Shown piece by piece: positions 1-64,000 of a stretch of 64,000 bases of DNA. Source of the stretch: an uncultured Gemmiger sp. (GTDB taxonomy: Bacteria > Bacillota > Clostridia > Oscillospirales > Ruminococcaceae); NCBI GenBank assembly GCA_944386495.1, contig CALXBE010000006.1:49332-113331 (forward strand). Reading direction: 5' to 3'. A program made the position numbers and the translations under genes. The notes under the pieces are model-generated. The model saw nothing but the letters and a program-made list of their open reading frames with translations, searched no databases and was not told the origin of the DNA. The stretch's first letter is position 1. The number at the start of each line of letters is the position of its first letter.

Positions 1-23
1 TGCGGGGAAACCTTTCCAAGTAA
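1..23 (+). CDS. 3' tail of an upstream gene (partial)
   Basis: A reading frame open from the left edge ends at a TAA at 21-23, encoding a tail ending in RGNLSK. The ribosome-binding site of the next gene (AAGGAG, about 25-31) follows directly. This fits the end of a preceding glycan-locus gene, but six residues cannot identify it. Confidence 0.35.
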
Positions 24-38
24 GAAGGAGTACCAGGT

Positions 39-989
39 ATGCCTGCTGTCAGTGTGATTCTTCCTGTTTATAATGTAGCCCCCTGGCTGCCCCCCTGTCT
101 GGAAAGCATTGCCGCCCAGACCTTCCGGGACTACCAGCTGATTCTGGTGGACGACGGTTCCACCGATGAAAGCGGTGCCCTCTGTGATGCGTGGGCTGCC
201 CGGGACCCTCAGTGTCTGGTCATTCATCAGAAGAACAAGGGGCTTTCCGGGGCCAGAAATGCAGGGCTGGAAAAGGCTGTGGGAGAGTACATTGCCTTTG
301 TGGACACCGATGACCTGATTCTTCCCCGTTATCTGGAACAGCTTTACAACGCCTGCCTCACCACCGGCGCAAAAATGTCCATCTGCGCTGTGGAGGATGT
401 GTCGGAGGATGGTATTCCCCTTTCTCAGCCAGTGCTGACCAGCCCTATCCAGGCTGGGGTGTTTTCCGGCAAGGAATTGCTGGAGACCTTCTACACCCCC
501 CAGTCCACCTACTACACCGTAGCCTGGAACAAGCTCTATCACCGAAGTCTTTGGGAAGATCTGCGGTATCCCTTGGGAAAAATCCACGAGGATGATGCGG
601 TAGCTCATCGGCTTTTCCTGGAATGTGACCGGGTGGCCTGTCTGGACCAGGTGCTCTATTATTACCGGCTGCGCCAGGGAAGCATCTGCCGCACCCAGCT
701 CAAGCCCTCCGCCTTTGACAGTGTAGAAGCTCTTCTGGATCGGTACGGATATTTCATGTCCCGGCAGGTGGCCCCTTCTCTTCAGGCTCAGGCGGCGGTC
801 GCCTGCTGGCGGCGGTATTTACAGCTTTGCAGCCAGGTGGCGGACCAGCCCTCCCCCGCCCTTTGGGCCAGGCTGGAGGACTGCCGCAAAGCCATGAAGG
901 AAATTCCCACCAGCGGGCTTTCCCTCCGGGAAAAGGCCACCGCCTTGCGCTGGAGCCGGTTCCCGGTTTCCAAAAAGGAGTTATCTTAA
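39..989 (+). CDS. Family 2 glycosyltransferase
   Basis: Probable cytoplasmic inverting glycosyltransferase that adds a sugar from a nucleotide-sugar donor to a growing surface glycan. The N-terminal GT-A fold is clear: VILPVYN at residues 6-12, the nucleotide-binding VDDGSTDES around 37-45 and the metal-binding acidic cluster DTDD at 89-92. The length of 316 aa is usual for the family. The ATG at 39 has an AAGGAG site just upstream. It starts a run of tightly spaced + strand glycan genes, with the next start one base after its stop. Donor and acceptor sugars cannot be read from the sequence. Confidence 0.9.
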   Translation: MPAVSVILPVYNVAPWLPPCLESIAAQTFRDYQLILVDDGSTDESGALCDAWAARDPQCLVIHQKNKGLSGARNAGLEKAVGEYIAFVDTDDLILPRYLEQLYNACLTTGAKMSICAVEDVSEDGIPLSQPVLTSPIQAGVFSGKELLETFYTPQSTYYTVAWNKLYHRSLWEDLRYPLGKIHEDDAVAHRLFLECDRVACLDQVLYYYRLRQGSICRTQLKPSAFDSVEALLDRYGYFMSRQVAPSLQAQAAVACWRRYLQLCSQVADQPSPALWARLEDCRKAMKEIPTSGLSLREKATALRWSRFPVSKKELS

Positions 990-990
990 G

Positions 991-2172
991 ATGAAAGTAT
1001 TTCTCATTCCTCCTCCCGAGCTGCCCATTCCCGCAGTGAAGGGCGGGGCCGTGGAGACCCTGGTCACCCATCTGCTGGAGGAAAACCAAGTCCAGGGCAA
1101 GCTGGAACTGGTTTCCGCCAGCATTCCCGACCCTGAGGCCCAGGCTCAGGCCCGGAACTATACCCACAGCCGGGTACTCTATCTGCCCCGGCCGGAGGAT
1201 ACCCTTTCCATCAAAATCCGCCGGGTGATTCGGCGGCTGAAAGGCTGCCCTCCCTCCATTGACCCCTGGTATTTTGCGGTGGAGGAAGCGGTAAAGCAGG
1301 AGCAGCCTGACTTTATCATTGCGGAGGGGGGTAACCTGAACGAGCCTGCCCTTATCTGCCGCCGAATGGGCCGGGAGCATAGCCTGTTCCACCTTCACGG
1401 GGAGACCACGGGAAGCCCCCATCTTGCCCAATATTACGGGGGCGGACTGATTCTCAGCGATTATGTAAAGCGGGTATTTCTGGAGGGGTGTCCCATCCCC
1501 GCCGGGAAGGCCCGAATCCTTCCCAACTGTATTGACCTGAACCGGTTCAGCCCTGTTTCCCCTGCCCTTCGGGAGGAAAAGCGTGCAGAGTTGGGATATA
1601 CGCCCGAAGATTTTGTGGTGATTTTCTGCGGGCGGATTGCCCCGGACAAGGGAATCCATCAGCTTCTGGAAGCCATGCTGGAAATCCCGGACCCTTCCAT
1701 CAAACTGCTGATTGTGGGCAGTCCCTTCTTTGGGGCAGCAGCCACCGACCCCTTTATGCAGTCCCTGAAAGAAAAGGGGCTTGCCCTGGGAAACCGGATT
1801 CAGTTTACCGGGTATCTGCCCAACCAGCTGCTCCGGGAATACTACGGAGCGGCGGACCTGTCCTGTGTTCCCTCCCTCTGTCAGGAAGCCGCCGGGCTGG
1901 TAGCCATTGAGGCCATGGCCTGCGGTCTGCCGGTGGCAGCTACCCGCAGCGGCGGAATGCCGGAGTATCTGGCGGGAAGCGAGAGTGTCCTGGTGGACCA
2001 GGGAGAAGGACTTGTCTCCCGTCTGGCCCAGGCCATCACTCAGCTGAAAGCCGACCCGGAACGCCGTGCCCGGATGTCCGCCCTTGGGCTGGAAACCGCC
2101 CGCCGGTACGGACGGCCCGCTTTTTATGAGACCTTTGTCTCCCATCTGGAAGAATTCCAAAAGGAGTGCTGA
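991..2172 (+). CDS. Family 4 glycosyltransferase
   Basis: Retaining GT-B glycosyltransferase, probably acting on the same lipid-linked glycan as its neighbours. A glycine-rich acceptor loop (KGGAVETL) lies near the N-terminus. The C-terminal domain contains GRIAPDKG and the EX7E motif with E299 and E307, the nucleotide-sugar-binding signature of GT4. The length of 393 aa is normal. The stop of the previous gene and this ATG are one base apart, so the two are probably translationally coupled. Substrate unknown. Confidence 0.9.
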   Translation: MKVFLIPPPELPIPAVKGGAVETLVTHLLEENQVQGKLELVSASIPDPEAQAQARNYTHSRVLYLPRPEDTLSIKIRRVIRRLKGCPPSIDPWYFAVEEAVKQEQPDFIIAEGGNLNEPALICRRMGREHSLFHLHGETTGSPHLAQYYGGGLILSDYVKRVFLEGCPIPAGKARILPNCIDLNRFSPVSPALREEKRAELGYTPEDFVVIFCGRIAPDKGIHQLLEAMLEIPDPSIKLLIVGSPFFGAAATDPFMQSLKEKGLALGNRIQFTGYLPNQLLREYYGAADLSCVPSLCQEAAGLVAIEAMACGLPVAATRSGGMPEYLAGSESVLVDQGEGLVSRLAQAITQLKADPERRARMSALGLETARRYGRPAFYETFVSHLEEFQKEC

Positions 2173-2175
2173 TTT

Positions 2176-3240
2176 ATGCCTGCTCTTTCCATTGTCACCC
2201 CTGTATACAATGCGGTGAAAACCCTGGAAAAAACCGCTGCCACCGTCCTGGCCCAGACCTTCGAAGACTGGGAGTGGGTCCTGGTGGACGACGGCTCCAC
2301 CGATGAGACCGCAGCCCTCTGCCGACAGCTGGCGGAAAAAGATAACCGAATCCGGTTTTTCCAGATTCCTCCCAAGGGCGTTTCCACCGCCCGGAACGAG
2401 GGCGTGTCCCACGCTCAGGGCGAATACCTGATGTTTCTGGATGCGGACGATCTGCTGGAACCCGGCGCAGCCGCCCGGGCTTTGGAACTGCAGGCTCAGC
2501 ATCCCGGACACTGGATCATCTGGCGGTACAGCGTAGGAAAAGCTGACCGGGTTTTCTGGGGGGATGAGATGGATGCCGAGGGCGTCACCCTTCACACCGG
2601 GGCAGACCTGGCCTACCTTTACCGGAAGTGCGTTTTTTCCATGCCCTGGAACAAACTTTACCGCACTGCCCTGGCCAAGGAGATTTCCTTTGACCCCTCC
2701 TATTCCCTGGGGGAGGACCTGCTCTATTGTCTGGATTATCTGGAACTGCTCCACCGGCAGGGAGAGGACAAAATCTGTCTGGCCCACGAAAGCCTGATTG
2801 AATATGTCTGCACTGTTTCGGGGGATACCCTCAGCTCCAAATACCTTCCCGATTACCTCCCGCTGTGGGAGCATCACTTTGAGCGGCTCAACAACTGCTG
2901 CCGGGAACTGGGCGCCCCCACAGAAGAAATGCTCAGCCTTTACCGTCAGGAACTGCTGGTCATGGCCCGGGGAATCCGGGATATTCTGGTGCGGGACCCT
3001 CTGGCTCCCAAAAAACGGATCAAGAAGGCCAAAGCCGCCCTTGCCTCTGACTGGCTCAAAAGTCTTTGCAAGACCATGAAGCAGGAAAAATGCTACTCCC
3101 CCTACTATCTGCCGGTGAAACTGCAGCTGCTTTGGATCCTCTGCCGTATGCAGTACTGGCAGTCGGTGAACAGCCCCTGGTTCGGGAAGATGGACTGGGG
3201 CGGATATTACCTCCTGGGCAAGAGCTGGAACCGGGAATAG
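2176..3240 (+). CDS. Family 2 glycosyltransferase
   Basis: Second GT-A glycosyltransferase of the locus, 354 aa. IVTPVYN at residues 6-12, VDDGSTDE at 37-44 and the acidic motif DADD at 89-92 mark the catalytic domain. The remaining C-terminal half has no motif I recognise and probably contacts the acceptor. It resembles the 39-989 protein in plan, and the two may be ancient duplicates adding successive sugars. It begins three bases after the GT4 gene. The next gene has its own promoter, so this may end the first transcription unit. Confidence 0.88.
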   Translation: MPALSIVTPVYNAVKTLEKTAATVLAQTFEDWEWVLVDDGSTDETAALCRQLAEKDNRIRFFQIPPKGVSTARNEGVSHAQGEYLMFLDADDLLEPGAAARALELQAQHPGHWIIWRYSVGKADRVFWGDEMDAEGVTLHTGADLAYLYRKCVFSMPWNKLYRTALAKEISFDPSYSLGEDLLYCLDYLELLHRQGEDKICLAHESLIEYVCTVSGDTLSSKYLPDYLPLWEHHFERLNNCCRELGAPTEEMLSLYRQELLVMARGIRDILVRDPLAPKKRIKKAKAALASDWLKSLCKTMKQEKCYSPYYLPVKLQLLWILCRMQYWQSVNSPWFGKMDWGGYYLLGKSWNRE

Positions 3241-3243
3241 CTA

Positions 3244-3272
3244 TTGGAAAACAGTGAAAAGTGTGGTATACT
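3244..3272 (+). promoter_or_regulatory. Sigma-A-type promoter for the ABC exporter unit
   Basis: TTGGAA at 3244-3249, a 17-base spacer and TATACT at 3267-3272 lie in the 70-base gap before the ABC permease gene. It would drive the exporter and the downstream sugar-acid genes separately from the three upstream glycosyltransferases. Confidence 0.65.
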
Positions 3273-3310
3273 GAACTGTTGAGAAATATTTCCGAAAAGG
3301 ATTTTTAATT

Positions 3311-4156
3311 ATGGACGAAAAATGGACTACTGAAATCAAGCCCAAAACCGGATGGTTTGACATCGACCTGCAGGAACTGTGGCAGTACCGTGACCTGGTA
3401 GTTATGTTTGTAAAACGGAACTTTACCGTCCTTTACAAGCAGACCATCCTGGGGCCTGCCTGGATTCTGCTGAACCCCTTGATCACCACCGTCATCTTCA
3501 ACATTGTGTTCGGCGGCATCGCAGGAATCAGCACCGACGGCGTTCCCGGCTTCCTTTTCTATATGGCCGGCAACACCATGTGGACCTTCTTTTCCAGCTG
3601 TATCAACAACACCGCCAACACCTTTGTGACCAATGCCGGGGTGTTCGGAAAGGTATACTTTCCCCGTCTTACCATGCCGGTGAGCCAGGTGTTGACCAGC
3701 CTTATCAACTTCCTCATTCAGTTTGCCATGTATGTCTGTTTCTGGCTGTATTACGCAGTCCAGGGAGAGGTACATCTCACCGCCTGGATGTGGTATCTGC
3801 CCATTGCAGTGGTTCAGACCATGCTGCTGGGCCTGGGGGTGGGCATCATTGTTTCCAGCCTGACCACCAAATACCGGGACCTGGCCATTGCGGTCGGGTT
3901 CGGGGTACAGCTCTGGATGTACGCCACCCCCGTGGTCTATCCCCTGTCCAGCCTTTGGAATCAGCCCAAGCTGTCCTTCCTTGTGAGCATCAATCCCATG
4001 ACTGCTCCCGTGGAAGCATTCCGGCTGGCCACTCTGGGCACCGGCAGCGTTTCCCTGGGCGGAATCCTGTACAGCCTGATTGCCACCGCAGTTCTGCTGA
4101 TCATTGGCGTGGTTCTGTTCAGCCGGATTGAAAAGACTTTTATGGACACGGTGTAA
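3311..4156 (+). CDS. Polysaccharide ABC exporter, permease subunit (Wzm/TagG-like)
   Basis: Membrane subunit of an ABC-2-type exporter that moves a completed lipid-linked glycan across the cytoplasmic membrane. The 281-aa protein has a short charged N-terminus, then about six hydrophobic segments (for example around residues 50-75, 85-105 and 130-150), as in TagG, Wzm and RfbA. The NPLITTVIFNIVFG stretch in the first membrane region is typical. It is followed 14 bases later by its ATPase partner, the usual arrangement. ABC export implies that the polymer is built on its lipid carrier inside the cell before transport. Confidence 0.92.
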   Translation: MDEKWTTEIKPKTGWFDIDLQELWQYRDLVVMFVKRNFTVLYKQTILGPAWILLNPLITTVIFNIVFGGIAGISTDGVPGFLFYMAGNTMWTFFSSCINNTANTFVTNAGVFGKVYFPRLTMPVSQVLTSLINFLIQFAMYVCFWLYYAVQGEVHLTAWMWYLPIAVVQTMLLGLGVGIIVSSLTTKYRDLAIAVGFGVQLWMYATPVVYPLSSLWNQPKLSFLVSINPMTAPVEAFRLATLGTGSVSLGGILYSLIATAVLLIIGVVLFSRIEKTFMDTV

Positions 4157-4170
4157 GGAGGATGAATTCT

Positions 4171-5460
4171 ATGGATAATATGAACATCCCCCAGCGGGAA
4201 CCGGTGATCCAGGTCAAGGGTCTCAAGAAGCAGTACAAGCTGGGGCAGATCGGGGGCGGCACCCTTACCGCCGACCTGCAGAGCTGGTGGGCCCGGGTCC
4301 GGGGAAAAGAAGACCCTAACACCATCATCGGCACCGACAGCCGGCTTTTCGGCCAGACTTTTATGGCCCTCAACGGCCTGGACCTGACCGTATACAAGGG
4401 GGAGGCCCTGGGAATCATTGGCCGGAACGGCGCCGGCAAAAGTACCTTTCTCAAGATCCTTTCCCGAATCACCGCCCCCACCGAGGGTTCCATCAAAATC
4501 AAAGGCCGGGTCGCCAGCATGCTGGAAGTGGGCACCGGCTTCAACCAGGAAATGACCGGCCGGGAAAACATTTACATGAACGGCGCCATCCTGGGCATGA
4601 CCAAAGCAGAGGTAGACGCCAAGCTGGACCAAATCATTGAGTTCAGTGAGTGCGGCGACTTCATTGACACCCCCGTCAAGCGGTATTCCAGCGGTATGTT
4701 CGTCAAGCTGGCCTTCGCCGTCGCAGCCCATCTGGACAGCGAAATCATGGTCATGGATGAAGTCTTGGCTGTGGGCGATATGAAGTTCCAGCAGAAATGT
4801 CTGGGCAAAATGAGCGATGTGGCCGGTCAGGAAGGCCGGACCGTCCTCTATGTAAGCCATAACATGAGCACCATCCGCCAGCTCTGCACCCGGTGCGTGG
4901 TACTGGACCAGGGCCGCATCATCTTTGACGGTGATGTGGAGCAGGCTATTGCCATCTACATGGACACCACCGATGTGAACCTGGTCCATTATGACCTGGA
5001 ACATGTGAACCGGATGAATGTGGGCGGCGGCAAGCGGCTGCGGCTCCAGAGCCTGGACTTCCTGGGCAAGGAGAGCAGCGTATTCTCTGACACTGAGCTG
5101 ATCAAAATTCAGATCAAGTGGGCGGTCAGTGAGCCTTTCAGCGGAATCAACCTGAAAATGAATCTGCATTTCCGGGACGGCAGCCCGGTGGGTATCACCC
5201 ATCCTGTGGACATTGGCGCTGCCCAGCCCGGAAAGACTTATACCACCACCTTTACCTTTGACCCCAGCCTCCTGGGAGAGGGTCAGTATTACTTCTATCT
5301 GGACATTTTTGACGGAGACCTGGTTCGGGCAGTCTGTCTGGACAAGCCTGTGACCGAGTTCCGGTTTGAGGTGACCAGCGGCAATCTGTCCATGCCTGAG
5401 TGGTCTGCAGGCTGGGGCCGGATCCACTTCCCCGGAGTGAAGCTTTTGGAGGAAGAGTAA
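4171..5460 (+). CDS. Polysaccharide ABC exporter, ATPase with C-terminal Wzt-like domain
   Basis: ATPase powering the exporter encoded just upstream. Walker A GRNGAGKST starts near residue 84, the signature YSSGM near 172 and Walker B MVMDE near 193. After the ATPase, residues about 280-429 form a beta-rich extension like the Wzt C-terminal domain, which in characterised systems recognises the finished polymer or its terminal residue. The ATG at 4171 is preferred over that at 4162 because AAGGAGG (4155-4161) abuts the earlier ATG but sits nine bases from this one. The polymer terminus read by this domain may be the unusual sugar acid made by the following genes; that is inference. Confidence 0.9.
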   Translation: MDNMNIPQREPVIQVKGLKKQYKLGQIGGGTLTADLQSWWARVRGKEDPNTIIGTDSRLFGQTFMALNGLDLTVYKGEALGIIGRNGAGKSTFLKILSRITAPTEGSIKIKGRVASMLEVGTGFNQEMTGRENIYMNGAILGMTKAEVDAKLDQIIEFSECGDFIDTPVKRYSSGMFVKLAFAVAAHLDSEIMVMDEVLAVGDMKFQQKCLGKMSDVAGQEGRTVLYVSHNMSTIRQLCTRCVVLDQGRIIFDGDVEQAIAIYMDTTDVNLVHYDLEHVNRMNVGGGKRLRLQSLDFLGKESSVFSDTELIKIQIKWAVSEPFSGINLKMNLHFRDGSPVGITHPVDIGAAQPGKTYTTTFTFDPSLLGEGQYYFYLDIFDGDLVRAVCLDKPVTEFRFEVTSGNLSMPEWSAGWGRIHFPGVKLLEEE

Positions 5461-6407
5461 TGGATCTCTATGTATGTCACACCAGCTACCAGCTGATGAT
5501 TGCCCTGGTCCGGGCCTGGCGGCAGGGCGGCGGCCAGAGCATCCTTCTCAGCAAGAAGGTCCCCGGGGGGCTGCCTCTCTGGCAGCGGATTCAGGAGAGC
5601 GGCGCCTTTGATGAGGTTGCCGTGGTGGACGAGGACAAGTGGCCCGGCATTGCCCGGGGGCTTTTTGCCCGGTGGAAAAACAAGCGGGGCTTTGAGAAGA
5701 ACTGCGGTTGGTATCTCAAGCCCGGCAAATACCGGGACATCTACATCTGCAATGACTGGAGCGTTATTGGCCGGTATCTTCAGGACTGCCGGTATCCCTA
5801 CATCCTCTGTGAGGACACCATCGGCAGCACCCTTCACGATGACCAGAGCCTGGTATGGGACCAGCGGAAGAATCCGCCCAAGGATTACCAGTATTGGGGA
5901 GATTACCCCCTCTGCAAGATGGTGGAGAGTGAGGATGCCGACCGGTGCAGCCTCTTTCCCCGGGAAAAGATGGTCACTTTCAGTAAGCGGGAGCTGCTGG
6001 CCAGCCTGACCGCCGCTGAGAAGGAGATGCTCCAGAAGGTGTTCATCACCCAGCCTCTCCCCTCTTCCCAGGAAGCCCCCTGTCTTCTGCTTCCCCGCAG
6101 CTTTGTGCTGGACGGTCTCATGGACCAGGAGACCCAGGACCGGCTGTTCCGGGTTGTGGCGGAAAAATACTGCACTGAGCCTCTTTTCATTAAAACTCAT
6201 CCCCGGGACGAGACCGATTATCAGGCTCTCTTCCCCCGGGCTGTGGTGCTGGACCGGACCATGCCCAGCGAAATTCTGAATTTCTGTCTTCCCTTCCGGT
6301 TTTCCAGGGCGGTCACTGTACAGTCCTGGGCTTTGGAGGGCTTTACCGCCGCCGATGAAAACATCCGGATCACCCTGGAAGACGCTATGAAGCTTATCTC
6401 TCGCTAA
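5460..6407 (+). CDS. GT52/polysialyltransferase-like glycosyltransferase (CMP-sugar donor likely)
   Basis: Predicted GT-B transferase of the sialyltransferase type. The start YVCHTSYQ (residues 4-11) and the later KTHPRD (245-250), followed by a segment ending in TVQSWALEGF, match the layout of GT52 lipooligosaccharide sialyltransferases and polysialyltransferases, where the HP motif binds the CMP moiety. The ATG at 5460 overlaps the previous stop (TAATG). The next gene makes a CMP-sugar, which supports a CMP-activated donor. Overall similarity is distant, so the family call is moderate and the sugar is unknown. 315 aa. Confidence 0.6.
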   Translation: MDLYVCHTSYQLMIALVRAWRQGGGQSILLSKKVPGGLPLWQRIQESGAFDEVAVVDEDKWPGIARGLFARWKNKRGFEKNCGWYLKPGKYRDIYICNDWSVIGRYLQDCRYPYILCEDTIGSTLHDDQSLVWDQRKNPPKDYQYWGDYPLCKMVESEDADRCSLFPREKMVTFSKRELLASLTAAEKEMLQKVFITQPLPSSQEAPCLLLPRSFVLDGLMDQETQDRLFRVVAEKYCTEPLFIKTHPRDETDYQALFPRAVVLDRTMPSEILNFCLPFRFSRAVTVQSWALEGFTAADENIRITLEDAMKLISR

Positions 6408-6426
6408 CCAAGAAAGGAAACGCTGT

Positions 6427-7155
6427 ATGAAAATCATTGGTGTCATTCCCGCCCGGTATCAGAGCAGCCGTATGCCCGGCAAGCCCCTGGCGGATATTCT
6501 GGGCAAACCTATGATCTGGTGGGTCTATCAGGAAGCCGTCAAGGCAAAAGGACTGGATCAGGTGGTTATTGCCACCGACGACGACCGGATCGCTGAAAAG
6601 TGCCGGGAACTGGGGATGGATTACCTGATGACCAGCGCCAGTCACGATACCCCCACCAGCCGGATCTACGAGGTCAGCACCAAGCTGGATGCAGACCTGT
6701 ATCTCCAGATCATGGGGGATGAACCCCTCATCAATGTGGCCGCCTTCGACCTGATTCTGCCCGAGACCCTTCCGGAGGACCCTTACTATGTAGCCGGAAT
6801 CACCAATGTTATGGAGAATCCCGCAGATGTCATTGATTTCAGCAACCAGAAGGTGGCCTGCAACCAGAAGCGGGAGATTCTTCTGATTTCCCGCAGTCCT
6901 ATCCCCTACCCCAAAGGCAGCCTGGACATTCAGTATGAAAAAATCACCGGGATCCAGCTTTTCTCCAAGCAGGCCCTGGCTTTTTATAACGCAACCCCCA
7001 AGAGTATCCTGGAAAAGGCAGAGGAGAATGACCTGATGCGGTTTGTTGAAAACGGCCACAAGGTCCATGCCATCTGCAGTCCCTACAAGACTGTGAGTGT
7101 GGATACTCCCAAAGACCTGACACTGGTTCAGGAGATTTTAAAACAGAGGAACTAA
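6427..7155 (+). CDS. KdsB-like CMP-ulosonic acid (CMP-Kdo-type) cytidylyltransferase
   Basis: Transfers CMP from CTP to the anomeric hydroxyl of a 2-keto-3-deoxy sugar acid, producing the activated donor. The N-terminal PARYQSSRMPGKPL (8-21) is the CTP-binding signature of KdsB. MGDEPLI (96-102) and VDTPKDL (225-231) match the metal- and substrate-site motifs, and 242 aa fits KdsB. True KdsB serves Gram-negative lipopolysaccharide, so the presence in this organism points to a Kdo-like acid in another glycan. AAGGAAA precedes the ATG. Neighbours on both sides fit the same pathway. Substrate stereochemistry cannot be read. Confidence 0.85.
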   Translation: MKIIGVIPARYQSSRMPGKPLADILGKPMIWWVYQEAVKAKGLDQVVIATDDDRIAEKCRELGMDYLMTSASHDTPTSRIYEVSTKLDADLYLQIMGDEPLINVAAFDLILPETLPEDPYYVAGITNVMENPADVIDFSNQKVACNQKREILLISRSPIPYPKGSLDIQYEKITGIQLFSKQALAFYNATPKSILEKAEENDLMRFVENGHKVHAICSPYKTVSVDTPKDLTLVQEILKQRN

Positions 7156-7159
7156 AACT

Positions 7160-8710
7160 ATGGGAAAAATCAATCTTCTCGACTGCACCTTGCGGGACGG
7201 CGGCTATGTAAATGACTGGAAGTTCGGCCGCCGCTCCACCCATCAGATCATCCGGAGCCTGGTACGGGCCGGAGTGGACATTATAGAGGTAGGCTTCCTC
7301 AACAAGACCGTCACCCCTCAGCCCGGAGTCACCCGCTGGCAGACCATGGACCAGCTGAAAGAAGTGCTGCCCCAGCGGTCCAAGCGGGGCAGTGCCATCT
7401 TCAGCGCCATGTGCATCCACAACTTCTATGATGTGGACCTTCTCCCCCAGCGGGACGAGACCACCGTGGATATGCTCCGGGTTACTTTCCATGATTACGA
7501 TGCTCCCCAGGGACTGGAATTCTGCCGCCGGGCCAAGGAGAAGGGTTATCTTCTCAGCTGCAACCCCATCAACATTATGGGGTATACCGACGAGCAGGTC
7601 CTTTGGCTTACCAAAGAGATTGCCAAAATCCATCCCTATGCTATGAGCATTGTGGACACCCATGGCAGCATGAACCACCGGGACCTGCAGCGTCTGGTAG
7701 GGCTGGTGGACAACAACCTGCCCCGGGACATCTGTCTGGGACTTCATCTCCACGAGAACATGGCCCAGAGCTTCAGTCTGGCCCAGCGGTTTGTGGACTA
7801 TCATCTCAACCGGGATATTACTGTGGACGGCAGCCTGGAAGGAATGGGCCGGATTCCCGGCAACCTTCCCATTGAGCTGATGGCCCATTATCTCAACGAG
7901 AACATGAACACCCACTATGACCTGGACCCCATGCTGGATGCCATTGAGGACTGCATCAACCCCATCAAGGGAAGTCCTCTCTGGGGATATACCCCCATCT
8001 ACTTCCTCAGTGCCAAGTACAACCTTCACCGCACCTATGCGGAACACTTGAGTCAGAAGGGCACCCTCACCCATCGGGACATCAATCACATTCTCAGCCA
8101 GATCGCTCCCGAGAAGAAGACCGCCTTCGATGCGGAGTACGCAGACCAGCTCTACTACCAGTACCAGCACCGGCAGGTGGATGACTCTGCTGCCCGTGCC
8201 AAGCTGCGCCAGGAACTGGAAGGAAAAACCGTTCTGGTGGTAGCTCCAGGTTCCAGCCTGACCCGGTGCGCCGACCAGGTGGAAAACGCTCTGAAGGAAG
8301 CGGATGTGGCCATCAGCGCCAACTTTGTTCCTGACTTTGCAGTGGATTATTCTTTCTTTACCAGCAGCAAGCGGTATGACCGGCTGGGCGGTCCCCTCTG
8401 CCCTGTCATTGCTACCAGCAACCTGACCGGTGCCCAGTTTACCATTGACTATGACAGTGTCTGCGGTACCTTCCCCGGAGGAGCCAACAGTGTAATTATG
8501 CTGTTGAACCTGCTCAAGGACATGGATGTGAAAGAGGTTCTGCTGGCCGGTGCCGACGGTTACTCCACCGGTGCTGCCGACTACTTTGACAACAGCTACC
8601 ACGCACACACCCGGCGGGATGATCAGTTCAACCGGGATATGGCCCAGGCCATTGCCGCCTGTGGGCTGAATCTTCGCTTTGTAACCCCCAGCGCCTACCA
8701 GAAAGGATAA
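7160..8710 (+). CDS. DRE-TIM (HMGL-like) aldolase fused to a C-terminal Rossmann-like domain
   Basis: The N-terminal ~300 residues form a DRE-TIM metallolyase barrel, the fold of 4-hydroxy-2-oxovalerate aldolase and HMG-CoA lyase. DCTLRDGG at 8-15 supplies the catalytic Arg and a metal Asp, and HLHEN at 196-200 supplies the two metal His. Such enzymes make or break bonds to a pyruvate-type enolate. From about residue 350 a second domain begins with VLVVAPGSSL (358-367), reminiscent of DUF115/MptE-like nucleotide-binding proteins. It lies between cytidylyltransferase and phosphatase genes, so I infer that it builds the 2-keto-3-deoxy acid in place of a KdsA-type synthase. That role is not established. 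516 aa. Confidence 0.8.
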   Translation: MGKINLLDCTLRDGGYVNDWKFGRRSTHQIIRSLVRAGVDIIEVGFLNKTVTPQPGVTRWQTMDQLKEVLPQRSKRGSAIFSAMCIHNFYDVDLLPQRDETTVDMLRVTFHDYDAPQGLEFCRRAKEKGYLLSCNPINIMGYTDEQVLWLTKEIAKIHPYAMSIVDTHGSMNHRDLQRLVGLVDNNLPRDICLGLHLHENMAQSFSLAQRFVDYHLNRDITVDGSLEGMGRIPGNLPIELMAHYLNENMNTHYDLDPMLDAIEDCINPIKGSPLWGYTPIYFLSAKYNLHRTYAEHLSQKGTLTHRDINHILSQIAPEKKTAFDAEYADQLYYQYQHRQVDDSAARAKLRQELEGKTVLVVAPGSSLTRCADQVENALKEADVAISANFVPDFAVDYSFFTSSKRYDRLGGPLCPVIATSNLTGAQFTIDYDSVCGTFPGGANSVIMLLNLLKDMDVKEVLLAGADGYSTGAADYFDNSYHAHTRRDDQFNRDMAQAIAACGLNLRFVTPSAYQKG

Positions 8711-8713
8711 GGT

Positions 8714-9247
8714 ATGGAGATCAAGCTCATGGTCCTGGATGTGGATGGGACTCTCACCGATGGTGGGATCTACTATGACGACCAGGAAAATGAAACCAAA
8801 AAGTTCAGTGTAAAGGACGGGGCCGGAATCGTTCTGGGCCGGGCTGCCGGACTGCAGTTCATGATCTGCACCGGACGGGAATGCCCTGCTGTGGCCCGGC
8901 GTGCCCGGGACCTGAAAATTGATTATGTCTACCAGAATGTATCCCGGAAGTGGGAGTTTCTGGAGGATTTTATGATTCTCCATGGTCTGGAAAAATCCCA
9001 GGTAGCCTACTGCGGGGATGACTGGAACGACCTGGCTGCCATGGCCCTCTGCGGCTGGGTAGCCTGCCCTGCGGATGCTGCCTCTCAGGTCAAGGCTATG
9101 GCAGATTATGTCTGCCCCCATGTGGGAGGACAGGGGGCTGTCCGGGATGCCATCGTTCAGCTTCTCACCCGGGACGGCGTTCTGGACCAGGCTTTGGAAA
9201 AGGCCTTCGGAGTCAAAAAGGAGGGTTCTCCATGTACCAGGAACTGA
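8714..9247 (+). CDS. KdsC-like HAD phosphatase
   Basis: HAD-superfamily phosphatase of the KdsC/YrbI type, which removes phosphate from Kdo-8-phosphate or related ulosonate phosphates. DVDGTLTDGG (9-18) contains nucleophile D9 and acid/base D11. VKDGAGI, CTGR and the late GDDWNDL complete the motif set, and the C-terminal GGQGAVRDAI matches the KdsC tail that closes the neighbouring active site in the tetramer. 177 aa with no cap domain, as in KdsC. The gene overlaps the next one by 16 bases. It supports a phosphorylated intermediate in the pathway. Confidence 0.87.
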   Translation: MEIKLMVLDVDGTLTDGGIYYDDQENETKKFSVKDGAGIVLGRAAGLQFMICTGRECPAVARRARDLKIDYVYQNVSRKWEFLEDFMILHGLEKSQVAYCGDDWNDLAAMALCGWVACPADAASQVKAMADYVCPHVGGQGAVRDAIVQLLTRDGVLDQALEKAFGVKKEGSPCTRN

Positions 9248-9921
9248 AAGAGGCTGCCTATCTGGCCAACATGACCATTGCACGCAGCGGCCTTATCCCG
9301 GTGGATTCCACCTGGGGAAATGCCAGCCAGTGTGACCGGCAGGCCGGAGTTATGGCCATCAAACCTTCCGGGGTAGATTATTCTCTCCTTACCGTGAAAG
9401 ATATGGTGGTGGTAGACCTTGCCACCGGACAGGTGGTTGAAGGGCGGCTCCGTCCCTCCAGCGACACTCCCACCCATCTGGAACTTTACCGGGCTTTCCC
9501 TGAAATCGGAGGCGTAGCCCACACCCACAGCCGCTGGGCCACCATCTTCGCCCAGAGCCGCCGGGACATTCCTCCCTACGGCACCACCCATGCAGATACC
9601 TTTTACGGCGCTGTCCCCTGTGTTCCCGCTTTGAGCCAGGAGCAGGTGGAAGGCGACTACGAAGGAAACACCGGCCGGGTGATGGCTGCCCATTGTCAGA
9701 ATACCTATAACCAGGTTCCCGCCGCCCTGGCAGCAGGTCATGGTCCCTTCACCTGGGGTGCCAATGCCGCCAAAGCGGTGGAAAATGCCATTACTCTGGA
9801 GGAATGTGCTGCCATGGCCTACCATTCCATCCAGCTGGGTGCTCCCCTTCTGGAACAGTATGTGCTGGATAAGCACTATTCCCGGAAACACGGACCCAAG
9901 GCCTACTACGGCCAGAAATAA
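9232..9921 (+). CDS. L-ribulose-5-phosphate 4-epimerase-like class II aldolase (AraD/UlaF family)
   Basis: Close to AraD/UlaF, zinc enzymes that interconvert L-ribulose 5-phosphate and D-xylulose 5-phosphate by a retro-aldol/aldol route. STWGNAS (26-32), KPSGV (44-48) and SSDTPTH (76-82) bind substrate. H97 and H99 of HTHS and H170 of HGPF are the expected zinc ligands, and HAD at 120-122 holds the catalytic Asp. The end KHGPKAYYGQ keeps the conserved Tyr. At 229 aa it is full length. No arabinose catabolism genes are nearby. It may instead supply an unusual pentose phosphate for the sugar acid, which is inference. It overlaps the phosphatase gene. Confidence 0.85.
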   Translation: MYQELKEAAYLANMTIARSGLIPVDSTWGNASQCDRQAGVMAIKPSGVDYSLLTVKDMVVVDLATGQVVEGRLRPSSDTPTHLELYRAFPEIGGVAHTHSRWATIFAQSRRDIPPYGTTHADTFYGAVPCVPALSQEQVEGDYEGNTGRVMAAHCQNTYNQVPAALAAGHGPFTWGANAAKAVENAITLEECAAMAYHSIQLGAPLLEQYVLDKHYSRKHGPKAYYGQK

Positions 9922-9938
9922 TTGCCGGGGAGGGCTCT

Positions 9939-12110
9939 ATGAAAGATTCTTCTTGGAAGAAAAAGCTCTGGTCTCTGCGGCACTTCTTTGTAGCGGGAGG
10001 CATCGTCTTTTTCTGTATGGTGATTGCCCTGCTGGTCTATCTGCTGAAGGTGCAGGGGCAGGGTTCCAAAAGTCTGCGGATTGCCTGGAATGACAACTTT
10101 GAGCTGGTCACCGCGCCCGTTCAGGAGGAGCTGGTTCAGGAGTTTGACTATGACCTGAATCTGTACAGCCTGATGGTCAAGTTCCAGTTTGACACCCAGC
10201 CTCAGGGTTCCCTGGAGCTGGTGATGGAGGATGCTGCCACCGGCGAGACCCTGGCCACCGGCATGGTGGATATGAGCCTGTTTATCTCAGGGCAGTATAC
10301 CACCATCGGGTTTACCTCTTCCCTGCCCCAGGCGGAAGGCCGGCGCTGTCGGCTTATCCTTCGCCCCCATTACGAGGGAGAGGGCCAGATCAGCCTTATG
10401 TACTCTGCAACCACCCCGGAGGGGTCCACCCTCTCGGTGGATGGCCAGGATCTGGACGGGGCTTTGGCCATGCAGATCAACTACCATCAAATCGGCAGTT
10501 TCCTGACCCGGTTTTACTGGGGGGTATGCCTCTGTCTCAGCCTTATGGCCGGAGGGGTGTATCTCTACTGCCGCAGCCGTTTCTTCAAACTGCATATTTT
10601 TGTTCTGGCAGCTGTTCTCCTTCTGGGGGTGGTGTACAGTACTGTACTGCCTCCCTACTCCGCGCCGGATGAACAGTTCCACATCAACCAGAGCTTTACC
10701 ATTGCTTCCACCTGGGCCAACCGGTTTGCCCCTGATGGGACCTGGAAGATGAATTATGTTCCCCTTAATGAGACCCGGCGCCGTCCCTCCGACCAGAACG
10801 GTCTTATTCAGGTGGAGGAGACTACGGTTTTCCAGTGGAGCACCATTGCGGAGCATCTCACTGACCGTACCCAGGACAATTACTATGACCAGCAGCTCTA
10901 CTTTGAATATCAGGTAGACAACACCAACACTCTTTACTATCTTACCGGGGGTGTGGTGTTCCTCTGCTATCTTCTCAAACTGGGCTTTGTTCCTGCTCTC
11001 CTGCTGGGACGGCTGGCCAATCTGATTCTTTTTGCCCTCTGTGCCAGTTGGGCGGTAAAGCGGATACCCGTAGGGAAAAATATCCTTACCGTAGTAGCCC
11101 TTCTCCCCATGACCTTACATCTGGCAGCTTCCTTCAGCCGGGACAGCGTTATTATGAGCCTTTCCCTGGTCTATCTGGCCATGGTTCTGGCCGGGTGTCT
11201 GGATGAAAATTTCCGGTTCCGGTGGTATCACTGGGTCGCTGCGGCTCTGATTGCCTACGCCTTGATCCCTGCCAAATATGTTTATATTCCCCTGGTTCTT
11301 ACCATCCTGGTCCTTCCCGTCAAAAAGCTGGGAAAGCGGCCCCGGCTGGCCCGGGTGGGACTGGCGGTTTATATGCTGGCGGTACTGCTGGGGCGGAGTG
11401 TGATTGCCCCCGCTTTGGAGAATTATCTCTATCTGCTCAGCACCCCTTACGACACCTACGAGGAAGCCATGGAAGCGGATGAGTTCTACAATCAGCATCC
11501 TGAATTGCTGGAAACAGCCCCCGGACAGACCCCTCTGGAGGAAGAATTGGCGCTCCAGGAAAGTACCGAATCTTCGGATTCTTCTGCTGAGGCAACCGGC
11601 GAGGAAACTGTCAATCCCGACTCCATCTGTTATAGCTTCTCCTATATTCTCTCCCATCCGGTGGACACCTTCCTGTTGGGAGTGAACTCCATCATTGAAC
11701 TGGGCGACCACTATGTCCGGACCGTGGTGGGCGGGTCTCTCAGCTACTACAATCTGGATCTGGCCTGGACCTGGGTGTTGCTGCTCTACGCGCTTCTCTT
11801 CTTTGCGGCTCTTCCCGTTTCCGGAGAGGCAAGTCTGCCCCTCACCCTTCGGCTGGTGCTGGGCGGGGCCGTTCTCCTCTGCGCCGGGTTTGCCGTGGGA
11901 GGATGTGTCCTTTGGACTCCCACCTATTACACCACCATTTACGGCTTCCAGGGCCGGTATCTGCTGCCTGCCCTTCCTGCCGCACTTTTGGCGCTCTCCC
12001 CTGTCCGTCTGAAATATGCCGGTGATCTGCGGTCCGGCCTGGCCTGTGCCGCTGTCTGGATCAACGCCGGGGTATTGCTCAACGCCATGCTGGTCATTAT
12101 CGCCCGTTAA
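9939..12110 (+). CDS. DUF2142 multispanning membrane protein (GT-C-like)
   Basis: Large integral membrane protein of 723 aa. An N-terminal membrane anchor (about residues 17-38) is followed by an extracytoplasmic beta-rich domain, a second membrane segment near 195-215, and then a run of roughly nine hydrophobic segments. PDEQFHI after the third segment and GRLANLILF are typical of DUF2142, whose topology resembles GT-C glycosyltransferases that use polyprenyl-phosphate sugars outside the membrane. A Glu/Ser-rich loop around residues 510-560 interrupts the membrane region. The GT2/DUF2304 pair downstream could make its lipid-linked donor. No activity has been shown for this type as far as I know. 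Confidence 0.8.
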   Translation: MKDSSWKKKLWSLRHFFVAGGIVFFCMVIALLVYLLKVQGQGSKSLRIAWNDNFELVTAPVQEELVQEFDYDLNLYSLMVKFQFDTQPQGSLELVMEDAATGETLATGMVDMSLFISGQYTTIGFTSSLPQAEGRRCRLILRPHYEGEGQISLMYSATTPEGSTLSVDGQDLDGALAMQINYHQIGSFLTRFYWGVCLCLSLMAGGVYLYCRSRFFKLHIFVLAAVLLLGVVYSTVLPPYSAPDEQFHINQSFTIASTWANRFAPDGTWKMNYVPLNETRRRPSDQNGLIQVEETTVFQWSTIAEHLTDRTQDNYYDQQLYFEYQVDNTNTLYYLTGGVVFLCYLLKLGFVPALLLGRLANLILFALCASWAVKRIPVGKNILTVVALLPMTLHLAASFSRDSVIMSLSLVYLAMVLAGCLDENFRFRWYHWVAAALIAYALIPAKYVYIPLVLTILVLPVKKLGKRPRLARVGLAVYMLAVLLGRSVIAPALENYLYLLSTPYDTYEEAMEADEFYNQHPELLETAPGQTPLEEELALQESTESSDSSAEATGEETVNPDSICYSFSYILSHPVDTFLLGVNSIIELGDHYVRTVVGGSLSYYNLDLAWTWVLLLYALLFFAALPVSGEASLPLTLRLVLGGAVLLCAGFAVGGCVLWTPTYYTTIYGFQGRYLLPALPAALLALSPVRLKYAGDLRSGLACAAVWINAGVLLNAMLVIIAR

Positions 12111-12134
12111 TTCCACCTTTTAAGGAGGTTTCCC

Positions 12135-13262
12135 ATGCAGGTATGCTTTTTTTCCGCCCAGTATCTTCCCACCATCGGAGGAGTGGAGCGGTATACCTAC
12201 AACCTGGCCAAGCGGCTGATTGCTGCGGGACACCAGGTATTGGTGGTAACCTCCCTCAAACCAGGGCTGGCCCAAAGGGAAACTGACCCCAGCGGAATCC
12301 GGATTCTCCGGGTCCCCTGTTATCTGGCCATGAATGGCCGTTTTCCCTTTCCCTACCCTGGTGCATTAAAGGAACTGGAAAAGGAATCCATCGACTTTGC
12401 GGTGATTCAAACCCGGTTCTACCCTCTCAGCTTTGATGCTTCCTGGTTCTGCCGGAAGAAAAAGATTCCCGCCATTGTGGTGGATCATTCCACCGGACAC
12501 ATGCCCATGGGGAATCCCATTCTCAACTTTGCCGGCGGGCTGTATGAACACTTTGCAGCCTCGTATATCAAACGCAGGGTCAATGGTTTTTACGGGGTCA
12601 GTCTGGCGGTAAACCAGTGGCTTACCCACTTTGGGATCAAGGCCAAAGGATGTCTCCACAATGCCGTAGACCCGGAAGAGCTGGAAAAAACCGCCAGCCA
12701 AAAAGATTGGCGGGCTGAGTTGGGGCTGGCCCCTGACACCCGGCTGGTAGCCTTTGTAGGGCGTATCATCCCCGAGAAAGGGGTGGAGCCCCTGGCCCGG
12801 GCTTTCGGGGCTCTGAACCGGCAGGATGCCCGGCTTCTGGTGGCTGGAGAAGGCCCCCAGCTGGAACAGCTGAAAGCCCTTGGCCTGCCCGGGGTGATTT
12901 TTCTGGGCGCGGTCCCCTACCCCGATGTGCTGGCTCTGCTCCGGCAGGCAGACCTCTACTGTCTGCCCACCACCTATGCGGAAGGGTTTCCCACCACATT
13001 CCTGGAAGCGGCGGCCTGCGGCTGTCCCATCCTCTCCACGGTGACAGGGGGGAGCAAAGAACTGATGCCCACCCCTGACTATGGAATTCAATTGGAGGAC
13101 ACCAACCCGGAGACCTGGAAAAAGGCTTTGGCGGCGGCGTTGGAGAATGAATCCTGGCGGAAGGAAGCCTCCCGCCTTTGCCGTGCCAACCTGGATGCCC
13201 ATTTTACCTGGGACCGGGTGGCCGGAGAACTGCTGACGATTCTCCAATCGTCAGGAAGATAA
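12135..13262 (+). CDS. Family 4 glycosyltransferase
   Basis: Retaining GT-B glycosyltransferase of 375 aa. The N-terminus carries the PTIGGVERY acceptor loop typical of GT4 enzymes, the C-terminal half has GRIIPEKG, and AEGFPTTFLEAAACG contains the EX7E motif. AAGGAGG sits at good spacing before the ATG. It lies between the DUF2142 gene and a polyprenyl-phosphate GT2. Sugar specificity is unknown. Confidence 0.9.
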   Translation: MQVCFFSAQYLPTIGGVERYTYNLAKRLIAAGHQVLVVTSLKPGLAQRETDPSGIRILRVPCYLAMNGRFPFPYPGALKELEKESIDFAVIQTRFYPLSFDASWFCRKKKIPAIVVDHSTGHMPMGNPILNFAGGLYEHFAASYIKRRVNGFYGVSLAVNQWLTHFGIKAKGCLHNAVDPEELEKTASQKDWRAELGLAPDTRLVAFVGRIIPEKGVEPLARAFGALNRQDARLLVAGEGPQLEQLKALGLPGVIFLGAVPYPDVLALLRQADLYCLPTTYAEGFPTTFLEAAACGCPILSTVTGGSKELMPTPDYGIQLEDTNPETWKKALAAALENESWRKEASRLCRANLDAHFTWDRVAGELLTILQSSGR

Positions 13263-13277
13263 AGGAGTATGAACCTG

Positions 13278-13997
13278 ATGGCAAATTTGCTCATTGTGAT
13301 CCCTGCCTATAACGAGGAAGAAAGTATTCAGCGGGTAGTGGATGACCTGATTCAGAATTATCCCCAATACGACTATGTGATCATCAACGACGGTAGCCGG
13401 GACAAAACCGCTTCCATCTGCCGCCAGCGGGGGTATCATCTCATTGACCTGCCTGTAAACCTGGGATTGGCCGGGGCCTTCCAGACCGGTCTTCGGTATG
13501 CGGCGGAAAAGGGATATGACTATGCCATCCAGCTGGATGCGGATGGTCAGCACCTGCCCCAATACATTGCACCCATGCTGGAACAGGCTCAGCAGGGATA
13601 TGATATTGTTATTGGCAGCCGTTTTCTGACCGTAAAGAAGCCCAAAACCCTTCGGATGCTGGGCAGCTATATTATCAGCTGGGCTATCCGCCTTACCACC
13701 GGCCGGGCCATCTGCGACCCCACCAGCGGAATGCGGCTTTTGAACCGGAACATGATTCTGGAATTTGCACAGAATCTGAATTATGATCCTGAGCCGGATA
13801 CCATCAGTTATCTTATCAAGAACGGCGCCAAGGTAAAAGAATACCAGGTGACTATGAAAGAGCGGGAGGCTGGCCAAAGCTACCTGACCTTTATGCGAAG
13901 CGTAGAATACATGGCCAGAATGGGCATTTCCATCCTGCTTATCCAGTGGTTCCGGAAGCGGGACCGTTCCACCCCCTACCCGGAAAGGAGCCTGTAA
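13278..13997 (+). CDS. Polyprenyl-phosphate sugar synthase-like family 2 glycosyltransferase
   Basis: GT2 enzyme of the dolichol/undecaprenyl-phosphate mannose synthase type, which would place a hexose on polyprenyl phosphate at the inner membrane face. VIPAYNEEES opens the protein, INDGSRDKT follows, and LDADGQH is the diagnostic metal-binding motif. It lacks the C-terminal membrane segments seen in some relatives; the next gene supplies membrane helices. I choose the ATG at 13278 because AAGGAG (13262-13267) is about ten bases away, whereas the ATG at 13269 is only one or two bases from it. 239 aa. Confidence 0.88.
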   Translation: MANLLIVIPAYNEEESIQRVVDDLIQNYPQYDYVIINDGSRDKTASICRQRGYHLIDLPVNLGLAGAFQTGLRYAAEKGYDYAIQLDADGQHLPQYIAPMLEQAQQGYDIVIGSRFLTVKKPKTLRMLGSYIISWAIRLTTGRAICDPTSGMRLLNRNMILEFAQNLNYDPEPDTISYLIKNGAKVKEYQVTMKEREAGQSYLTFMRSVEYMARMGISILLIQWFRKRDRSTPYPERSL

Positions 13998-13999
13998 TC

Positions 14000-14359
14000 A
14001 TGGTACTCACTCCCAGTATTCGTATTTTGTTGGTTCTGGGCAGCCTGCTCACCGTTGTGTTTGTACTGTCCCGGATTCGGAAATCCAAGATGCAGATAGA
14101 GGATTCCCTGTTCTGGCTGGCTTTTTCCGCCGCCATGATCATCCTCAGCATTTTCCCGGAGATTGCTTTCTGGTGCAGTCAGTTTCTGGGATTTGAAGCT
14201 CCCATCAACTTTGTTTATCTGGTCATTATTTTCCTGCTGATCATCAAGCAGTTCTATATGTCCATCAAAATCAGCCAGATGGACAACCGTATCCGGATCC
14301 TGACCCAGCGGATCGCCCTGAATCAGGAGGCTGCCGAGCGGGAAAAGCAGGACCTGTGA
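14000..14359 (+). CDS. DUF2304 small membrane protein
   Basis: 119-aa protein with about three hydrophobic helices (near residues 5-22, 35-55 and 65-85) and a charged C-terminal coil. This is the DUF2304 pattern, proteins usually encoded directly after a polyprenyl-phosphate GT2, as here. It probably anchors or assists that enzyme at the membrane. The ATG at 14000 is two bases past the previous stop, with GGAAAGGAG inside the end of the GT2 gene. It is the last gene of the glycan locus. Confidence 0.78.
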   Translation: MVLTPSIRILLVLGSLLTVVFVLSRIRKSKMQIEDSLFWLAFSAAMIILSIFPEIAFWCSQFLGFEAPINFVYLVIIFLLIIKQFYMSIKISQMDNRIRILTQRIALNQEAAEREKQDL

Positions 14360-14363
14360 CCGC

Positions 14364-14392
14364 TTGCGCTGACCCTGAATTTATGCTATACT
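14364..14392 (+). promoter_or_regulatory. Extended -10 promoter
   Basis: TTGCGC at 14364-14369, a 17-base spacer and TATACT at 14387-14392 preceded by TGC (extended -10). It directs transcription of the small gene at 14431 independently of the glycan locus. Confidence 0.7.
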
Positions 14393-14430
14393 GACAGTTA
14401 GACACTAAGAACTACGGAGGAACTAAGACT

Positions 14431-14718
14431 ATGGCATTCACTCCCAAACTCACTTATAAAGGCCGTCCCCTGGTTCGGAGCGGTAAAGAGGTTTATTACG
14501 GCAATATGACCGATCCCTATGTAGCTTACCTCCAGATCCTGACCACCACCAAGATGGGCGATCAGGAAATTGCAGATAAGGTGATGGTTGCCATCCTCTC
14601 CACCGATGAGAGCAAACCTCTCCCCGAGCGTATCATGCGCCGCAGCACCAAGAACGGCCTGTACAACGCCCTGGATATCGGCAGCATCTGGCTGGAGCGG
14701 GCACTGCAGATTCAGTAA
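14431..14718 (+). CDS. Small hypothetical protein
   Basis: A 95-aa soluble basic protein that I cannot assign to a family. It has its own strong promoter, a good site (GGAGGAAC) before the ATG and its own terminator, so it is a real and probably well-expressed monocistronic gene. No signal peptide, membrane helix or cysteine motif is visible. The mix of charged residues and a short TKNGLYNALDIG stretch suggest a compact alpha/beta fold. Isolation between a glycan locus and a convergent gene gives no functional hint. Confidence 0.75.
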   Translation: MAFTPKLTYKGRPLVRSGKEVYYGNMTDPYVAYLQILTTTKMGDQEIADKVMVAILSTDESKPLPERIMRRSTKNGLYNALDIGSIWLERALQIQ

Positions 14719-14725
14719 TACCTAT

Positions 14726-14767
14726 AAAAAATCCCCGGAAGGATTTCTCCTTCCGGGGATTTTTTAT
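14726..14767. terminator. Bidirectional intrinsic terminator
   Basis: ATCCCCGGAAGGA and TCCTTCCGGGGAT form a 13-bp stem around a short loop, flanked by an A run on the left and a T run on the right. It can end transcription from both the + strand small gene and the convergent - strand gene at 14787. Confidence 0.9.
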
Positions 14768-14786
14768 TCTTGTGTTAAGGGAGAGA

Positions 14787-15203
14787 TTACTCCTCGGTGG
14801 CCTCTTCCTCATCCTCAAAATGGATGTCAAAGTCAGCACCGCACTCAGGGCAGCAAATCTGCTCGTTCATGAGGGTCTCCTCATCCACTGCAGTGACAGT
14901 GCCGCACTTGGGGCAGGTCAGCTCATAGTCATACAGGTCATGGAGGTCTTCTTCCTCGTCTTCGTCCTCTTCATCCTCATCATCGGCAAAGAGAACTTCC
15001 TCGATGTCATCCATATCCTCATCAATGGCATCCAGTTCCTCGTAGACCTGGTCCACATCCCCTTCCAGGGTCTCCACAGTGCCGGCCATCTCAGCCAGCA
15101 GCTCCTGCATAGCAGCCAGGATCTTGCCTTCCTTCTTGGAAGTGTCCAGCTCCATACCGTCCATCAGGCCTTTGATGTAGGCAGCCTTTTCGCTCAGATT
15201 CAT
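14787..15203 (-). CDS. CD1247-type protein with acidic linker and C-terminal zinc ribbon
   Basis: 138 aa. The N-terminal helical part (MNLSEKAAYIKGLMDG onward) matches the CD1247 N-terminal domain found in clostridia. An extremely acidic Asp/Glu tract (about residues 60-90) follows, then a zinc ribbon with CPKCG and CPECG pairs and an acidic tail. It is next to efp, a common arrangement. A zinc-ribbon protein with a coiled N-terminus may bind RNA polymerase or ribosomes, but no function is established. GGAGGATT precedes the ATG. Confidence 0.8.
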   Translation of the reverse strand: MNLSEKAAYIKGLMDGMELDTSKKEGKILAAMQELLAEMAGTVETLEGDVDQVYEELDAIDEDMDDIEEVLFADDEDEEDEDEEEDLHDLYDYELTCPKCGTVTAVDEETLMNEQICCPECGADFDIHFEDEEEATEE

Positions 15204-15250
15204 AATTCAATCCTCCTGTTTTCTGGATTTGTTTTTTCAGAACACAAAGG

Positions 15251-15280
15251 GCCGGACGGCTTCCCGCCGCCCGGCCAGAG
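15251..15280 (-). terminator. Hairpin downstream of efp
   Basis: GGCCGG...CGGC and CGCCG...CCGGCC arms form a strong GC stem right after the efp stop. The T run on the - strand is weak, so it may attenuate rather than fully stop read-through into the CD1247-type gene. Confidence 0.55.
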
Positions 15281-15285
15281 TTCAA

Positions 15286-15843
15286 TCAGACACGCTCCAT
15301 GTACTCGCAGGTGCGGGTATCGATCCGGATCTTGTCGCCCTCGTTGATGAACATGGGCACACGAATCTCGGCGCCGGTCTCAACCTTGGCGGGCTTCAGA
15401 GTGTTGGTAGCAGTGTTGCCCTTAAAGCCGGGCTCGGTCTCTACAACCTCCAGCTCAATGAAGTTGGGGATTTCTACGCTGAACACCTTGCCCTTGTAGC
15501 TCAGGAGCTTGCAGGTCTCGTTCTCCTTGCAGAACTTGAAGCTCTCGGGAACATCAGAAGCGTTTACAGGGATATCATCGTAGGTCTCCACATCCATGAA
15601 GTGGTACAAGTCACCGTCAGCATAGCTGTAGGTAACTTCCTTGCGCTCAATAAAAGCCTGGGGGAATTTTGCGGTGGGGTTATAGCTGGTTTCAACCACA
15701 GAACCGGTAATGACATTCTTGGTCTTGGTACGAACAAAGGCAGCGCCCTTGCCGGGTTTTACATGCTGAAACTCAACCACCTGCAGAACCTGACCGTCCT
15801 GCTCGAAGGTTACACCATTGCGAAATTCGCCTGCAGAAATCAT
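15286..15843 (-). CDS. efp: Translation elongation factor P
   Basis: EF-P enters the ribosomal E site and relieves stalling at polyproline stretches. The full-length 185-aa protein has the three beta-barrel domains. [14 protein letters not shown] (27-40) is the tip loop of domain I, with K32 at the position modified in some bacteria. The end motif [14 protein letters not shown] is close to the usual family end. AGGAGG lies before the ATG and a sigma-A promoter is present upstream. No EpmA/EpmB or other modification gene is seen nearby. Confidence 0.97.
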
Positions 15844-15900
15844 AAGGAATCCTCCTAAATCAAATTGACAACATCATGCTTATCGCATTATCTGTTATAT

Positions 15901-15929
15901 ATTTTACCTGATAACAGCCCTTTTTGCAA
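15901..15929 (-). promoter_or_regulatory. efp promoter
   Basis: On the - strand, TTGCAA (15924-15929), a 17-base spacer and TAAAAT (15901-15906) lie about 55 bases before the efp start. Confidence 0.65.
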
Positions 15930-15967
15930 GGGTTTCCTACCCATTTTTTGGGTGCCTCCCCAAAAAG

Positions 15968-16819
15968 TTAGAGGCTGTTGTAATACTGCTGCATCCAGGC
16001 CGCATCCTCCGCCTGAGTACCTGCGCTTTCGCAGATAATGGTGGGGGTAGCGCCCCGCTCTTTGAGCAGCTGGAGGAGGGGCTGAGGCTCAGGACCAAAC
16101 TGGGTATCAGCAAAAGTCCAGTGCCGCTTCTCTCCTCCCTTGGTGTATTCGATCCGGCTGAAGTGGCTGTGGAAGTTGTTGGCCCGCTCTTCCCCCAGCT
16201 CTTCTTTCAGGATATCCAGAATCTTGATATAATCCTCCCGGCCTGCAATACCGCCCAGAGTCCGGGCATTCAGGTGACCAAAGTCAATGCAGGGGATGAT
16301 TCGCTTGTCCACCTGGCAGAGAGCCATAACCTCCTCCAGGCTGCCCAGCTGACCGATTTTACCCATGGTCTCAGGGCAGAGGACCAGGTCCTCATATCCA
16401 GCCTCATCCACCGCCTTGACCACCTTTTCCATGGTGTCCAGGGCCTTTTCCAGGGCTTCTTCCCGGGACTGCTTTCCGCAGCTGCCCGAATGGAAAATCA
16501 CCCGCCGGCCTCCCAATGCTTTAACCACGGCGCAGCTTTGGAGGATGTACTGAATACTGTTCAGCCGCTTCTCCTCCTCCAGGCTGGACATGCTGATATA
16601 GTAAGGGGCATGGACACTGAATACCAGCCCGGTTTCCTGGGCTTTTTTCGCCATAGCTGCAGCCTTTTCCAGACCCAACCGGACTCCATGCCCACACTGG
16701 TACTCAAAGGCTCCCAGCTCAAAATGGGCCGCATAGGCAGGGATATCCAAGCTGTTTTTGAATCCCATGGGGGCAAAGCTGTCCCCTGTTCCGGCGGCAC
16801 CGAATAAGATCTTGCTCAT
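15968..16819 (-). CDS. nfo: Endonuclease IV-family AP endonuclease / TIM barrel
   Basis: Zinc-dependent TIM-barrel protein of the Nfo/AP endonuclease 2 family, which cuts DNA at abasic sites. Expected metal-site segments occur in order: VHAPYYIS, IFHSGS, CPETMG, CIDFGHLNA, FHSHFS, RHWTFADTQFG and ICES. I start at the ATG at 16819 (MSKILFGAAG) because AGGAG precedes it; an in-frame upstream extension has no family similarity and runs back through the rpsU terminator. 283 aa, slightly longer than E. coli Nfo. A sugar isomerase of the same fold is less likely but possible. Confidence 0.82.
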   Translation of the reverse strand: MSKILFGAAGTGDSFAPMGFKNSLDIPAYAAHFELGAFEYQCGHGVRLGLEKAAAMAKKAQETGLVFSVHAPYYISMSSLEEEKRLNSIQYILQSCAVVKALGGRRVIFHSGSCGKQSREEALEKALDTMEKVVKAVDEAGYEDLVLCPETMGKIGQLGSLEEVMALCQVDKRIIPCIDFGHLNARTLGGIAGREDYIKILDILKEELGEERANNFHSHFSRIEYTKGGEKRHWTFADTQFGPEPQPLLQLLKERGATPTIICESAGTQAEDAAWMQQYYNSL

Positions 16820-16840
16820 AGACCAAGCTCCTTTCTTAAA

Positions 16841-16871
16841 AATAAAAGGGGGTCTGATATAGACCCCCTTT
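16841..16871 (-). terminator. rpsU terminator
   Basis: AAGGGGGTCT and AGACCCCCTT form a 10-bp stem with a five-base loop. On the - strand it is followed by TTTTATTTTT. It separates rpsU from the nfo-type gene. Confidence 0.88.
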
Positions 16872-16920
16872 GTCGCACCCGAAGGTACGAGTCTCATTCG
16901 CTTTGCGCTGCGGGCGGCAA

Positions 16921-17097
16921 TTACTTGAACTTCCGCTTACGAGCTGCTTCGGACTTCTTCTTGCGGCGAACGGAAGGCTTCTCGTAGGCCTCACGCTTAC
17001 GCACCTCGGCGAGAACGCCGCTGCGAGCAGTGCTGCGCTTAAAACGACGCAGAGCGCTCTCCAGGGATTCGCCCTCTTTAACACGAATTTCAGACAT
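16921..17097 (-). CDS. rpsU: Small ribosomal subunit protein bS21
   Basis: Encodes a 58-aa highly basic protein beginning [19 protein letters not shown] and ending RKRKFK, the classic S21 sequence. S21 binds the small subunit near the anti-Shine-Dalgarno region and aids initiation. The length is typical. GGGAGGGT precedes the ATG. It has its own consensus promoter and terminator and so forms a single-gene unit. Confidence 0.97.
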
Positions 17098-17159
17098 CTT
17101 GCTACCCTCCCTTTTTTTAGGAGTTTACGCTAGTTCACCATTGTTAACTAACAGAGTAA

Positions 17160-17188
17160 ATTCTACCATAAACTGCCGGTACTGTCAA
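17160..17188 (-). promoter_or_regulatory. rpsU promoter
   Basis: On the - strand, consensus TTGACA (17183-17188), a 17-base spacer with TGG next to the -10, and TAGAAT (17160-17165). A strong promoter is expected for a ribosomal gene. Confidence 0.85.
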
Positions 17189-17239
17189 CTGATTTTACTG
17201 GAGATTCCTAACATTCACAAAAAATTAACCTTTGAAATC

Positions 17240-19783
17240 TCAGCCTTTTACCGCCAGATTTACCAGCTTGCCGGGCACATAAATCTCCTTGGCAATGGTC
17301 TTTCCGGCAATGGCAGCAGCCACAGCCTCCTGAGCCTTTGCCTGAGCAATGGCATCAGCAGCCTCAATATTGGCATCCACATTGAACCGGGCACGGACCT
17401 TGCCGTTGACCAGCACAGCGATTTCTACGGTGCTTTCCACGCACTTGGCTTCCTCATAGACGGGCCACTGAGTGTGGGCAATCTGACCCTCAAAGCCGGC
17501 CTGTTCCCACATTTCCTCGGTAATATGGGGAGCCAGAGGGTTCATGAGGATGAGGAGGGTCCGCAGTTCGTCCCGGGTTGCGCCGCCGTTATCATACAGG
17601 GCATTCACCAGGGTCATGAGCTGGGCAATGGCAGTGTTGGCCTTCAGGCTCTCAATATCCTCGCCCACCTTCTTGATGGTCCGGTGGAAGAGAGCCACCA
17701 GCTGGGGACGGTATCCTTCCCCGTCCACGATCTTGTCGCCCAGGGCCCAGATACGGTCCAGGAAACGCTTGCAGCCCTTGATGGAACTGGTGTTCCAGGG
17801 AGCAGCCTTCTCAAAGTCACCGATGAACATCTCATAGAGGCGCATGGTATCGGCACCGTACTCGTCCACCACATCATCCGGGTTGACTACATTGCCCAGG
17901 CTCTTGGACATCTTGACAACGGGATGGTCAGCCATCTCGCCGTACTTCTCTACCAGGTGCTTCTTGGCGGCTTCCTCGCTGCCGTACTCCTCCACCAGAG
18001 CCTTCTGCTCGTTCTCGGGCAGGTTTACAAAGCTGTGGGGATTGAGGCCCAGAATCATGCCGTGGCTGGTCCGCTTGGCATAGGGTTCGGGAGTGGTGAC
18101 CACTCCGATGTCATAGAGGAACTTGTGCCAGAACCGGCTGTACAGCAGGTGGAGCGTGGTATGCTCCATACCGCCGTTGTACCAGTCCACGGGGCTCCAG
18201 TACTCCAGAGCCTCCTTGCTGGCCAGTTCCTTGTCATTATGGGGGTCCATATACCGCAGGAAGTACCAGGAAGAACCAGCCCACTGAGGCATGGTATCAG
18301 TCTCCCGCTTGGCAGGTCCGCCGCAGCAGGGGCAGGTGGTGTTCACCCAGTCGGTATGCCGGGCCAGGGGGCTCTCCCCGTTCTCGCCGGGCTCAAAGTC
18401 GGTGATATCGGGAAGCACCAGAGGCAGCTGATCCTCGGGCAGAGGCTGCCAGCCGCACTTCTCGCAGTAGACCATGGGGATAGGCTCGCCCCAGTACCGC
18501 TGACGGCTGAATACCCAGTCACGCAGTTTGTAGTTTACCTTGGCGCAGCCCTTGCCGCTTTCCTCCAGCCAGGCAATCATCTTGGCCTGAGCATCCTTGA
18601 CGGAAAGGCCGGTGATGAATCCGGAGTTGACCAGAGTACCGGTAGCTACATCGGTGAAGGCTTCCTTCTCCAGGTTGCTGGGATCCTTGCCCTGTACTAC
18701 CTCAATGATGGGCAGGCCAAACTTCTTGGCGAACTCCCAGTCGCGGGTATCGTGGGCAGGCACGGCCATAATGGCACCAGTGCCATAGGTGGCCAGAACA
18801 TAGTCAGAGATAAAGATGGGAATTTCCTGCTCATTCACAGGGTTGATGCCCATAACACCGTCCAGCTGAACGCCGGTCTTTTCCTTGTTCAGCTCGGTCC
18901 GTTCAAAATCACTCTTTCGGGCTGCGGCTTCGCGGTAAGCCTGCACCTCGGCCACATTCTTCAGCTTGCCCTGGGCGATCCACTCATCCACCAGCTTATG
19001 CTCGGGGCTGACCACCATGTAGGTAGCGCCAAAGAGGGTGTCGCACCGGGTGGTATAAACAGTAAGGGTATCACCGGTGGTAGTTCCAAAGTTCACCTCG
19101 GCGCCGTAGCTACGGCCGATCCAGTTCTTCTGCTGGGTGGCGACCCGCTCAATGTAATCCAGACCTTCCAGCCCGTCAATGAGCTTGTTTGCATACTCGG
19201 TGATTTTCAGCATCCACTGGCTCTTTACCTTGTGGACCACAGGGCTTCCGCACCGCTCGCAGACGCCGTTGACCACTTCCTCGTTGGCCAGAACTACCTT
19301 ACAGCCGGTGCAGTAGTTGACATTGGTTTCCTTCTTGTAAGCCAGGCCATGCTTGTACAGCTGGAGGAAAATCCACTGGGTCCACTTGTAGTACTTGGGA
19401 TCAGTGGTGTTGATTTCCCGGTCCCAGTCAAAGGAGAGGCCCAAGCTCTTCAGCTGGCTCTTGAACCGTGCCACATTGTTCTTGGTTACGATTTCGGGGT
19501 GGATGTGGTTCTTCATGGCGAAGTTTTCGGTGGGCAGACCGAAGGCATCCCATCCCATGGGGTAAAGCACATTATACCCTTCCAGCCGCTTCTTCCGGCA
19601 GATGGTATCCATGGCGGTGTAGCTGCGGGGATGTCCCACATGAAGACCGGCGGCAGAGGGATAAGGGAACTCTACCAGGCCGTAGAACTTGGGCTTGGAA
19701 TGGTCGATCTCGGCGTGGAAAGTCTTTTCCTCGTCCCAGATCTTCTGCCACTTGGCTTCCACTTTTTTGTAATCGTATTTCAC
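17240..19783 (-). CDS. leuS: Leucyl-tRNA synthetase
   Basis: Class I synthetase charging tRNA-Leu, 847 aa. The HIGH-type motif is HVGH at 48-51 and the KMSKS loop starts at K624. The CP1 editing domain shows the [12 protein letters not shown] and [12 protein letters not shown] segments needed for clearing misacylated tRNA. Cysteine pairs near residues 159 and 176 form the zinc insertion. It follows rsfS by 38 bases. No T-box leader lies directly upstream, so it appears to be expressed as the last gene of the long housekeeping unit. Confidence 0.97.
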
Positions 19784-19821
19784 TTTCGGTTCAACTCCAA
19801 CTCTTTGAAAATTTCAACAGG

Positions 19822-20199
19822 TCACTCGCCTTGAGCTTCCCTTGCTTCGTTGATGGCCTGGGCCAGGGGCAGGGGTTTTCCGTCTGCCCACATATGCTCC
19901 AGATCGTAGTACTCCCGGGCATCGGGGGTAAACACATGAACGATCACATCGCCGTAATCCATAAGAATCCAGCGCTTGGAATCGTGGCCCTCCACCCGGG
20001 CGGGACGGATTCCCAACTGTTCCAGCTGGAATTCCACCTCGTCCGCAATGGCGGACACCTGGGTGGTGGAGTTGCCGGTGGCCATAACAAAGTAGTCGGC
20101 CAGGATGGTCAGGTCCTCCACCTGAACGGCCCGGATCTCCAGGGCCTTCTTTTTATCCATAGCAATGGCAATTCTGGTTGCCAGTTCTTTAGAATCCAT
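19822..20199 (-). CDS. rsfS: Ribosomal silencing factor RsfS
   Basis: 125-aa RsfS/Iojap protein. It binds uL14 on the large subunit and blocks joining with the small subunit under low nutrients. The conserved core includes LTILADYFVMATGNST and the later GHDSKRWILMDYGDVIVHVF. It is flanked by the LCP gene and leuS, the common clostridial order nadD-yqeK-LCP-rsfS-leuS. Confidence 0.95.
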   Translation of the reverse strand: MDSKELATRIAIAMDKKKALEIRAVQVEDLTILADYFVMATGNSTTQVSAIADEVEFQLEQLGIRPARVEGHDSKRWILMDYGDVIVHVFTPDAREYYDLEHMWADGKPLPLAQAINEAREAQGE

Positions 20200-20211
20200 T
20201 ATAAATCCTCC

Positions 20212-22008
20212 TTATGCGGCAGGTTCCTGGGTTGCCTCAGGAGCCGCAGTCTCCTCGGGGGTGTCGGTAATAACATTGTAGCTGCCGTCGATGTTCAAAT
20301 CCTGCTGCCCCTGCTCTGCTTCCGCATCCAGAGAATTCATGAACTGGATGTTGGGATCGCTGGCTCCGCTGGTAGCGGTCCAGTCAGGCAGCTGGAGCTG
20401 CGAAGCATCCATGGGTCCGGTGTAATCCCGGAAATACTGGTTAAGCAGATCAGCAGATTCCTGCCGTGCGGTGATCAGCACCGAGTTTCCATTGTAAGGC
20501 TCCGCATTGCAGGAGGGCAGCTGACAAATCATAATGTTGGAGCTGTCCACCTTCAGGAAAGATACGGCCAGAGAGGCAATATCGCTGGCAGACAGGTCGG
20601 TGGTCACATACTCCATGGCAATGGGCACCATCTTGACGGCTTCCCATACCGAGATGGAGCGCAGGCGGCGGAAGAGTGCAGAGTAGAAATACCGCTGCAT
20701 GTTCAGACGGTCCAGGTCACTGCGCTCGAAGCCCTTGCCATAACGGCAGCGGACAAAGAACTCAGCCTGTTCCCCGTGCAGAGTCTGGTAGCCGGCATAG
20801 AGCTTACTACCCTGTCCGTCTTCCATATCGTGAGGCACATAGACCTCTACGCCATTAAAGGCATCCACGATTTCCCGGAAGGATGCCATATCGATGGCCA
20901 CATACCGGTCCACGGGCAGGCCGTACATTTTGTAGATGCAGTCGGCCAGGCTTGCGTAACCATCGTTATACATGGCCACATTGTTGATCTGATAGTTGCC
21001 GGAATTGTATACTCCAGCCACCAGAGTATTCCGGGGAATCTGGAGCATATACAGCTGGTTTTCCTTCAGGTCAAAATGGACATACATGATCATGTCGGTA
21101 TTGCCGTCGTTGGTGTTGCTGTCGTTGGTGCCGTAGGCACGGTCCTCGTCCCAGTCAACGCCCACCACCAGAACATTCAGCTGGTCGCCCTGATACTCTT
21201 CCGGGGTAGAAATCATATCCGAAATGCTGACGGTTCCACTTTCAGGGGCAATAGACCCCATAATAATCCGGAAAGCCAGGTAGAAGATTGCCATAATAAT
21301 GATAAGGGTGGTAAGTACTCCGAAAAATACATTACCCCGTTTGGCAGCTACTGCACCGCCCTTGCGGCCCTTTCGTCCGGAGCCGCCCCGTCCCCCTCCA
21401 TGGGAAGCGGAATGAGCTGCGGCAGAGCGGGAATTCTGGCCCTGGGAGCGGCTGCTCCCGGAAGTCCGTCCTGTTCCCTGAGAAGCAAAGTGAATCCCGG
21501 AAGCCTGTCCTCCTGTCTGAGCTGCGGAACGGGTTCCGGCAGCGGGACGGGAAGTGTACCCTGCGGTCTGGGCGGCAGGCCGGGTGCCGGTGGCAGGACG
21601 GGAAGTCTGCCCTGCAGTCTGGGACACAGGCCGGGTGCCGGTGGCAGGGCGGGAAGCCTGCCCTGCTGTTTGGGACACAGGCCGGGTATCGGTGGCAGGG
21701 CGGGAAGCCTGCCCTGCGGTCTGGGATACAGGCCGGGGCGCAGCAGACCGGGAAGGCTGTCCTGCTGCCTGGGCGGCAGAACGGGTTCCAGTGGAAGGAT
21801 AGGCTGCCTGAACGGGAGCCTGCGCAGGCCGCCGCACACCGGTAGAGGGAGCAGCCTGGGCACCGGAAGCAGGAGGCTGGGGAGCAGTTTTTCCCTTCAG
21901 ATCGGGAATCTCGAACTGACCGGTCTGACGGCCCTGAGTATCCTGAGGCCTGCGAATGCTTCGGCCTGCAGAGGCACCGCTTCGGTTGATCTTGCGGGGT
22001 TCACTCAT
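20212..22008 (-). CDS. LytR-CpsA-Psr (LCP) family glycopolymer ligase with repeat-rich N-terminus
   Basis: LCP proteins transfer lipid-linked glycopolymers such as teichoic acids or capsule to peptidoglycan outside the cell. A hydrophobic anchor at about 225-250 precedes the LCP domain (VLVVGVDWDEDRAYG, MLQIPRNT, FVRCRYGKGFERSDLDRL), which carries the Asp and Arg residues used in pyrophosphate binding. Unusually, the predicted cytoplasmic N-terminus is about 220 residues long, Ala/Gln/Arg/Pro-rich, with a 17-residue repeat and then a Gly/Lys/Arg-rich stretch. The ATG at 22008 follows AGGAGG and overlaps the yqeK end. 598 aa. It may attach the polymer made by the 0-14 kb locus. Confidence 0.9.
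   Translation of the reverse strand: MSEPRKINRSGASAGRSIRRPQDTQGRQTGQFEIPDLKGKTAPQPPASGAQAAPSTGVRRPAQAPVQAAYPSTGTRSAAQAAGQPSRSAAPRPVSQTAGQASRPATDTRPVSQTAGQASRPATGTRPVSQTAGQTSRPATGTRPAAQTAGYTSRPAAGTRSAAQTGGQASGIHFASQGTGRTSGSSRSQGQNSRSAAAHSASHGGGRGGSGRKGRKGGAVAAKRGNVFFGVLTTLIIIMAIFYLAFRIIMGSIAPESGTVSISDMISTPEEYQGDQLNVLVVGVDWDEDRAYGTNDSNTNDGNTDMIMYVHFDLKENQLYMLQIPRNTLVAGVYNSGNYQINNVAMYNDGYASLADCIYKMYGLPVDRYVAIDMASFREIVDAFNGVEVYVPHDMEDGQGSKLYAGYQTLHGEQAEFFVRCRYGKGFERSDLDRLNMQRYFYSALFRRLRSISVWEAVKMVPIAMEYVTTDLSASDIASLAVSFLKVDSSNIMICQLPSCNAEPYNGNSVLITARQESADLLNQYFRDYTGPMDASQLQLPDWTATSGASDPNIQFMNSLDAEAEQGQQDLNIDGSYNVITDTPEETAAPEATQEPAA
21505..21795 (-). repeat. 51-bp coding tandem repeat in the LCP gene
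   Basis: Residues about 72-168 consist of five to six copies of a 17-residue unit like RPVSQTAGQASRPATGT. Three central copies are nearly identical and the outer ones degenerate. The repeats are in frame and could vary in number between strains. Confidence 0.8.
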
Positions 22009-22591
22009 CTTGGTCTTCCTCCTTATCCGGGCAATTGCCCAACAAATCCTCAAGAGCAGCGGCAGACATGGGATCTGCGGTCTGCTTTTTATCTTTTACA
22101 AACGACAGAGTGGATTCAAGTGCGCTGCACATTGCCTGGTCCAAATCTTTTTTGGCCAGCTTTCTCAGCCTTTCCACTCCCGGGAAATCCCGTTCTTTAC
22201 TGGTCATGTCTGCCAGAAAAATAATCTTATCCAGCCGGGTCATACCGGGACGGCCTGTGGTATGGCAGCGGATGGCGGAGAGAACCTCCTCATCCTCCAC
22301 GCCCCAGCGCACCTGGGCAATAATAGCGGCACAGACCCCATGCCATACCGGCTGGGGCCTCTCCTCCACATTCCCTGCCATTGTACCATTTTCCCGGAAG
22401 ATTTGCAACATTTCCTCTTTGGGCAATTCCTTGGCGCAGTCATGAAGAATGGCTGCCAATGCGGCTTTTTCCGGGTCCTCCCCATGGATTTTTGCCAGTT
22501 TTACCGCCATATCCCGCACATTCAGGGTATGTTCCCACCGTTTCTTTCCCAGCATGGGTTTGACCAGGTGGATTGCTTTTTCTTCCTTCAT
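22001..22591 (-). CDS. yqeK: YqeK-type HD-domain hydrolase (diadenosine tetraphosphatase)
   Basis: 196-aa HD-domain phosphohydrolase that in characterised members splits Ap4A symmetrically. RWEHTLNVRDMA supplies the first His and ILHDCAKEL the HD pair; a later HTTG and FLADMTSKERD complete the metal site. The ATG at 22591 overlaps the nadD stop (ATGA) and is preceded by AGGAGAA. Upstream in-frame sequence is only antisense to nadD. Together with nadD it fits the conserved NAD/nucleotide-maintenance block. Confidence 0.93.
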   Translation of the reverse strand: MKEEKAIHLVKPMLGKKRWEHTLNVRDMAVKLAKIHGEDPEKAALAAILHDCAKELPKEEMLQIFRENGTMAGNVEERPQPVWHGVCAAIIAQVRWGVEDEEVLSAIRCHTTGRPGMTRLDKIIFLADMTSKERDFPGVERLRKLAKKDLDQAMCSALESTLSFVKDKKQTADPMSAAALEDLLGNCPDKEEDQDE

Positions 22592-23181
22592 GAAAAATTC
22601 TCCTGATACAGATGATATTTCTCTACCAGCTCTTGGACCAAGGGGGGCAGAAGTTCCGGCTTGGCTTTTCCCTGCCGGATCTGGGTGCTGGATACTTCCA
22701 GGGCAGAGGCAGGAGCCAGAATGACTTTTCCTCCCTCCCCTTCCAACGCCCGGGCAGCCTGAATCAGCTGAGGGTCGTCCCCCGCCTGACGACTGGTGCA
22801 GACCAGGGTGGCTCTTTGAAGGATCTCCTTCCAACGGTGCCACTGGGTAAAGGTGAGGAGCATATCGCTGCCTACTGCCATATAGATTTCAGCTTTGGGG
22901 TATTCCTGCGCCAGGTGTTCCAGGGTATGGATGGAGTAGCTTTTCCCTTCCTGGTCCAGTTCCCACCGGGAAACCACCAGATTGGGAAAGCACTCCCGGA
23001 AGCAGCGGCACATTTCCAGCCGAATCTCTCCGGAGGTGTGGGCTGCCGCTTTATGAGGGGGAATCCCCGCAGGCATGACTACCACCAGGTCGGGATTCAC
23101 CGCCCGGATGGCTGCTTCCAGGTTATGGATATGTCCCAGGTGAGGCGGGTCAAAGGTGCCTCCGAACAGCAGCAGCTTCAT
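22588..23181 (-). CDS. nadD: Nicotinate-nucleotide adenylyltransferase
   Basis: Adenylates nicotinate mononucleotide with ATP to form deamido-NAD in NAD synthesis. GGTFDPPHLGH (6-16) is the nucleotidyltransferase HxGH signature, and SSTQIRQG near the C-terminus is the second ATP-binding motif. The ATG at 23181 gives 197 aa, the usual length, and lies five bases after the yhbY stop. It overlaps yqeK by four bases. Confidence 0.95.
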   Translation of the reverse strand: MKLLLFGGTFDPPHLGHIHNLEAAIRAVNPDLVVVMPAGIPPHKAAAHTSGEIRLEMCRCFRECFPNLVVSRWELDQEGKSYSIHTLEHLAQEYPKAEIYMAVGSDMLLTFTQWHRWKEILQRATLVCTSRQAGDDPQLIQAARALEGEGGKVILAPASALEVSSTQIRQGKAKPELLPPLVQELVEKYHLYQENFS

Positions 23182-23186
23182 AGGGA

Positions 23187-23516
23187 TTACCTTTTGTTCT
23201 TCTTGGCAGCCCGGGCAATTTCCCGAAGCTGCTCTGCATATTTTCCGTCCTTGGGTTTCTGCTTGTAGAGCACAAACTTGCTGCCAATGACCTGAACCTG
23301 ATCGGCGCCGGTGGCCTGAGCCAGAATGTCTGCTGCTTCCCGGGGGGTATAGGAGCTGGTCTCCAGCACCCGCAGCTTGATCAGTTCCCGGGCGGCCAGA
23401 CAATCTGCAGTGGCCTGAATCACATTTTCGTCAATCTCGCCTTTGCCGATCTGGAACACAGGGTCCAGGCTGTTGGCCTGCCCCCGAAGATAGGCTCGCT
23501 GTTTGCTTGTTAACAT
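23187..23516 (-). CDS. yhbY: YhbY/CRM-domain RNA-binding protein
   Basis: 109-aa CRM-domain protein associated with assembly of the large ribosomal subunit. It begins MLTSKQRAYLRGQAN, typical of YhbY, with the conserved GKGEIDENVI and a following LRVLETSS segment. A basic tail ends in KKNKR. Its place before nadD is common in clostridia and bacilli. Confidence 0.93.
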   Translation of the reverse strand: MLTSKQRAYLRGQANSLDPVFQIGKGEIDENVIQATADCLAARELIKLRVLETSSYTPREAADILAQATGADQVQVIGSKFVLYKQKPKDGKYAEQLREIARAAKKNKR

Positions 23517-23534
23517 AATAACCGTCCTTTGTTT

Positions 23535-24146
23535 CTATTTTGTTAATTTACCTTGAAGGAACCCTTCCAATTTTTCTTCCAGCCGGGCCAGAGCCTTGCC
23601 CCGGTGGCTGATGGCGTCCTTCTCCTGGGTGGTAAGCTGGGCATAGCTTCGGTCGTCATACTGTTCCACATTGAAGATGGGGTCATATCCAAAGCCGTTG
23701 GTTCCCCGGCGTTCAAAGCCGATCCAGCCGGGGCACTCTCCCCGGGTAGTCAGGCTCCGACCATCGGGCAGATAGAGACAGACCGCCGACACAAACTTGG
23801 CGGACCGCTTTTCCTTGGGCAGTCCTTCCAGGTTGGCCAGGAGCTTGTCATTGTTGGCCTCATCATCCCCGTGGCGGCCGCAGTACCGGGCAGTGTACAC
23901 TCCCGGTTCCCCGTTCAGGGCATCCACCTCCAGCCCGGAATCATCGGCTACGGTGGGCAGGCCGCTGGCTTCACAGATGGCCTTTGCCTTGATAAGGGCA
24001 TTCTCCTCAAAGGTGGTTCCGGTCTCATCCGGTTCCAGGGTGATTCCCAGTTCCTTCTGGCTTTTTACAGTATGGCCCTGAGCCTCCAGGATACGGCGCA
24101 GTTCCTTCAGTTTTCCTGCATTTCCGGTAGCAGCACAGATTTCCAT
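23535..24146 (-). CDS. rdgB: XTP/dITP diphosphatase (RdgB/HAM1)
   Basis: Removes non-canonical purine triphosphates (ITP, XTP, dITP) by hydrolysis to the monophosphate. ATGNAGKLKELRRIL is the N-terminal substrate loop, DDSGLEVDAL the metal-binding region, and GFGYDPIF and SHRGKAL the later motifs. 203 aa is normal. The gene lies two bases after ftsY in the same unit. Confidence 0.95.
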   Translation of the reverse strand: MEICAATGNAGKLKELRRILEAQGHTVKSQKELGITLEPDETGTTFEENALIKAKAICEASGLPTVADDSGLEVDALNGEPGVYTARYCGRHGDDEANNDKLLANLEGLPKEKRSAKFVSAVCLYLPDGRSLTTRGECPGWIGFERRGTNGFGYDPIFNVEQYDDRSYAQLTTQEKDAISHRGKALARLEEKLEGFLQGKLTK

Positions 24147-24148
24147 TT

Positions 24149-25087
24149 TTATGCCTCCCTGTCCAGAAGTTCAGGAAGCAGTCCCTGGGCAAAGTCGTGA
24201 GCATCGAAGGGAATAAGGTCGTCAATGCCCTCTCCTACCCCGATGAACCGGACCGGCAGGCCCAGCTTCTGTTTGATGGAGACCACGCAGCCGCCCTTGG
24301 GGGTGCCGTCCAGCTTGGTGAGGATGATTCCGGTAACCCCTGCCGCCCGGATAAATTCCTTGGCCTGGCTGATGGCGTTCTGACCGGTGATGGCATCCAG
24401 CACCAGCAGAGTCTCCACGCTGGCCTGGGGATTTGCTTTCTTTACACTGCGGCTGATTTTGCTCAGCTCGTCCATAAGGTTCTGCTTGTTGTGAAGCCGT
24501 CCGGCAGTATCTACAATCACCAGATCGCAGCCCCGGGCGGTGGCAGCCTTGACCGAGTCAAAGACCACGGCGGCAGGGTCTGCCCCTTCCCCGGCCTTCA
24601 CAATAGGAACGCCGGCCCGCTGAGCCCAGATGTCCAGCTGTTCACTGGCAGCAGCGCGGAAGGTATCTCCCGCAGCCAGGAGCAGTTTCTTTCCTGCCTT
24701 CTTATAGTAGTTTGCCATCTTGGCAATGGAGGTAGTCTTTCCTACCCCGTTTACCCCTACCACCAGAATTACTGCCGGGGTACCGGACAGGTCCATCTGG
24801 GACTGAGGTTCCATCTCGGCCCAGACCAGGTCCCGCAGAGCATCCAGAGCCTGAGGTCCGGTTTTCAGATGTTTCCGGTTAACGGTGTCCCGGAGCTGGT
24901 CCACCAGCCTGATGGAGACATCCGCCCCCACATCTGCCAGGATGAGCTGCTCCTCCAGGGTATCATAGAGATCGTCGTCGATCTCGCTGCCGGTGAGGGT
25001 GTTGATGATGGAGCCGAAAAAGCCGGTGCGGGTCTTTTCCAGGCCGTTCTTTACCTTATCCTTGTTTCCGAATCCAAACAGTCCCAT
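24149..25087 (-). CDS. ftsY: Signal recognition particle receptor FtsY
   Basis: GTPase receptor that docks SRP-ribosome complexes to the membrane. [13 protein letters not shown] is the P-loop, [11 protein letters not shown] the G3 motif, and [10 protein letters not shown] the G4 region. At 312 aa it has the NG domain with only a short N-terminal region, as in many Firmicutes. It follows smc by 37 bases in the conserved rnc-smc-ftsY order. Confidence 0.97.
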
Positions 25088-25124
25088 GGATGGTTCCTCC
25101 TATGAATAAGTTCCTTGATTTTTA

Positions 25125-28100
25125 TTATGTGATTAGCTTGGCATCCACCTGATCCAGTTCCAGCTTGAGCAGCTTGGACACTCCGTCCTCCTGCATGGTG
25201 ACACCATACAGCACATCGGCGGCTTCCATGGTGCCCCGGCGGTGGGTAATGACCACAAACTGGGTCTTGTCGCTGATGCGCCGGAGATACTGGGCAAACC
25301 GGACTACATTTACATCGTCCAGGGCGGCCTCGATCTCGTCCAGCACACAGAAGGGAGACGGATTTACCGCCAGGATGGCGAAGTAAATGCTGATGGCCAC
25401 CAGGGTCTGTTCTCCGCCGGAGAGGGCAGACAGGTTCTTGATGACCTTGCCCGGGGGTGCCACCTGGATGTCAATACCGGATTCCAGCACATCCTCCGGG
25501 TCGGACAGGGAGAGGGAAGCGGTGCCGCCCCCGAACAGTTCCTTGAATATCCGGGCGAAATTCTGGTTGATAGTCTTGAAATTTTCCGAGAAGATTTCCT
25601 TCATCTCTCCGGACAGCTGAGCAATGAGCCGGTTCAGCTCATTTTTACTCTTTTCCACATCGGATACCTGGGTGGACAGGGTCTCATACCGCTGGCTCAC
25701 TTCCTTGTATTCCTCAATGGCTCCCACATTCACATTGCCCAGGCCCCGAATCCGGTTTCTCAGTTCGGTGACCTGGCGGCGAAGCTCGGTGACATTCTCA
25801 AACTCCACGCAGAGTTCCTGGGCGGCGGACTGGGTAAGCTGATACTCTTCCCAAAGCCGGGTAACGGTCTGCTCCAGCTCCCCTTCTGCCTGTTCCTTCC
25901 GCTCAGCCAGACGGGCCATCTCCTGGCCCATCTGCTCCCGCTGGCTGGTGATGGTCCGGACCTGCTGGGTCTTCTCCGTCTGCCCTGCTTCCAGTTCCAT
26001 CCGCTGCCGGTTGGTCTCCTGAATCTGCCCCTCCAAAGAGGAAATCTCCCCCTGGCTGGTGCGGCAGCTTTCCCGGATTTCTTCCACCTGACGGCGGTTT
26101 TCCCGGTTCAGTTCCTCCATCTTTGCAATGGCCTGTTCCAGTTCCAAAGCCCGCTGGGCATTCTCTCCGGTCCGGCCTTCCAGGCTTTCAATGGCGGAAA
26201 GCTGGGATTCCCGGTCTTTCTGGGTGCTCAGCTGCTCCAGCCGCTTGGCGCTCAAGGCCTCGGACAGCTGCTGGCGGGAAGTAAGGAAGTTATCATCCTT
26301 TCCTACCAGGGCAGACAGCTCCTCCTCCAGCTTTTTCAGCTGGGCGGACAGCTCCTTTTCCTGGGCGGCGGATTCCTCCCGGATTTTCTTGTTTTCCTCC
26401 AGCTGGCGTTCCAGCTGTTCCAGCTCCCCTTCCAGAAGCTGCACAGCCCCCCGGTACTGGGTAAGGGCCGCAGCCAGCCGCTGATCTTCCATCTCCGCCC
26501 GGATTTTATCCTGGTTGGCGGTGATCAGCTCGCTGTCGGTGGCGGTAAGCTGGGCGGAGAGTTCGTCCACCTCTTCCTTCCACCGGTCGGTCTCCTCCTG
26601 GGCCTTGGCCTGCTTGCCGGTCAGGGTCTCGATTTTCTGTTTCAGGTCCTGAATTTCCTGACGGCGGCTGAACAGCCCGGCGCTCTTGCTGGTGGAACCA
26701 CCTGTAAAGGAACCGCCTGCATTGATGACCTGGCCGTCCACCGTCACCACACGGTTCCGGTAGTTGAGGGCCCGGGCGGCACGGCTGGCCTGGTTCAGAT
26801 CCTCCACCACCACGATCCGGCCCAGCAGGCTGGCGGCGATTCCCTCATACCGGGAATCATACTCCACCAGGTTGACCGCCAGGACAGCCCCCTCCGGAAG
26901 GGGTCCGCTGTGGCGCTGGCCCTTCACCGTATCCAGGGGCAGGAAGGTGGCCCGTCCGGCCCGTTCCTCTTTCAGGAAGGAAATAGCCGCCTTGGCGGCG
27001 TTCTCCCCCTCCACCACAATGTTCTGGAGGGCAAAACCCAGGGCGGTCTCAATGGCCACCTCATACCCGGGCTTTACGGTGAGGATTCCGCTGACGGGGC
27101 CGATGATACCCCGGAGCCGTCCCGCCTGGGCAGCCTTCATTACGGTTTTGACACTGGACTGATAACCGTCCATGTTCTTTTCCAAATCCCGGAGCAGATT
27201 CAGCCGCTGGTGGGCAGAGTCCATCTCCCGGGTGATTTTCTGTTCCTGCTGGTCCGCTGCTTCCAGGGACCGTTTCCGGCTTTCCAGTTTCAGGGAAAGG
27301 CCGCCTTTGATGTTTTCCAGCCGGGTGACGGTTCCGGAAAGCTGTTCCAGGTATCGGGTGTTTTCTTCCTTTTCTTGTTCCAGCCGCCGGGTCTGTTCCT
27401 CCTGGCTCTGCCGTTCCAGCCGGGCGGCTTCCATCCGCTCTGCTGCAGCGGCAGCTGCCGCCTGCGCCCCCGCCGAAGCCACCTGCGCATTGGTCTGCTG
27501 CTGGGTAAGCTGGGCCATCTGGGCCGTTACCTGACCCCGGCGCTCTCCGGTTTCCTGGTTCTGAGCCTGAATCTCCTCCAGCTTTTGGGTGATGGAAGTG
27601 ATTTCTTCCTCCAGAGCGGCAAGCTGCTGTTCCAGCTCCCGGGCCTTCTGGCGGTGATCTTCAATCTCCTGGCGGATGGTCTGTTCCCCGGCGCTGCTCT
27701 GGCGCAGTTCCTCCCGGTATCCGGCAATGGTGTTCTCGTTGTGTTTCAGGTCGTTGTCCAGAACCGCGATTCGGCTCTCGCTTCCCGACATCTCCTGGGT
27801 GATGGCCCGGATGCGGGTGTTCAGGTTCTCCACATCCACCGTCAACTGCTGGATTTTCAGCCGGGATTCCTCCGAGGCATCGTCCATTTTCTGAATCTCA
27901 TCCGACAGCCGCTGGTAGTCGGCCTGGGCGTTCTCGTACCGGCGCTGCTGTTCCCGCACCGTCTCTTTGGCCCGGCGGATATTCTCCACCCACAGGGTGA
28001 CTTCCAGTTCCTTTTTCTGGTTGGAGAGAAGCAGGAACCTTTCTGCTTTCTCGCTGTCCCGTTTCAAGGGACCTACCCGGCTTTCCAGTTCTCCCAGAAT

Positions 28101-28682
28101 ATCCCGGAGCCGTTCCAGGTTGTCCTCGGTGGCTGCCAGCCGGCGCTGGGCCTCGTTTTTCCGGTACCGGTACTTGGCGATGCCGCTGGCTTCCTCAAAA
28201 ATTTCCCGGCGCTCACCGGACTTGGCGGCCACGATTTCCGCAATACGGCCCTGGCCGATGATGGAATATCCATCCCGGCCCATACCCGTATCCAGAAGCA
28301 GCTCATACACATCCTTCAACCGGACATTCTGCCCGTTGATGGTGTACTCGCTCTCCCCGCTCCGGTAGTACCGGCGGCCAATGGCTACCTCGTCGCTGTC
28401 GATTTCCAGCCGGCGGTCTGTATTATCGATTCGGAGGGTGACTGCGGCAAAGCCCATGGCTCCCCGCATCTGGGTCCCTCCGAAAATAACATTTTCCATT
28501 TTGCCTGCGCCCCGCAGCTGCTTGGCACTGGTTTCTCCCAATACCCACCGCAGAGCATCAGATATGTTGCTCTTTCCTGACCCGTTGGGGCCTACCACCG
28601 CCGTGATTCCCGGGCGGATGGTGACTTTGGTACGGTCCGGAAAGCTTTTAAATCCTTGGATTTCCAGTTCTTTTAAAACCAT
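25125..28682 (-). CDS. smc: Chromosome segregation ATPase SMC
   Basis: 1185-aa SMC, the core of bacterial condensin. Walker A GPNGSGKSN lies at 31-39, and the C-terminal ABC signature LSGGEQ and Walker B VLDEIEAALDD complete the composite ATPase head. Two long Gln/Glu-rich coiled coils (about 170-500 and 680-1030) flank a hinge near 510-670 with GSFTGGST. Full length and intact. A long antisense reading frame over this gene is a codon-use shadow. Confidence 0.98.
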   Translation of the reverse strand: MVLKELEIQGFKSFPDRTKVTIRPGITAVVGPNGSGKSNISDALRWVLGETSAKQLRGAGKMENVIFGGTQMRGAMGFAAVTLRIDNTDRRLEIDSDEVAIGRRYYRSGESEYTINGQNVRLKDVYELLLDTGMGRDGYSIIGQGRIAEIVAAKSGERREIFEEASGIAKYRYRKNEAQRRLAATEDNLERLRDILGELESRVGPLKRDSEKAERFLLLSNQKKELEVTLWVENIRRAKETVREQQRRYENAQADYQRLSDEIQKMDDASEESRLKIQQLTVDVENLNTRIRAITQEMSGSESRIAVLDNDLKHNENTIAGYREELRQSSAGEQTIRQEIEDHRQKARELEQQLAALEEEITSITQKLEEIQAQNQETGERRGQVTAQMAQLTQQQTNAQVASAGAQAAAAAAAERMEAARLERQSQEEQTRRLEQEKEENTRYLEQLSGTVTRLENIKGGLSLKLESRKRSLEAADQQEQKITREMDSAHQRLNLLRDLEKNMDGYQSSVKTVMKAAQAGRLRGIIGPVSGILTVKPGYEVAIETALGFALQNIVVEGENAAKAAISFLKEERAGRATFLPLDTVKGQRHSGPLPEGAVLAVNLVEYDSRYEGIAASLLGRIVVVEDLNQASRAARALNYRNRVVTVDGQVINAGGSFTGGSTSKSAGLFSRRQEIQDLKQKIETLTGKQAKAQEETDRWKEEVDELSAQLTATDSELITANQDKIRAEMEDQRLAAALTQYRGAVQLLEGELEQLERQLEENKKIREESAAQEKELSAQLKKLEEELSALVGKDDNFLTSRQQLSEALSAKRLEQLSTQKDRESQLSAIESLEGRTGENAQRALELEQAIAKMEELNRENRRQVEEIRESCRTSQGEISSLEGQIQETNRQRMELEAGQTEKTQQVRTITSQREQMGQEMARLAERKEQAEGELEQTVTRLWEEYQLTQSAAQELCVEFENVTELRRQVTELRNRIRGLGNVNVGAIEEYKEVSQRYETLSTQVSDVEKSKNELNRLIAQLSGEMKEIFSENFKTINQNFARIFKELFGGGTASLSLSDPEDVLESGIDIQVAPPGKVIKNLSALSGGEQTLVAISIYFAILAVNPSPFCVLDEIEAALDDVNVVRFAQYLRRISDKTQFVVITHRRGTMEAADVLYGVTMQEDGVSKLLKLELDQVDAKLIT

Positions 28683-28709
28683 ACATTCTCCATCGGTGAC
28701 ATCTAGTGG

Positions 28710-29375
28710 TTACTTTTCCAGGCCCATCAGCCGGAGCGCCTCGTGAGCGGCGGCCTGTTCTGCCTGTTTTTTGCTGTGACCGGTTCCCCGTGCGATGGTG
28801 TTGCTGTTCAGCTTGACCGCTACCGTGAACCGCTTATCATGGTCGGGGCCGCTCTCCTTCTCCAGATGGTAGGACAGCCGCTCCTCCGGGTTCTGCTGAA
28901 TCACTTCCTGCAGCCGGGTCTTGTAATCCTCCCCGGCAGTTTTTCCCTCACTGAGGAAAGGCAGGATAAACTTCCGGGCAGTTTCCAGCCCTCCGTCCAG
29001 GTAGAGGGCGGCAATCACCGCCTCAAAGGCATCGGAAACCACGCTGGGCCGGGTCCGGCCTCCGTTCATTTCCTCTCCCTTACCCAGCCGGAGGAATTTC
29101 CCCAGCCGAATCTCCTGGGCAAACTGGAAAAGGGCTTCCTCACTGACCAGCCGGGACCGCATCCGGGTCAGGTCCCCTTCTGCGTGGCCGGTCTGGGTGT
29201 GGAAAAGGTAGTCCGCCGAAACGATCTGGAGGACTGAATCCCCCAAAAATTCCAGCCGCTCGTTGTGTTCCACCGGAACATGGCTCTCGTTGGCGTAGCT
29301 GGTATGGGTCAGGGCTGTTTCCAGCAGCCCTTTATTCTTAAATTCGTGGCCAATCAGCCGCTCCAATTCTGTCAT
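28710..29375 (-). CDS. rnc: Ribonuclease III
   Basis: Cuts double-stranded RNA during rRNA processing and RNA decay. NERLEFLGDSVL (38-49) is the catalytic signature, with further acidic residues in VVSDAFEAVIAALYLDGG. The C-terminal double-stranded RNA-binding domain ends at GHSKKQAEQAAAHEAL. 221 aa. It overlaps plsX by four bases. The acpP and fab genes often found between plsX and rnc are absent here. Confidence 0.97.
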   Translation of the reverse strand: MTELERLIGHEFKNKGLLETALTHTSYANESHVPVEHNERLEFLGDSVLQIVSADYLFHTQTGHAEGDLTRMRSRLVSEEALFQFAQEIRLGKFLRLGKGEEMNGGRTRPSVVSDAFEAVIAALYLDGGLETARKFILPFLSEGKTAGEDYKTRLQEVIQQNPEERLSYHLEKESGPDHDKRFTVAVKLNSNTIARGTGHSKKQAEQAAAHEALRLMGLEK

Positions 29376-30385
29376 TCCGGTTTTGCCTCACTTTGCAGCT
29401 TTTCCAAAGCGGCCTCCATGGTGCCGCAGAGATCGTTCTCCACACAGGTCTTGGCCTGACGGATGGCGTTCTTGATGCCCTTTGCCTTGCTGGACCCGTG
29501 GGCCTTAATCACAGGCTTGGCAGCACCCAGCAGGGGGGCTCCGCCGATTTCCTCGCTGTCCATGGCCTTCTTTACCTTCATCAGGCTGTTTTTACCCAGC
29601 AGCAGGCCGATGGTTCCCAGCAGGTTGGAGAGCATGGCGTTTTTAATCATTCCCATAAGGGTTTTGGCCATACCCTCGGACAGCTTGAGAATCACATTTC
29701 CCACAAATCCGTCGCAGACCACCACATTGGCCTTGCCGGAGGGAACATCCCGGGGCTCAATATTGCCTACGAAATTCAGGTTGGGGTTGACCTTCAAAAG
29801 CTGGTGGGCTTCCTGGTAGAGGGGGGTTCCCTTGCTCTCCTCAGCCCCGTTGTTTACCAGGGCTACGGTGGGCTTTTCAATTCCCATGACCCTATCCATG
29901 TAAACACTGCCCATGGTGGCAAAAGCATCCAGCATGGCGGGACGGCACTCTACATTGGCGCCGCAGTCCAGCAGCAGATAAGGGGTGCCGCCGGTGGGGA
30001 TGCAGGTGGCCAGGGCAGGCCGCTTGATTCCCTTGACGGTCCGGACGATCAGGCTGGTTCCCACATGGAGGGCTCCGGTGCTGCCGGCGCTGACAAAGGC
30101 ATCGCCTTCCCCCTGGGCCAGAAGCCGCAGGCCCACTACCAGGCTGCTGTCCTTCTTGGACCGCACTGCCCTGGCAGGTTCCTCGCACATCTCAATGACC
30201 TGACCGGCATGGACCAGTTCCATCCCTTTCAGGCTGATTTTATTTTCCTGGGCGCACTGGCGGATCTTTTCCTCATCGCCCACCAGGGTGATTCCCACTC
30301 CGTATTCTTCCACGGCCTGAGCGGCCCCCTGCAACACTACCAGAGGCGCATTATCCCCGCCCATGGCATCCAGAATGATTTTCAT
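29372..30385 (-). CDS. plsX: Phosphate acyltransferase PlsX
   Basis: Converts acyl-ACP to acyl-phosphate for PlsY, the first step of membrane phospholipid synthesis. MKIILDAMGGDNAP at the start and the later SAGSTGA and GNVILK segments are the PlsX hallmarks. 337 aa, full length. It is directly followed by rnc and directly preceded by trmFO. Confidence 0.96.
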   Translation of the reverse strand: MKIILDAMGGDNAPLVVLQGAAQAVEEYGVGITLVGDEEKIRQCAQENKISLKGMELVHAGQVIEMCEEPARAVRSKKDSSLVVGLRLLAQGEGDAFVSAGSTGALHVGTSLIVRTVKGIKRPALATCIPTGGTPYLLLDCGANVECRPAMLDAFATMGSVYMDRVMGIEKPTVALVNNGAEESKGTPLYQEAHQLLKVNPNLNFVGNIEPRDVPSGKANVVVCDGFVGNVILKLSEGMAKTLMGMIKNAMLSNLLGTIGLLLGKNSLMKVKKAMDSEEIGGAPLLGAAKPVIKAHGSSKAKGIKNAIRQAKTCVENDLCGTMEAALEKLQSEAKPE

Positions 30386-30386
30386 C

Positions 30387-31715
30387 TCAGTTCTCCTTTT
30401 CTTTGAGAGGATACCCCTGGCCTTCCAGCCAGTCCTTCATTTCCTCCACAGCCTTCTGGGCTACGGCCAGATACCGCTGGCGCTTGTCCCGGATGTCCGG
30501 GCGGCCGGGAAGGATTCCCATATTGGCCCCCATAGGCTGAAAATTCTTATTGGGTGCGGTAATGTATTCCAAAAGCGCTCCGCACATGGTCCCGGCGGGA
30601 GGCGCCTGGAAAGTCTGGCCCTCCAAAGCCTTCCAGATACTGTGGGCAGCCAGCAGTCCGCAGGCGGCGCTTTCCATATACCCTTCAAACCCGGTAATCT
30701 GCCCTGCAAAGTAGACCCGGGGATGCTTTTTCAGGTGGAGGGCCGGAGTCATTACCTTGGGGCTGTCCAGGAAGGTGTTCCGGTGCATGACACCGTACCG
30801 GATAAACTCGGCCCGTTCCAGCCCCGGAATCATCCGGAAGACCCGCTGCTGCTCTCCCCATTTCAGGTTGGTCTGGAATCCCACCAGGTTGTAAAGGGTC
30901 CGCTGGGCATTTTCTGCCCGGAGCTGTACATTGGCCCAGGGCCGGTGTCCGGTGCGGGGGTCCCGCAGTCCCACCGGGCGCAGGGGTCCAAACCGCATGG
31001 TATCGGCGCCCCGGCCTGCCATCACCTCAATGGGCATACAGCCCTCGTAGACGGTGAGAGTTCCGTCAAAGCTGTGGAGGGGAGCCTTCTCCGCCTGGGT
31101 AAGGGCGGCATGGAAGGCCTCGTACTCCTCCTTGTTGAAGGGGCAGTTCAGGTAATCCGCCTCCCCCCGGTCATACCGGGAGGCCGCAAAAATCTTCTCC
31201 ATATCCAGGCTTTCCGCCGTCACGATGGGGGCAACTGCATCATAGAAGTTGAGGCGGCTGTCCCCGGTAAGCTGCCGGATCTCCTCCGCCAGAGCTCCCT
31301 CGGTGAGGGGGCCGGTGGCAATAAGGACCAGTCCCTCCTTCGGGAGGGCGGTGGCTTCCTCATGGATGACGGTGATTCCCGGGTGGCTGTCCACCAGACG
31401 GGTGATTTCTTCGCTGAACTTATCCCGGTCCACGGCCAGGGCTCCCCCTGCCGCCACCCGGGTAGCCCGGGCCACGGGGAGGATGTGGCTGCCCATCAGG
31501 TCCATCTCCGCCTTGAGAAGGCCGGAAGCAGAGTCCAGACGGTCCGCCTTAAGGCTGTTGGAACAGACCAGTTCCCCGTAGCTGTTCAGGGTGTGGGCGG
31601 GGCTGTGCTTTTGGGGCTTCTGCTCCCACAGTTCCACAGCCACGCCCCGGTCAGCCAGCCAGAGAGCGGCCTCGCAGCCTGCCAGGCCCGCCCCTAAAAT
31701 CGTTACCTTTTCCAT
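30387..31715 (-). CDS. trmFO: Folate-dependent tRNA (uracil-54) methyltransferase TrmFO
   Basis: FAD enzyme that forms ribothymidine at position 54 of tRNA using methylene-tetrahydrofolate. GAGLAGCEAA (7-16) is the dinucleotide-binding motif, and CSNSLKAD and the C-terminal AGQITGFEGYMESAA are TrmFO-specific. The ATG at 31715 overlaps the topA stop (TAATG) with GGGAAAG ahead of it. 442 aa. Confidence 0.96.
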   Translation of the reverse strand: MEKVTILGAGLAGCEAALWLADRGVAVELWEQKPQKHSPAHTLNSYGELVCSNSLKADRLDSASGLLKAEMDLMGSHILPVARATRVAAGGALAVDRDKFSEEITRLVDSHPGITVIHEEATALPKEGLVLIATGPLTEGALAEEIRQLTGDSRLNFYDAVAPIVTAESLDMEKIFAASRYDRGEADYLNCPFNKEEYEAFHAALTQAEKAPLHSFDGTLTVYEGCMPIEVMAGRGADTMRFGPLRPVGLRDPRTGHRPWANVQLRAENAQRTLYNLVGFQTNLKWGEQQRVFRMIPGLERAEFIRYGVMHRNTFLDSPKVMTPALHLKKHPRVYFAGQITGFEGYMESAACGLLAAHSIWKALEGQTFQAPPAGTMCGALLEYITAPNKNFQPMGANMGILPGRPDIRDKRQRYLAVAQKAVEEMKDWLEGQGYPLKEKEN

Positions 31716-33805
31716 TATTTCTTTCCCTTGGTGTTGATTTTTTCGTAACCGCAGCCTTCCTTGGCGCAGTAGACCCGGCTGCCCTTCTTGAAGAGGGTGC
31801 TGCCGCACTGGGGGCAGACCTCAGTGGTGGGCATATCCCAGGTCATGAAATCGCAGGTAGGATTCTTCTCGCAGCCGTAATAGATACGGCCCTTGGCGCT
31901 CTTGTTCTCCAGCATACGGCCGCCGCACTTGGGGCACTTGCCCCCGGTATCCTTGACCAGCCGCTTGGTATTGGTGCATTCCGGGAACCCGGGGCAGGCC
32001 AGGAACTTGCCGTACCGGCCCACCTTAATGACCATTTTCCGGCCACACTTCTCGCAGATTTCGTCGGTCTCCTCGTCAGGAATTTTGATTTTCTTTCCCT
32101 GCATGGATTCCTCCGCCTGGGCCAGCCGCTTGCTGAAATCCTGGTAGAAGACATCCACTGCCTCCTGCCACTGTTCTTCTCCGCTTTCCACCTTGTCCAG
32201 CTGGTGTTCCATATCGGCGCTGAACTCCGGGTCCACGATTTCGGGGAATTCCTTCACCATCAGGCCGTTTACGGTCCGGCCCAGAAGGGTGGGTTTCAGC
32301 TTCTTCTGGTCCCGCTCCACATAGCCCCGGTCAATGATGGTGGTGATGATGGGCGCATAGGTAGAAGGACGGCCGATTCCGTTTTCCTCCAAAGCCCGGA
32401 TGAGGGTTGCTTCGGTGTACCGGGCGGGGGGCTGGGTGAACTTCTGTTCCCCTTTCAGGTCTTTCAGCCGGAGGGTCATTCCCTCCTCCAGGGGAGGCAG
32501 GGCGGTCTCCTTCTTCTCCTTCTCGTCGGCGGCTTCCTCATAGAGGGCGGTGAAGCCGTCAAAGGTCACCTGGTAGCCGCTGGCCTTGAAGCAGTAGTTT
32601 CCCGCAGCCACTGTCACCGAGACGGTATCCTGCTGGCAGTCGCTCATCTGGCTGGCAATGAACCGGCTCCAAATCAACCGGTAGAGCTTGGCGATATCCC
32701 CGCTCACATTCTGTTCCACCTCATCAGGGGTGATGGAGGGCACAGAGGGGCGGATGGCTTCGTGGGCATCCTGGGCGGCGGTGGCGCTCCGGGACTTATA
32801 CACCCGCTTGGCCTTGGAGAGGTACTCCTCCCCGTAGGCGCTGAGGATGTAATCCTTGGCCCCAGCCACAGCCTCATCGGAAAGGCGGAGGCTGTCGGTA
32901 CGCATGTAGGTGATAAGACCGATGGCTCCATGGCCTTCCAGTTCCACGCCTTCATAGAGGGTCTGGGCGGCCCGCATGGTCCGGGTTGCCGTAAAGCCCA
33001 ACCGGCGGCTGGCCTCCTGCTGGAGGGTGGAGGTGATGAAGGGGGCGGCAGGGATTTTCCGACGCTTGCCCCGTTTCAGCTCAGCCACCTGGTAGGCGGC
33101 TCCGTTCAGGTCCTCCAGAATCTTATCGCTTTCTTCCTTGTTGTGGACGGCGATTTTCTTTCCGTCCCGGGTGGAATCCAGCCGGGCAGTAAACTTCCGG
33201 TTGGAGCCGGGGGGCATAAGCTGGGCATCAATGTTCCAGTATTCCTCCGGCTTGAATTCCTCGATTTGTTTTTCCCGGTCGTCGATCAACCGGACCGCCA
33301 CGCTCTGGACCCGGCCGGCGGAAAGTCCCCGGCGGATGGTCTTCCAGAGGAAGGGAGATACCTTGTATCCCACCAGACGGTCCAGCACCCGGCGGGCCTG
33401 CTGAGCATCAAACAGGTTGGTGTCGATGGCCCGGGGATGAGCCATTCCCTCGGTAACCCCTTTCTTGGTGATTTCCCCGAAGGTGACACGGTTGGGCTGG
33501 CTGGGGTCCATTCCCAGAATGTGAGCCAGGTGCCAGCTGATGGCTTCCCCTTCCCGGTCCGGGTCGGTTGCCAGAAGCACTTTATCCGCCTGAGCGGCGG
33601 CGGCTTTCAGCTCCTTGATGAGCTTGCCCTTTCCCTTGATGCTGATGTACTGGGGCATATAACCGTGTTCGGTATCGATTCCCAGCTGGGATGCGGGCAG
33701 GTCCCGAATGTGGCCCATGCTGGCCATGACCTCATACCCCGGTCCCAGATATTTGCGAATGGTCTTTGCCTTTGCAGGCGACTCCACAATGACCAAAGTA
33801 GACAT
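31715..33805 (-). CDS. topA: DNA topoisomerase I
   Basis: Type IA topoisomerase relaxing negative supercoils. The Toprim domain shows IVESPAKAK and ATDPDREGEA; the catalytic Tyr is in GLITYMRTDS. Three C-terminal four-Cys zinc modules follow (CEKCG...CPGFPEC, CPKCG...CEKNPTC, CPQCG...CAKEGC). 696 aa is normal for Firmicutes. It lies between dprA and trmFO, a classic order. Confidence 0.98.
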   Translation of the reverse strand: MSTLVIVESPAKAKTIRKYLGPGYEVMASMGHIRDLPASQLGIDTEHGYMPQYISIKGKGKLIKELKAAAAQADKVLLATDPDREGEAISWHLAHILGMDPSQPNRVTFGEITKKGVTEGMAHPRAIDTNLFDAQQARRVLDRLVGYKVSPFLWKTIRRGLSAGRVQSVAVRLIDDREKQIEEFKPEEYWNIDAQLMPPGSNRKFTARLDSTRDGKKIAVHNKEESDKILEDLNGAAYQVAELKRGKRRKIPAAPFITSTLQQEASRRLGFTATRTMRAAQTLYEGVELEGHGAIGLITYMRTDSLRLSDEAVAGAKDYILSAYGEEYLSKAKRVYKSRSATAAQDAHEAIRPSVPSITPDEVEQNVSGDIAKLYRLIWSRFIASQMSDCQQDTVSVTVAAGNYCFKASGYQVTFDGFTALYEEAADEKEKKETALPPLEEGMTLRLKDLKGEQKFTQPPARYTEATLIRALEENGIGRPSTYAPIITTIIDRGYVERDQKKLKPTLLGRTVNGLMVKEFPEIVDPEFSADMEHQLDKVESGEEQWQEAVDVFYQDFSKRLAQAEESMQGKKIKIPDEETDEICEKCGRKMVIKVGRYGKFLACPGFPECTNTKRLVKDTGGKCPKCGGRMLENKSAKGRIYYGCEKNPTCDFMTWDMPTTEVCPQCGSTLFKKGSRVYCAKEGCGYEKINTKGKK

Positions 33806-33850
33806 TCTGTAACCTCGTGTTTCTTGAAATTTGGCAGCCTATCTGCCCGG

Positions 33851-34939
33851 TCAGGACAGGCGGTACTGCCGTCCCGGCAAAGGCTGGACCTGGCCTGCCA
33901 GTTCCAGCTCGGTGAGAGCGGCTAAGACCGTTCCCGTTCCCAGGCCGGTGGCGGCGCAGATCGCTTCCAGGCTTACCGGTGCGTCCCCCAAAGCTCCCAG
34001 CAGCCGTTTGGCGGTGGCGGAAAGTGCGGCCACCGGAACCTTATCCGGCTGTTGAGGGGAAGCAGAGATACCCAGGTCTTCCAGCAGGCCCTCCGCCGAG
34101 CGAAGGACCCGTGCCTGACCCTGGGCAATGAGTTGATTGGTCCCCTGGGAGAGAGGACTGAAAATGTTCCCCGGCACTGCGTAGACCGGGCGGCCATATT
34201 CCTGCGCCCGGTGTACTGTGCTCATGGTGCCGCTTTTTTCCCGGGCCTCTACCACGCAGAGGGCGCAGGACAGGGCGGCGATGAGCCGGTTCCGCAGCAG
34301 GAAATACTGCCGGTGGGATTCCCCATTAGGGGGATATTCGCTGATGGTTGCCCCTCCCAGTTCCTCCATCTTCCGGCGGAGGGAAGCGTTGGCGGCGGGA
34401 TAGGTTTTGTCAATGGGGGTCCCCAGGATTCCAATGGTGGGCATCCCTGCCTCCACTGCCGCCTGGTGAGCCTGGCTGTCCAGTCCATCTGCCAAACCGC
34501 TGACCAGAACTGCCCCGGCCCGGGCCAGTTCTCCCCCCAGCTCTGCGCAGACCCGCACCCCATAGGCGCTGGGACGGCGGCTTCCCACCATTCCCACACA
34601 GCAGGGGTGGTTCAGCACCCTGGGGTCTCCGGTAACAAAAAGGGTCACCGGCAGGTCCTCCATATCCAGAAACGCCTGGGGATAATCCGGCTCCTCCCAG
34701 GTAAGAATCCCGATTCCCCGTCTTTGGCAGTTTTCCAGAACCGGAAGCTGGGATTCCAGGGTAAGGCCGGGGAGTTTTTCCAGCTGGCCTTTGGTGAGGA
34801 GTTCCAGGAATTCCGGGGAAAACCGTTGCCGGAAAGCCTCCCGGGCGGTCCCGAACCGGGCGAGCATTTCCCCTGCCCGATGGGAGCCGGGTCCAAGAAG
34901 GCTTCCCAGCCAAAGGGACGCAAGCAGCCCTTCTTCCAC
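33851..34939 (-). CDS. dprA: DNA-processing protein DprA
   Basis: Binds single-stranded DNA entering by transformation and loads RecA. The Rossmann-like core contains VGSRRPSAYG, SGLADGLDSQAH, LGTPIDKTYP, SEYPPNG and FLLRNRLIAALS. A C-terminal winged-helix domain ends the protein. 362 aa. Presence of DprA alone does not prove competence, since it is widely conserved. The gene starts two bases after the upstream methyltransferase gene. Confidence 0.95.
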   Translation of the reverse strand: MEEGLLASLWLGSLLGPGSHRAGEMLARFGTAREAFRQRFSPEFLELLTKGQLEKLPGLTLESQLPVLENCQRRGIGILTWEEPDYPQAFLDMEDLPVTLFVTGDPRVLNHPCCVGMVGSRRPSAYGVRVCAELGGELARAGAVLVSGLADGLDSQAHQAAVEAGMPTIGILGTPIDKTYPAANASLRRKMEELGGATISEYPPNGESHRQYFLLRNRLIAALSCALCVVEAREKSGTMSTVHRAQEYGRPVYAVPGNIFSPLSQGTNQLIAQGQARVLRSAEGLLEDLGISASPQQPDKVPVAALSATAKRLLGALGDAPVSLEAICAATGLGTGTVLAALTELELAGQVQPLPGRQYRLS

Positions 34940-34941
34940 CC

Positions 34942-35727
34942 TTACTCCTCCCCTGTTCCGAAGTACCAGAGAAGAACGCTTCCCGCCACACCGGCGTTAA
35001 GGCTTTCCACCCTCTGGGTCATGGGTATCCGGATGGCGGCGGTGCAGGCCTTCTGGGTCTCCTCCGTCAGGCCCTGGCCCTCGGAACCGATGACCAGGCA
35101 GACCCCGCCGGGATAGCTGTGAGGGGTTCCGGTAAGGGGACGGCTGTTGTAGAGGGCCGCAGCCAGGGTAGTATACCCCATCCCATTCAGCTGATCTATG
35201 GCCGAGGGCATGTGGGGCAGTTCCAGAATGGGAAGTTTTGCACAGGCTCCCATGCCGGCTCGGAGGGTCTTGGGGCTCCAGGGGGAGGCACAGCCCCCCG
35301 CCAGCAGCACTCCGTCAAACCCGAATGCGGCAGCGCTCCGGATAAGGGTCCCCACATTGCCCGGGTCCTGGACCCCTTCCAGGGCCAGAAGTCGCATGCC
35401 GGGCTGAATCAGTTCCCAGCCGAACCGGGGCATTTCGAACACCCCGAACACTCCCTGGCTGGACTGGCTTTGGGCCAGCTTATCCGCCACATGGTCTTCC
35501 ACCAGATAGTGTTCCCCGGGCAAGTCTGCCAATGCGGGGGTTTTGTTCAGGGCTTTCTCCGTATAAAATATTACCTTTAAATGCAAAGAGCTGTCTGCAA
35601 GCTCCAGACAGAGCTTTAAGCCCTCCGCAAAAAAGGATCTCTCCTGGTTGCGGAAGGCTGCACTCTGGGCCAGCTTGCAGGCATATTTTACTTTGCCGTT
35701 TTCACGGCTGGTGATGACAGACTCCAT
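34942..35727 (-). CDS. TrmH/SpoU-family RNA 2'-O-methyltransferase
   Basis: SPOUT methyltransferase using S-adenosylmethionine to methylate ribose in rRNA or tRNA. An N-terminal RNA-binding substrate domain is followed by the knot domain with DPGNVGTLIRSAAAFGFDGV, VIGSEGQGLTEE and IPMTQRVESLNAGVAGSV motifs. The ATG at 35727 follows GGGAGG; the longer in-frame extension runs through a palindrome and lacks a start signal. 261 aa. Target nucleotide cannot be read. Confidence 0.93.
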   Translation of the reverse strand: MESVITSRENGKVKYACKLAQSAAFRNQERSFFAEGLKLCLELADSSLHLKVIFYTEKALNKTPALADLPGEHYLVEDHVADKLAQSQSSQGVFGVFEMPRFGWELIQPGMRLLALEGVQDPGNVGTLIRSAAAFGFDGVLLAGGCASPWSPKTLRAGMGACAKLPILELPHMPSAIDQLNGMGYTTLAAALYNSRPLTGTPHSYPGGVCLVIGSEGQGLTEETQKACTAAIRIPMTQRVESLNAGVAGSVLLWYFGTGEE

Positions 35728-35747
35728 ATTTTTCCTCCCTCTTCTTA

Positions 35748-35769
35748 CCCCGGATGGGCCCATCCGGGG
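35748..35769. repeat. Perfect 22-bp palindrome
   Basis: Arms CCCCGGATGGG and its exact reverse complement meet with no spacer, 20 bases before the methyltransferase start and just past the rplT terminator. It has no T run. It may act as a transcription barrier or an mRNA 5' structure. Confidence 0.6.
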
Positions 35770-35772
35770 ATA

Positions 35773-35809
35773 TACAAAAGGGACGCCCGCGCGCAAAAGC
35801 ACGGGCGCC
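35773..35809 (-). terminator. Terminator of infC-rpmI-rplT
   Basis: GCCCGTGC and GCGCGGGC arms form a GC-rich stem just after rplT on the - strand, followed by TCCCTTTTGTA. The T tract is short, so termination may be partial. Confidence 0.6.
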
Positions 35810-35821
35810 ACAGTGAATCTA

Positions 35822-36175
35822 TTACAGAGCCTTCTTGGAAGCCTCCACCAGAGCGGTAAAGCTCTTGGGATCGTTAATGGCCATCTCGCTGAGCATCTTC
35901 CGGTTCAGCTCGATACCAGCCTTCTTCAGACCGTTCATGAAGCTGGAGTAGTTCATACCCTGAGCCCGAACGGCGTTGTTGATACGGGTGATCCACAGGT
36001 TGCGGAACTGGCGCTTCTTCATTTTGCGGCCAGCGAAGGCGTAGTTACCGCTCTTCATCACCTGCTGTTTTGCCATCTTAAAATGCTTGCTCTTGGAACC
36101 GTAGAAGCCCTTTGCCAGCTTCAGGGTCTTTTTACGCCGCTTGCGGCTCATCATAGCGCCTTTAACTCGTGCCAT
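35822..36175 (-). CDS. rplT: Large ribosomal subunit protein bL20
   Basis: 117-aa L20, an early assembly protein of the large subunit. The sequence starts [20 protein letters not shown] and contains [13 protein letters not shown], both diagnostic. In Bacillus and E. coli L20 also represses its own operon by binding the leader or inter-gene RNA; a leader upstream of infC is a candidate target here. Confidence 0.98.
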
Positions 36176-36228
36176 AATCTATATCTCCTTTTAACTTATC
36201 TATGAAAATTAAGGTTGCTCGCCAACGA

Positions 36229-36432
36229 TTAGCCGTAAGGCAGCATCCGCTTGAGAGCGGCGGTGTTGGTCTCGTCCACATAGCTGGGCTGACGGAAGCC
36301 ACGGGTCAGCTTGGTGGTCTTCTTGGTCAGGATGTGGCTGCGGAAAGCGTGGCCCCGCTTGACCTTGCCGTTCTTGGTGAGCTTAAAGCGCTTTTTTGCG
36401 CCGCTGTGAGTTTTCAGCTTCATTTTAGCCAT
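36229..36432 (-). CDS. rpmI: Large ribosomal subunit protein bL35
   Basis: 67-aa basic L35 starting MAKMKLKTHSGAKKRFKLT and including AFRSHILTKKTTK. It is the middle gene of the infC-rpmI-rplT operon. AGGAGGAAAT precedes the ATG. Confidence 0.98.
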   Translation of the reverse strand: MAKMKLKTHSGAKKRFKLTKNGKVKRGHAFRSHILTKKTTKLTRGFRQPSYVDETNTAALKRMLPYG

Positions 36433-36454
36433 TTGTATTTCCTCCTACAATGAA

Positions 36455-36982
36455 TTACTTTTTGGGAGCGGGGGACATAAACATAAGCATGCTTCTGCCC
36501 TCCAGCTTGGGCTGTTTGTCTACCACGGCACCGGGCAGAGCCTCGGCAAACCGCTTTTGTACATCCAGACCCAGATTCTGGTGCGCCATCTCACGGCCAC
36601 GGAACCGGATGGAAACCTTCAGCTTGTGGCCCTGTGCAAGGAACTTGGCCGCCTGGTTGACCTTGGTATTAAAGTCGTTGGTATCAATGTTCAGGCTCAG
36701 CCGGATCTCCTTGACCTCTACAACCTTCTGGTTCTTTTTTGCCTCTTTCTCCCGCTTTTGCTGTTCAAACCGATACTTGCCGTAGTCCAAAATCTTACAG
36801 ACCGGGGGCACTGCCTGGGGAGCGATCTTTACCAGATCCAGCTCTGCTTCATCGGCCAGACGCTGTGCCTGAGCCGCACTCATAATGCCAAGCTGTTCGC
36901 CATTGGCGCCGATCAAACGGATCTCACGATCCCGGATCTCCTGATTGATCTCCAGTTCTTTCTGCTTGCTGTTGTTTGCGAT
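36455..36982 (-). CDS. infC: Translation initiation factor IF-3, probable AUC start codon
   Basis: IF-3 selects correct start codons on the small subunit. The conserved N-terminal domain has INQEIRDREIRLIGANGEQ and GKYRFEQQ, and the C-terminal domain IRFRGREMAH. No in-frame ATG, GTG or TTG lies in the needed position. The first in-frame codon behind a strong site (GGAGG, 36992-36996, nine-base spacing) is ATC at 36980-36982, giving 175 aa, normal for IF-3. E. coli infC uses AUU for self-repression, so a rare start is plausible here for the same reason. The internal TTG at 36916 would remove conserved residues. Confidence 0.93.
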   Translation of the reverse strand: MANNSKQKELEINQEIRDREIRLIGANGEQLGIMSAAQAQRLADEAELDLVKIAPQAVPPVCKILDYGKYRFEQQKREKEAKKNQKVVEVKEIRLSLNIDTNDFNTKVNQAAKFLAQGHKLKVSIRFRGREMAHQNLGLDVQKRFAEALPGAVVDKQPKLEGRSMLMFMSPAPKK

Positions 36983-37012
36983 TGGGACGCACCTCCAAAC
37001 CTGTCAAAAGGC

Positions 37013-37049
37013 AAAATCAAAAGCGGCTGCCTGTTGGACAGACAGCCGC
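37013..37049 (-). terminator. Leader attenuator hairpin upstream of infC
   Basis: GCGGCTG and CAGCCGC ends enclose a further CTGT/ACAG pairing, followed on the - strand by TTTTGATTTT. It lies between the promoter and infC, so it can stop transcription early. Confidence 0.75.
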
Positions 37050-37158
37050 ACTTTTCTGCATAAAGACCCCAAAAGGAATCTGTTTGCCATAACCCGGGAC
37101 AGTGGTATATCCGCAAGGTGAGTGCGGCGGCAAGCCGACAGCTACTTTCTTTACCTGA
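37050..37158 (-). ncRNA. Structured 5' leader of infC-rpmI-rplT (L20-leader candidate)
   Basis: About 110 bases of GC-rich RNA lie between the promoter and the attenuator hairpin. In Bacillus subtilis the same operon has an L20-binding leader that controls premature termination. Position and the presence of an intrinsic terminator match that arrangement. I could not verify the L20-binding fold by eye. Confidence 0.5.
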
Positions 37159-37160
37159 CT

Positions 37161-37189
37161 ACTATACCATCCCCTCAGGCCAAAGTCAA
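37161..37189 (-). promoter_or_regulatory. infC operon promoter
   Basis: On the - strand, TTGACT (37184-37189), a 17-base spacer ending TGG and TATAGT (37161-37166). A strong promoter starting about 170 bases before infC. Confidence 0.8.
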
Positions 37190-37207
37190 GGGGTTTTTTC
37201 AAGTTTT

Positions 37208-40200
37208 TTATATAAGGGGGATTTCTACTTCCTGGCCCAGGGCCAGACTGTACAGGACACACCGGGTCACCGGCACTTTCAACCGTTTTTCCATGGCATA
37301 CCGGTAAAGCCAGAGCTGGCTGCGGTAGGTGTCCGCCAGTTCCTGGGCAGTTTTCCCCCGGTCGGTTTTCCAGTCCCAGATCTCGGCATGGTCCTCAAAA
37401 ATCAGCACCAGGTCCACTACGCCCTGTACCAGACACCGGGCCTGACCGTAATCCTCCCCCTTATCCTCCATGACAGTCTGAGCCGCCACCTGGGTGATAA
37501 AGGGATACTCCTTCATCTGCTCCTTAGCCGAGGCAATATGCTCCAGCGCCGGGGAACTGCCCAGGGTTTCCAGGGCAGCCAGGTCCAGCCCCTCCCGTTC
37601 CTGGGGGGTAAGGATTCCCTGCTCCACCAACCGGTCCAGCTGTTCCAAAGGCTGGAAAGGCAGCCTCAGTTCCATCCGCTGAAGGGCTTTGTGGGTCATG
37701 GTTCCCCGCTCCGCCCCGGTCAGATGACCATCCCGCCGGGCAAAGGCAGGGCGGGCCAGACTTTGGGTATAGGGCTTGTGGGAGAGTGCAGAAACGCTGG
37801 TCTTGATGGGGACCTTTTCCAGCACCGCCAGCCGGGCCTGGGCCCGGTCGGCCTCCTCCCAGAGATGGCGAAGTTCCAGGGCTTTCTCCTCCGGCTGTTC
37901 CGCCGCCAGTTCCCCGGCCCGCTGGGCAAAGGAAGCCGGCTTTTCTCCCCGCTCCCCGGGGAGAGGCAGTTTTTCCCGGACGATTTCCACCGGACTGTCG
38001 AGCTGTCCGTCCAGTTCCGCCAGAGCCAGGGCCAGCCATTGCTGCCAGCTCTGGCATTTGGAAAGAGCATATTCCATCCCCTGCTCTCCCAGAGTCTTCT
38101 TTTCCTCTGCCAGGGTGGTAAAGGGAAGGGGCAGATACAGCCTGTCCCTTGCCCGGGTAAGGGACACATAGAGAATCCGCATTTCCTCGCTGAGGGCTTC
38201 ATCCCCCAAAGCGGTGGCAATGGCTTTTCTGGCCCCCGTGTTCACCAGTCCCCCTTCCGGGGTGGTATACTTTATCCCCACCCCCAGCTTGCTGTGAAGG
38301 AGGGCAGGCTGCCGTTCATCCATCCGGTTGAAGGCATGGCCCAGGTCGCAGAGGATGACCACCGGGAATTCCAGGCCCTTGCTTCCGTGGCTGGTCATCA
38401 GGGTGACACAGCCGGGGCGGACCTGCGCCCCGGGAGCCTGTTCCGGGCCCCGTCCGGTAAGCTGTGCGATTTCCATGGCCCGAATCACCGAGTGAAGGCC
38501 GCTCTCTCCTTTTCCCCCGGCCCAGGCCATAAAGGTATTCAGTTCTCCCAAGGCCCGCTGACCGTCCGCCCGGGCAGCCACCGCCGCCGGGTAACAGGTC
38601 CGGGCCATGATTTCTTCCAAAAGCTGGCTTACCGGCAGGCAGAAGGCCATCCGGCTCCAGCCGTTCAGTTGTTCCACCACCCGGGCATATTTTTCCCGCA
38701 GGCCCTCCGGCAGGGTTTTGGAGACCGCCCCCTGCTGCAGGGCGGCATAAAGGCTCCCCTTCCGCTTTATCCGGCGCAGGTAGAGAAGGTCATCCACCTG
38801 GAATCCCAGCAAGGGGCTGAGCAAAGCGGCGGTAAGGGAAAGGTCCTGGGTGGGATTGTCCAGCACCCGGAGGAGATGAGCCAAAGGCTCCACCGCCTGA
38901 CATTCCAGGAGATTCTCCGCTGTGTCCGCATAGGCCGGGATTCCCGCTTCCTCCAGCACGCCCAGAAAAACCGGGAAGGCCGAGCGGGAGCGGAAGATAA
39001 GGCAGATGTCCTGGGGGGTCACCGGGCGAAGTTCCCCGGTTTTGTCCCGGACAAGGGTTTTCTCTTCCAGCAGGCGGCGTATCTTTCCCGCCGTCCAGAG
39101 TGCCTCACACCGGGTCTTATCCCGTTTCTGGGCTTCCTCCTGGTCCGGGTCCGCTTCCAGCAGCACTGCCTGGAACACACCTTGATTCAGGTCAGGGTTG
39201 CCGGGGGTCAGCCGCTGCTGGGGGGTGTCATACTCCACCCCTCCCAACCGCCGGGTCATGATCAGGTCAAAGACTGCGTTGCAGCCGTCCAGAATCACCT
39301 TGTCGCTGCGGTAGTTGGCGCTGAGGGGAAGAAGCCGGGGGCCGTTTCCTTCCCCTGTCAGGGGATAAGTATCCAGCTTTTCCTGGAAAATCCCCGGGTC
39401 CGCCTGACGGAACCGGTAAATGCCCTGCTTGATGTCCCCCACAAAAAACAGGTTGCTCCCATCTGCCCGGGCAAGGCAGCGGTAAATTCGTTCCTGAAGG
39501 GCGCTGGTGTCCTGGTACTCGTCCACCATGACGGTGGCAAAACCGGCGGAGATTTCCTCTGCCAGAGGGGTGCGCTGACCATCTTTCCAGAGAAGCTGGA
39601 GGGCCAGGTGCTCACAGTCGGAAAACCCGAACCGCTTTTCCTGCTTTTTCAGGTTCCAGATTTCCTCCTCCAGTTCCCGGCCTGCCCGCAGGAAAGCCCT
39701 GACCAGAGGAATGGCTTCCTCCTCCACCAGCCCAAAACTCTGGAAAGGTTCCAGGGCTCCTTTTACCTGATCCCAAAGCCGGTCCCGCTCTTTTTTCAGG
39801 GCGGCGGCCTGAGGGCCGTATCCTTCCTTGTACTCCTTTTTCAGGGTCGGCCACCGGTCCTTTTTAGGGGGAACTGACAAGGACTCCCAGGCCTGCCGGT
39901 TCCCTTCCCCGGCGCAAAGGTCCGCTTCCTCCTTCATCTGAGCCAGGAGGGCATAGTCCCGTTTCAGCACTGCCGCCATGGGCTCCAGAGCCGGTTCGGT
40001 GGGCAGGTCATCTGTCAGGGCTTCCATTCCCCGGAGGGCATCCTCCAAGGGAAGCAGCGCATGGCTGGCCAGGGCTTTTCCCCAGGGGGTTGCCGAGATA
40101 TGGACCCCAGGTTCCCAGTTCTGGGCAAACCGGTCCAGGGCTTCCATGGGGTCCTCCAATCCCTGGAGATACCGGTGAAGGTCCAGGCAGAGCCGGGACA

Positions 40201-40726
40201 CGCTGCCGTCCTCCCGGCTGCGTCCATACAGGCTGGCCAGCCGGACAAAGTCCGGGTCCTGGGTCAGCGCCCGGTCCACCACGGCGGAGACCGCCTGTTG
40301 CTGGATTCGTTCCAGCTGGAGGGCATCCGCGATTTCAAAATCCGGGGCAATATCCAGCAGGGAAAAATGCTGCTGGACCAGCCGGATACAGTAGGAGTCG
40401 GTGGTGCCGATGGCGGCACGCTGAAGATAAATTCTCTGTTTCTGGAGCCAGTCCGCCTGACGGGTGTTCCCCTGGGTGCGGGCCTCTTCCAGCTCCTGGT
40501 TGAGGAGGCTGGCAATCCGGCCCCGCAGCTCGGCAGCGGCGGCCCGGGTGAAGGTGGAGACAAAAAGCCGGTCTGCCTGGATTCCCAGTTCCGGGTCAGC
40601 CAGGAGCCGTTTCACCCGCTGGGCCATAACGGTGGTTTTACCGCTTCCCGCCGCAGCGCTGACCAGAAGGGCTCCCTCCTGGCAGCCGTGACCGATGGCC
40701 TCCAGCTGTTGGGGATTAAACGCCAT
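37208..40726 (-). CDS. addA: ATP-dependent helicase/nuclease AddA
   Basis: Subunit of the AddAB double-strand-break resection enzyme. The N-terminal UvrD-type helicase has AAAGSGKTT as Walker A and VMVDEYQDTS as Walker B. The C-terminal RecB-like nuclease has VQGVVDLVLIFEDHAEIWDW, then KTD, the expected D...DxK metal site. 1172 aa, full length. It overlaps addB by 11 bases. Role: resects broken DNA ends until a Chi-like sequence and loads RecA. Confidence 0.96.
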   Translation of the reverse strand: MAFNPQQLEAIGHGCQEGALLVSAAAGSGKTTVMAQRVKRLLADPELGIQADRLFVSTFTRAAAAELRGRIASLLNQELEEARTQGNTRQADWLQKQRIYLQRAAIGTTDSYCIRLVQQHFSLLDIAPDFEIADALQLERIQQQAVSAVVDRALTQDPDFVRLASLYGRSREDGSVSRLCLDLHRYLQGLEDPMEALDRFAQNWEPGVHISATPWGKALASHALLPLEDALRGMEALTDDLPTEPALEPMAAVLKRDYALLAQMKEEADLCAGEGNRQAWESLSVPPKKDRWPTLKKEYKEGYGPQAAALKKERDRLWDQVKGALEPFQSFGLVEEEAIPLVRAFLRAGRELEEEIWNLKKQEKRFGFSDCEHLALQLLWKDGQRTPLAEEISAGFATVMVDEYQDTSALQERIYRCLARADGSNLFFVGDIKQGIYRFRQADPGIFQEKLDTYPLTGEGNGPRLLPLSANYRSDKVILDGCNAVFDLIMTRRLGGVEYDTPQQRLTPGNPDLNQGVFQAVLLEADPDQEEAQKRDKTRCEALWTAGKIRRLLEEKTLVRDKTGELRPVTPQDICLIFRSRSAFPVFLGVLEEAGIPAYADTAENLLECQAVEPLAHLLRVLDNPTQDLSLTAALLSPLLGFQVDDLLYLRRIKRKGSLYAALQQGAVSKTLPEGLREKYARVVEQLNGWSRMAFCLPVSQLLEEIMARTCYPAAVAARADGQRALGELNTFMAWAGGKGESGLHSVIRAMEIAQLTGRGPEQAPGAQVRPGCVTLMTSHGSKGLEFPVVILCDLGHAFNRMDERQPALLHSKLGVGIKYTTPEGGLVNTGARKAIATALGDEALSEEMRILYVSLTRARDRLYLPLPFTTLAEEKKTLGEQGMEYALSKCQSWQQWLALALAELDGQLDSPVEIVREKLPLPGERGEKPASFAQRAGELAAEQPEEKALELRHLWEEADRAQARLAVLEKVPIKTSVSALSHKPYTQSLARPAFARRDGHLTGAERGTMTHKALQRMELRLPFQPLEQLDRLVEQGILTPQEREGLDLAALETLGSSPALEHIASAKEQMKEYPFITQVAAQTVMEDKGEDYGQARCLVQGVVDLVLIFEDHAEIWDWKTDRGKTAQELADTYRSQLWLYRYAMEKRLKVPVTRCVLYSLALGQEVEIPLI

Positions 40727-43700
40727 CTGCCTTTCCCTCCTCCGTAATGAAATCGTTGGGCTGCAAGGCCCGTTCTTCCTGCCCCGGCTGGTGGCCGCAG
40801 ATTCCCCCGTAGGGGCAGTAGCCGCAGGCGTGGGGCTTTTGCTTTTTATCCTGCAAGGGCCGGGGCCGGATGTCTCCCCCGTAAAGCTGGTCCGACATCT
40901 CCACCACCAGCTGTTCCAGCCGGGCAGCGATTTTCCGGAAGGATTCCTCCCCCAGCACTGACTGGCGGCTGCTCTGGGTCAGGTCCCCGTCCTTTTTGAA
41001 GCTGACCGGGAGGAAATCTCCGGTCCCCGCTGGCTCCATTTCCCGGAGCAGATCGGTATTTTCCAGCAGCAGTCCCTTGGTTTTGTACTGGCGGCCCTTC
41101 TCATCAGGCCGGGGGTCCACCAAAAGGTAAAGCACTCCCATAGGGGTAGGCGACTGGATTTGGTTTCCCTCCCAGTCGGTCAGCCCCTGCCGCTGAAGGG
41201 TGAACAGGTAGTAGAGCATCTGGCAGTCGGTGCCGCTGTACACCTGGTCCAGGTCGATTTCCTTGGTGCCGGTTTTGTAATCCACCACCCGGATGTAGGG
41301 CCGGCCTTCCCATTCCAGCAGATCCACCCGGTCCACCTTTCCCACCAGCCGGACGGTATGCCCCGCTCCGTCTGTGTAGGAGAGGGGTTCCACCTGTCCC
41401 TGGGGGCCGATGGACAGCTCGCAGGCCACCGGACGGCAGCGGGTCTGGGAAAACTCCCGCTGAAGATGGGCCAGCAGCTGGGCCAGGTTGGCCTCCATCC
41501 GTTTGATTTGGTGCTGCTGGCTGGGCCGGTTTCCCACTCCCGCAAAGTTTTCCTTTACATACTCCGCCACCAGCTGTTCCGCCAGCTGCTCCAGCTCCCG
41601 GGCAGACAGTTCCAGGAAAGCCTTCCAGTCCTCCGCTCTGGGAGCATACCGGGCCACCACCTGTTCCAGGACCCAGTGAATGAGATTGCCTCCCTGGTCC
41701 GCAGTCAGCTGGGCTTTCCGCCGGGGCTGGACCCCCAGAATATAATCCATGAAATAGGAGAAGGGGCAGTTATAGAACCGTTCCAGACGGCTGGGAGAGA
41801 GGGTCAGTTCCTGGCCCAGCAGCCCGGCCAGAGCCTGCCGGTCCGCCCCTTCACATTCCAGGCCGTCCACCGCCATGGCCAAAGGTGCAAGTCCCGGGTC
41901 CCCTTCCAGTGCCTTGTAGAGGGTCCCGAACTCCCGGGGGCTTTGATTCCAGGCCCGGCTGGCCTCCTGAATTCCCATGGCCCGGGTGGCCGCGTAGTCC
42001 TCAGGGACAAGGTCAGGGGCGGGGGGAGCCAGATGGGTCACGATCCCATCCAGGGCCGCGCACCGGGGCAAGGTCCCCCGGCTTCCCGCCCAGGAGAGCC
42101 AAAGCCGGTGGGAGGCCACCGTCAGGGCACGGTAGAAGCATATTTCCTCCCGAATCAATTTGTTCTCAAAACAGTCAGGCAGCTCGATGGGATCGCTTTC
42201 CTCCCCCGCTGCCATCATCCGCTGGTCTGCTTCCAGCAACGCATCCCGGTCCTGGTGGGTGAGCAGGCCTTCCTCCCCGGGGGTGCGGGGAAACTCCCCC
42301 TCTCCCAGCCCCAGGACAAAGGCAGCCCGGATCCCGTCCAGCCTCATTCTGCCTGCTCCCGCCAGGATAACGCTTTGGTTGGTCTGGGGAATACTGCCCA
42401 GGTCCGCACATTCCAGAAGCAGGTCAAAGTGTTCTCCGTACTCGGCGGGGGTCAGCACCTCGCTGCCCAGAAGACGCTCCATCTGGTCCAGGAGAGAGAC
42501 CAGCTTTTCCCATTGCTGGACCAGCCTGTCCCCCTCTGCCTGGCCCTTTTCCGTCCGCATTTCCCGGGCCAGGGTAAGGATCCGGTGTTCCCCCGTTTCC
42601 GGATGGGTGGCGATTTTGGTGAGGAACTGATAGAGGGCATGGGTGAACCTGTCCGCCCCGGCCCCCCGGACCTCCTCCCGGAATTTCAGAGCCGGGTCCA
42701 CCAGAAAAGCCCTGGCCCGGTTGGCCAGGTCCAGTTCCTCCTGGGTGGTGGGGAAAATCCTGTTGCCGTAGCTGGCAGGGGTCACATCAAAAGGCTTGGC
42801 CCATTCCTCCGCCCGGGGCTCCCAGGTAAAGGCGTAGTTTTCCAGGGCGTCATATTCTTCCCGGCCCAAAGCAGAGAGACCGGTCCGGGCCAGGGCCATA
42901 ATATTGGAGGTGGTCAATCCTCCCCGGACCAACTGGATAGCCGCCTTGGCTGCCATAGCCGGGGGGGTCTGGGCAGGGCTGATATTTCCGTCACAGTAAA
43001 GGGGAATTCCCGCCAGCCGGAACTGATACCGCAACGGATTGAGATACTCCTGGGGCTCCCGGCAGATGACCGCCATCTCCGAGTAAGGGATTCCCTCCCG
43101 GCGGGCCTTGAGGACGGCCGCTGCCACCGCCCGGGCTTCCCCCTCCCGGTCCTCCGCCTCAAACAGGGTCAGGTTTTGACAGGCCACTTCCGGGCCGGGC
43201 TGTTCTTCCAGAATCCGGGCTGCCGCTGCCAGGTCGGGGCTTTGGTGGCGGTGGTCCTGTTCCAGCACCCGCTGTTTTACAGGGACTCCTGCCCTATGTC
43301 CCAGCTGGCGGAGCCGTCCGCACACCTGAGCCGCCCCGCTGAACAGGCCCATCTCCCCCGAGCTGCTGCCCAGGGAACATATTCCCACCGTCACATCGGT
43401 CCAGGGAAGGATAGCCCGGAGCATGGCCCGCTTGGAAGCATTGAAGGTATCAAATTCATCTAAGTAGACTGCCTTCTCCCGGAAAAACTCCTCCTGGGCC
43501 CGGGCTGCTGCCAGCTCCACCCGGTCGGTAGGATCCAGGGCAGTCCCGGCCAGCCGGGCTTCATAGGCGGCATAGATGGCCGCCAGTTCTCCCAGCTTTT
43601 CCTTGCCGGAAGCCGCATTCCGGGCCAGGTCTTCCAGCTGCAGGTGGGTGATTCCGGCGCTTTTCAGTTCGCTGATGGTCTGCCCTGCCAGACGGCAGAA

Positions 43701-44042
43701 TCCCATGCTCCGGCTCTGGCGGCCGTAATACACCAGGGTCCCCCGCAGATCTTCCACTGCCCGGCGGACCAGCACCGCCCGGCCAGCATCATCCAGGGTA
43801 GCCGCCGCCCCGCCCCCGTAGGTATCCAGCAGGTTTTTTGCCAGGCTGGAAAAGGAGTAGCTTTCCACATACCCGGACAGTTCATCTCCCAGGCTCTGGT
43901 AGATTCGCTGCTCGGTGGTGGAGGTAAACTGTTCCGGCACTATAAGAATGCTTTTCTTGCCCTCCTGGGCCCGGGCCTTGATTTCCCGAAGGATCTCATA
44001 GGATTTGCCCGAACCGGAAGGACCTAATATCAACTGGAGCAT
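40716..44042 (-). CDS. addB: ATP-dependent nuclease AddB
   Basis: Partner of AddA. GPSGSGKS at 7-14 is a Walker A, and the inactive-helicase body follows. The C-terminal nuclease has RVVDYKTG. Four Cys typical of the AddB iron-sulfur cluster are present: one in RFYNCPFSYF and three in ACGYCPYGGICG. 1108 aa, full length. It starts 74 bases after spoIIR, perhaps with its own weak promoter (TATAAT at 44073-44078 on the - strand). Confidence 0.95.
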   Translation of the reverse strand: MLQLILGPSGSGKSYEILREIKARAQEGKKSILIVPEQFTSTTEQRIYQSLGDELSGYVESYSFSSLAKNLLDTYGGGAAATLDDAGRAVLVRRAVEDLRGTLVYYGRQSRSMGFCRLAGQTISELKSAGITHLQLEDLARNAASGKEKLGELAAIYAAYEARLAGTALDPTDRVELAAARAQEEFFREKAVYLDEFDTFNASKRAMLRAILPWTDVTVGICSLGSSSGEMGLFSGAAQVCGRLRQLGHRAGVPVKQRVLEQDHRHQSPDLAAAARILEEQPGPEVACQNLTLFEAEDREGEARAVAAAVLKARREGIPYSEMAVICREPQEYLNPLRYQFRLAGIPLYCDGNISPAQTPPAMAAKAAIQLVRGGLTTSNIMALARTGLSALGREEYDALENYAFTWEPRAEEWAKPFDVTPASYGNRIFPTTQEELDLANRARAFLVDPALKFREEVRGAGADRFTHALYQFLTKIATHPETGEHRILTLAREMRTEKGQAEGDRLVQQWEKLVSLLDQMERLLGSEVLTPAEYGEHFDLLLECADLGSIPQTNQSVILAGAGRMRLDGIRAAFVLGLGEGEFPRTPGEEGLLTHQDRDALLEADQRMMAAGEESDPIELPDCFENKLIREEICFYRALTVASHRLWLSWAGSRGTLPRCAALDGIVTHLAPPAPDLVPEDYAATRAMGIQEASRAWNQSPREFGTLYKALEGDPGLAPLAMAVDGLECEGADRQALAGLLGQELTLSPSRLERFYNCPFSYFMDYILGVQPRRKAQLTADQGGNLIHWVLEQVVARYAPRAEDWKAFLELSARELEQLAEQLVAEYVKENFAGVGNRPSQQHQIKRMEANLAQLLAHLQREFSQTRCRPVACELSIGPQGQVEPLSYTDGAGHTVRLVGKVDRVDLLEWEGRPYIRVVDYKTGTKEIDLDQVYSGTDCQMLYYLFTLQRQGLTDWEGNQIQSPTPMGVLYLLVDPRPDEKGRQYKTKGLLLENTDLLREMEPAGTGDFLPVSFKKDGDLTQSSRQSVLGEESFRKIAARLEQLVVEMSDQLYGGDIRPRPLQDKKQKPHACGYCPYGGICGHQPGQEERALQPNDFITEEGKADGV

Positions 44043-44115
44043 TTTCTTCTCCTTTCATGGTGTCCCGGCATGATTATAGTCCATTTCAAGTCCCATTTTA
44101 GGGACTTTATGTCTT

Positions 44116-44724
44116 TCAGTTCCAGAGTTCTTCCCAAAGTTCAATAGCCGCAAACCGGACCAGGTAATCCCCGAACACCAGTTCATTTTTCTCCGGTGCA
44201 GCATATTCCGCCCCGCTGGCATCCAGGCAGAGGGCCGGGTAAAGACAGCAGAACCAGTTATGGCCCTGGCCTTTGCCCAGGGTGATTCGGAGGGCCATGT
44301 ATTCCCCCGCCGGGAGGGTAAAGCCCTCGTACCGGGTAGTGGAAAACCGGTATTCTTCCAGACTGATTTCCGCCCGCTGGCCGCTGCCCGTCCTGGCCAG
44401 GGCCTTATCTGCGGCAACCTGAATCCGGGGCAGGGAGAGCTGCACCAGCTCAACTGCTTCCTCCCGGTTTTGGGCGGTAGCCAGAAACTGGCCTACCTGT
44501 TCCAGAATACTGTCCCGGACCTGGAGCTTGATCCACTGGTCCCGGGGACTGTCGCTGTTGGCCAGTATATGAAGCCGGAGGGTCTCCTGCCTCACTCCGG
44601 CAGCGCTGGCCAGAAGCTGGGTAAAGGCCACGCTCAGCACCAGCAGGGCGGCCACCCCTGCCAGGATAAAAAAACGGTAACTCTCCGCCCGGCGCCAACC
44701 GGGGAAAAGATAAGGTCCCTTCAT
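44116..44724 (-). CDS. spoIIR: Stage II sporulation protein R
   Basis: SpoIIR is made in the forespore and signals across the septum to activate SpoIIGA, which processes pro-sigma-E. A membrane anchor (about 18-40) precedes the secreted part with LRLHILANSDSPRDQ and KGQGHNWFCCLYPALC, both hallmark segments; the more usual WW is WF here. I choose the ATG at 44724 because AAAGGG is spaced about eleven bases from it. 202 aa. It supports an endospore-forming host. Confidence 0.93.
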   Translation of the reverse strand: MKGPYLFPGWRRAESYRFFILAGVAALLVLSVAFTQLLASAAGVRQETLRLHILANSDSPRDQWIKLQVRDSILEQVGQFLATAQNREEAVELVQLSLPRIQVAADKALARTGSGQRAEISLEEYRFSTTRYEGFTLPAGEYMALRITLGKGQGHNWFCCLYPALCLDASGAEYAAPEKNELVFGDYLVRFAAIELWEELWN

Positions 44725-44740
44725 AAAAAACACGCCCTTT

Positions 44741-44760
44741 GCTGTAATAGTGATTACAGC
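44741..44760. repeat. 20-bp inverted repeat before spoIIR
   Basis: GCTGTAAT and ATTACAGC, perfect 8-bp arms around AGTG, lie 17 bases before the spoIIR start and 20 past the end of the traX-like gene. It could be an operator or a weak terminator without a T run. Confidence 0.55.
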
Positions 44761-44780
44761 ATGGGCGGGAATTGGAAAAA

Positions 44781-45503
44781 TTATACAGCCCGGGCCAAAA
44801 GTCCCAGCACCAGCAGATGGACCGGGTAGAACCAGTAAGCGGCTATCCGGAAGGCTTTTCCGCCCTTGCAGGGTCTTTCGTTGTAAAGCCAGATCAGGGG
44901 TAAAGCCAATACTGCGGCCAGCTGGGGCCGAATCAGCACTCCCCCTGCCATCACCCTATATCCGCCCAGGAGGGCATAGTTGATAAAGACAAGCCCTGCC
45001 AGCTGGAACAGTTTTCCTTTTTGTCCCATCTCCCGGGTAGCCCAGAAAAGGAGGATAGTGAGCACCCCGGCATGGCCATAATCCACATTCAGGAGAACGG
45101 CCCCAGCCAGGCAGGCAAAGACTCCCGCCAAGTTTTCTCCGGGGTATTTCTTTTCCCGGGCTTTCTGGGCAAAGGTCATGGCTCCTACTCCCAGCGCCAG
45201 GGTGAACATTACATTCTGATGGCCCGGGCACACCCACCTGCCCGCCGCAAGCAGGTCAAAGGGCAGCTCCGAAATGATACCAAACAGCACCAGCCGGAGG
45301 GCGTATGCCTTCCGGCTGTGGGTGTGGAAAAAACCTTCCACCAATAAAAAACAATAGATGGGAAAGGCCAGCCGTCCCAGAATATGCATCCAGTACCCCG
45401 GCCGGCCGGACAGGGCAATGAAGCTGTGGTCCAGGAGCATGAAAACCATGGCCAGTCCTTTGAGGGCGGTGGCTGATAGCCCCTTCTCCCGGATACCGGT
45501 CAC
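44781..45503 (-). CDS. TraX-family membrane protein
   Basis: 240-aa integral membrane protein with seven to eight hydrophobic segments. LLDHSFIAL and LGRLAFPIYCFLLVEGFFHT near the N-terminus are typical of the TraX family. The name comes from the F-plasmid pilin acetylase, but chromosomal clostridial members are not linked to conjugation and resemble membrane acyltransferases. It overlaps ispE by four bases, so it is probably cotranscribed. Substrate unknown. Confidence 0.85.
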   Translation of the reverse strand: MTGIREKGLSATALKGLAMVFMLLDHSFIALSGRPGYWMHILGRLAFPIYCFLLVEGFFHTHSRKAYALRLVLFGIISELPFDLLAAGRWVCPGHQNVMFTLALGVGAMTFAQKAREKKYPGENLAGVFACLAGAVLLNVDYGHAGVLTILLFWATREMGQKGKLFQLAGLVFINYALLGGYRVMAGGVLIRPQLAAVLALPLIWLYNERPCKGGKAFRIAAYWFYPVHLLVLGLLARAV

Positions 45504-46393
45504 CGAGCCGCCTTTCCCCGGCGAAGCGGCGGCAGTACCCGGGCGCCTCCCTTGCAGGGGCGTACCAGGTACACCTGACGGTATTCCTGTTTCAGGATAT
45601 CCCGGGCTGCGGCAGCCTGCTCCCGGCTGTCAAACAGGCCGAATACTGCGGCGCCGCTTCCGGTCATGCTGCTGGCCAGCGCCCCGGCCCCGTCCAGGAT
45701 TTCCCGGATATGAGGGGTTTCCACTGCGCCGCTGCATTCCTCCAGCGCATTTCCGAAAGCGCTGCAAATCCCTGCCAGGTCTCCCTGACGGATGGCCTGT
45801 TCCTGGGCAGCACAGTCAGGATGGACCGAGCTTCCCACCTGGTCATACTTGGCAAAGGCTTCCGGGGTGGAAATCCCAAAGCTGGGCATAACCACCACAA
45901 ACCAGCACTCCGGCATAGGGGGAAGCGCCTTGATAAGGTCCCCTACCCCTTTGACCCGGCAGGTGCCGCCCACCAGGGCAAAGGGAACATCCGCCCCAAT
46001 CCCTGCACCGATGGCGCAGAGTTCGCTCATGGAAAGTTTTGCACCGTAAAGGGCATTCAGTCCTACCAGGACCCCGGCAGCGTCGGCGCTTCCCCCGGCC
46101 ATTCCGGCCCGGACCGGAACCGCCTTCCGAATTTCCATATCTACCCCGGCCAGAAGACCGGTGTAGTGGAAAAAGGCCAGGGCTGCCTTGTAGGCAGTAT
46201 TGGTTGCTCCCGCCGGGACCCGGCTTCCCGGGAGGGTCAGGGTGAGATTCTGGCTTTTCCGGAGGATGATGGTCTCGTACAAATCCACCGTCTGCATGAT
46301 CATATCCAGGTCGTGGTAGCCGTTGGGCAGTACCCCCACCACATCCAGAGCCAGGTTGAGTTTGGCCGGAGCCAGCACTTTTACAGTGTTCAT
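45500..46393 (-). CDS. ispE: 4-diphosphocytidyl-2-C-methyl-D-erythritol kinase
   Basis: GHMP kinase of the MEP isoprenoid pathway, phosphorylating CDP-methylerythritol. It begins with LAPAKLNLALDV, the glycine-rich ATP loop is PVRAGMAGGSADAAG, and the late SGAL-type motif is MTGSGAAVFGLF. 297 aa. Isoprenoids feed the undecaprenyl carriers that the glycan locus needs, but the genomic distance gives no special link. Confidence 0.95.
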   Translation of the reverse strand: MNTVKVLAPAKLNLALDVVGVLPNGYHDLDMIMQTVDLYETIILRKSQNLTLTLPGSRVPAGATNTAYKAALAFFHYTGLLAGVDMEIRKAVPVRAGMAGGSADAAGVLVGLNALYGAKLSMSELCAIGAGIGADVPFALVGGTCRVKGVGDLIKALPPMPECWFVVVMPSFGISTPEAFAKYDQVGSSVHPDCAAQEQAIRQGDLAGICSAFGNALEECSGAVETPHIREILDGAGALASSMTGSGAAVFGLFDSREQAAAARDILKQEYRQVYLVRPCKGGARVLPPLRRGKAAR

Positions 46394-46403
46394 GGTGTTC
46401 TCC

Positions 46404-47582
46404 TTACAGCTTGAACAACTTGATTTGTTTTACATCGATGGCCTTCACCGGGCACATTTCATGGCAGCAGAAACACCGGATACAGCCCTTGGGGTCGATT
46501 TTGGCTTTTCCCTCCACCCGGATGGTATGTCCCGGGCAGATTTCAGCGCACTTGCCGCAGCCGATGCACCGGTCCCGGCGAATCACTGGCCGGGGCGCCG
46601 CCAGTTCTTCCAGCTTTTTGATTCCCTTTTTCATGAATCCCGGCAGCTTCTGATACCGGGCAAAATCCAGATCGCTTCCCCGCCCGGTCCCGTAGCTGCT
46701 GGGAAGCCGGTAATCTTTTATCTCGTCAAAGGCTTCCCGCTCCCCGTCCAGGCAGACCGGGTCAAAGGCGGCAGGGCAAAGTCCCCGCTCATGGGCGGCC
46801 CAGAGATAAGGTACCTCCATAGGGTCCAGTCCAATCAGGCGGCAGGTTGCCAAGTCCAGGGCAGGCAGGTCCTGGCTGGCCATAAGCAGCCCCACCTTCC
46901 GGGGCGTTCCTCCTGCGGGGCCGTCCCCTTCCTGGGCCAAAATCCCGTCCAGAATGGCCATCTGGGGCTTGACCAGTTCCAGCAGGTCCACCAGCATATG
47001 ACCAAAGGCTTCCTTTTTGGGAAACCGGGTATGAAGTTCTGCTTTCTGCAGGCCGGGAATACAGCCAAACAGGTTTTTCACCGCTCCCGTATACCCGGTC
47101 ATTACATGGGTTTTCATTTTGGGCAGGTCAATGATGAAATCTGCCTCCAGCACCGGCTGAATCAGGTTGAACTGGTGGACCAGTTTTCCCTCTCCCCGCT
47201 TTGCCTCATACCGGCATTGGGTGTAGCATTCCACCCCTTCTTCCTGGCAGACCTGCCACAGGCCGCTGGCCTGATAAACGCCTTTCATGAGGGCGGGGTT
47301 GTAGAGTCCGCCGCTGGAATCCGCCACCGTAATTTGCTCCGCCGGGACTCCCCGCCGCTTACAGGCTCGGATGACCCCCAGCACCACTGCCGGGTGGGTA
47401 GTGACCCCATGTTCCGGCGGGTGCTTGGCCAGCAGGTTTGGCTTTATCAGGACCCGGGTACCGGGGTTCAGTTCTCTGGCGGCAGGAAGGCGGGAGAAAA
47501 TCTCCTCCACCTTCTCATCCATCAGATTCTGGTCATACTCCGGGACCCGGAAAACCAGGACTTTCTTTTCCATCTCAGGCAT
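46404..47582 (-). CDS. DUF362 protein with C-terminal 2x[4Fe-4S] ferredoxin domain
   Basis: 392 aa. The N-terminal ~310 residues form a DUF362 domain (IKPNLL, PKMKTHVMTGYTGAVKN, MAILDGI). The C-terminus carries two ferredoxin motifs: CIGCGKCAEICP and CIRCFCCHEMCP. Such proteins are widespread in anaerobes, probably redox-active, and unassigned in function. The ATG at 47582 is chosen because GGAG lies ten bases upstream. It overlaps the aminotransferase end by eight bases, suggesting one operon. Confidence 0.88.
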   Translation of the reverse strand: MPEMEKKVLVFRVPEYDQNLMDEKVEEIFSRLPAARELNPGTRVLIKPNLLAKHPPEHGVTTHPAVVLGVIRACKRRGVPAEQITVADSSGGLYNPALMKGVYQASGLWQVCQEEGVECYTQCRYEAKRGEGKLVHQFNLIQPVLEADFIIDLPKMKTHVMTGYTGAVKNLFGCIPGLQKAELHTRFPKKEAFGHMLVDLLELVKPQMAILDGILAQEGDGPAGGTPRKVGLLMASQDLPALDLATCRLIGLDPMEVPYLWAAHERGLCPAAFDPVCLDGEREAFDEIKDYRLPSSYGTGRGSDLDFARYQKLPGFMKKGIKKLEELAAPRPVIRRDRCIGCGKCAEICPGHTIRVEGKAKIDPKGCIRCFCCHEMCPVKAIDVKQIKLFKL

Positions 47583-48753
47583 TTTCTTTCAGCTCCGTCA
47601 GGAATTCCCGAATCCGCTTGAGGGCTTCCTCCAGGTGGGCCACCGAGTAGGCATAGCTTACCCGGCAATACCCCTCTCCCGAAGCGCCGAAAGCATCTCC
47701 CGGCACCAGAGCCACCTTCTTTTTCCGGAGCAGCTGCTCACAGAATTCCTGGCTGGTCATTCCGGTAGATTTAATGCAGGGGAACACATAAAATGCCCCC
47801 TTGGGCTCAAAGCAGCTCAGTCCCATTTCATTGAAGGAATGGACCAGCAGCCGCCGGCGGGCATCATATTCTGTCCGCATCCGGAGAATCTCTTCGTCAC
47901 AGTCCCGGAGCGCCACCATGGCCGCATACTGGCTGGTGGTGGGGGCGGACATAATGCAGCTCTGGTGAATCTTGGTCATCACCTTGATGATGGGGGCGGG
48001 CCCCAGAGCGTAACCCAGCCGCCAGCCGGTCATGGCATAGGTCTTGGAGAAGCCGTTGACCACAATGGTCCGCTCCGCCATGCCGGGCAGGCTGGCAAAG
48101 CAGCTGTGCTGCTGACCGGAATAAACCAGTTCCCCATAGATCTCGTCGCTGAGAACCATAATATCGGTTCCTTCCAGCACCTTGGCCAGGGCTTCAAAGT
48201 CCTCCCGGCTCATCTCCGCGCCGGTGGGGTTGTTGGGATAAGGCAGGATAAGCAGCTTGGTTTTAGGGGTGATGGCAGCTTTCAGCTGTTCCGGAAGAAG
48301 CCGGAAATCATCTTCCTGCCGGGTGGCAACATGAACAGGCACTCCCCCGGTCAGGCTGGTAATGGGTTCGTAGCAGACAAAGCAGGGCTCGGGGATGATC
48401 ACCTCGTCTCCCGGCTGGACCAAAGCCCGGACACACAGGTCGATGGCCTCGCTTCCCCCTACGGTCACCAGGACCTGGCTCATAGGGTCATAGTCCACCT
48501 CAAACCGGCGTTTCATATACCGGCAGATTTCCTGGCGCAGTTCCTTCAGGCCAGCGTTGGCGGTGTACCGGGTACGGCCCCGTTCCAGGCTCCGGATTCC
48601 GGCATCCCGCACCGTCCAGGGGGTTTTGAAGTCAGGTTCCCCTACCCCCAGAGAGATGCAGTCCGGCATCTCTGCGGCCAGGTCAAAGAATTTTCGTATT
48701 CCCGAAGGCCGCATGGCAGCGGCAGCCGGGGCAATCAGCTTATCATAATCCAT
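47575..48753 (-). CDS. PLP-dependent class I/II aminotransferase
   Basis: 392-aa fold-type I aminotransferase of the aspartate/aromatic (PatA-like) group. GVGEPDF, PNNPTG and the PLP lysine in NGFSKTYAMTGWRLGY are clear, as is the late RVSYA substrate Arg. The ATG at 48753 overlaps the Lrp stop (TGATG). Coupling to an Lrp regulator suggests amino-acid-responsive control. The amino donor is not predictable. Confidence 0.92.
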   Translation of the reverse strand: MDYDKLIAPAAAAMRPSGIRKFFDLAAEMPDCISLGVGEPDFKTPWTVRDAGIRSLERGRTRYTANAGLKELRQEICRYMKRRFEVDYDPMSQVLVTVGGSEAIDLCVRALVQPGDEVIIPEPCFVCYEPITSLTGGVPVHVATRQEDDFRLLPEQLKAAITPKTKLLILPYPNNPTGAEMSREDFEALAKVLEGTDIMVLSDEIYGELVYSGQQHSCFASLPGMAERTIVVNGFSKTYAMTGWRLGYALGPAPIIKVMTKIHQSCIMSAPTTSQYAAMVALRDCDEEILRMRTEYDARRRLLVHSFNEMGLSCFEPKGAFYVFPCIKSTGMTSQEFCEQLLRKKKVALVPGDAFGASGEGYCRVSYAYSVAHLEEALKRIREFLTELKENA

Positions 48754-49232
48754 CACAGCACGGTACACTCTCTTTCATCGGGATCTTCTTCCAGGAAAAA
48801 TTCTCCCGCCTTTTTGTAGGTCCGCAGGACAAAGTGGGTGGCGGTGCTCAGCACATCGTCCAGAGGGCTGAGCCGCTTGGCCACAAAGAGAGCGATTTCC
48901 TGGAAGCTCTTTCCCCGGATGACCAGCTGGATATCATATCCGCCGCTCATGAGCAGAACGCTTTCCACTTCCTCAAACTCGGCGATAGTGGCGGCGATCT
49001 CATCAAAGCCCCGGCTCTTCTTGGGCTTTACGGTCAGTTCGATGACGGCTTCCACCTGGTTTACCCCGGCCTTCTCCCAGTCCACCAAAGCCTGGAATCC
49101 CCGGATATAGCCGGCGGCCTTGGCCTGGTCCAGCATTTCTCCTGCCTGCTGGGGGGTGACATTCAGCATTGCCGCCAGGTCCTCCAGGGGCAGGCGGGCA
49201 TTCTTTTCCAAAATGTGAAGCAGTTGTTCCAT
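48753..49232 (-). CDS. Lrp/AsnC-family transcriptional regulator
   Basis: 159-aa regulator with an N-terminal winged helix-turn-helix (LEDLAAMLNVTPQQAGEMLDQ) and a C-terminal RAM ligand-binding domain (VEAVIEL, SVLLMSGGYDIQLVI). It is translationally coupled to the aminotransferase and probably controls that operon or itself in response to an amino acid. AGGAGAAG precedes the ATG. Confidence 0.93.
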   Translation of the reverse strand: MEQLLHILEKNARLPLEDLAAMLNVTPQQAGEMLDQAKAAGYIRGFQALVDWEKAGVNQVEAVIELTVKPKKSRGFDEIAATIAEFEEVESVLLMSGGYDIQLVIRGKSFQEIALFVAKRLSPLDDVLSTATHFVLRTYKKAGEFFLEEDPDERECTVL

Positions 49233-49309
49233 GGTATCTTCTCCTATTCATCTATGGGTTTGGAGGGGCAGGCTCCCTGCCGTCCAGAATTCAGATACTA
49301 AACAGCTAC

Positions 49310-49318
49310 ATTATATCA
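49310..49318 (-). promoter_or_regulatory. Extended -10 element upstream of the Lrp gene
   Basis: On the - strand TATAAT (49310-49315) is preceded by TGA, an extended -10, 78 bases before the Lrp start. No good -35 is visible. The 211-base gap to the divergent ACT gene holds these two promoters and little else. Confidence 0.5.
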
Positions 49319-49398
49319 CAAACCAGTACCCAATAAAAGGGGAATCCTGTGCTCCCTGCCAGTTTTTACATTAAGGGCTACCCAAACCCTTCCCTATT

Positions 49399-49407
49399 TG
49401 GTATAAT
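49399..49407 (+). promoter_or_regulatory. Extended -10 element upstream of the ACT-domain gene
   Basis: TGGTATAAT with a consensus TATAAT at 49402-49407 lies 36 bases before the ACT start. The -35 region (TACCCA) is poor, so recognition would depend on the TGG extension. Confidence 0.6.
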
Positions 49408-49443
49408 AAAGTCCAACCAAATCGTTAGGGGGTATTGTGTCCG

Positions 49444-49713
49444 ATGAAAGCTGTTATCACTGTCATGGGAAAGGACTGCGTGGGTGTTATTGCCAAAATC
49501 AGCAACCTGTGCAGCCAGATGAATATCAATATTGAGGATGTGACCCAGAGCATTATGCAGGATATGTTCTGCATGATCATGCTGGTGAATCTGAGCAAGT
49601 GCAGCGTTTCCCAGGAGGAGGTCCGGGAAGCCTTTGCCCAGGCCGGCCAGGAACTGAAAATGCAGGTCACCTTTACCCGGCAGGAAGTGTTCTCTGCCAT
49701 GCACGAGATTTGA
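49444..49713 (+). CDS. ACT-domain protein (UPF0237 family)
   Basis: 89-aa stand-alone ACT domain, a small ligand-sensing fold. MKAVITVMGKDCVGVIAKIS is the usual start of UPF0237. It almost always precedes a DUF711/PFL gene, as here, and probably binds an amino acid and regulates or partners with it. The ATG at 49444 has AGGGGG about eleven bases upstream; an in-frame TTG three codons earlier is too close to that site. Confidence 0.92.
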   Translation: MKAVITVMGKDCVGVIAKISNLCSQMNINIEDVTQSIMQDMFCMIMLVNLSKCSVSQEEVREAFAQAGQELKMQVTFTRQEVFSAMHEI

Positions 49714-49722
49714 GGTGGTTTC

Positions 49723-51084
49723 ATGATCAATACCAAGGATATTCTGGAAACCATCGATATGCTCACCAGTGAAAATCTGGATGTGCGTACCGTTACCATG
49801 GGAATCAATCTGCTGGACTGCATTGACCCGGACCCTGACAAGGCCTGTCAGAAAATTTATGACAAGATCACTACCAAGGCCGCTCACCTGGTGGAAGAGG
49901 TAGACCGGATCGCCACCGAGTATGGTATTCCCATTATCAACAAGCGGATCAGCGTTACCCCCATCGCCATGCTGCTGGGCGCTGTTCCTGATGCAGACCC
50001 GGTCCAGTATGCCAAGACCCTGGATGCCGCTGCCAAGAAGGTAGGGGTAAACTTTATCGGAGGCTTTGGCGCTCTGGTCCACAAAGGCTTTTCTGCCGGG
50101 GATGAGCGGCTCATCCGTTCCATTCCCCAGGCTCTGGCCCAGACCGATATTGTATGCAGCAGTGTCAACATTGGCAGCACCAAGAGCGGTCTGAACATGG
50201 ATGCCGTCCGGCTGATGGGCCAGGTGGTCCGGGACACCGCAGAGGCCACCAAGGACAACATGTGCCTGGGCGCTGCCAAGCTGGTGGTATTCTGCAATGC
50301 TCCCGAAGATAACCCCTTTATGGCTGGTGCTTTCCACGGCGTTGGCGAGCCCGACTGTGTCATCCATGTAGGCGTTTCCGGCCCCGGTGCCGTCCGTGCC
50401 GCCCTGGCCAAACTGCCCAAGGACGCTCCCCTGGACCAGGTAGCCGAGCTGATCAAGCGGACCGCTTTCAAAATCACCCGTCTGGGCCAGCTGGTAGCCA
50501 ATCTGGCCAGCGAGGCTCTGGGGGTTCCTGCAGGTATCATTGACCTTTCTCTGGCTCCCACCCCTGCTGTCGGGGACAGTGTTGCCAACATTCTGGAAGA
50601 GATCGGCCTGGAGAGCTGCGGATGCTGCGGCACCACCGCCTGCCTGGCCATGCTCAATGACGCTGTCAAGAAGGGCGGCGTAATGGCCAGCAACCATGTA
50701 GGCGGTCTCAGCGGCGCTTTCATCCCTGTTTCCGAGGACGATGGCATGATCAAGGCCGCCACCTGCGGCAGCCTTACCCTGGAAAAGCTGGAAGCCATGA
50801 CCGCTGTTTGCAGCGTGGGCATTGACATGGTGGTTATCCCCGGAGACACTACCGCTGAGGTGATCAGTGCCCTGATTGCCGACGAAGCTGCCATTGGCAT
50901 GGTCAACAGCAAGACCACTGCCGTCCGTGTGATTCCTGCCATCGGGCACGAGGCCGGAGATGTTCTGGACTTTGGCGGACTGCTGGGCTACGCACCCATT
51001 ATGCCCATCAGCAAATATGCTCCCGATGTGTTTATCCACCGGGGCGGCCGGGTACCCGCTCCCATGCAGGCACTGAAGAACTGA
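49723..51084 (+). CDS. PFL-like/DUF711 (UPF0210) protein
   Basis: 453-aa UPF0210 protein related in fold to pyruvate formate-lyase-type barrels. The family core is visible in the [39 protein letters not shown] and [13 protein letters not shown] segments. It lacks the C-terminal glycyl-radical motif of true PFL, so that chemistry is not expected. Nine bases separate it from the ACT gene. Function is unknown. Confidence 0.9.
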
Positions 51085-51743
51085 TGGGTATGGGCCAGTT
51101 TCCCCTCTTTGTCTGGACTGAGATCCTGGGGACCTTGGCGTTCTCCCTTGCAGGGGCAGCCAAGGCCATCCAGAAACAAATGGACTTGTTTGGGGTTCTT
51201 ATGATGGGGCTGACCACCGCCTTTGGGGGAGGTCTTGTCCGGGACCTGATTCTGGGGCATACCCCGCCCCGGGCCTTTGCCGATGCTCCCATGGTACTGC
51301 TGGCCCTTGCCGGAGCCGCCGGAATGTTCCTGGTTTGCGAGTGGAACTTTCTCCGCCGTCGGGGAACATCCTGGAAAGGGTTTGACCAGATCGTGAATAT
51401 TTTCGATGCCCTGGGGCTGGGGGCTTTCGCCATTTTGGGAACTCAGGCCGCCCTGGACACCGGTTCCCGCAGTCTTTTGCTCTGTGTCTCCCTGGGGACT
51501 ATTACCGGGGTGGGCGGAGGTGTTCTCCGGGATATTTTCTGTCAGGAAATTCCCTCCATCTTTGTAAAGCACATTTATGCTTTGGCTGCCATTCTGGGCA
51601 GTCTGGTCTACTTTTATCTCTGGAAAAGCGGGATGTCCCTCTCCGTCATCGGAATCATCGTAATTCTGCTGGTCTTCTTTATCCGGCTGGCTGCCACCAT
51701 CTGGCAGCTGGACCTTCCCAAAATTCCGGAAGATAAACATTGA
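51084..51743 (+). CDS. TRIC-type (UPF0126) cation channel family membrane protein
   Basis: 219-aa protein with about seven hydrophobic segments arranged as two similar halves. GLTTAFGGGLVRDLILG and GTITGVGGGVLRDIF are the paired glycine-rich motifs of the UPF0126/TRIC family, whose bacterial members form trimeric potassium-permeable channels. The ATG overlaps the previous stop (TGATG). Why it follows the ACT/PFL pair is unclear. Confidence 0.9.
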   Translation: MGMGQFPLFVWTEILGTLAFSLAGAAKAIQKQMDLFGVLMMGLTTAFGGGLVRDLILGHTPPRAFADAPMVLLALAGAAGMFLVCEWNFLRRRGTSWKGFDQIVNIFDALGLGAFAILGTQAALDTGSRSLLLCVSLGTITGVGGGVLRDIFCQEIPSIFVKHIYALAAILGSLVYFYLWKSGMSLSVIGIIVILLVFFIRLAATIWQLDLPKIPEDKH

Positions 51744-51756
51744 AATACACAAAGCA

Positions 51757-51787
51757 AGAGCCGCTCCCTATGGTGGCGGCTCTTTTT
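51757..51787 (+). terminator. Terminator of the ACT-PFL-TRIC unit
   Basis: AGAGCCGC and GCGGCTCT form an 8-bp stem followed by TTTTT on the + strand. Confidence 0.88.
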
Positions 51788-51794
51788 CCACAAA

Positions 51795-51826
51795 GAAACA
51801 GGCGGCAGAGATTTCTCTGCCGCCTG
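51795..51826 (-). terminator. Terminator of glgA
   Basis: CAGGCGGCAGAGA and TCTCTGCCGCCTG form a 13-bp stem with a two-base loop, followed on the - strand by TTTCTTTG. It converges with the terminator of the + strand unit. Confidence 0.8.
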
Positions 51827-51869
51827 TTTTCAATTCAGATACCGGGAGTTCCCTCCCCTGCCGGTAAAC

Positions 51870-53288
51870 TTACCAGAGGGAAACGACCTCGTTATAAAGG
51901 CCTTCGTAGCTCTTGGCGGATACATCCCAGCTGAAGTCACACTCCATGGCACGCTTGACCAGGATCTGCCAGCCATCATGCTTCCAGTAGCCTTCCTTGG
52001 CACGCCAGCAAGCCTCATACAGTTCGTGGGCGTTGTAGTTGGCAAAGGTAAAGCCATTGCCGTAGCCGTCGCCACTGTCGTGGATAGAATCCCGCAGGCC
52101 GCCGGTTTCCCGAACTACCGGGATGGTGCCGTAACGGCAGGCCACCATCTGAGAAAGGCCGCAAGGTTCACTCTTGGAGGGCATGAGGAAGATGTCTGCG
52201 CCGGCATAAATCTCCTGGGCCAGCTTTGCATTGAAGCCGATATAGGTTCCTACACGGCCGGGATGGCGGGCTGCCATATCGCTGAAGAAAGCCTCATAGG
52301 CATATTCTCCGGTGCCCAGCACCACCAGCTCGATTCCCTGGTCGATGAGACCCTCGGCAATATCCCGGACCAGGTCCACGCCCTTGTGACCTACCAGACG
52401 GGAAACCATGGCCATAACGGGACTGCCGTCCTGGTTCAGGTTGAACTTTTCCTGAAGTGCCTTCTTGCAGAGAGCCTTTCCTTCCGGGAAGGTTTCCGCA
52501 TCGTAGTTGGCGGGAATGTTGGGGTCGGTGGCCGGGTCATTGACCACTGTGTCAATGCCGTTGAGAATTCCGCAGAGCTTATACTGCTTCTGACGGAGCA
52601 GCCCGTCCAGTCCGTGGCTGAACCAGGGGTCCAGAATCTCCCGGGCATAGGTGGGACTGACAGTGGTAATCTTGTCAGCGCACTCAATAGCGCCCTTCAT
52701 AAAGTTGGCGCAGCCGTCAAATTCCACAATGTGAGCATCCCGGGCATTGATGCCGCAGGTGTCTTCCAGAATTTCCAGGCCATACTTGCCCTGGTAGGCA
52801 ATGTTATGGATGGTAAAGACGGTCTTGATATGGTTGAACTTGTCCAGATGACGATAGTACAGGTTCAGGTAGACAGGGGTAAGGGCTGTCTGCCAGTCAT
52901 TGCAGTTGATGATGTTGGGGTTCCAGTCCAGGTAGAACAGCATTTCCAGCACAGCACGGGAGAAGAATGCAAACCGCTCGCCGTCATCATAGAAGCCGTA
53001 CAGGCCGCTGCGCTTGAAGTAATACTCATTGTCCAGGAAGTAGAAGGTGACCCCATCCTTAACGCAGGAGAACAACCCACAATACTGGCTCCGCCAGCCT
53101 ACCGGAACACCAAAGTTGGTAATATACTGCAGCTCATCCTTAAATCTCAGATCTTCGTACAAAGGAATTACCACACGGCAATCTACTCCGTCCTTGACCA
53201 ATGCCTTGGGCAGAGCACCTGCCACATCAGCCAATCCACCGCTTTTGGCAAAAGGAGTCGCTTCGCTGGCCGCATACAGAATATTCAT
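51870..53288 (-). CDS. glgA: Glycogen synthase
   Basis: GT5 enzyme extending alpha-1,4-glucan from ADP-glucose. KSGGLADV (15-22) is the ADP-glucose-binding motif, and PSKSEPCGLSQMVA the C-terminal catalytic segment. The ATG at 53288 has AGGAGG upstream and gives 472 aa, the standard length. It is the last gene of glgB-glgC-glgD-glgA and is separated from glgD by a hairpin-rich gap. Confidence 0.97.
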   Translation of the reverse strand: MNILYAASEATPFAKSGGLADVAGALPKALVKDGVDCRVVIPLYEDLRFKDELQYITNFGVPVGWRSQYCGLFSCVKDGVTFYFLDNEYYFKRSGLYGFYDDGERFAFFSRAVLEMLFYLDWNPNIINCNDWQTALTPVYLNLYYRHLDKFNHIKTVFTIHNIAYQGKYGLEILEDTCGINARDAHIVEFDGCANFMKGAIECADKITTVSPTYAREILDPWFSHGLDGLLRQKQYKLCGILNGIDTVVNDPATDPNIPANYDAETFPEGKALCKKALQEKFNLNQDGSPVMAMVSRLVGHKGVDLVRDIAEGLIDQGIELVVLGTGEYAYEAFFSDMAARHPGRVGTYIGFNAKLAQEIYAGADIFLMPSKSEPCGLSQMVACRYGTIPVVRETGGLRDSIHDSGDGYGNGFTFANYNAHELYEACWRAKEGYWKHDGWQILVKRAMECDFSWDVSAKSYEGLYNEVVSLW

Positions 53289-53313
53289 AGTCAATCCTCC
53301 TTTACAAATAAAT

Positions 53314-53385
53314 GGGCGCAAGAGCGTTATTGCCCTTGCGCCCCTAAGGCGGTATCCCCTTCCTGCTGAGGATCCCAGCAGGAAG
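53314..53385 (-). repeat. Two stable hairpins between glgD and glgA
   Basis: GGGCGCAAG/CTTGCGCCC (53314-53322 with 53335-53343) and CTTCCTGCTG/CAGCAGGAAG (53359-53368 with 53376-53385) are perfect inverted repeats in the 142-base gap. The one nearer glgA is followed by ATTTATTTG, a weak terminator-like tail. Confidence 0.7.
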
Positions 53386-53430
53386 AGGCCGCCGGCAGGG
53401 GTGCCGGGGAGGGGCAGCCCCTATCAACGA

Positions 53431-54567
53431 TCAGACTACATGGTACTTAGCCACATAGACAGGGAAGGTGTCGGTGCCGGACAGTTCCTTGGCGGCAGTG
53501 ATCCGGACATTCTTGTCGGTGACCACATACTCTACCTTGGCATCGGCTTCCACCACGGTATCCTGCATGAGAACACAGTTTTTGACCTTGGCACCCTTCT
53601 TGATGGTAACGCCTCTGAACAGGACACAGTTTTCCACTTCGCCCTCAATGGTGCAGCCGTCGGCTACCAGAGAATTGGTGACCTTGCTGCCCATGATGTA
53701 ACGGGTGGGGTTATCGTCACGAATCTTGGTGTAGATGGGTGCGCCCTTGAACAGAGCGTTCAGATTCTCGGTATCCAGCAGCCGCATATTCTCGTCGAAG
53801 TAGCTCTTCAAGTCGGCAATGCGGGCCACATATCCTTCGTACTTGTAGGACTGAACATTCAGCAGGTTCAGGTTCCGGGCCAGAATATCCCGCTCGAAGT
53901 AGACAATACCCCGGACCATGGCATCCTGGACCAGCTGGATCAGGTGCTCACGCTCCAGCACATAGATGTTCATGCACAGGTTCCGCTTGCCGGGACGGTA
54001 GTCACCGCTGAGCAGTTCCTTTACACGGCCATCCTCATCCAGAACCAGGGTGTAGTTATCATTCCGGGCTCCCTCAGGAATCTCGGACTCGTTGTAAACC
54101 ACAGTGACATCTGCACCGGAAGCCTTGTGCTTGGCGATCAGATCGCCAAAGTCAAAGTTTACAGCCACAATGGTATCGGCCAGGATCACATACTGCTCCT
54201 TCTGATCTTTCAGATAGGAGAGGATGCTGCTCATAGCGTCCACACGGCCGCTGTACATCTTCACATTCCGCTCTGCGTAGGGAGGAACCATATTCAGACC
54301 GCCACGCTTACGGGACAGGTCCCACTCACGGCCGGAGCCCAGGTGGTCCATGAGGGAGTGATAGTTCCGGCGAACGATCACGCTTACATTGTCAATACCG
54401 CAGTGGGCCATGCTGGACAGCATGAAGTCGATCATCCGATACCGTCCTGCAAAGGGGATGGATGCCACAGTACGCTCGGCCACCAGTTCAGGGACCAGAT
54501 TGTCATAGCTATTGGGGAAGATAATGCCCAGAGCGCTTCCCTCTTTACCAGTTACCATTGTCAGCAT
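53431..54567 (-). CDS. glgD: Glucose-1-phosphate adenylyltransferase regulatory-type subunit GlgD
   Basis: 378-aa GlgC paralogue. It begins with [19 protein letters not shown] rather than the catalytic GGxGxRL loop of GlgC, which is why GlgD is regarded as regulatory or weakly active. C-terminal left-handed beta-helix repeats are present. GGAGG is ten bases before the ATG. It overlaps glgC by seven bases and forms the GlgCD heteromer typical of Firmicutes. Confidence 0.95.
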
Positions 54568-55769
54568 TCTACTGCACCCTCCTTCACATCATGACGAACC
54601 ATGGCCTTGGGACCTACCACTGCACCGGCTCCGATCTTAACGCCGCTGCCTACGGTGGCTACGCCGTTTTCTCCATCCTGAGGCATAGCGCCCACCTTGG
54701 CGCCCTCACCGATCACTACATTTTCAGCCACGATGCAGTGTTTGACCACAGCGCCCCGCTTGATGACGGTGCCGCCCATGACCACTGCATCTTCCACCTC
54801 TGCGCCTTCCTCTACGGTAACGCCGGCGAAGATAACGCTGTGCTTGATGTTGCCGTCAATGACACAGCCTTCGGTGATCATTGCATTCTCCACAACGGCA
54901 CGGGTGCCGATCTTCTGTGCAGGCAGGCCGCTGTTCCGGCTGTAAATCTTCCAGTGCTCATCGAACACATCCATGCCGGAGTTCTCGGGGTCCAGCACTT
55001 CCATGTTGGCTTCCCACAGGCTGCTGATGGTTCCCACATCTTTCCAGTAGCCATCGAAATGATAAGCATACATGGCGCGGCCGTCACGCAGCAGGTTGGG
55101 GATGATGTTGTTGCCGAAGTCGTTCTCGGAGTTGGGGTCAGCCTCGTCCTCCTCCAGGTACTTCTTAAGTACATCCCAGTTGAAGATGTAGATACCCATA
55201 GAAGCCAGGTTGCTCTTGGGGTTCTTGGGCTTCTCCTGGAACTCGGTGATCCGGTCATTCTCATCGGTGACCATCAGGCCGAACCGGGGAGCCTCCTCCC
55301 AGGGTACTTCCATAACGGCCACAGAGAACTCGGCGCCCTTTTCCTTGTGGAACTTCAGGAAGTCGCTGTAGTCCTGCTTGCAGATCTGGTCGCCGGACAG
55401 GATGATAACATACTTGGGGTCATACCGCTCAATGAAGGAAATGTTCTGATAGATGGCGTTGGCAGTGCCCTTGTACCAGTCAGACCCTTTTGCCTTCTGA
55501 TAGGGAGGCAGTACATGAACGCCCCCGTACAGCCGGTCCAAATCCCAGGGCTGGCCGTTTCCGATATATTCATTGAGGACCAGAGGCTGGTACTGGGTCA
55601 GTACGCCAACGGTATCAATGTCGGAGTTGACGCAGTTGGACAGCGGAAAATCGATGATACGATATTTACCGCCGAACGGAACTGCGGGTTTTGCCAGCTT
55701 TTCGGTCAGTGCGTAAAGACGAGAGCCCTGTCCGCCGGCAAGAAGCATTGCGATAAGTTCTTTTGCCAT
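54561..55769 (-). CDS. glgC: Glucose-1-phosphate adenylyltransferase
   Basis: Makes ADP-glucose from ATP and glucose-1-phosphate, the committed step of glycogen synthesis. [11 protein letters not shown] (8-18) is the nucleotidyltransferase loop; [21 protein letters not shown] and EFQEKPKNP follow as in active GlgC. The C-terminal beta-helix is present. 402 aa. Confidence 0.97.
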
Positions 55770-55835
55770 ATTGATTTCTCCCCTTAAATTTCGGTGTGAC
55801 CACCGTTATTACTATATCCTGAAATAAGATTTCTC

Positions 55836-57818
55836 TTATTTTTCGGTGCTTTTAGTCTTGGCGGTCTTCTTTTTGGGTTCCGCCTTGGAGGCTGTCTTCT
55901 TGGCAGCCGGTTTCTCCTGGGGCACTTCCAGATAGATGGTGCTCAGAGGAGGAATGGTGATGGAGATATGCTGGTCAAAGCCATGCATAGCCCCCTTCTT
56001 GCTCCGCAGGGCCTTATTGTGGATGCCGCTTCCGCCGTAGGCCTTATCGTCACTGTTGAGCAGTTCCTTGTAGTACCCGGCTACCGGCACGCCCATATCG
56101 TACTTTTCCCGGAGCACGGGGTTGAAGTTGCAGACCACCATGATCTGGTTGCCCTTGGCATCCTTCCGGAGGAAAGCCACAATGGACTGCTTGTGGTCGT
56201 CGGGGACGATCCACTGGAAGCCCTCCCAGCTGTAGTCCACCTGCCAGAACTCCGGATGGTCCAGATAGAACTTATTCAGGGCCTTCACATAATTCCGCAG
56301 CTGCTGGTGCTTTTCGTACCCCATCAGGAGCCAATCCAGAGGTTTGGCCTCGTTCCATTCAATGAACTGGCCGAACTCCTGGCCCATGAACAGGAGCTTC
56401 TTGCCGGGATGGGCCATCATGTAACCGTAGAAGGTACGAAGATTGCTGAATTTGGCCTCGTAGTCTCCCGGCATTTTATTGATGAGACTGCACTTCCCGT
56501 GAACCACTTCATCGTGGCTGATGGGAAGGACAAAGTTCTCACTGAAGGCGTAGAAGAAGCTGAAGGTGACCTTGTTGTGGTTGCCGGACCGGAACAGGGG
56601 GTCGGTGGACATGTAGGAAAGCATGTCATTCATCCAGCCCATGTTCCACTTGAAGTTGAAGCCCAGGCCGCCGTCTGCCGCAGGTTTGGAAACCATGGGG
56701 AAAGCGGTGGATTCCTCGGCGATCATCATCTTGTAGGGATACCGGCCCAGAATGGTGGTGTTCAGCTTTTTCAGGAAATCAATGGCTTCCAGGTTTTCCT
56801 TTCCGCCATATTTGTTCTGTTCCCATTCGCCGTCCCGGCGGTTGTAGTCCAGATAAAGCATACTGGCTACTGCATCCACCCGCAGGCCATCGATGTGGTA
56901 CTTTTCAATCCAGAACAGGGCGCTGGAAACCAGGAACGACTGGACTTCGTTCATGCCGAAGTTGAAGACCATGGTTCCCCACTCTTTGTGCTCGCCCCGG
57001 CGGGGGTTGGGGTCCTCATAGCAGGGGGCTCCGTCAAAGTTGTAAAGGCCGTAGGCATCCTTGGGGAAATGGGCGGGGACCCAGTCCATGATAACGCCGA
57101 TTCCCGCTTTATGGCACTTGTTTACAAAGTCCATGAAGTCATGCGGCGTTCCGTACCGGCTGGTGGGGGCAAAGTAACCCGACACCTGGTAGCCCCAGCT
57201 TCCGTCAAAGGGATACTCCGTGATGGGGAGCAGTTCCAGGTGGGTGTACCCCATCTCCTTTATGTAAGGAATCAGCTCATCGGCCAGCTCGGAGTAGTTG
57301 TAGGGAATGTCCCCTTCCTTCATCTTCCAGCTGCCCGCATGGAGCTCATAGATATTGACGGGACTGTTGATCACATCCTTCTTCTGCTGAGCCTTTACCC
57401 AAGCGGAATCGGACCATTTGTAATGTTCGATGTCATAGACCTTGCTTCCGTTGGAGGGGCGGGTCTCTGCATGGAATGCATAGGGGTCCGCTTTGAAAGC
57501 CAGCTCATCAGAGGGGGTGGTGACGCAGTATTTGTATACATCGTATTCCTTCATACCGGGGATGAAGGCTTCCCAGATGCCGTCATCCACCTTCTGCATG
57601 GGATGGCTGCCGGGCACCCAGCTGTTGAAATCTCCCACCACGCTGACAGCTTTTGCATGGGGAGCCCAGAGACGGAATACAACGCCTTTTTCTCCGCCCT
57701 GTGTAGTAATATGAGCACCGAAATAACGGTATGCTTCATAGTTGGTTCCCTGTTTGAAAAGGTAGATGGGCAAATCGGATTCTTTTCCCGGGTTTTTATT
57801 TACAGTCACTTCCGACAT
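55836..57818 (-). CDS. glgB: 1,4-alpha-glucan branching enzyme
   Basis: GH13 enzyme introducing alpha-1,6 branches. An N-terminal CBM48 (YRYFGAHI...VFRLWAPHAKAVSVVGDF) precedes the barrel with VIMDWVPAHFPKD, GLRVDAVASML (nucleophile Asp), MIAEESTAFP (acid/base Glu) and LPISHDEVVHG. The ATG at 57818 follows GGAG. 660 aa. The last ~25 residues are a Lys/Ala tail (KPAAKKTASKAEPKKKTAK) beyond the normal end of the fold; its role is unknown. Confidence 0.96.
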   Translation of the reverse strand: MSEVTVNKNPGKESDLPIYLFKQGTNYEAYRYFGAHITTQGGEKGVVFRLWAPHAKAVSVVGDFNSWVPGSHPMQKVDDGIWEAFIPGMKEYDVYKYCVTTPSDELAFKADPYAFHAETRPSNGSKVYDIEHYKWSDSAWVKAQQKKDVINSPVNIYELHAGSWKMKEGDIPYNYSELADELIPYIKEMGYTHLELLPITEYPFDGSWGYQVSGYFAPTSRYGTPHDFMDFVNKCHKAGIGVIMDWVPAHFPKDAYGLYNFDGAPCYEDPNPRRGEHKEWGTMVFNFGMNEVQSFLVSSALFWIEKYHIDGLRVDAVASMLYLDYNRRDGEWEQNKYGGKENLEAIDFLKKLNTTILGRYPYKMMIAEESTAFPMVSKPAADGGLGFNFKWNMGWMNDMLSYMSTDPLFRSGNHNKVTFSFFYAFSENFVLPISHDEVVHGKCSLINKMPGDYEAKFSNLRTFYGYMMAHPGKKLLFMGQEFGQFIEWNEAKPLDWLLMGYEKHQQLRNYVKALNKFYLDHPEFWQVDYSWEGFQWIVPDDHKQSIVAFLRKDAKGNQIMVVCNFNPVLREKYDMGVPVAGYYKELLNSDDKAYGGSGIHNKALRSKKGAMHGFDQHISITIPPLSTIYLEVPQEKPAAKKTASKAEPKKKTAKTKSTEK

Positions 57819-57858
57819 GATTGTTTCTCCTCTCGAAAAGGTGCTTTCAGTTATCATT

Positions 57859-57887
57859 ATCATACCGTTTCCTGGTATTTTTTTCAA
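57859..57887 (-). promoter_or_regulatory. Promoter of the glycogen operon
   Basis: On the - strand, TTGAAA (57882-57887), a 17-base spacer and TATGAT (57859-57864), 41 bases before glgB. Confidence 0.75.
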
Positions 57888-58021
57888 GGGTTTTCTGTTG
57901 TAAAGCACTAGAATTTCCAAAAACATTTTTTACCTTTTAGTTGTTTTTCACAAATATTTGACAATGTTCTGGGCATATCGTGCAAAACCCCTTTCCCCGC
58001 CGTTTCCCTGCCTGTTTTTTA

Positions 58022-58064
58022 CAAAAAAAGGACGGTCCCGGGAAAAATTATCCCGGGACCGTCC
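58022..58064 (-). terminator. Terminator of the G5/3D gene
   Basis: GGACGGTCCCGGGA and TCCCGGGACCGTCC pair as a perfect 14-bp stem with a seven-base loop, followed on the - strand by TTTTTTTG. Confidence 0.92.
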
Positions 58065-58073
58065 TCCGCAAAT

Positions 58074-59177
58074 TTATTCAGCGGGCTGACTTGCCGCCAT
58101 GTCTTCGGCAGCAATATAAATATTGACCTGCCACACCTCATTTATAAGGCTTTCAATATAGGATTCATAATACAGGTCCACCAGCGCATGACCGGCAGAA
58201 AGCGCTCCACCCGTGTCAGCGGCCACACAGTAGCCGTAAACAAACGATCCGTCAGTGGAGGTGATATACATTTTGGTTCCGTATGGAATCACATTGGGAT
58301 TCACGGCGCAGGTGCCGTAATTCAGTTCCATGCCGGAAGCGCCCTTGGCAGTGCTGCTGGCAGAATAGCCGGTGGCCCGGCCGGTGTATGCCAGCACATA
58401 GCCTTCGGGGACACCGTCCACTACCTCGGGGCCCTCCATGTCGGACACCGGAACGCCCTCTCCGTAGACCTTAATGATCTGGTCTACCGGTTCCTGAATG
58501 ACCCCCTGGGTCTCATATTCCACATTCTGAAGCTGGCCGTCATAGTAGACCTCGGTCACCTCCACAGAGGCGATTCCGTCCACTCCCTCCCGGGATATGA
58601 TTTCCCGGTCAGGATACCGGACCAGCAGGCTGCTTTCCTGATATTCCGTTTCGTAGGGAATGGGGGCTTCGGTAAGGTAGACTTCTTTGGTCACCCGGTA
58701 AAGGGTGGCGCTGGCATCCTGACGGGGTGCTTCGTCCAGAGAAGGCTCAGATATATCTTCCTCCCCGATCTCCCAGCCTCCCTGCTGGAAAAGTTCCCGC
58801 CAGGTGGTTCCCTGGCTGGCATTGAGAGTTATGGTAGTGCTTCCCTCATTGGCAGTGTTCAGCTCTACCGTAAAGCTGGGGTAAACCGTAAGGCGGGAAC
58901 TTTTCCATCCGGTTCTTTCCAGAACGGCGCCGTCCCCTTCCTCCAGGGTGATTCCCACACAGTCCAGCACCCGCTGGGCATTGGGAAGAAATATGGTTGC
59001 AGACGACCGGGGCTCCTCCTCCAGGTCCACCCACACAGTGACGGTGCGGGTAAGGCTATACTGGACCAGGAGCAGAATGGTCAGCAGCAACCCTCCTATA
59101 AGGATTGCCTGGGCCCGGGCTTCGTTTTCCTTTCTCCAGGAAAGAAGCTGTTCCCAGAACCTTGTTTTGGTCAGCAC
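58074..59177 (-). CDS. Membrane-anchored G5 and 3D domain cell-wall protein
   Basis: Probable cell-wall-acting protein, 367 aa. A short cytoplasmic N-terminus and a membrane helix (about 23-42) are followed by DUF348/G5-like beta domains, then a 3D domain with the segments GRATGYSAS, NPNVIPYGTKMYI, VAADTGGAL and HALVDLYY. 3D domains are named for three Asp; the first is Asn here (AVNP). 3D proteins include lytic transglycosylase-like and resuscitation-type factors. I choose the GTG at 59177, since AAGGAGG lies seven bases upstream; the more upstream in-frame GTG sits directly after a terminator T run. Confidence 0.85.
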   Translation of the reverse strand: MLTKTRFWEQLLSWRKENEARAQAILIGGLLLTILLLVQYSLTRTVTVWVDLEEEPRSSATIFLPNAQRVLDCVGITLEEGDGAVLERTGWKSSRLTVYPSFTVELNTANEGSTTITLNASQGTTWRELFQQGGWEIGEEDISEPSLDEAPRQDASATLYRVTKEVYLTEAPIPYETEYQESSLLVRYPDREIISREGVDGIASVEVTEVYYDGQLQNVEYETQGVIQEPVDQIIKVYGEGVPVSDMEGPEVVDGVPEGYVLAYTGRATGYSASSTAKGASGMELNYGTCAVNPNVIPYGTKMYITSTDGSFVYGYCVAADTGGALSAGHALVDLYYESYIESLINEVWQVNIYIAAEDMAASQPAE

Positions 59178-59242
59178 AGTGGCTCCTCCTTTTATGGTTT
59201 CTCTTTTTCCGGTATCTCCCGGTAAAAGAGAGTATTGCTTTT

Positions 59243-59329
59243 TCACAAAAAAAGGGCCTTCCTCAGGAAGGAAAGCCCATCTTTTCTGTAAGGCTCATGT
59301 CCATACAGGACCGGTGCCGGAAGAATCAT
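59243..59329 (-). CDS. Possible 28-residue leader or small protein
   Basis: An ATG at 59327-59329 sits six bases after GGAGG and opens a 28-codon frame (starting MILPAPVLYGHEP) that ends in TGA just past the T run of a terminator. It could be a leader peptide, or chance within a structured RNA; the ATG is in a hairpin loop and the ribosome site is in its stem. The product has no recognised relative. Confidence 0.35.
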   Translation of the reverse strand: MILPAPVLYGHEPYRKDGLSFLRKALFL

Positions 59330-59354
59330 TCGGTTCCTCCAGGCACGGTGGCTA
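59244..59354 (-). ncRNA. Candidate small structured RNA (~105 nt)
   Basis: A promoter and an intrinsic terminator bracket about 105 bases on the - strand. The predicted RNA has a 5' long hairpin (ACCGTGCC with GGCAC-GGT, continued by GGAGGAA with TTCTTCC), a second hairpin (CTGTA/TACAG with inner GG/CC), a short A-rich linker, and a terminator (GGG...CCTTCC-TGA-GGAAGG-CCC, then T7). This layout fits a regulatory sRNA or a leader of the G5/3D gene. I do not match it to 6S, SRP or tmRNA. Confidence 0.55.
59247..59277 (-). terminator. Terminator at the end of the candidate RNA
   Basis: CCTTCC and GGAAGG around TGA, extended by GGG/CCC with a bulge, followed on the - strand by seven T. Confidence 0.75.
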
Positions 59355-59358
59355 TTAT

Positions 59359-59387
59359 ACATTAATTAGAAGGATTTGTCCACTGTT
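59359..59387 (-). promoter_or_regulatory. Promoter of the candidate RNA / G5-3D leader
   Basis: On the - strand, TGGACA, a 17-base AT-rich spacer and consensus TATAAT, in the gap after the ABC permease gene. The likely start point is just before the first hairpin. Confidence 0.75.
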
Positions 59388-59405
59388 ATTTTTCGCCAAA
59401 ATACC

Positions 59406-60023
59406 TTATTTTTCCTCTTTGGACTCATACCAGCGGGTTGAAACATACCAGGAACCCAGGTATAGAACCACCAGTCCAACTCCAAGAATCCCGCCTGTGG
59501 GGACCTTTACTTCCTGAGATACCATCACCAGGGCTCCGCTCAGGGCACAGCTGACCAGAAAGACCAGATAGTAGGCCATTCTCCCCTTCTCTATTCCCAG
59601 CCGGAAAAGGAAAGGCAGTATCAGGGACATCATCCCCACCGACATTCCGAACAGGAGCGGAAATATCCCGCTCCCCTCAAAGAAAGGCCGGCCGGCATAA
59701 AGATTCTTTCCCACAAGAGCCGCCGCCAGTATTCCCAGCAGGACAACCTGAAGCAGCAGTAGCATAATATATTTTGCCCCCACCAGCTGCCCGGCTTTGC
59801 AGGGTAAGGTCCCGCAGTATTGATTCCAACCGCTCTTCTCGTCATAACTCATAAGGGTGGTGATCATTCCGCTGACTACGATCACATGGTAGACCATGGC
59901 TATGGACTCCTGCCCCGTCAAAAAGAAAATCACACTGACGGGCAGGGCTATCAGCAGGTATCTGCGGCAGTAAAACGCCAGCATCCGAATGTCCTTCCAA
60001 ATCAAGCCTTCCATGGTGCTCAT
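59406..60023 (-). CDS. ABC-2-type exporter permease
   Basis: 205-aa membrane protein with about six hydrophobic segments, of the small ABC-2 permease type found with YtrA-like regulators. The N-terminal LIWKDIRMLAFYCRRY is typical. It overlaps its ATPase gene by four bases and is the third gene of a GntR-ATPase-permease unit. Such units often respond to cell-wall antibiotics or peptides, but the substrate here is unknown. Confidence 0.88.
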   Translation of the reverse strand: MSTMEGLIWKDIRMLAFYCRRYLLIALPVSVIFFLTGQESIAMVYHVIVVSGMITTLMSYDEKSGWNQYCGTLPCKAGQLVGAKYIMLLLLQVVLLGILAAALVGKNLYAGRPFFEGSGIFPLLFGMSVGMMSLILPFLFRLGIEKGRMAYYLVFLVSCALSGALVMVSQEVKVPTGGILGVGLVVLYLGSWYVSTRWYESKEEK

Positions 60024-60868
60024 TCTGCCTTCTCCTCCTTTACAAGCTGCACAAACAGTTCTTCAATGGATACCGGGCTCACTTCCGTTCCCCTGGGCAG
60101 TCTGTCACGCAATACCAGAGCTTCCGTGCCATAGGGCGTTACCCGTTTATGGCAGACAGCCTCCGGGTCCAGGGCCTCCAGCTGGCTGCGGCTTCCCCTG
60201 AAAATCCCGTACTCTTCCAGCAGCCGGTCCTTTTCCTCCCACAGGAGCAGTTTGCCTTTGTGGAGGAAAGCAATATAATCACAGAGCTTCTCCAAATCGC
60301 TGACAATATGGGAGGAGATAAGGATTCCGTGTTCTTCGTCCGTTACAAATTCCCGGAGAATATCCAGCAGCTCATCCCGGGCCACAGGGTCCAATCCGCT
60401 GGTAGCCTCATCCAGAATCAGGAGTTTGCTTTTGTGGGAGAGAGCCACCGCCAGCCCCTGCTTCATTTTCATTCCCTTGGAAAACTCCTGGAAGGGTTTA
60501 TCCCAGAGCAGAGCAAATTTCTGAATCAGTTCCTTATACCGCTCCGGCTCCCAGCTGCGGTAAATTTTGCTCATCATCTTTCCGGTCTGAGCCGGGGTAA
60601 GGCAGCCGGGCATCCCCACCTCGTCCATTACCACGCCGATTTCTTCCTTGAGCAGGGTGTCCTTCTCCCCATTCTCCCGGCCCAGAATGGCGATGGTTCC
60701 CTCATCCTTCCGCAGCAGTCCCAGCAGCAGCTTGATGGTGGTGCTTTTCCCTGCCCCGTTCTCTCCGATCAGCCCCAGAATACACCCTCCGGGCAGGGTG
60801 AAGGTAAGTCTATCCAGGGTAAAATCTCCCCGGTTCTTGGTCAGATTCCTTACTTCGATGGTGTTCAT
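60020..60868 (-). CDS. ABC exporter ATPase
   Basis: 282-aa ATPase. Walker A GENGAGKST, Q-loop region IGVVMDEVG, Walker B LLILDEATSGLDP and switch His in ISSHIVSDLE are intact. The ABC signature reads FSKGM in place of the usual LSGGQ, as in several YtrB/BcrA-type exporters. It overlaps both neighbours by four bases, so stoichiometric translation is likely. Confidence 0.92.
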   Translation of the reverse strand: MNTIEVRNLTKNRGDFTLDRLTFTLPGGCILGLIGENGAGKSTTIKLLLGLLRKDEGTIAILGRENGEKDTLLKEEIGVVMDEVGMPGCLTPAQTGKMMSKIYRSWEPERYKELIQKFALLWDKPFQEFSKGMKMKQGLAVALSHKSKLLILDEATSGLDPVARDELLDILREFVTDEEHGILISSHIVSDLEKLCDYIAFLHKGKLLLWEEKDRLLEEYGIFRGSRSQLEALDPEAVCHKRVTPYGTEALVLRDRLPRGTEVSPVSIEELFVQLVKEEKAE

Positions 60869-61242
60869 TCTTCTCCCTCCAATGCAAAGCGAATCATTTC
60901 CTCCAGCTCCGCCCGTTCCAGGCCGCAGCAGGCAGCCAGCCGCCGGATCTGTTCCAAATGTTCTTCAATCCTTTTCAGATTTTCCTCCCGGATAAGCTGA
61001 GTATTCTTGGGCGCCACGAAACAGCCTTTTCCCTGAACGGTGTAAATGAATCCCTCCCGCTCCAGCTCATCATAAGCCCGCTTGGTGGTGATAAAGCTGA
61101 TTCTCAAATCCCGGGCCAGCCCCCGAATGGAGGGAAGCATCTCATCCTGGCACAGGGCCCCGCTCATGATCTGCGCCTTGATCTGGGTGGATATCTGGTC
61201 ATAAATGGGTGTGCCGCTTTTATTGTCAATGAGGATCTCCAA
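60865..61242 (-). CDS. GntR-family (YtrA-type) repressor
   Basis: 125-aa regulator with an N-terminal GntR winged helix (IYDQISTQIKAQIMSG, LPSIRGLARDL, DELEREGFI) and a short C-terminal helical region, the YtrA subfamily form. The start is a TTG at 61242 with GGAGG seven bases upstream; no in-frame ATG fits. It heads the ABC exporter operon and probably represses it through the dyad over its promoter. Confidence 0.9.
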   Translation of the reverse strand: MEILIDNKSGTPIYDQISTQIKAQIMSGALCQDEMLPSIRGLARDLRISFITTKRAYDELEREGFIYTVQGKGCFVAPKNTQLIREENLKRIEEHLEQIRRLAACCGLERAELEEMIRFALEGEE

Positions 61243-61256
61243 CCTCTCACCTCCTC

Positions 61257-61283
61257 AACTGTATATCTATAATATATACAGTT
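61257..61283. promoter_or_regulatory. Operator of the GntR-ABC operon
   Basis: Perfect inverted repeat AACTGTATAT / ATATACAGTT with a seven-base spacer. It covers the -10 of the promoter, a position suited to autorepression by the GntR protein. Confidence 0.75.
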
Positions 61284-61299
61284 ATAACAGTTGTGTCAA
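61271..61299 (-). promoter_or_regulatory. Promoter of the GntR-ABC operon
   Basis: On the - strand, consensus TTGACA (61294-61299), a 17-base spacer and TATATT (61271-61276), overlapping the operator dyad. Confidence 0.8.
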
Positions 61300-61317
61300 T
61301 AGGAAAATTTCATTTAA

Positions 61318-61350
61318 AACAGAAAGGCCGGCCCCTTTCAGGGCCGGTCC
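61318..61350 (-). terminator. Terminator after the flavodoxin gene
   Basis: CCGGCCC and GGGCCGG arms around a six-base loop, followed on the - strand by CTTTCTGTTTT. It insulates the GntR promoter from the flavodoxin unit. Confidence 0.7.
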
Positions 61351-61400
61351 TTCTGCTGCCGTAGGCAAAATCTTGAATCAAGGTATAAATTGCGGTTCTG

Positions 61401-61823
61401 TCATACCAGGCTGCCGCCCAGCGCTTCGCAGGCCGCAAGGGCATCCTCATCCGGGTATCCGTTGCAGATAACACTTTCCCAGGTCAGCCGGGCATCGTCC
61501 TCTCCGCAGCGCTCTTCCCAGGTCCGCATCCACTCGCCGTCGCCCCATCCGTAGGAACCGAATAGGGCTATCTTCTTGCTGGCAAGTTTTGTTTCGCAGG
61601 CGGAAAACATAGGTTCAAACTCGCTTTCCTCCAGCTGCTCTGCTCCCATGGAGGGACAGCCGAATGCAATCGCAGAAAAGTCATCCATCTGCTCCGGACC
61701 AAATTCCGGGGCTGTAAAGAGCACCGCTTCCCCGCCCTTTGCCTGAATTCCATCCGCTACAGCCTGGGCCACAGCCTTGGTATTTCCTGTGCCGCTCCAA
61801 TAAACCACTGCGATTTTGCTCAT
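61401..61823 (-). CDS. Flavodoxin
   Basis: 140-aa FMN electron carrier. WSGTGNTK (9-16) is the phosphate-binding loop; GCPSMGAEQL and GSYGWGDGEWM are the FMN 50s and 90s loops. Flavodoxins replace ferredoxin when iron is scarce. That fits its place downstream of a promoter with metal-regulator-like operators. It follows the DUF3793 gene by 38 bases. Confidence 0.95.
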   Translation of the reverse strand: MSKIAVVYWSGTGNTKAVAQAVADGIQAKGGEAVLFTAPEFGPEQMDDFSAIAFGCPSMGAEQLEESEFEPMFSACETKLASKKIALFGSYGWGDGEWMRTWEERCGEDDARLTWESVICNGYPDEDALAACEALGGSLV

Positions 61824-61861
61824 GTTTCATCACTGCCTTTCTTATGGATAATTGTTTACTT

Positions 61862-62422
61862 TCAAGAAGCGCGATCCGCCACCGCCAGCCCCTCGAGAGG
61901 CTGGCCCTGCTGCCACCGAAGGCAGTAAGCCCTGGTGCAATCCTTATATTTTTGGAACAGTGCTTTTGCCCGTTCCTCGTCTCCGTATACTTTCCAGCAG
62001 CCGGAGCATTTGTGGTTTTCCGCCTTGTTTTGAATGAACCCCAGCACATCCTCCGGCGGATAACTGAGGAACAAACCGATTTCATGAGGAAATTCTTCCT
62101 GAGTTCCCAGCCTTTGAATCAGTCGGACAATGCACCGGTCCGCATGGGCTGGGATGTATTCCTTTTCCTCCAGAATTTCCCGGGCCTGCCGGTCTGCCAA
62201 ATCTGCGGCCAAAGCCTTGGGACGGTACAAATAGATAAGCGCTCTTCCCTCTTTCATCCGAAGGGGCAACACTCTCAATCCCTTGGGTCCCAGTTTTTGG
62301 TTCAGCAATCGGATTTCGCGGGTAAGCTGAGTCTTGCTTTTGTAAAAGCAGGAGAACAGGTTCCCCGTTTTTATTCCTGCCAGAGTAGGAGAACAATGGC
62401 GGATTATCATTTCTTCAGACAT
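61862..62422 (-). CDS. DUF3793 family protein
   Basis: 186-aa soluble protein starting MSEEMIIRHCSPTLAGIKTGN, the DUF3793 signature. In clostridia this family lies next to flavodoxin or Feo iron-transport genes. It has several Cys (for example in CSGCW and the C-terminal CTRAYCLRW). Function is unknown; an iron-limitation role is inferred from context. A weak GGGTGAAG site precedes the ATG. Confidence 0.85.
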   Translation of the reverse strand: MSEEMIIRHCSPTLAGIKTGNLFSCFYKSKTQLTREIRLLNQKLGPKGLRVLPLRMKEGRALIYLYRPKALAADLADRQAREILEEKEYIPAHADRCIVRLIQRLGTQEEFPHEIGLFLSYPPEDVLGFIQNKAENHKCSGCWKVYGDEERAKALFQKYKDCTRAYCLRWQQGQPLEGLAVADRAS

Positions 62423-62452
62423 AACTTCACCCTGCTTTCATCAAAATCCACA

Positions 62453-62468
62453 GTTAGCCAATGCTAAC
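62453..62468. promoter_or_regulatory. Metal-regulator-like palindrome, proximal
   Basis: GTTAGC-CAAT-GCTAAC, perfect 6-bp arms, 31 bases before the DUF3793 start. Its half-site GTTAGC resembles the DtxR/IdeR box half (GGTTAG), though the four-base spacing differs. Confidence 0.65.
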
Positions 62469-62487
62469 CTCCTGGTTGAAAAATATT

Positions 62488-62511
62488 CTTCCTTTTCCAA
62501 AAGGAAGAAGT
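62488..62511. repeat. Hairpin between the two operators
   Basis: TTCTTCCTTTT and AAAAGGAAGAA form perfect 11-bp arms around CC in the DUF3793 leader. On the - strand they are followed by TATTTTTC, so it may also act as a weak attenuator. Confidence 0.6.
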
Positions 62512-62519
62512 TGCTTGTT

Positions 62520-62537
62520 GGTTAGCCTTTGCTAACC
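62520..62537. promoter_or_regulatory. Metal-regulator-like palindrome, promoter-proximal
   Basis: GGTTAGC-CTTT-GCTAACC, perfect 7-bp arms, at the expected transcription start just downstream of the -10. A bound repressor here would block initiation. Confidence 0.7.
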
Positions 62538-62543
62538 ATCTAA

Positions 62544-62571
62544 ATTATACCCGGCAGTCAGGAAATGTCAA
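62544..62571 (-). promoter_or_regulatory. Promoter of DUF3793-flavodoxin
   Basis: On the - strand, consensus TTGACA (62566-62571), a 16-base spacer and consensus TATAAT (62544-62549). A very strong promoter, so tight repression by the adjoining palindromes is plausible. Confidence 0.88.
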
Positions 62572-62596
62572 TATGATTTTGAAAGTTTTTTCTGCA

Positions 62597-62632
62597 AAGA
62601 AAAAGGGAGGAGACCCTCTCGGATCTCCTCCC
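62597..62632 (-). terminator. Terminator of the Hsp20 gene
   Basis: GGGAGGAGA (62605-62613) and TCTCCTCCC (62624-62632) pair as a 9-bp stem, followed on the - strand by TTTTTCTTT. Confidence 0.88.
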
Positions 62633-62665
62633 CTCTTTTGTAATTTTACTTGTTGGTTTGCACCA

Positions 62666-63106
62666 TTACTCAATGGCAATGAAGTGCTGCTCGGGCAGCT
62701 TGGGCTGGTCTACCTCGGGCAGAGACAGCCGCAGGATACCATCCTCAAACTTAGCATGGATGTCCTTGGGCTCCAGGTTCTCACCTACATAGAAGCTCCG
62801 GCTGCACTGGCCTGCATACCGCTCCTGGCGGATGTAATGGCCCTGCTTGTCCTGCTGGTCCTTATCCAGCCCCTTGGCTGCGCTGATGGTCAGGTAACCA
62901 TCTTTCAGTTCAATGTTGATCTCGTCCTTCTTGAAGCCGGGCAGGTCAATGTCCATCTCATAGCCGCCGTCGGTTTTCCGGACATCGGTCCGCATAATGG
63001 CCTTGGCATTCTTGCCATACAGAACCCGATCCACATCATACATGGGACGGAAAGCGTTATCAAACAGTTCATCAAACAGGTTTTCACCGAAAACAACAGG
63101 CAACAT
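62666..63106 (-). CDS. Hsp20 / alpha-crystallin small heat-shock protein
   Basis: ATP-independent holdase that keeps unfolding proteins soluble. 146 aa with the alpha-crystallin domain (MDIDLPGFKKDEINIELKDG, then FYVGENLEPKDIHAKFEDG and GILRLSLP). The N-terminus (VVFGENLFDELFDN) is typical of clostridial Hsp18. GGAGG lies eight bases before the ATG. It is controlled by a CIRCE-type promoter and a long leader. Confidence 0.96.
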   Translation of the reverse strand: MLPVVFGENLFDELFDNAFRPMYDVDRVLYGKNAKAIMRTDVRKTDGGYEMDIDLPGFKKDEINIELKDGYLTISAAKGLDKDQQDKQGHYIRQERYAGQCSRSFYVGENLEPKDIHAKFEDGILRLSLPEVDQPKLPEQHFIAIE

Positions 63107-63281
63107 AAGTCATTCCTCCAATTCTGTTCCGTATTGCACGGCCCGTAGCTGTGGGGAGAAATCCTCGCAGTGGCGAGCTTTGCTGCACTGTGGCCGCCTT
63201 ACAGCGGCCTTTCCTGAGCCTTTTTGTTCCGGAAGATGTTCTGCGCTTCCTGCGCCTTCTCATCTCCCTCTCTCAAGGTTC
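63107..63281 (-). promoter_or_regulatory. Long structured 5' leader of the Hsp20 gene
   Basis: About 175 bases separate the likely start point from the Hsp20 ATG. The leader contains several GC hairpins, such as GGCCGC/GCGGCC and CTCGC/GCGAG. No other gene is visible in it. Long structured leaders of small heat-shock genes can be RNA thermometers; that is only a possibility here. Confidence 0.45.
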
Positions 63282-63287
63282 ATCTTT

Positions 63288-63315
63288 AGTATACTCCATT
63301 TTTTGGCACTGTCAA
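63288..63315 (-). promoter_or_regulatory. Hsp20 promoter
   Basis: On the - strand, consensus TTGACA (63310-63315), a 16-base spacer and TATACT (63288-63293). The -35 lies inside the CIRCE element. Confidence 0.85.
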
Positions 63316-63329
63316 TAGTCGAGTGCTAA
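63303..63329. promoter_or_regulatory. CIRCE operator (HrcA-binding site)
   Basis: TTGGCACTG-N9-GAGTGCTAA. The right half is the exact CIRCE consensus and the left half differs at two positions; the spacer is exactly nine bases. It overlaps the -35, so HrcA binding would repress the Hsp20 gene until heat stress. Confidence 0.85.
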
Positions 63330-63527
63330 AGTTAATAAATTTATCACACATTCAGCTCTACTGCTCTGTTTTTGCAGCGCATTCCCTTTCTCTCGCCCAT
63401 TTTTTAGCAGTTGAGTCTGCATTTTGCTAATTCCACAAATCTCATTATATTGAAGCAAGCAAAATTTATCTTCCTTTGGTTTAAGAAACAAGTCTCCTAA
63501 AGGGAATGTGCGCCCACTCCCAGCAAC
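63330..63527. other. AT-rich stretch with no recognisable gene
   Basis: About 200 bases between the CIRCE element and the tandem repeat array. I see no convincing reading frame, RNA gene or terminator in it. Confidence 0.5.
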
Positions 63528-63550
63528 GCCCGGGCTCTCAACACAAAAAA

Positions 63551-63572
63551 GAGCACCCCTCTCGGAGTGCTC
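63551..63572 (-). terminator. rpsI terminator, copy 1
   Basis: GAGCAC...GTGCTC stem with one changed pair compared with the other copies, followed by T6 on the - strand. Confidence 0.75.
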
Positions 63573-63694
63573 TTGGACAGACCAATATTCCAAATCAGCG
63601 CTTGCTGAACTGGGGAGCGCAGCGGTTTTAACGGCGAATCCGTTAAAATGCAGGCCTACAGCCTGCAAGCTGCCCGGGCTCCCGACACAAAAAA

Positions 63695-63716
63695 GAGCAC
63701 TCCTCTCGGAGTGCTC
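63695..63716 (-). terminator. rpsI terminator, copy 2
   Basis: Perfect GAGCACTCC/GGAGTGCTC stem with a TCTC loop, followed by T6 on the - strand. Confidence 0.8.
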
Positions 63717-63837
63717 TTGGACAGGCAATATTCCAAATCAGCGCTTGCTGAACTGGGGAGCGCAGCGGTTTTAACGGCGAAGCCGTTAAAATGCAGGCCG
63801 GTGGCCTGCAAGCTGCCAAGGCTCCCAACGCAAAAAA

Positions 63838-63859
63838 GAGCACTCCTCTCGGAGTGCTC
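63838..63859 (-). terminator. rpsI terminator, copy 3
   Basis: Identical stem to copy 2, directly downstream of the longest rpsI remnant. Confidence 0.8.
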
Positions 63860-63880
63860 TTGGACAGGCAATATTCCAAA

Positions 63881-63928
63881 TCAGCGCTTGCTGAACTGGG
63901 GAGCCCGACGGGCAGCCTTCAGACCGTA
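63881..63928 (-). pseudogene. rpsI: 3' fragment of rpsI (ribosomal protein uS9)
   Basis: Fifteen codons and a stop encode YGLKAARRAPQFSKR, the invariant C-terminus of bacterial S9. The codon before it is TAG, so the rest of the gene is missing and this is not an expressed end. Such displaced gene ends are left when an integrative element inserts into the 3' end of a gene and restores it with its own copy. Two shorter copies lie to the left in the tandem array. Confidence 0.85.
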
Positions 63929-63931
63929 CTA

Positions 63932-64000
63932 AACTCCTTTGAGCGCCGATTTTCCTTGGTATTCCGGGCTTTTCCGGCTTTTCAATGTTCAGTTGTCCTA
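63932..64000. other. Unassigned right edge
   Basis: The last ~70 bases precede the rpsI fragment and are not S9-coding. If the integration model holds, this is the end of a mobile element. Nothing further is recognisable in so short a piece. Confidence 0.3.

Follow-up and report, generated by a model that had tools for sequence, protein, structure and literature searches.

Gene content of the locus

The window analyzed here is a 64,000-nt stretch of contig CALXBE010000006.1 (positions 49,332 to 113,331; assembly GCA_944386495.1) from an uncultured Gemmiger sp. It contains five nearly touching genes, all with intact ORFs, that are spaced in order by gaps of 19, 4, and 3 bp followed by a 16-bp overlap (Table 1). 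Pfam and NCBIfam matches bore out the first-pass annotation, which had described five adjacent genes for a sialyltransferase-like transferase, a KdsB-like CMP-transferase, a DRE-TIM aldolase, a KdsC-like phosphatase, and an AraD-like epimerase. The five genes are part of an ABC-exported glycan operon. The C-terminal domain of the ABC ATPase scored 24.7 against Pfam Wzt_C, under the cut-off of 30.4, and its TagH-type NCBIfam matches were all under their respective cut-offs. The GT52-type assignment was marginal (Pfam Glyco_transf_52, 29.0 bits vs. a cut-off of 26.1) and an NCBIfam search with this gene gave no match; an orthologue with 58-60% identity was found in five Gemmiger-type loci. The DUF2142 protein encoded downstream of the AraD-family gene likely has a role in envelope glycan assembly, and a homologue follows the phosphatase gene in five Gemmiger-type loci.

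Table 1. Features of the glycan operon, in window coordinates. The aldolase gene (7160-8710) is given as its two domains.
Feature	Position	Strand	Match or remark
ABC-2 type permease, Wzm-like, glycan exporter	3311..4156	+	Pfam ABC2_membrane 65.2 bits
ABC ATPase, TagH/Wzt-type	4162..5460	+	Pfam ABC_tran 76.6
GT52-family (LOS-sialyltransferase-type) glycosyltransferase, proposed CMP-ulosonate transferase	5460..6407	+	315 aa from ATG
KdsB-family CMP-ulosonate synthetase (cytidylyltransferase)	6427..7155	+	Pfam CTP_transf_3 139.8
Aldolase domain, HOA/DmpG-type DRE-TIM barrel, about residues 1-330	7160..8149	+	Proposed pyruvate aldolase
Aldolase C-terminal domain, sialyltransferase/MAF/MptE/SteA fold	8177..8710	+	Proposed cytidine-nucleotide-sugar binding
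KdsC/KDN-9-phosphatase-family HAD phosphatase	8714..9247	+	Pfam HAD Hydrolase_3 44.6
AraD-family L-ribulose-5-phosphate 4-epimerase, optional pathway part	9232..9921	+	Pfam Aldolase_II 157
DUF2142 membrane protein	9939..12110	+	Pfam DUF2142 110.2 bits

The KdsB-family protein scored 212.6 against the NCBIfam subfamily model NF003952 (cut-off 193) and 116.8 against the equivalog TIGR00466, which is under its cut-off of 155.2. When compared with the solved CMP-Kdo synthetase 1gq9 (153 bits, residues 2-240), it was found to keep the GDEP and VDTP stretches. Similarly, the phosphatase exceeded the cut-off of the KdsC/YrbI model TIGR01670 (128.5 vs. 106.95; NCBIfam) and fell short of the KdsC equivalog NF007019 (PRK09484); its best solved relatives were 3e81 (101 bits) and KdsC 4um5 (95 bits). 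The AraD-family protein, encoded by the genome's only PF00596 match, scored 314.8 against subfamily NF006047 (cut-off 257) and 292 against equivalog TIGR00760, under the cut-off of 389. Although it aligns end to end with the L-ribulose-5-phosphate 4-epimerase of E. coli (1jdi, 248 bits), its setting differs from that of AraD systems in that the gene lies in a glycan operon and AraA had no match in the genome, which is 81% complete.

The aldolase is a two-domain protein

The aldolase matched Pfam HMGL-like with 66.5 bits and scored 75.8 against the 4-hydroxy-2-oxovalerate aldolase subfamily of NCBIfam, far under its cut-off of 229. Isopropylmalate synthase profiles gave weak matches, most of them confined to the first 50-60 residues. 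By structural matching, the folds closest to the barrel were those of HOA pyruvate aldolases and of 3dxi. The TIM barrel, metal-site D, and HxH are shared with the HOA aldolases DmpG, AmnG, and HsaF and with Bacteroides BVU_2661 (3dxi), and the D and HxH were invariant in all 81 rows of our alignment. In contrast to HOA aldolases, the window protein possesses a Tyr at the catalytic His position, carries an extra C-terminal domain, and is encoded in a glycan operon; aldehyde dehydrogenase was absent among the ten window genes typed by Pfam. The column in question, that of the catalytic His of DmpG and BphI, lies next to the DRE motif; it held Tyr in 71 rows, His in 6, and Phe in 4 of the 81.

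The initial DRE-TIM call was correct as to the barrel, which is of the HOA/DmpG type by fold, but it had overlooked the second domain at about residues 340-516. This domain has the sialyltransferase fold seen in MAF, CstII/Cst-I (GT42), GT29, MptE/HPPK, and SteA. Because VIA-align also returned SteA and thiamin pyrophosphokinases, the fold alone is no proof of CMP binding. SteA was named by NCBIfam in 21 of 50 members of the domain family (best E 1.8e-5, limit 0.05), and a profile of the domain gave weak matches (E 0.04 to 0.7) among solved chains to HPPK, a GT42 enzyme, SteA, and two unrelated chains. The catalytic base of GT42 enzymes is a His, whereas the best-kept His column in the C-terminal alignment had this residue in 8 of 50 members. 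Since no His is kept, a working sialyltransferase is not supported, although conceivable. The domain differs from the sialyltransferase-fold families in its fusion to an aldolase. It probably binds a cytidine-nucleotide sugar, and could act as a feedback sensor or a docking module.

Pairing of the aldolase with a CMP-transferase

We surveyed the best 80 aldolase loci, one of which is the window locus. In 50 loci a CMP-transferase gene lies no more than 100 bp from the aldolase, on the same strand, and in a further 12 it lies elsewhere in the locus, while 14 had a thiamine-diphosphate enzyme as neighbor and no CMP-transferase (mostly in CDP-sugar loci) and four had neither. All 35 rows of the clade that includes the window's aldolase have a CMP-transferase in the locus. 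The tree showed frequent switches in the type of transferase, KdsB or NeuA (15 and 14 changes), but the pairing itself was kept. A similar picture came from 295 genomes drawn evenly across the order, with a CMP-transferase adjoining 15 of the 16 two-domain aldolases fetched and both of the second copies read (L046 and L048). This survey comprised 29 loci (L007-L035) from 38 genomes with a match, the Gemmiger genome itself excluded; the 13 loci with a short or weak match (L023-L035) had one adjacent CMP-transferase and two thiamine-diphosphate genes.

Within 5 kb of the aldolase in 60 loci, we found CMP-transferases (53 loci), KdsC-type phosphatases (26), a second HAD type (11), GT52-type transferases (14), polysialyltransferase-like proteins (7), and MptE-like proteins (10). 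In some loci, the gene after the aldolase encodes a PfkB kinase that is related to 2-keto-3-deoxygluconate kinases but scores under their equivalog models' cut-offs. No recurrent gene that would make the acceptor aldehyde was found in these neighborhoods. The five-gene order of the first-pass annotation is ruled out as a conserved unit, as AraD accompanied the core on the aldolase strand in just the window locus (L056) and two of the 79 others, from Akkermansia (L068) and Clostridia (L075). The Clostridia locus is cut by a contig end. GT52 and DUF2142 in the order seen in the window were mainly Gemmiger-type. The conserved core is the CMP-transferase and the aldolase, often with the phosphatase.

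Distribution beyond the order

An even draw across the phylum yielded an aldolase match at E <= 1e-60 in 11 of 398 genomes. Three were two-domain copies, namely that of the Gemmiger genome, L140 (beside KdsB and PfkB), and L142 (no typed neighbor). Across the phylum as a whole, the two-domain form is thus rare. Another copy, L143, matched over residues 1-329 and lies beside a thiamine-diphosphate gene, and seven barrel-only copies had no typed neighbor within about 1.5 kb. A single scan of viral contigs with the window aldolase as sole query found no relative. Among plasmids, 74 records matched the aldolase, none over 80% of the query, and the neighborhoods of three were examined. A Leisingera plasmid carries annotated aldolase, KdsB-type, and HAD genes consecutively.

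PEP-dependent synthases

The PEP-dependent synthase, KdsA or NeuB, is the enzyme by which known CMP-ulosonic acid pathways are identified in genomes. The window contains no gene of this type, as the first-pass annotation had claimed for the locus; the genome's PF00793 and PF03102 matches are on contigs C3, C8, and C23, and the window is on C6. KdsA was not found in the genome, whose incompleteness (81% complete) weakens such absences. With lengths of 338 and 340 aa, both of its PF00793 matches resemble DAHP synthases. By eye, one of these two genes lies beside shikimate-type genes. The KdsA model TIGR01362, run on a near-identical genome (G295), reached 118.6 bits at best against a cut-off of 314, and TIGR00393, for the arabinose-5-phosphate isomerase KdsD/KpsF, reached 25.8 bits in the Gemmiger genome itself (G000; cut-off 203.7). 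A single strong NeuB (328 bits) is encoded on C23. The C23 locus is separate and of the legionaminic type, with its own NeuC- and NeuA-type genes, and looks like a self-contained pathway.

NeuB was not recognized in any of the 80 best aldolase loci. We then considered 43 genomes, selected from among the 62 loci that have an aldolase-CMP-transferase pair. KdsA was over its cut-off in seven (with loci of Akkermansia, Fusobacterium, Bacteroidales, and Cyanobacteria/Gastranaerophilales) and NeuB exceeded 100 bits in 19, which include a genome nearly identical to that of the Gemmiger studied here. Neither synthase was found at these levels in 18 genomes; the CMP-transferase is adjacent to the aldolase in 16 of these, and six lacked any match to either synthase family. 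Paenibacillus sp. 32352 and Proteocatella sphenisci have the pair, with neither synthase recognized. By Pfam's own cut-off, the NeuB family was matched in 36 of 44 genomes; matches under 100 bits were discounted because they were located at DAHP-synthase-like match sites.

A proposed route to a CMP-activated ulosonic acid

Taken as a whole, these results suggest that the product of the operon is probably a CMP-activated 3-deoxy-2-ulosonic acid, formed with no PEP-dependent synthase and destined for an ABC-exported envelope glycan. We infer the reactions, their direction, the acceptor aldehyde, and the identity of the sugar from the genes, families, folds, pairing, and missing synthases. The HOA-type aldolase would couple an aldose phosphate with the enolate of pyruvate, the KdsC-family phosphatase would take off the terminal phosphate, the KdsB-family enzyme would convert the free acid and CTP to the CMP-activated form, and the GT52-type transferase would place the activated acid on the glycan. 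In the window locus, AraD may provide a C5 phosphate or modify one, which would lead to a C8 (Kdo-like) acid. The original suggestion that an aldolase stands in for the synthase is favored by the conserved pair, the lack of NeuB in the 80 loci, the synthase-less genomes, and the HOA-type fold. It needs correction in that the five genes are not a conserved unit and AraD is no general part, NeuB occurs elsewhere in the genome, the aldolase has two domains, and 14 of the 80 relatives adjoin a thiamine-diphosphate enzyme.

The proposed route resembles the CMP-Kdo pathway (KdsD-KdsA-KdsC-KdsB) in its KdsB- and KdsC-family enzymes and its presumed CMP-activated 3-deoxy-2-ulosonic product. It differs in having a proposed pyruvate aldolase in the synthase's place, in a Bacillota host with no recognized KdsA and with KdsD under the cut-off. 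Some aldolase relatives adjoin a NeuA/PseF-like transferase, and sialyltransferase-type glycosyltransferases occur near aldolase loci, as in the NeuB/NeuA nonulosonic (sialic/legionaminic) pathways, from which the 80 surveyed aldolase loci are distinguished by the lack of a recognized NeuB.

Among the alternatives, the enzyme might be a Claisen or aldol catalyst for a non-sugar or branched-sugar block, with the CMP-transferase activating a non-ulosonic substrate as in CMP-activated phosphonates. This is unlikely, as the top folds and profile matches are pyruvate aldolases with isopropylmalate synthase profiles weak, and the clade's partner enzymes belong to the KdsB and KdsC types, whose substrates in known systems are ulosonic acids. 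It is also improbable that a synthase elsewhere, i.e., the C23 NeuB, feeds the window KdsB while the aldolase does something else, such as pool-lowering cleavage. The C23 NeuB means that a synthase could supply the acid in this genome taken alone, and the 19 pair genomes with NeuB are in keeping with that; however, NeuC- and NeuA-type genes accompany NeuB at the C23 locus, and 18 of the 43 genomes have the pair but neither KdsA nor a NeuB above 100 bits. Finally, in salvage or catabolism, the aldolase would cleave ulosonic acid that the cell has scavenged, giving pyruvate and a sugar, and some of the scavenged acid would be re-used by KdsB. This would suit HOA aldolases, best known from catabolism, and a short relative on a Priestia plasmid, where ring-cleavage genes lie about 3-6 kb away on the opposite strand. 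It is likewise improbable, because the partners of the two-domain form are CMP-transferases, in glycan loci that also encode transferases and sometimes exporters, and salvage of a free acid needs no KdsC-type phosphatase.

A broader version of the synthase-free route is tentative and has, in our view, a minor chance of being right. The fusion of aldolase and sialyltransferase fold would be an undescribed family that generally supplies 2-keto-3-deoxy acids to the chemistry of cytidine-nucleotide sugars, the acid being mostly CMP-activated as a new ulosonic acid and elsewhere passing to a thiamine-diphosphate enzyme for the branching of CDP-sugars. The second domain would hold the nucleotide sugar, sensing the end product or presenting substrate to the aldolase.

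In mostly open-access literature, covered as titles and abstract openings, no description of an aldolase replacing KdsA or NeuB was found, and passages of PMC12409901 and PMC12887879 have no bearing on it. Since numerous distant bacteria share the pair, it may represent a route to sialic-acid-like sugars that has been overlooked. If an aldolase can replace the synthase, acidic surface sugars that resemble sialic acid may be produced by many gut and other bacteria that have CMP-transferases but lack a synthase, and synthase-based genome searches would miss such producers. The operon would then represent another way to build acidic surface sugars, with a new enzyme for their synthesis. The named strains that carry it, which include Gemmiger formicilis ATCC 27749, would be places to seek a new sugar.

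The aldolase operon and its pairing with CMP-transferases

The window lies on contig C6 of a 1.89-Mb genome that is 81% complete. Five of its genes, on one strand and spaced 3-19 bp apart with one short overlap, had been named in the first-pass annotation as a sialyltransferase-like transferase, a KdsB-like CMP-transferase, a DRE-TIM aldolase, a KdsC-like phosphatase and an AraD-like epimerase, and Pfam and NCBIfam scores agreed. KdsB matched a CMP-Kdo synthetase along its full length; the nearest solved relatives of the phosphatase were 3e81 and KdsC enzymes, and that of AraD was E. coli AraD. The aldolase was identical to one of an uncultured Clostridia bacterium (L056, the window's own locus), and Gemmiger was nearest to it in the aldolase tree.

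Features located in the window and in fetched loci
Feature	Location	Remark
ABC exporter	window 3311-5460	precedes five-gene set
Five-gene set	window 5460-9921	
DUF2142 membrane protein	window 9939-12110	follows five-gene set
NeuB locus	L036 2644-12462	contig C23 of own genome
Aldolase relative with thiamine-diphosphate gene	L137 5846-10014	
Aldolase, KdsB-type and HAD hydrolase genes, consecutive	L138 8001-11003	Leisingera caerulea plasmid polysaccharide locus
Aldolase, then NeuA-type and KdsB-type CMP-transferases	L064 11575-13632	Acetatifactor; also a KdsC-type gene
~700-aa protein with HAD-like segment	L042 11257-13362	such proteins near aldolase in 9/60 CMP-type loci

A genome-collection scan yielded at least 575 aldolase relatives, and the best 80 loci, including L056 and near-copies such as L065/L066, were examined. 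In 50 of these 80 a gene for a KdsB- or NeuA-type CMP-transferase shared the aldolase's strand and lay no more than 100 bp from it, and in 12 such a gene lay elsewhere in the locus; 14 had a thiamine-diphosphate enzyme without a CMP-transferase, and four had neither. In a tree of the window and 79 loci, the window's well-supported clade carried a CMP-transferase in all of its 35 rows, and the kind of CMP-transferase switched repeatedly over the tree. The order draw of 295 genomes gave 39 with an aldolase match, our own genome counted; among 29 other loci fetched, 16 aldolases were two-domain (L007-L022), with a CMP-transferase adjacent in 15 and a thiamine-diphosphate gene in one. Two second aldolase copies (L046, L048), read separately, each had an adjacent CMP-transferase. 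Two HAD types of phosphatase recurred near the aldolase, as did transferases of the CMP-sugar type. The loci assigned to Pseudogracilibacillus (L065) and Mediterraneibacter (L066) were nearly the same; L065, a short contig, may be mis-binned.

PEP-dependent synthases

When the NeuB of our own genome served as seed, none of the 80 best loci showed a recognisable NeuB; L081 had one DAHP-synthase-like gene, 7.3 kb from the aldolase. Whole genomes were then searched for 43 loci picked from the 62 with the pair (38 adjacent, five not). KdsA exceeded its cut-off in 7/43 and NeuB exceeded 100 bits in 19/43, with both in one genome; neither did so in 18/43 (genome completeness not given), and six of these 18 (behind L061, L062, L072, L090, L099 and L110) had no match to either family. 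At Pfam's own cut-off the NeuB family matched in 36 of 44 genomes; matches below 100 bits were set aside because their positions coincide with DAHP-synthase-like genes. KdsD exceeded its cut-off in 6/44 genomes, every one also with KdsA.

Our own genome has a single strong NeuB, neighboured by NeuC-, SDR-, aminotransferase-, CBS-nucleotidyltransferase- and NeuA-type genes (names assigned by eye from translations, NeuB excepted). We take this gene set to be legionaminic-type, and the locus reads as an independent, complete-looking pathway, so that two CMP-ulosonate systems may coexist in this Bacillota genome.

With corrections, the central idea of the first-pass proposal, that a pyruvate aldolase replaces the PEP-dependent synthase, is well supported by comparative evidence that was out of its reach. 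The pathway would be a new form of the already known CMP-ulosonate biosynthesis, with a predicted aldolase reaction.

AraD was the sole PF00596 match of our genome and AraA was not found in it (81% complete); arabinose catabolism is therefore an unlikely role. Two other loci, one from Akkermansia and one from Clostridia, also combine AraD with aldolase, KdsB and KdsC. For the window's operon, a C5 phosphate acceptor and C8 acid are therefore plausible, if speculative; since the aldolase needs an aldehyde and AraD yields a ketose phosphate, this scheme lacks an isomerisation step.

The C-terminal domain of the aldolase

The most unexpected point is a sialyltransferase-superfamily domain fused to an aldolase whose gene lies beside a CMP-transferase. 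Residues 340-516, modelled alone, were well folded (pLDDT 90.8). VIA-align scored HPPK/MptE at 11.1, MAF glycosyltransferase 11.0, CstII 10.3, Cst-I 10.1, SteA 10.2 and 9.8, mammalian sialyltransferases 7.2-9.9 and thiamin pyrophosphokinases 8.3-8.8, the next scores dropping to 4.6; Foldseek by itself gave a best E of only 1.2e-3. Among 50 members, Pfam identified the domain as MptE-like in three and as CST-I in one; the window's own copy matched no family. The alignment had no conserved His column, and we therefore guess that the domain might bind without transfer. The fusion is possibly a new enzyme architecture.

Thiamine-diphosphate loci

Most of the 14 thiamine-diphosphate loci had CDP-glucose and CDP-dideoxyhexose-type genes (RfbF-like in 10/14, any of RfbF/G/H in 12/14); in the 50 CMP-adjacent loci, RfbF, RfbG and RfbH occurred in two, three and two. 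Cytidine nucleotide sugars are common to both contexts, and a 2-keto-3-deoxy acid from the aldolase would make sense of both: it would be activated by the CMP-transferase in one and could be decarboxylated onto a CDP-ketosugar in the other, possibly a route to branched sugars. In some loci of both contexts a PfkB kinase gene followed the aldolase; the one typed reached 225 bits against a 2-keto-3-deoxygluconate kinase model, whose cut-off is 440, and 504 bits against a KDPG aldolase/kinase fusion model, whose cut-off is 700.

The thiamine-diphosphate genes, in loci such as L101 and L133, were acetolactate-synthase-like or, on a Desulfobaculum plasmid, transketolase-like, mostly accompanied by RfbH- or other CDP-dideoxyhexose-type genes. 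UDP-GlcNAc 2-epimerase (NeuC-like) genes lay 2-5 kb from the aldolase in L080, L087 and L092, where an aldol route from ManNAc to sialic acid is conceivable.
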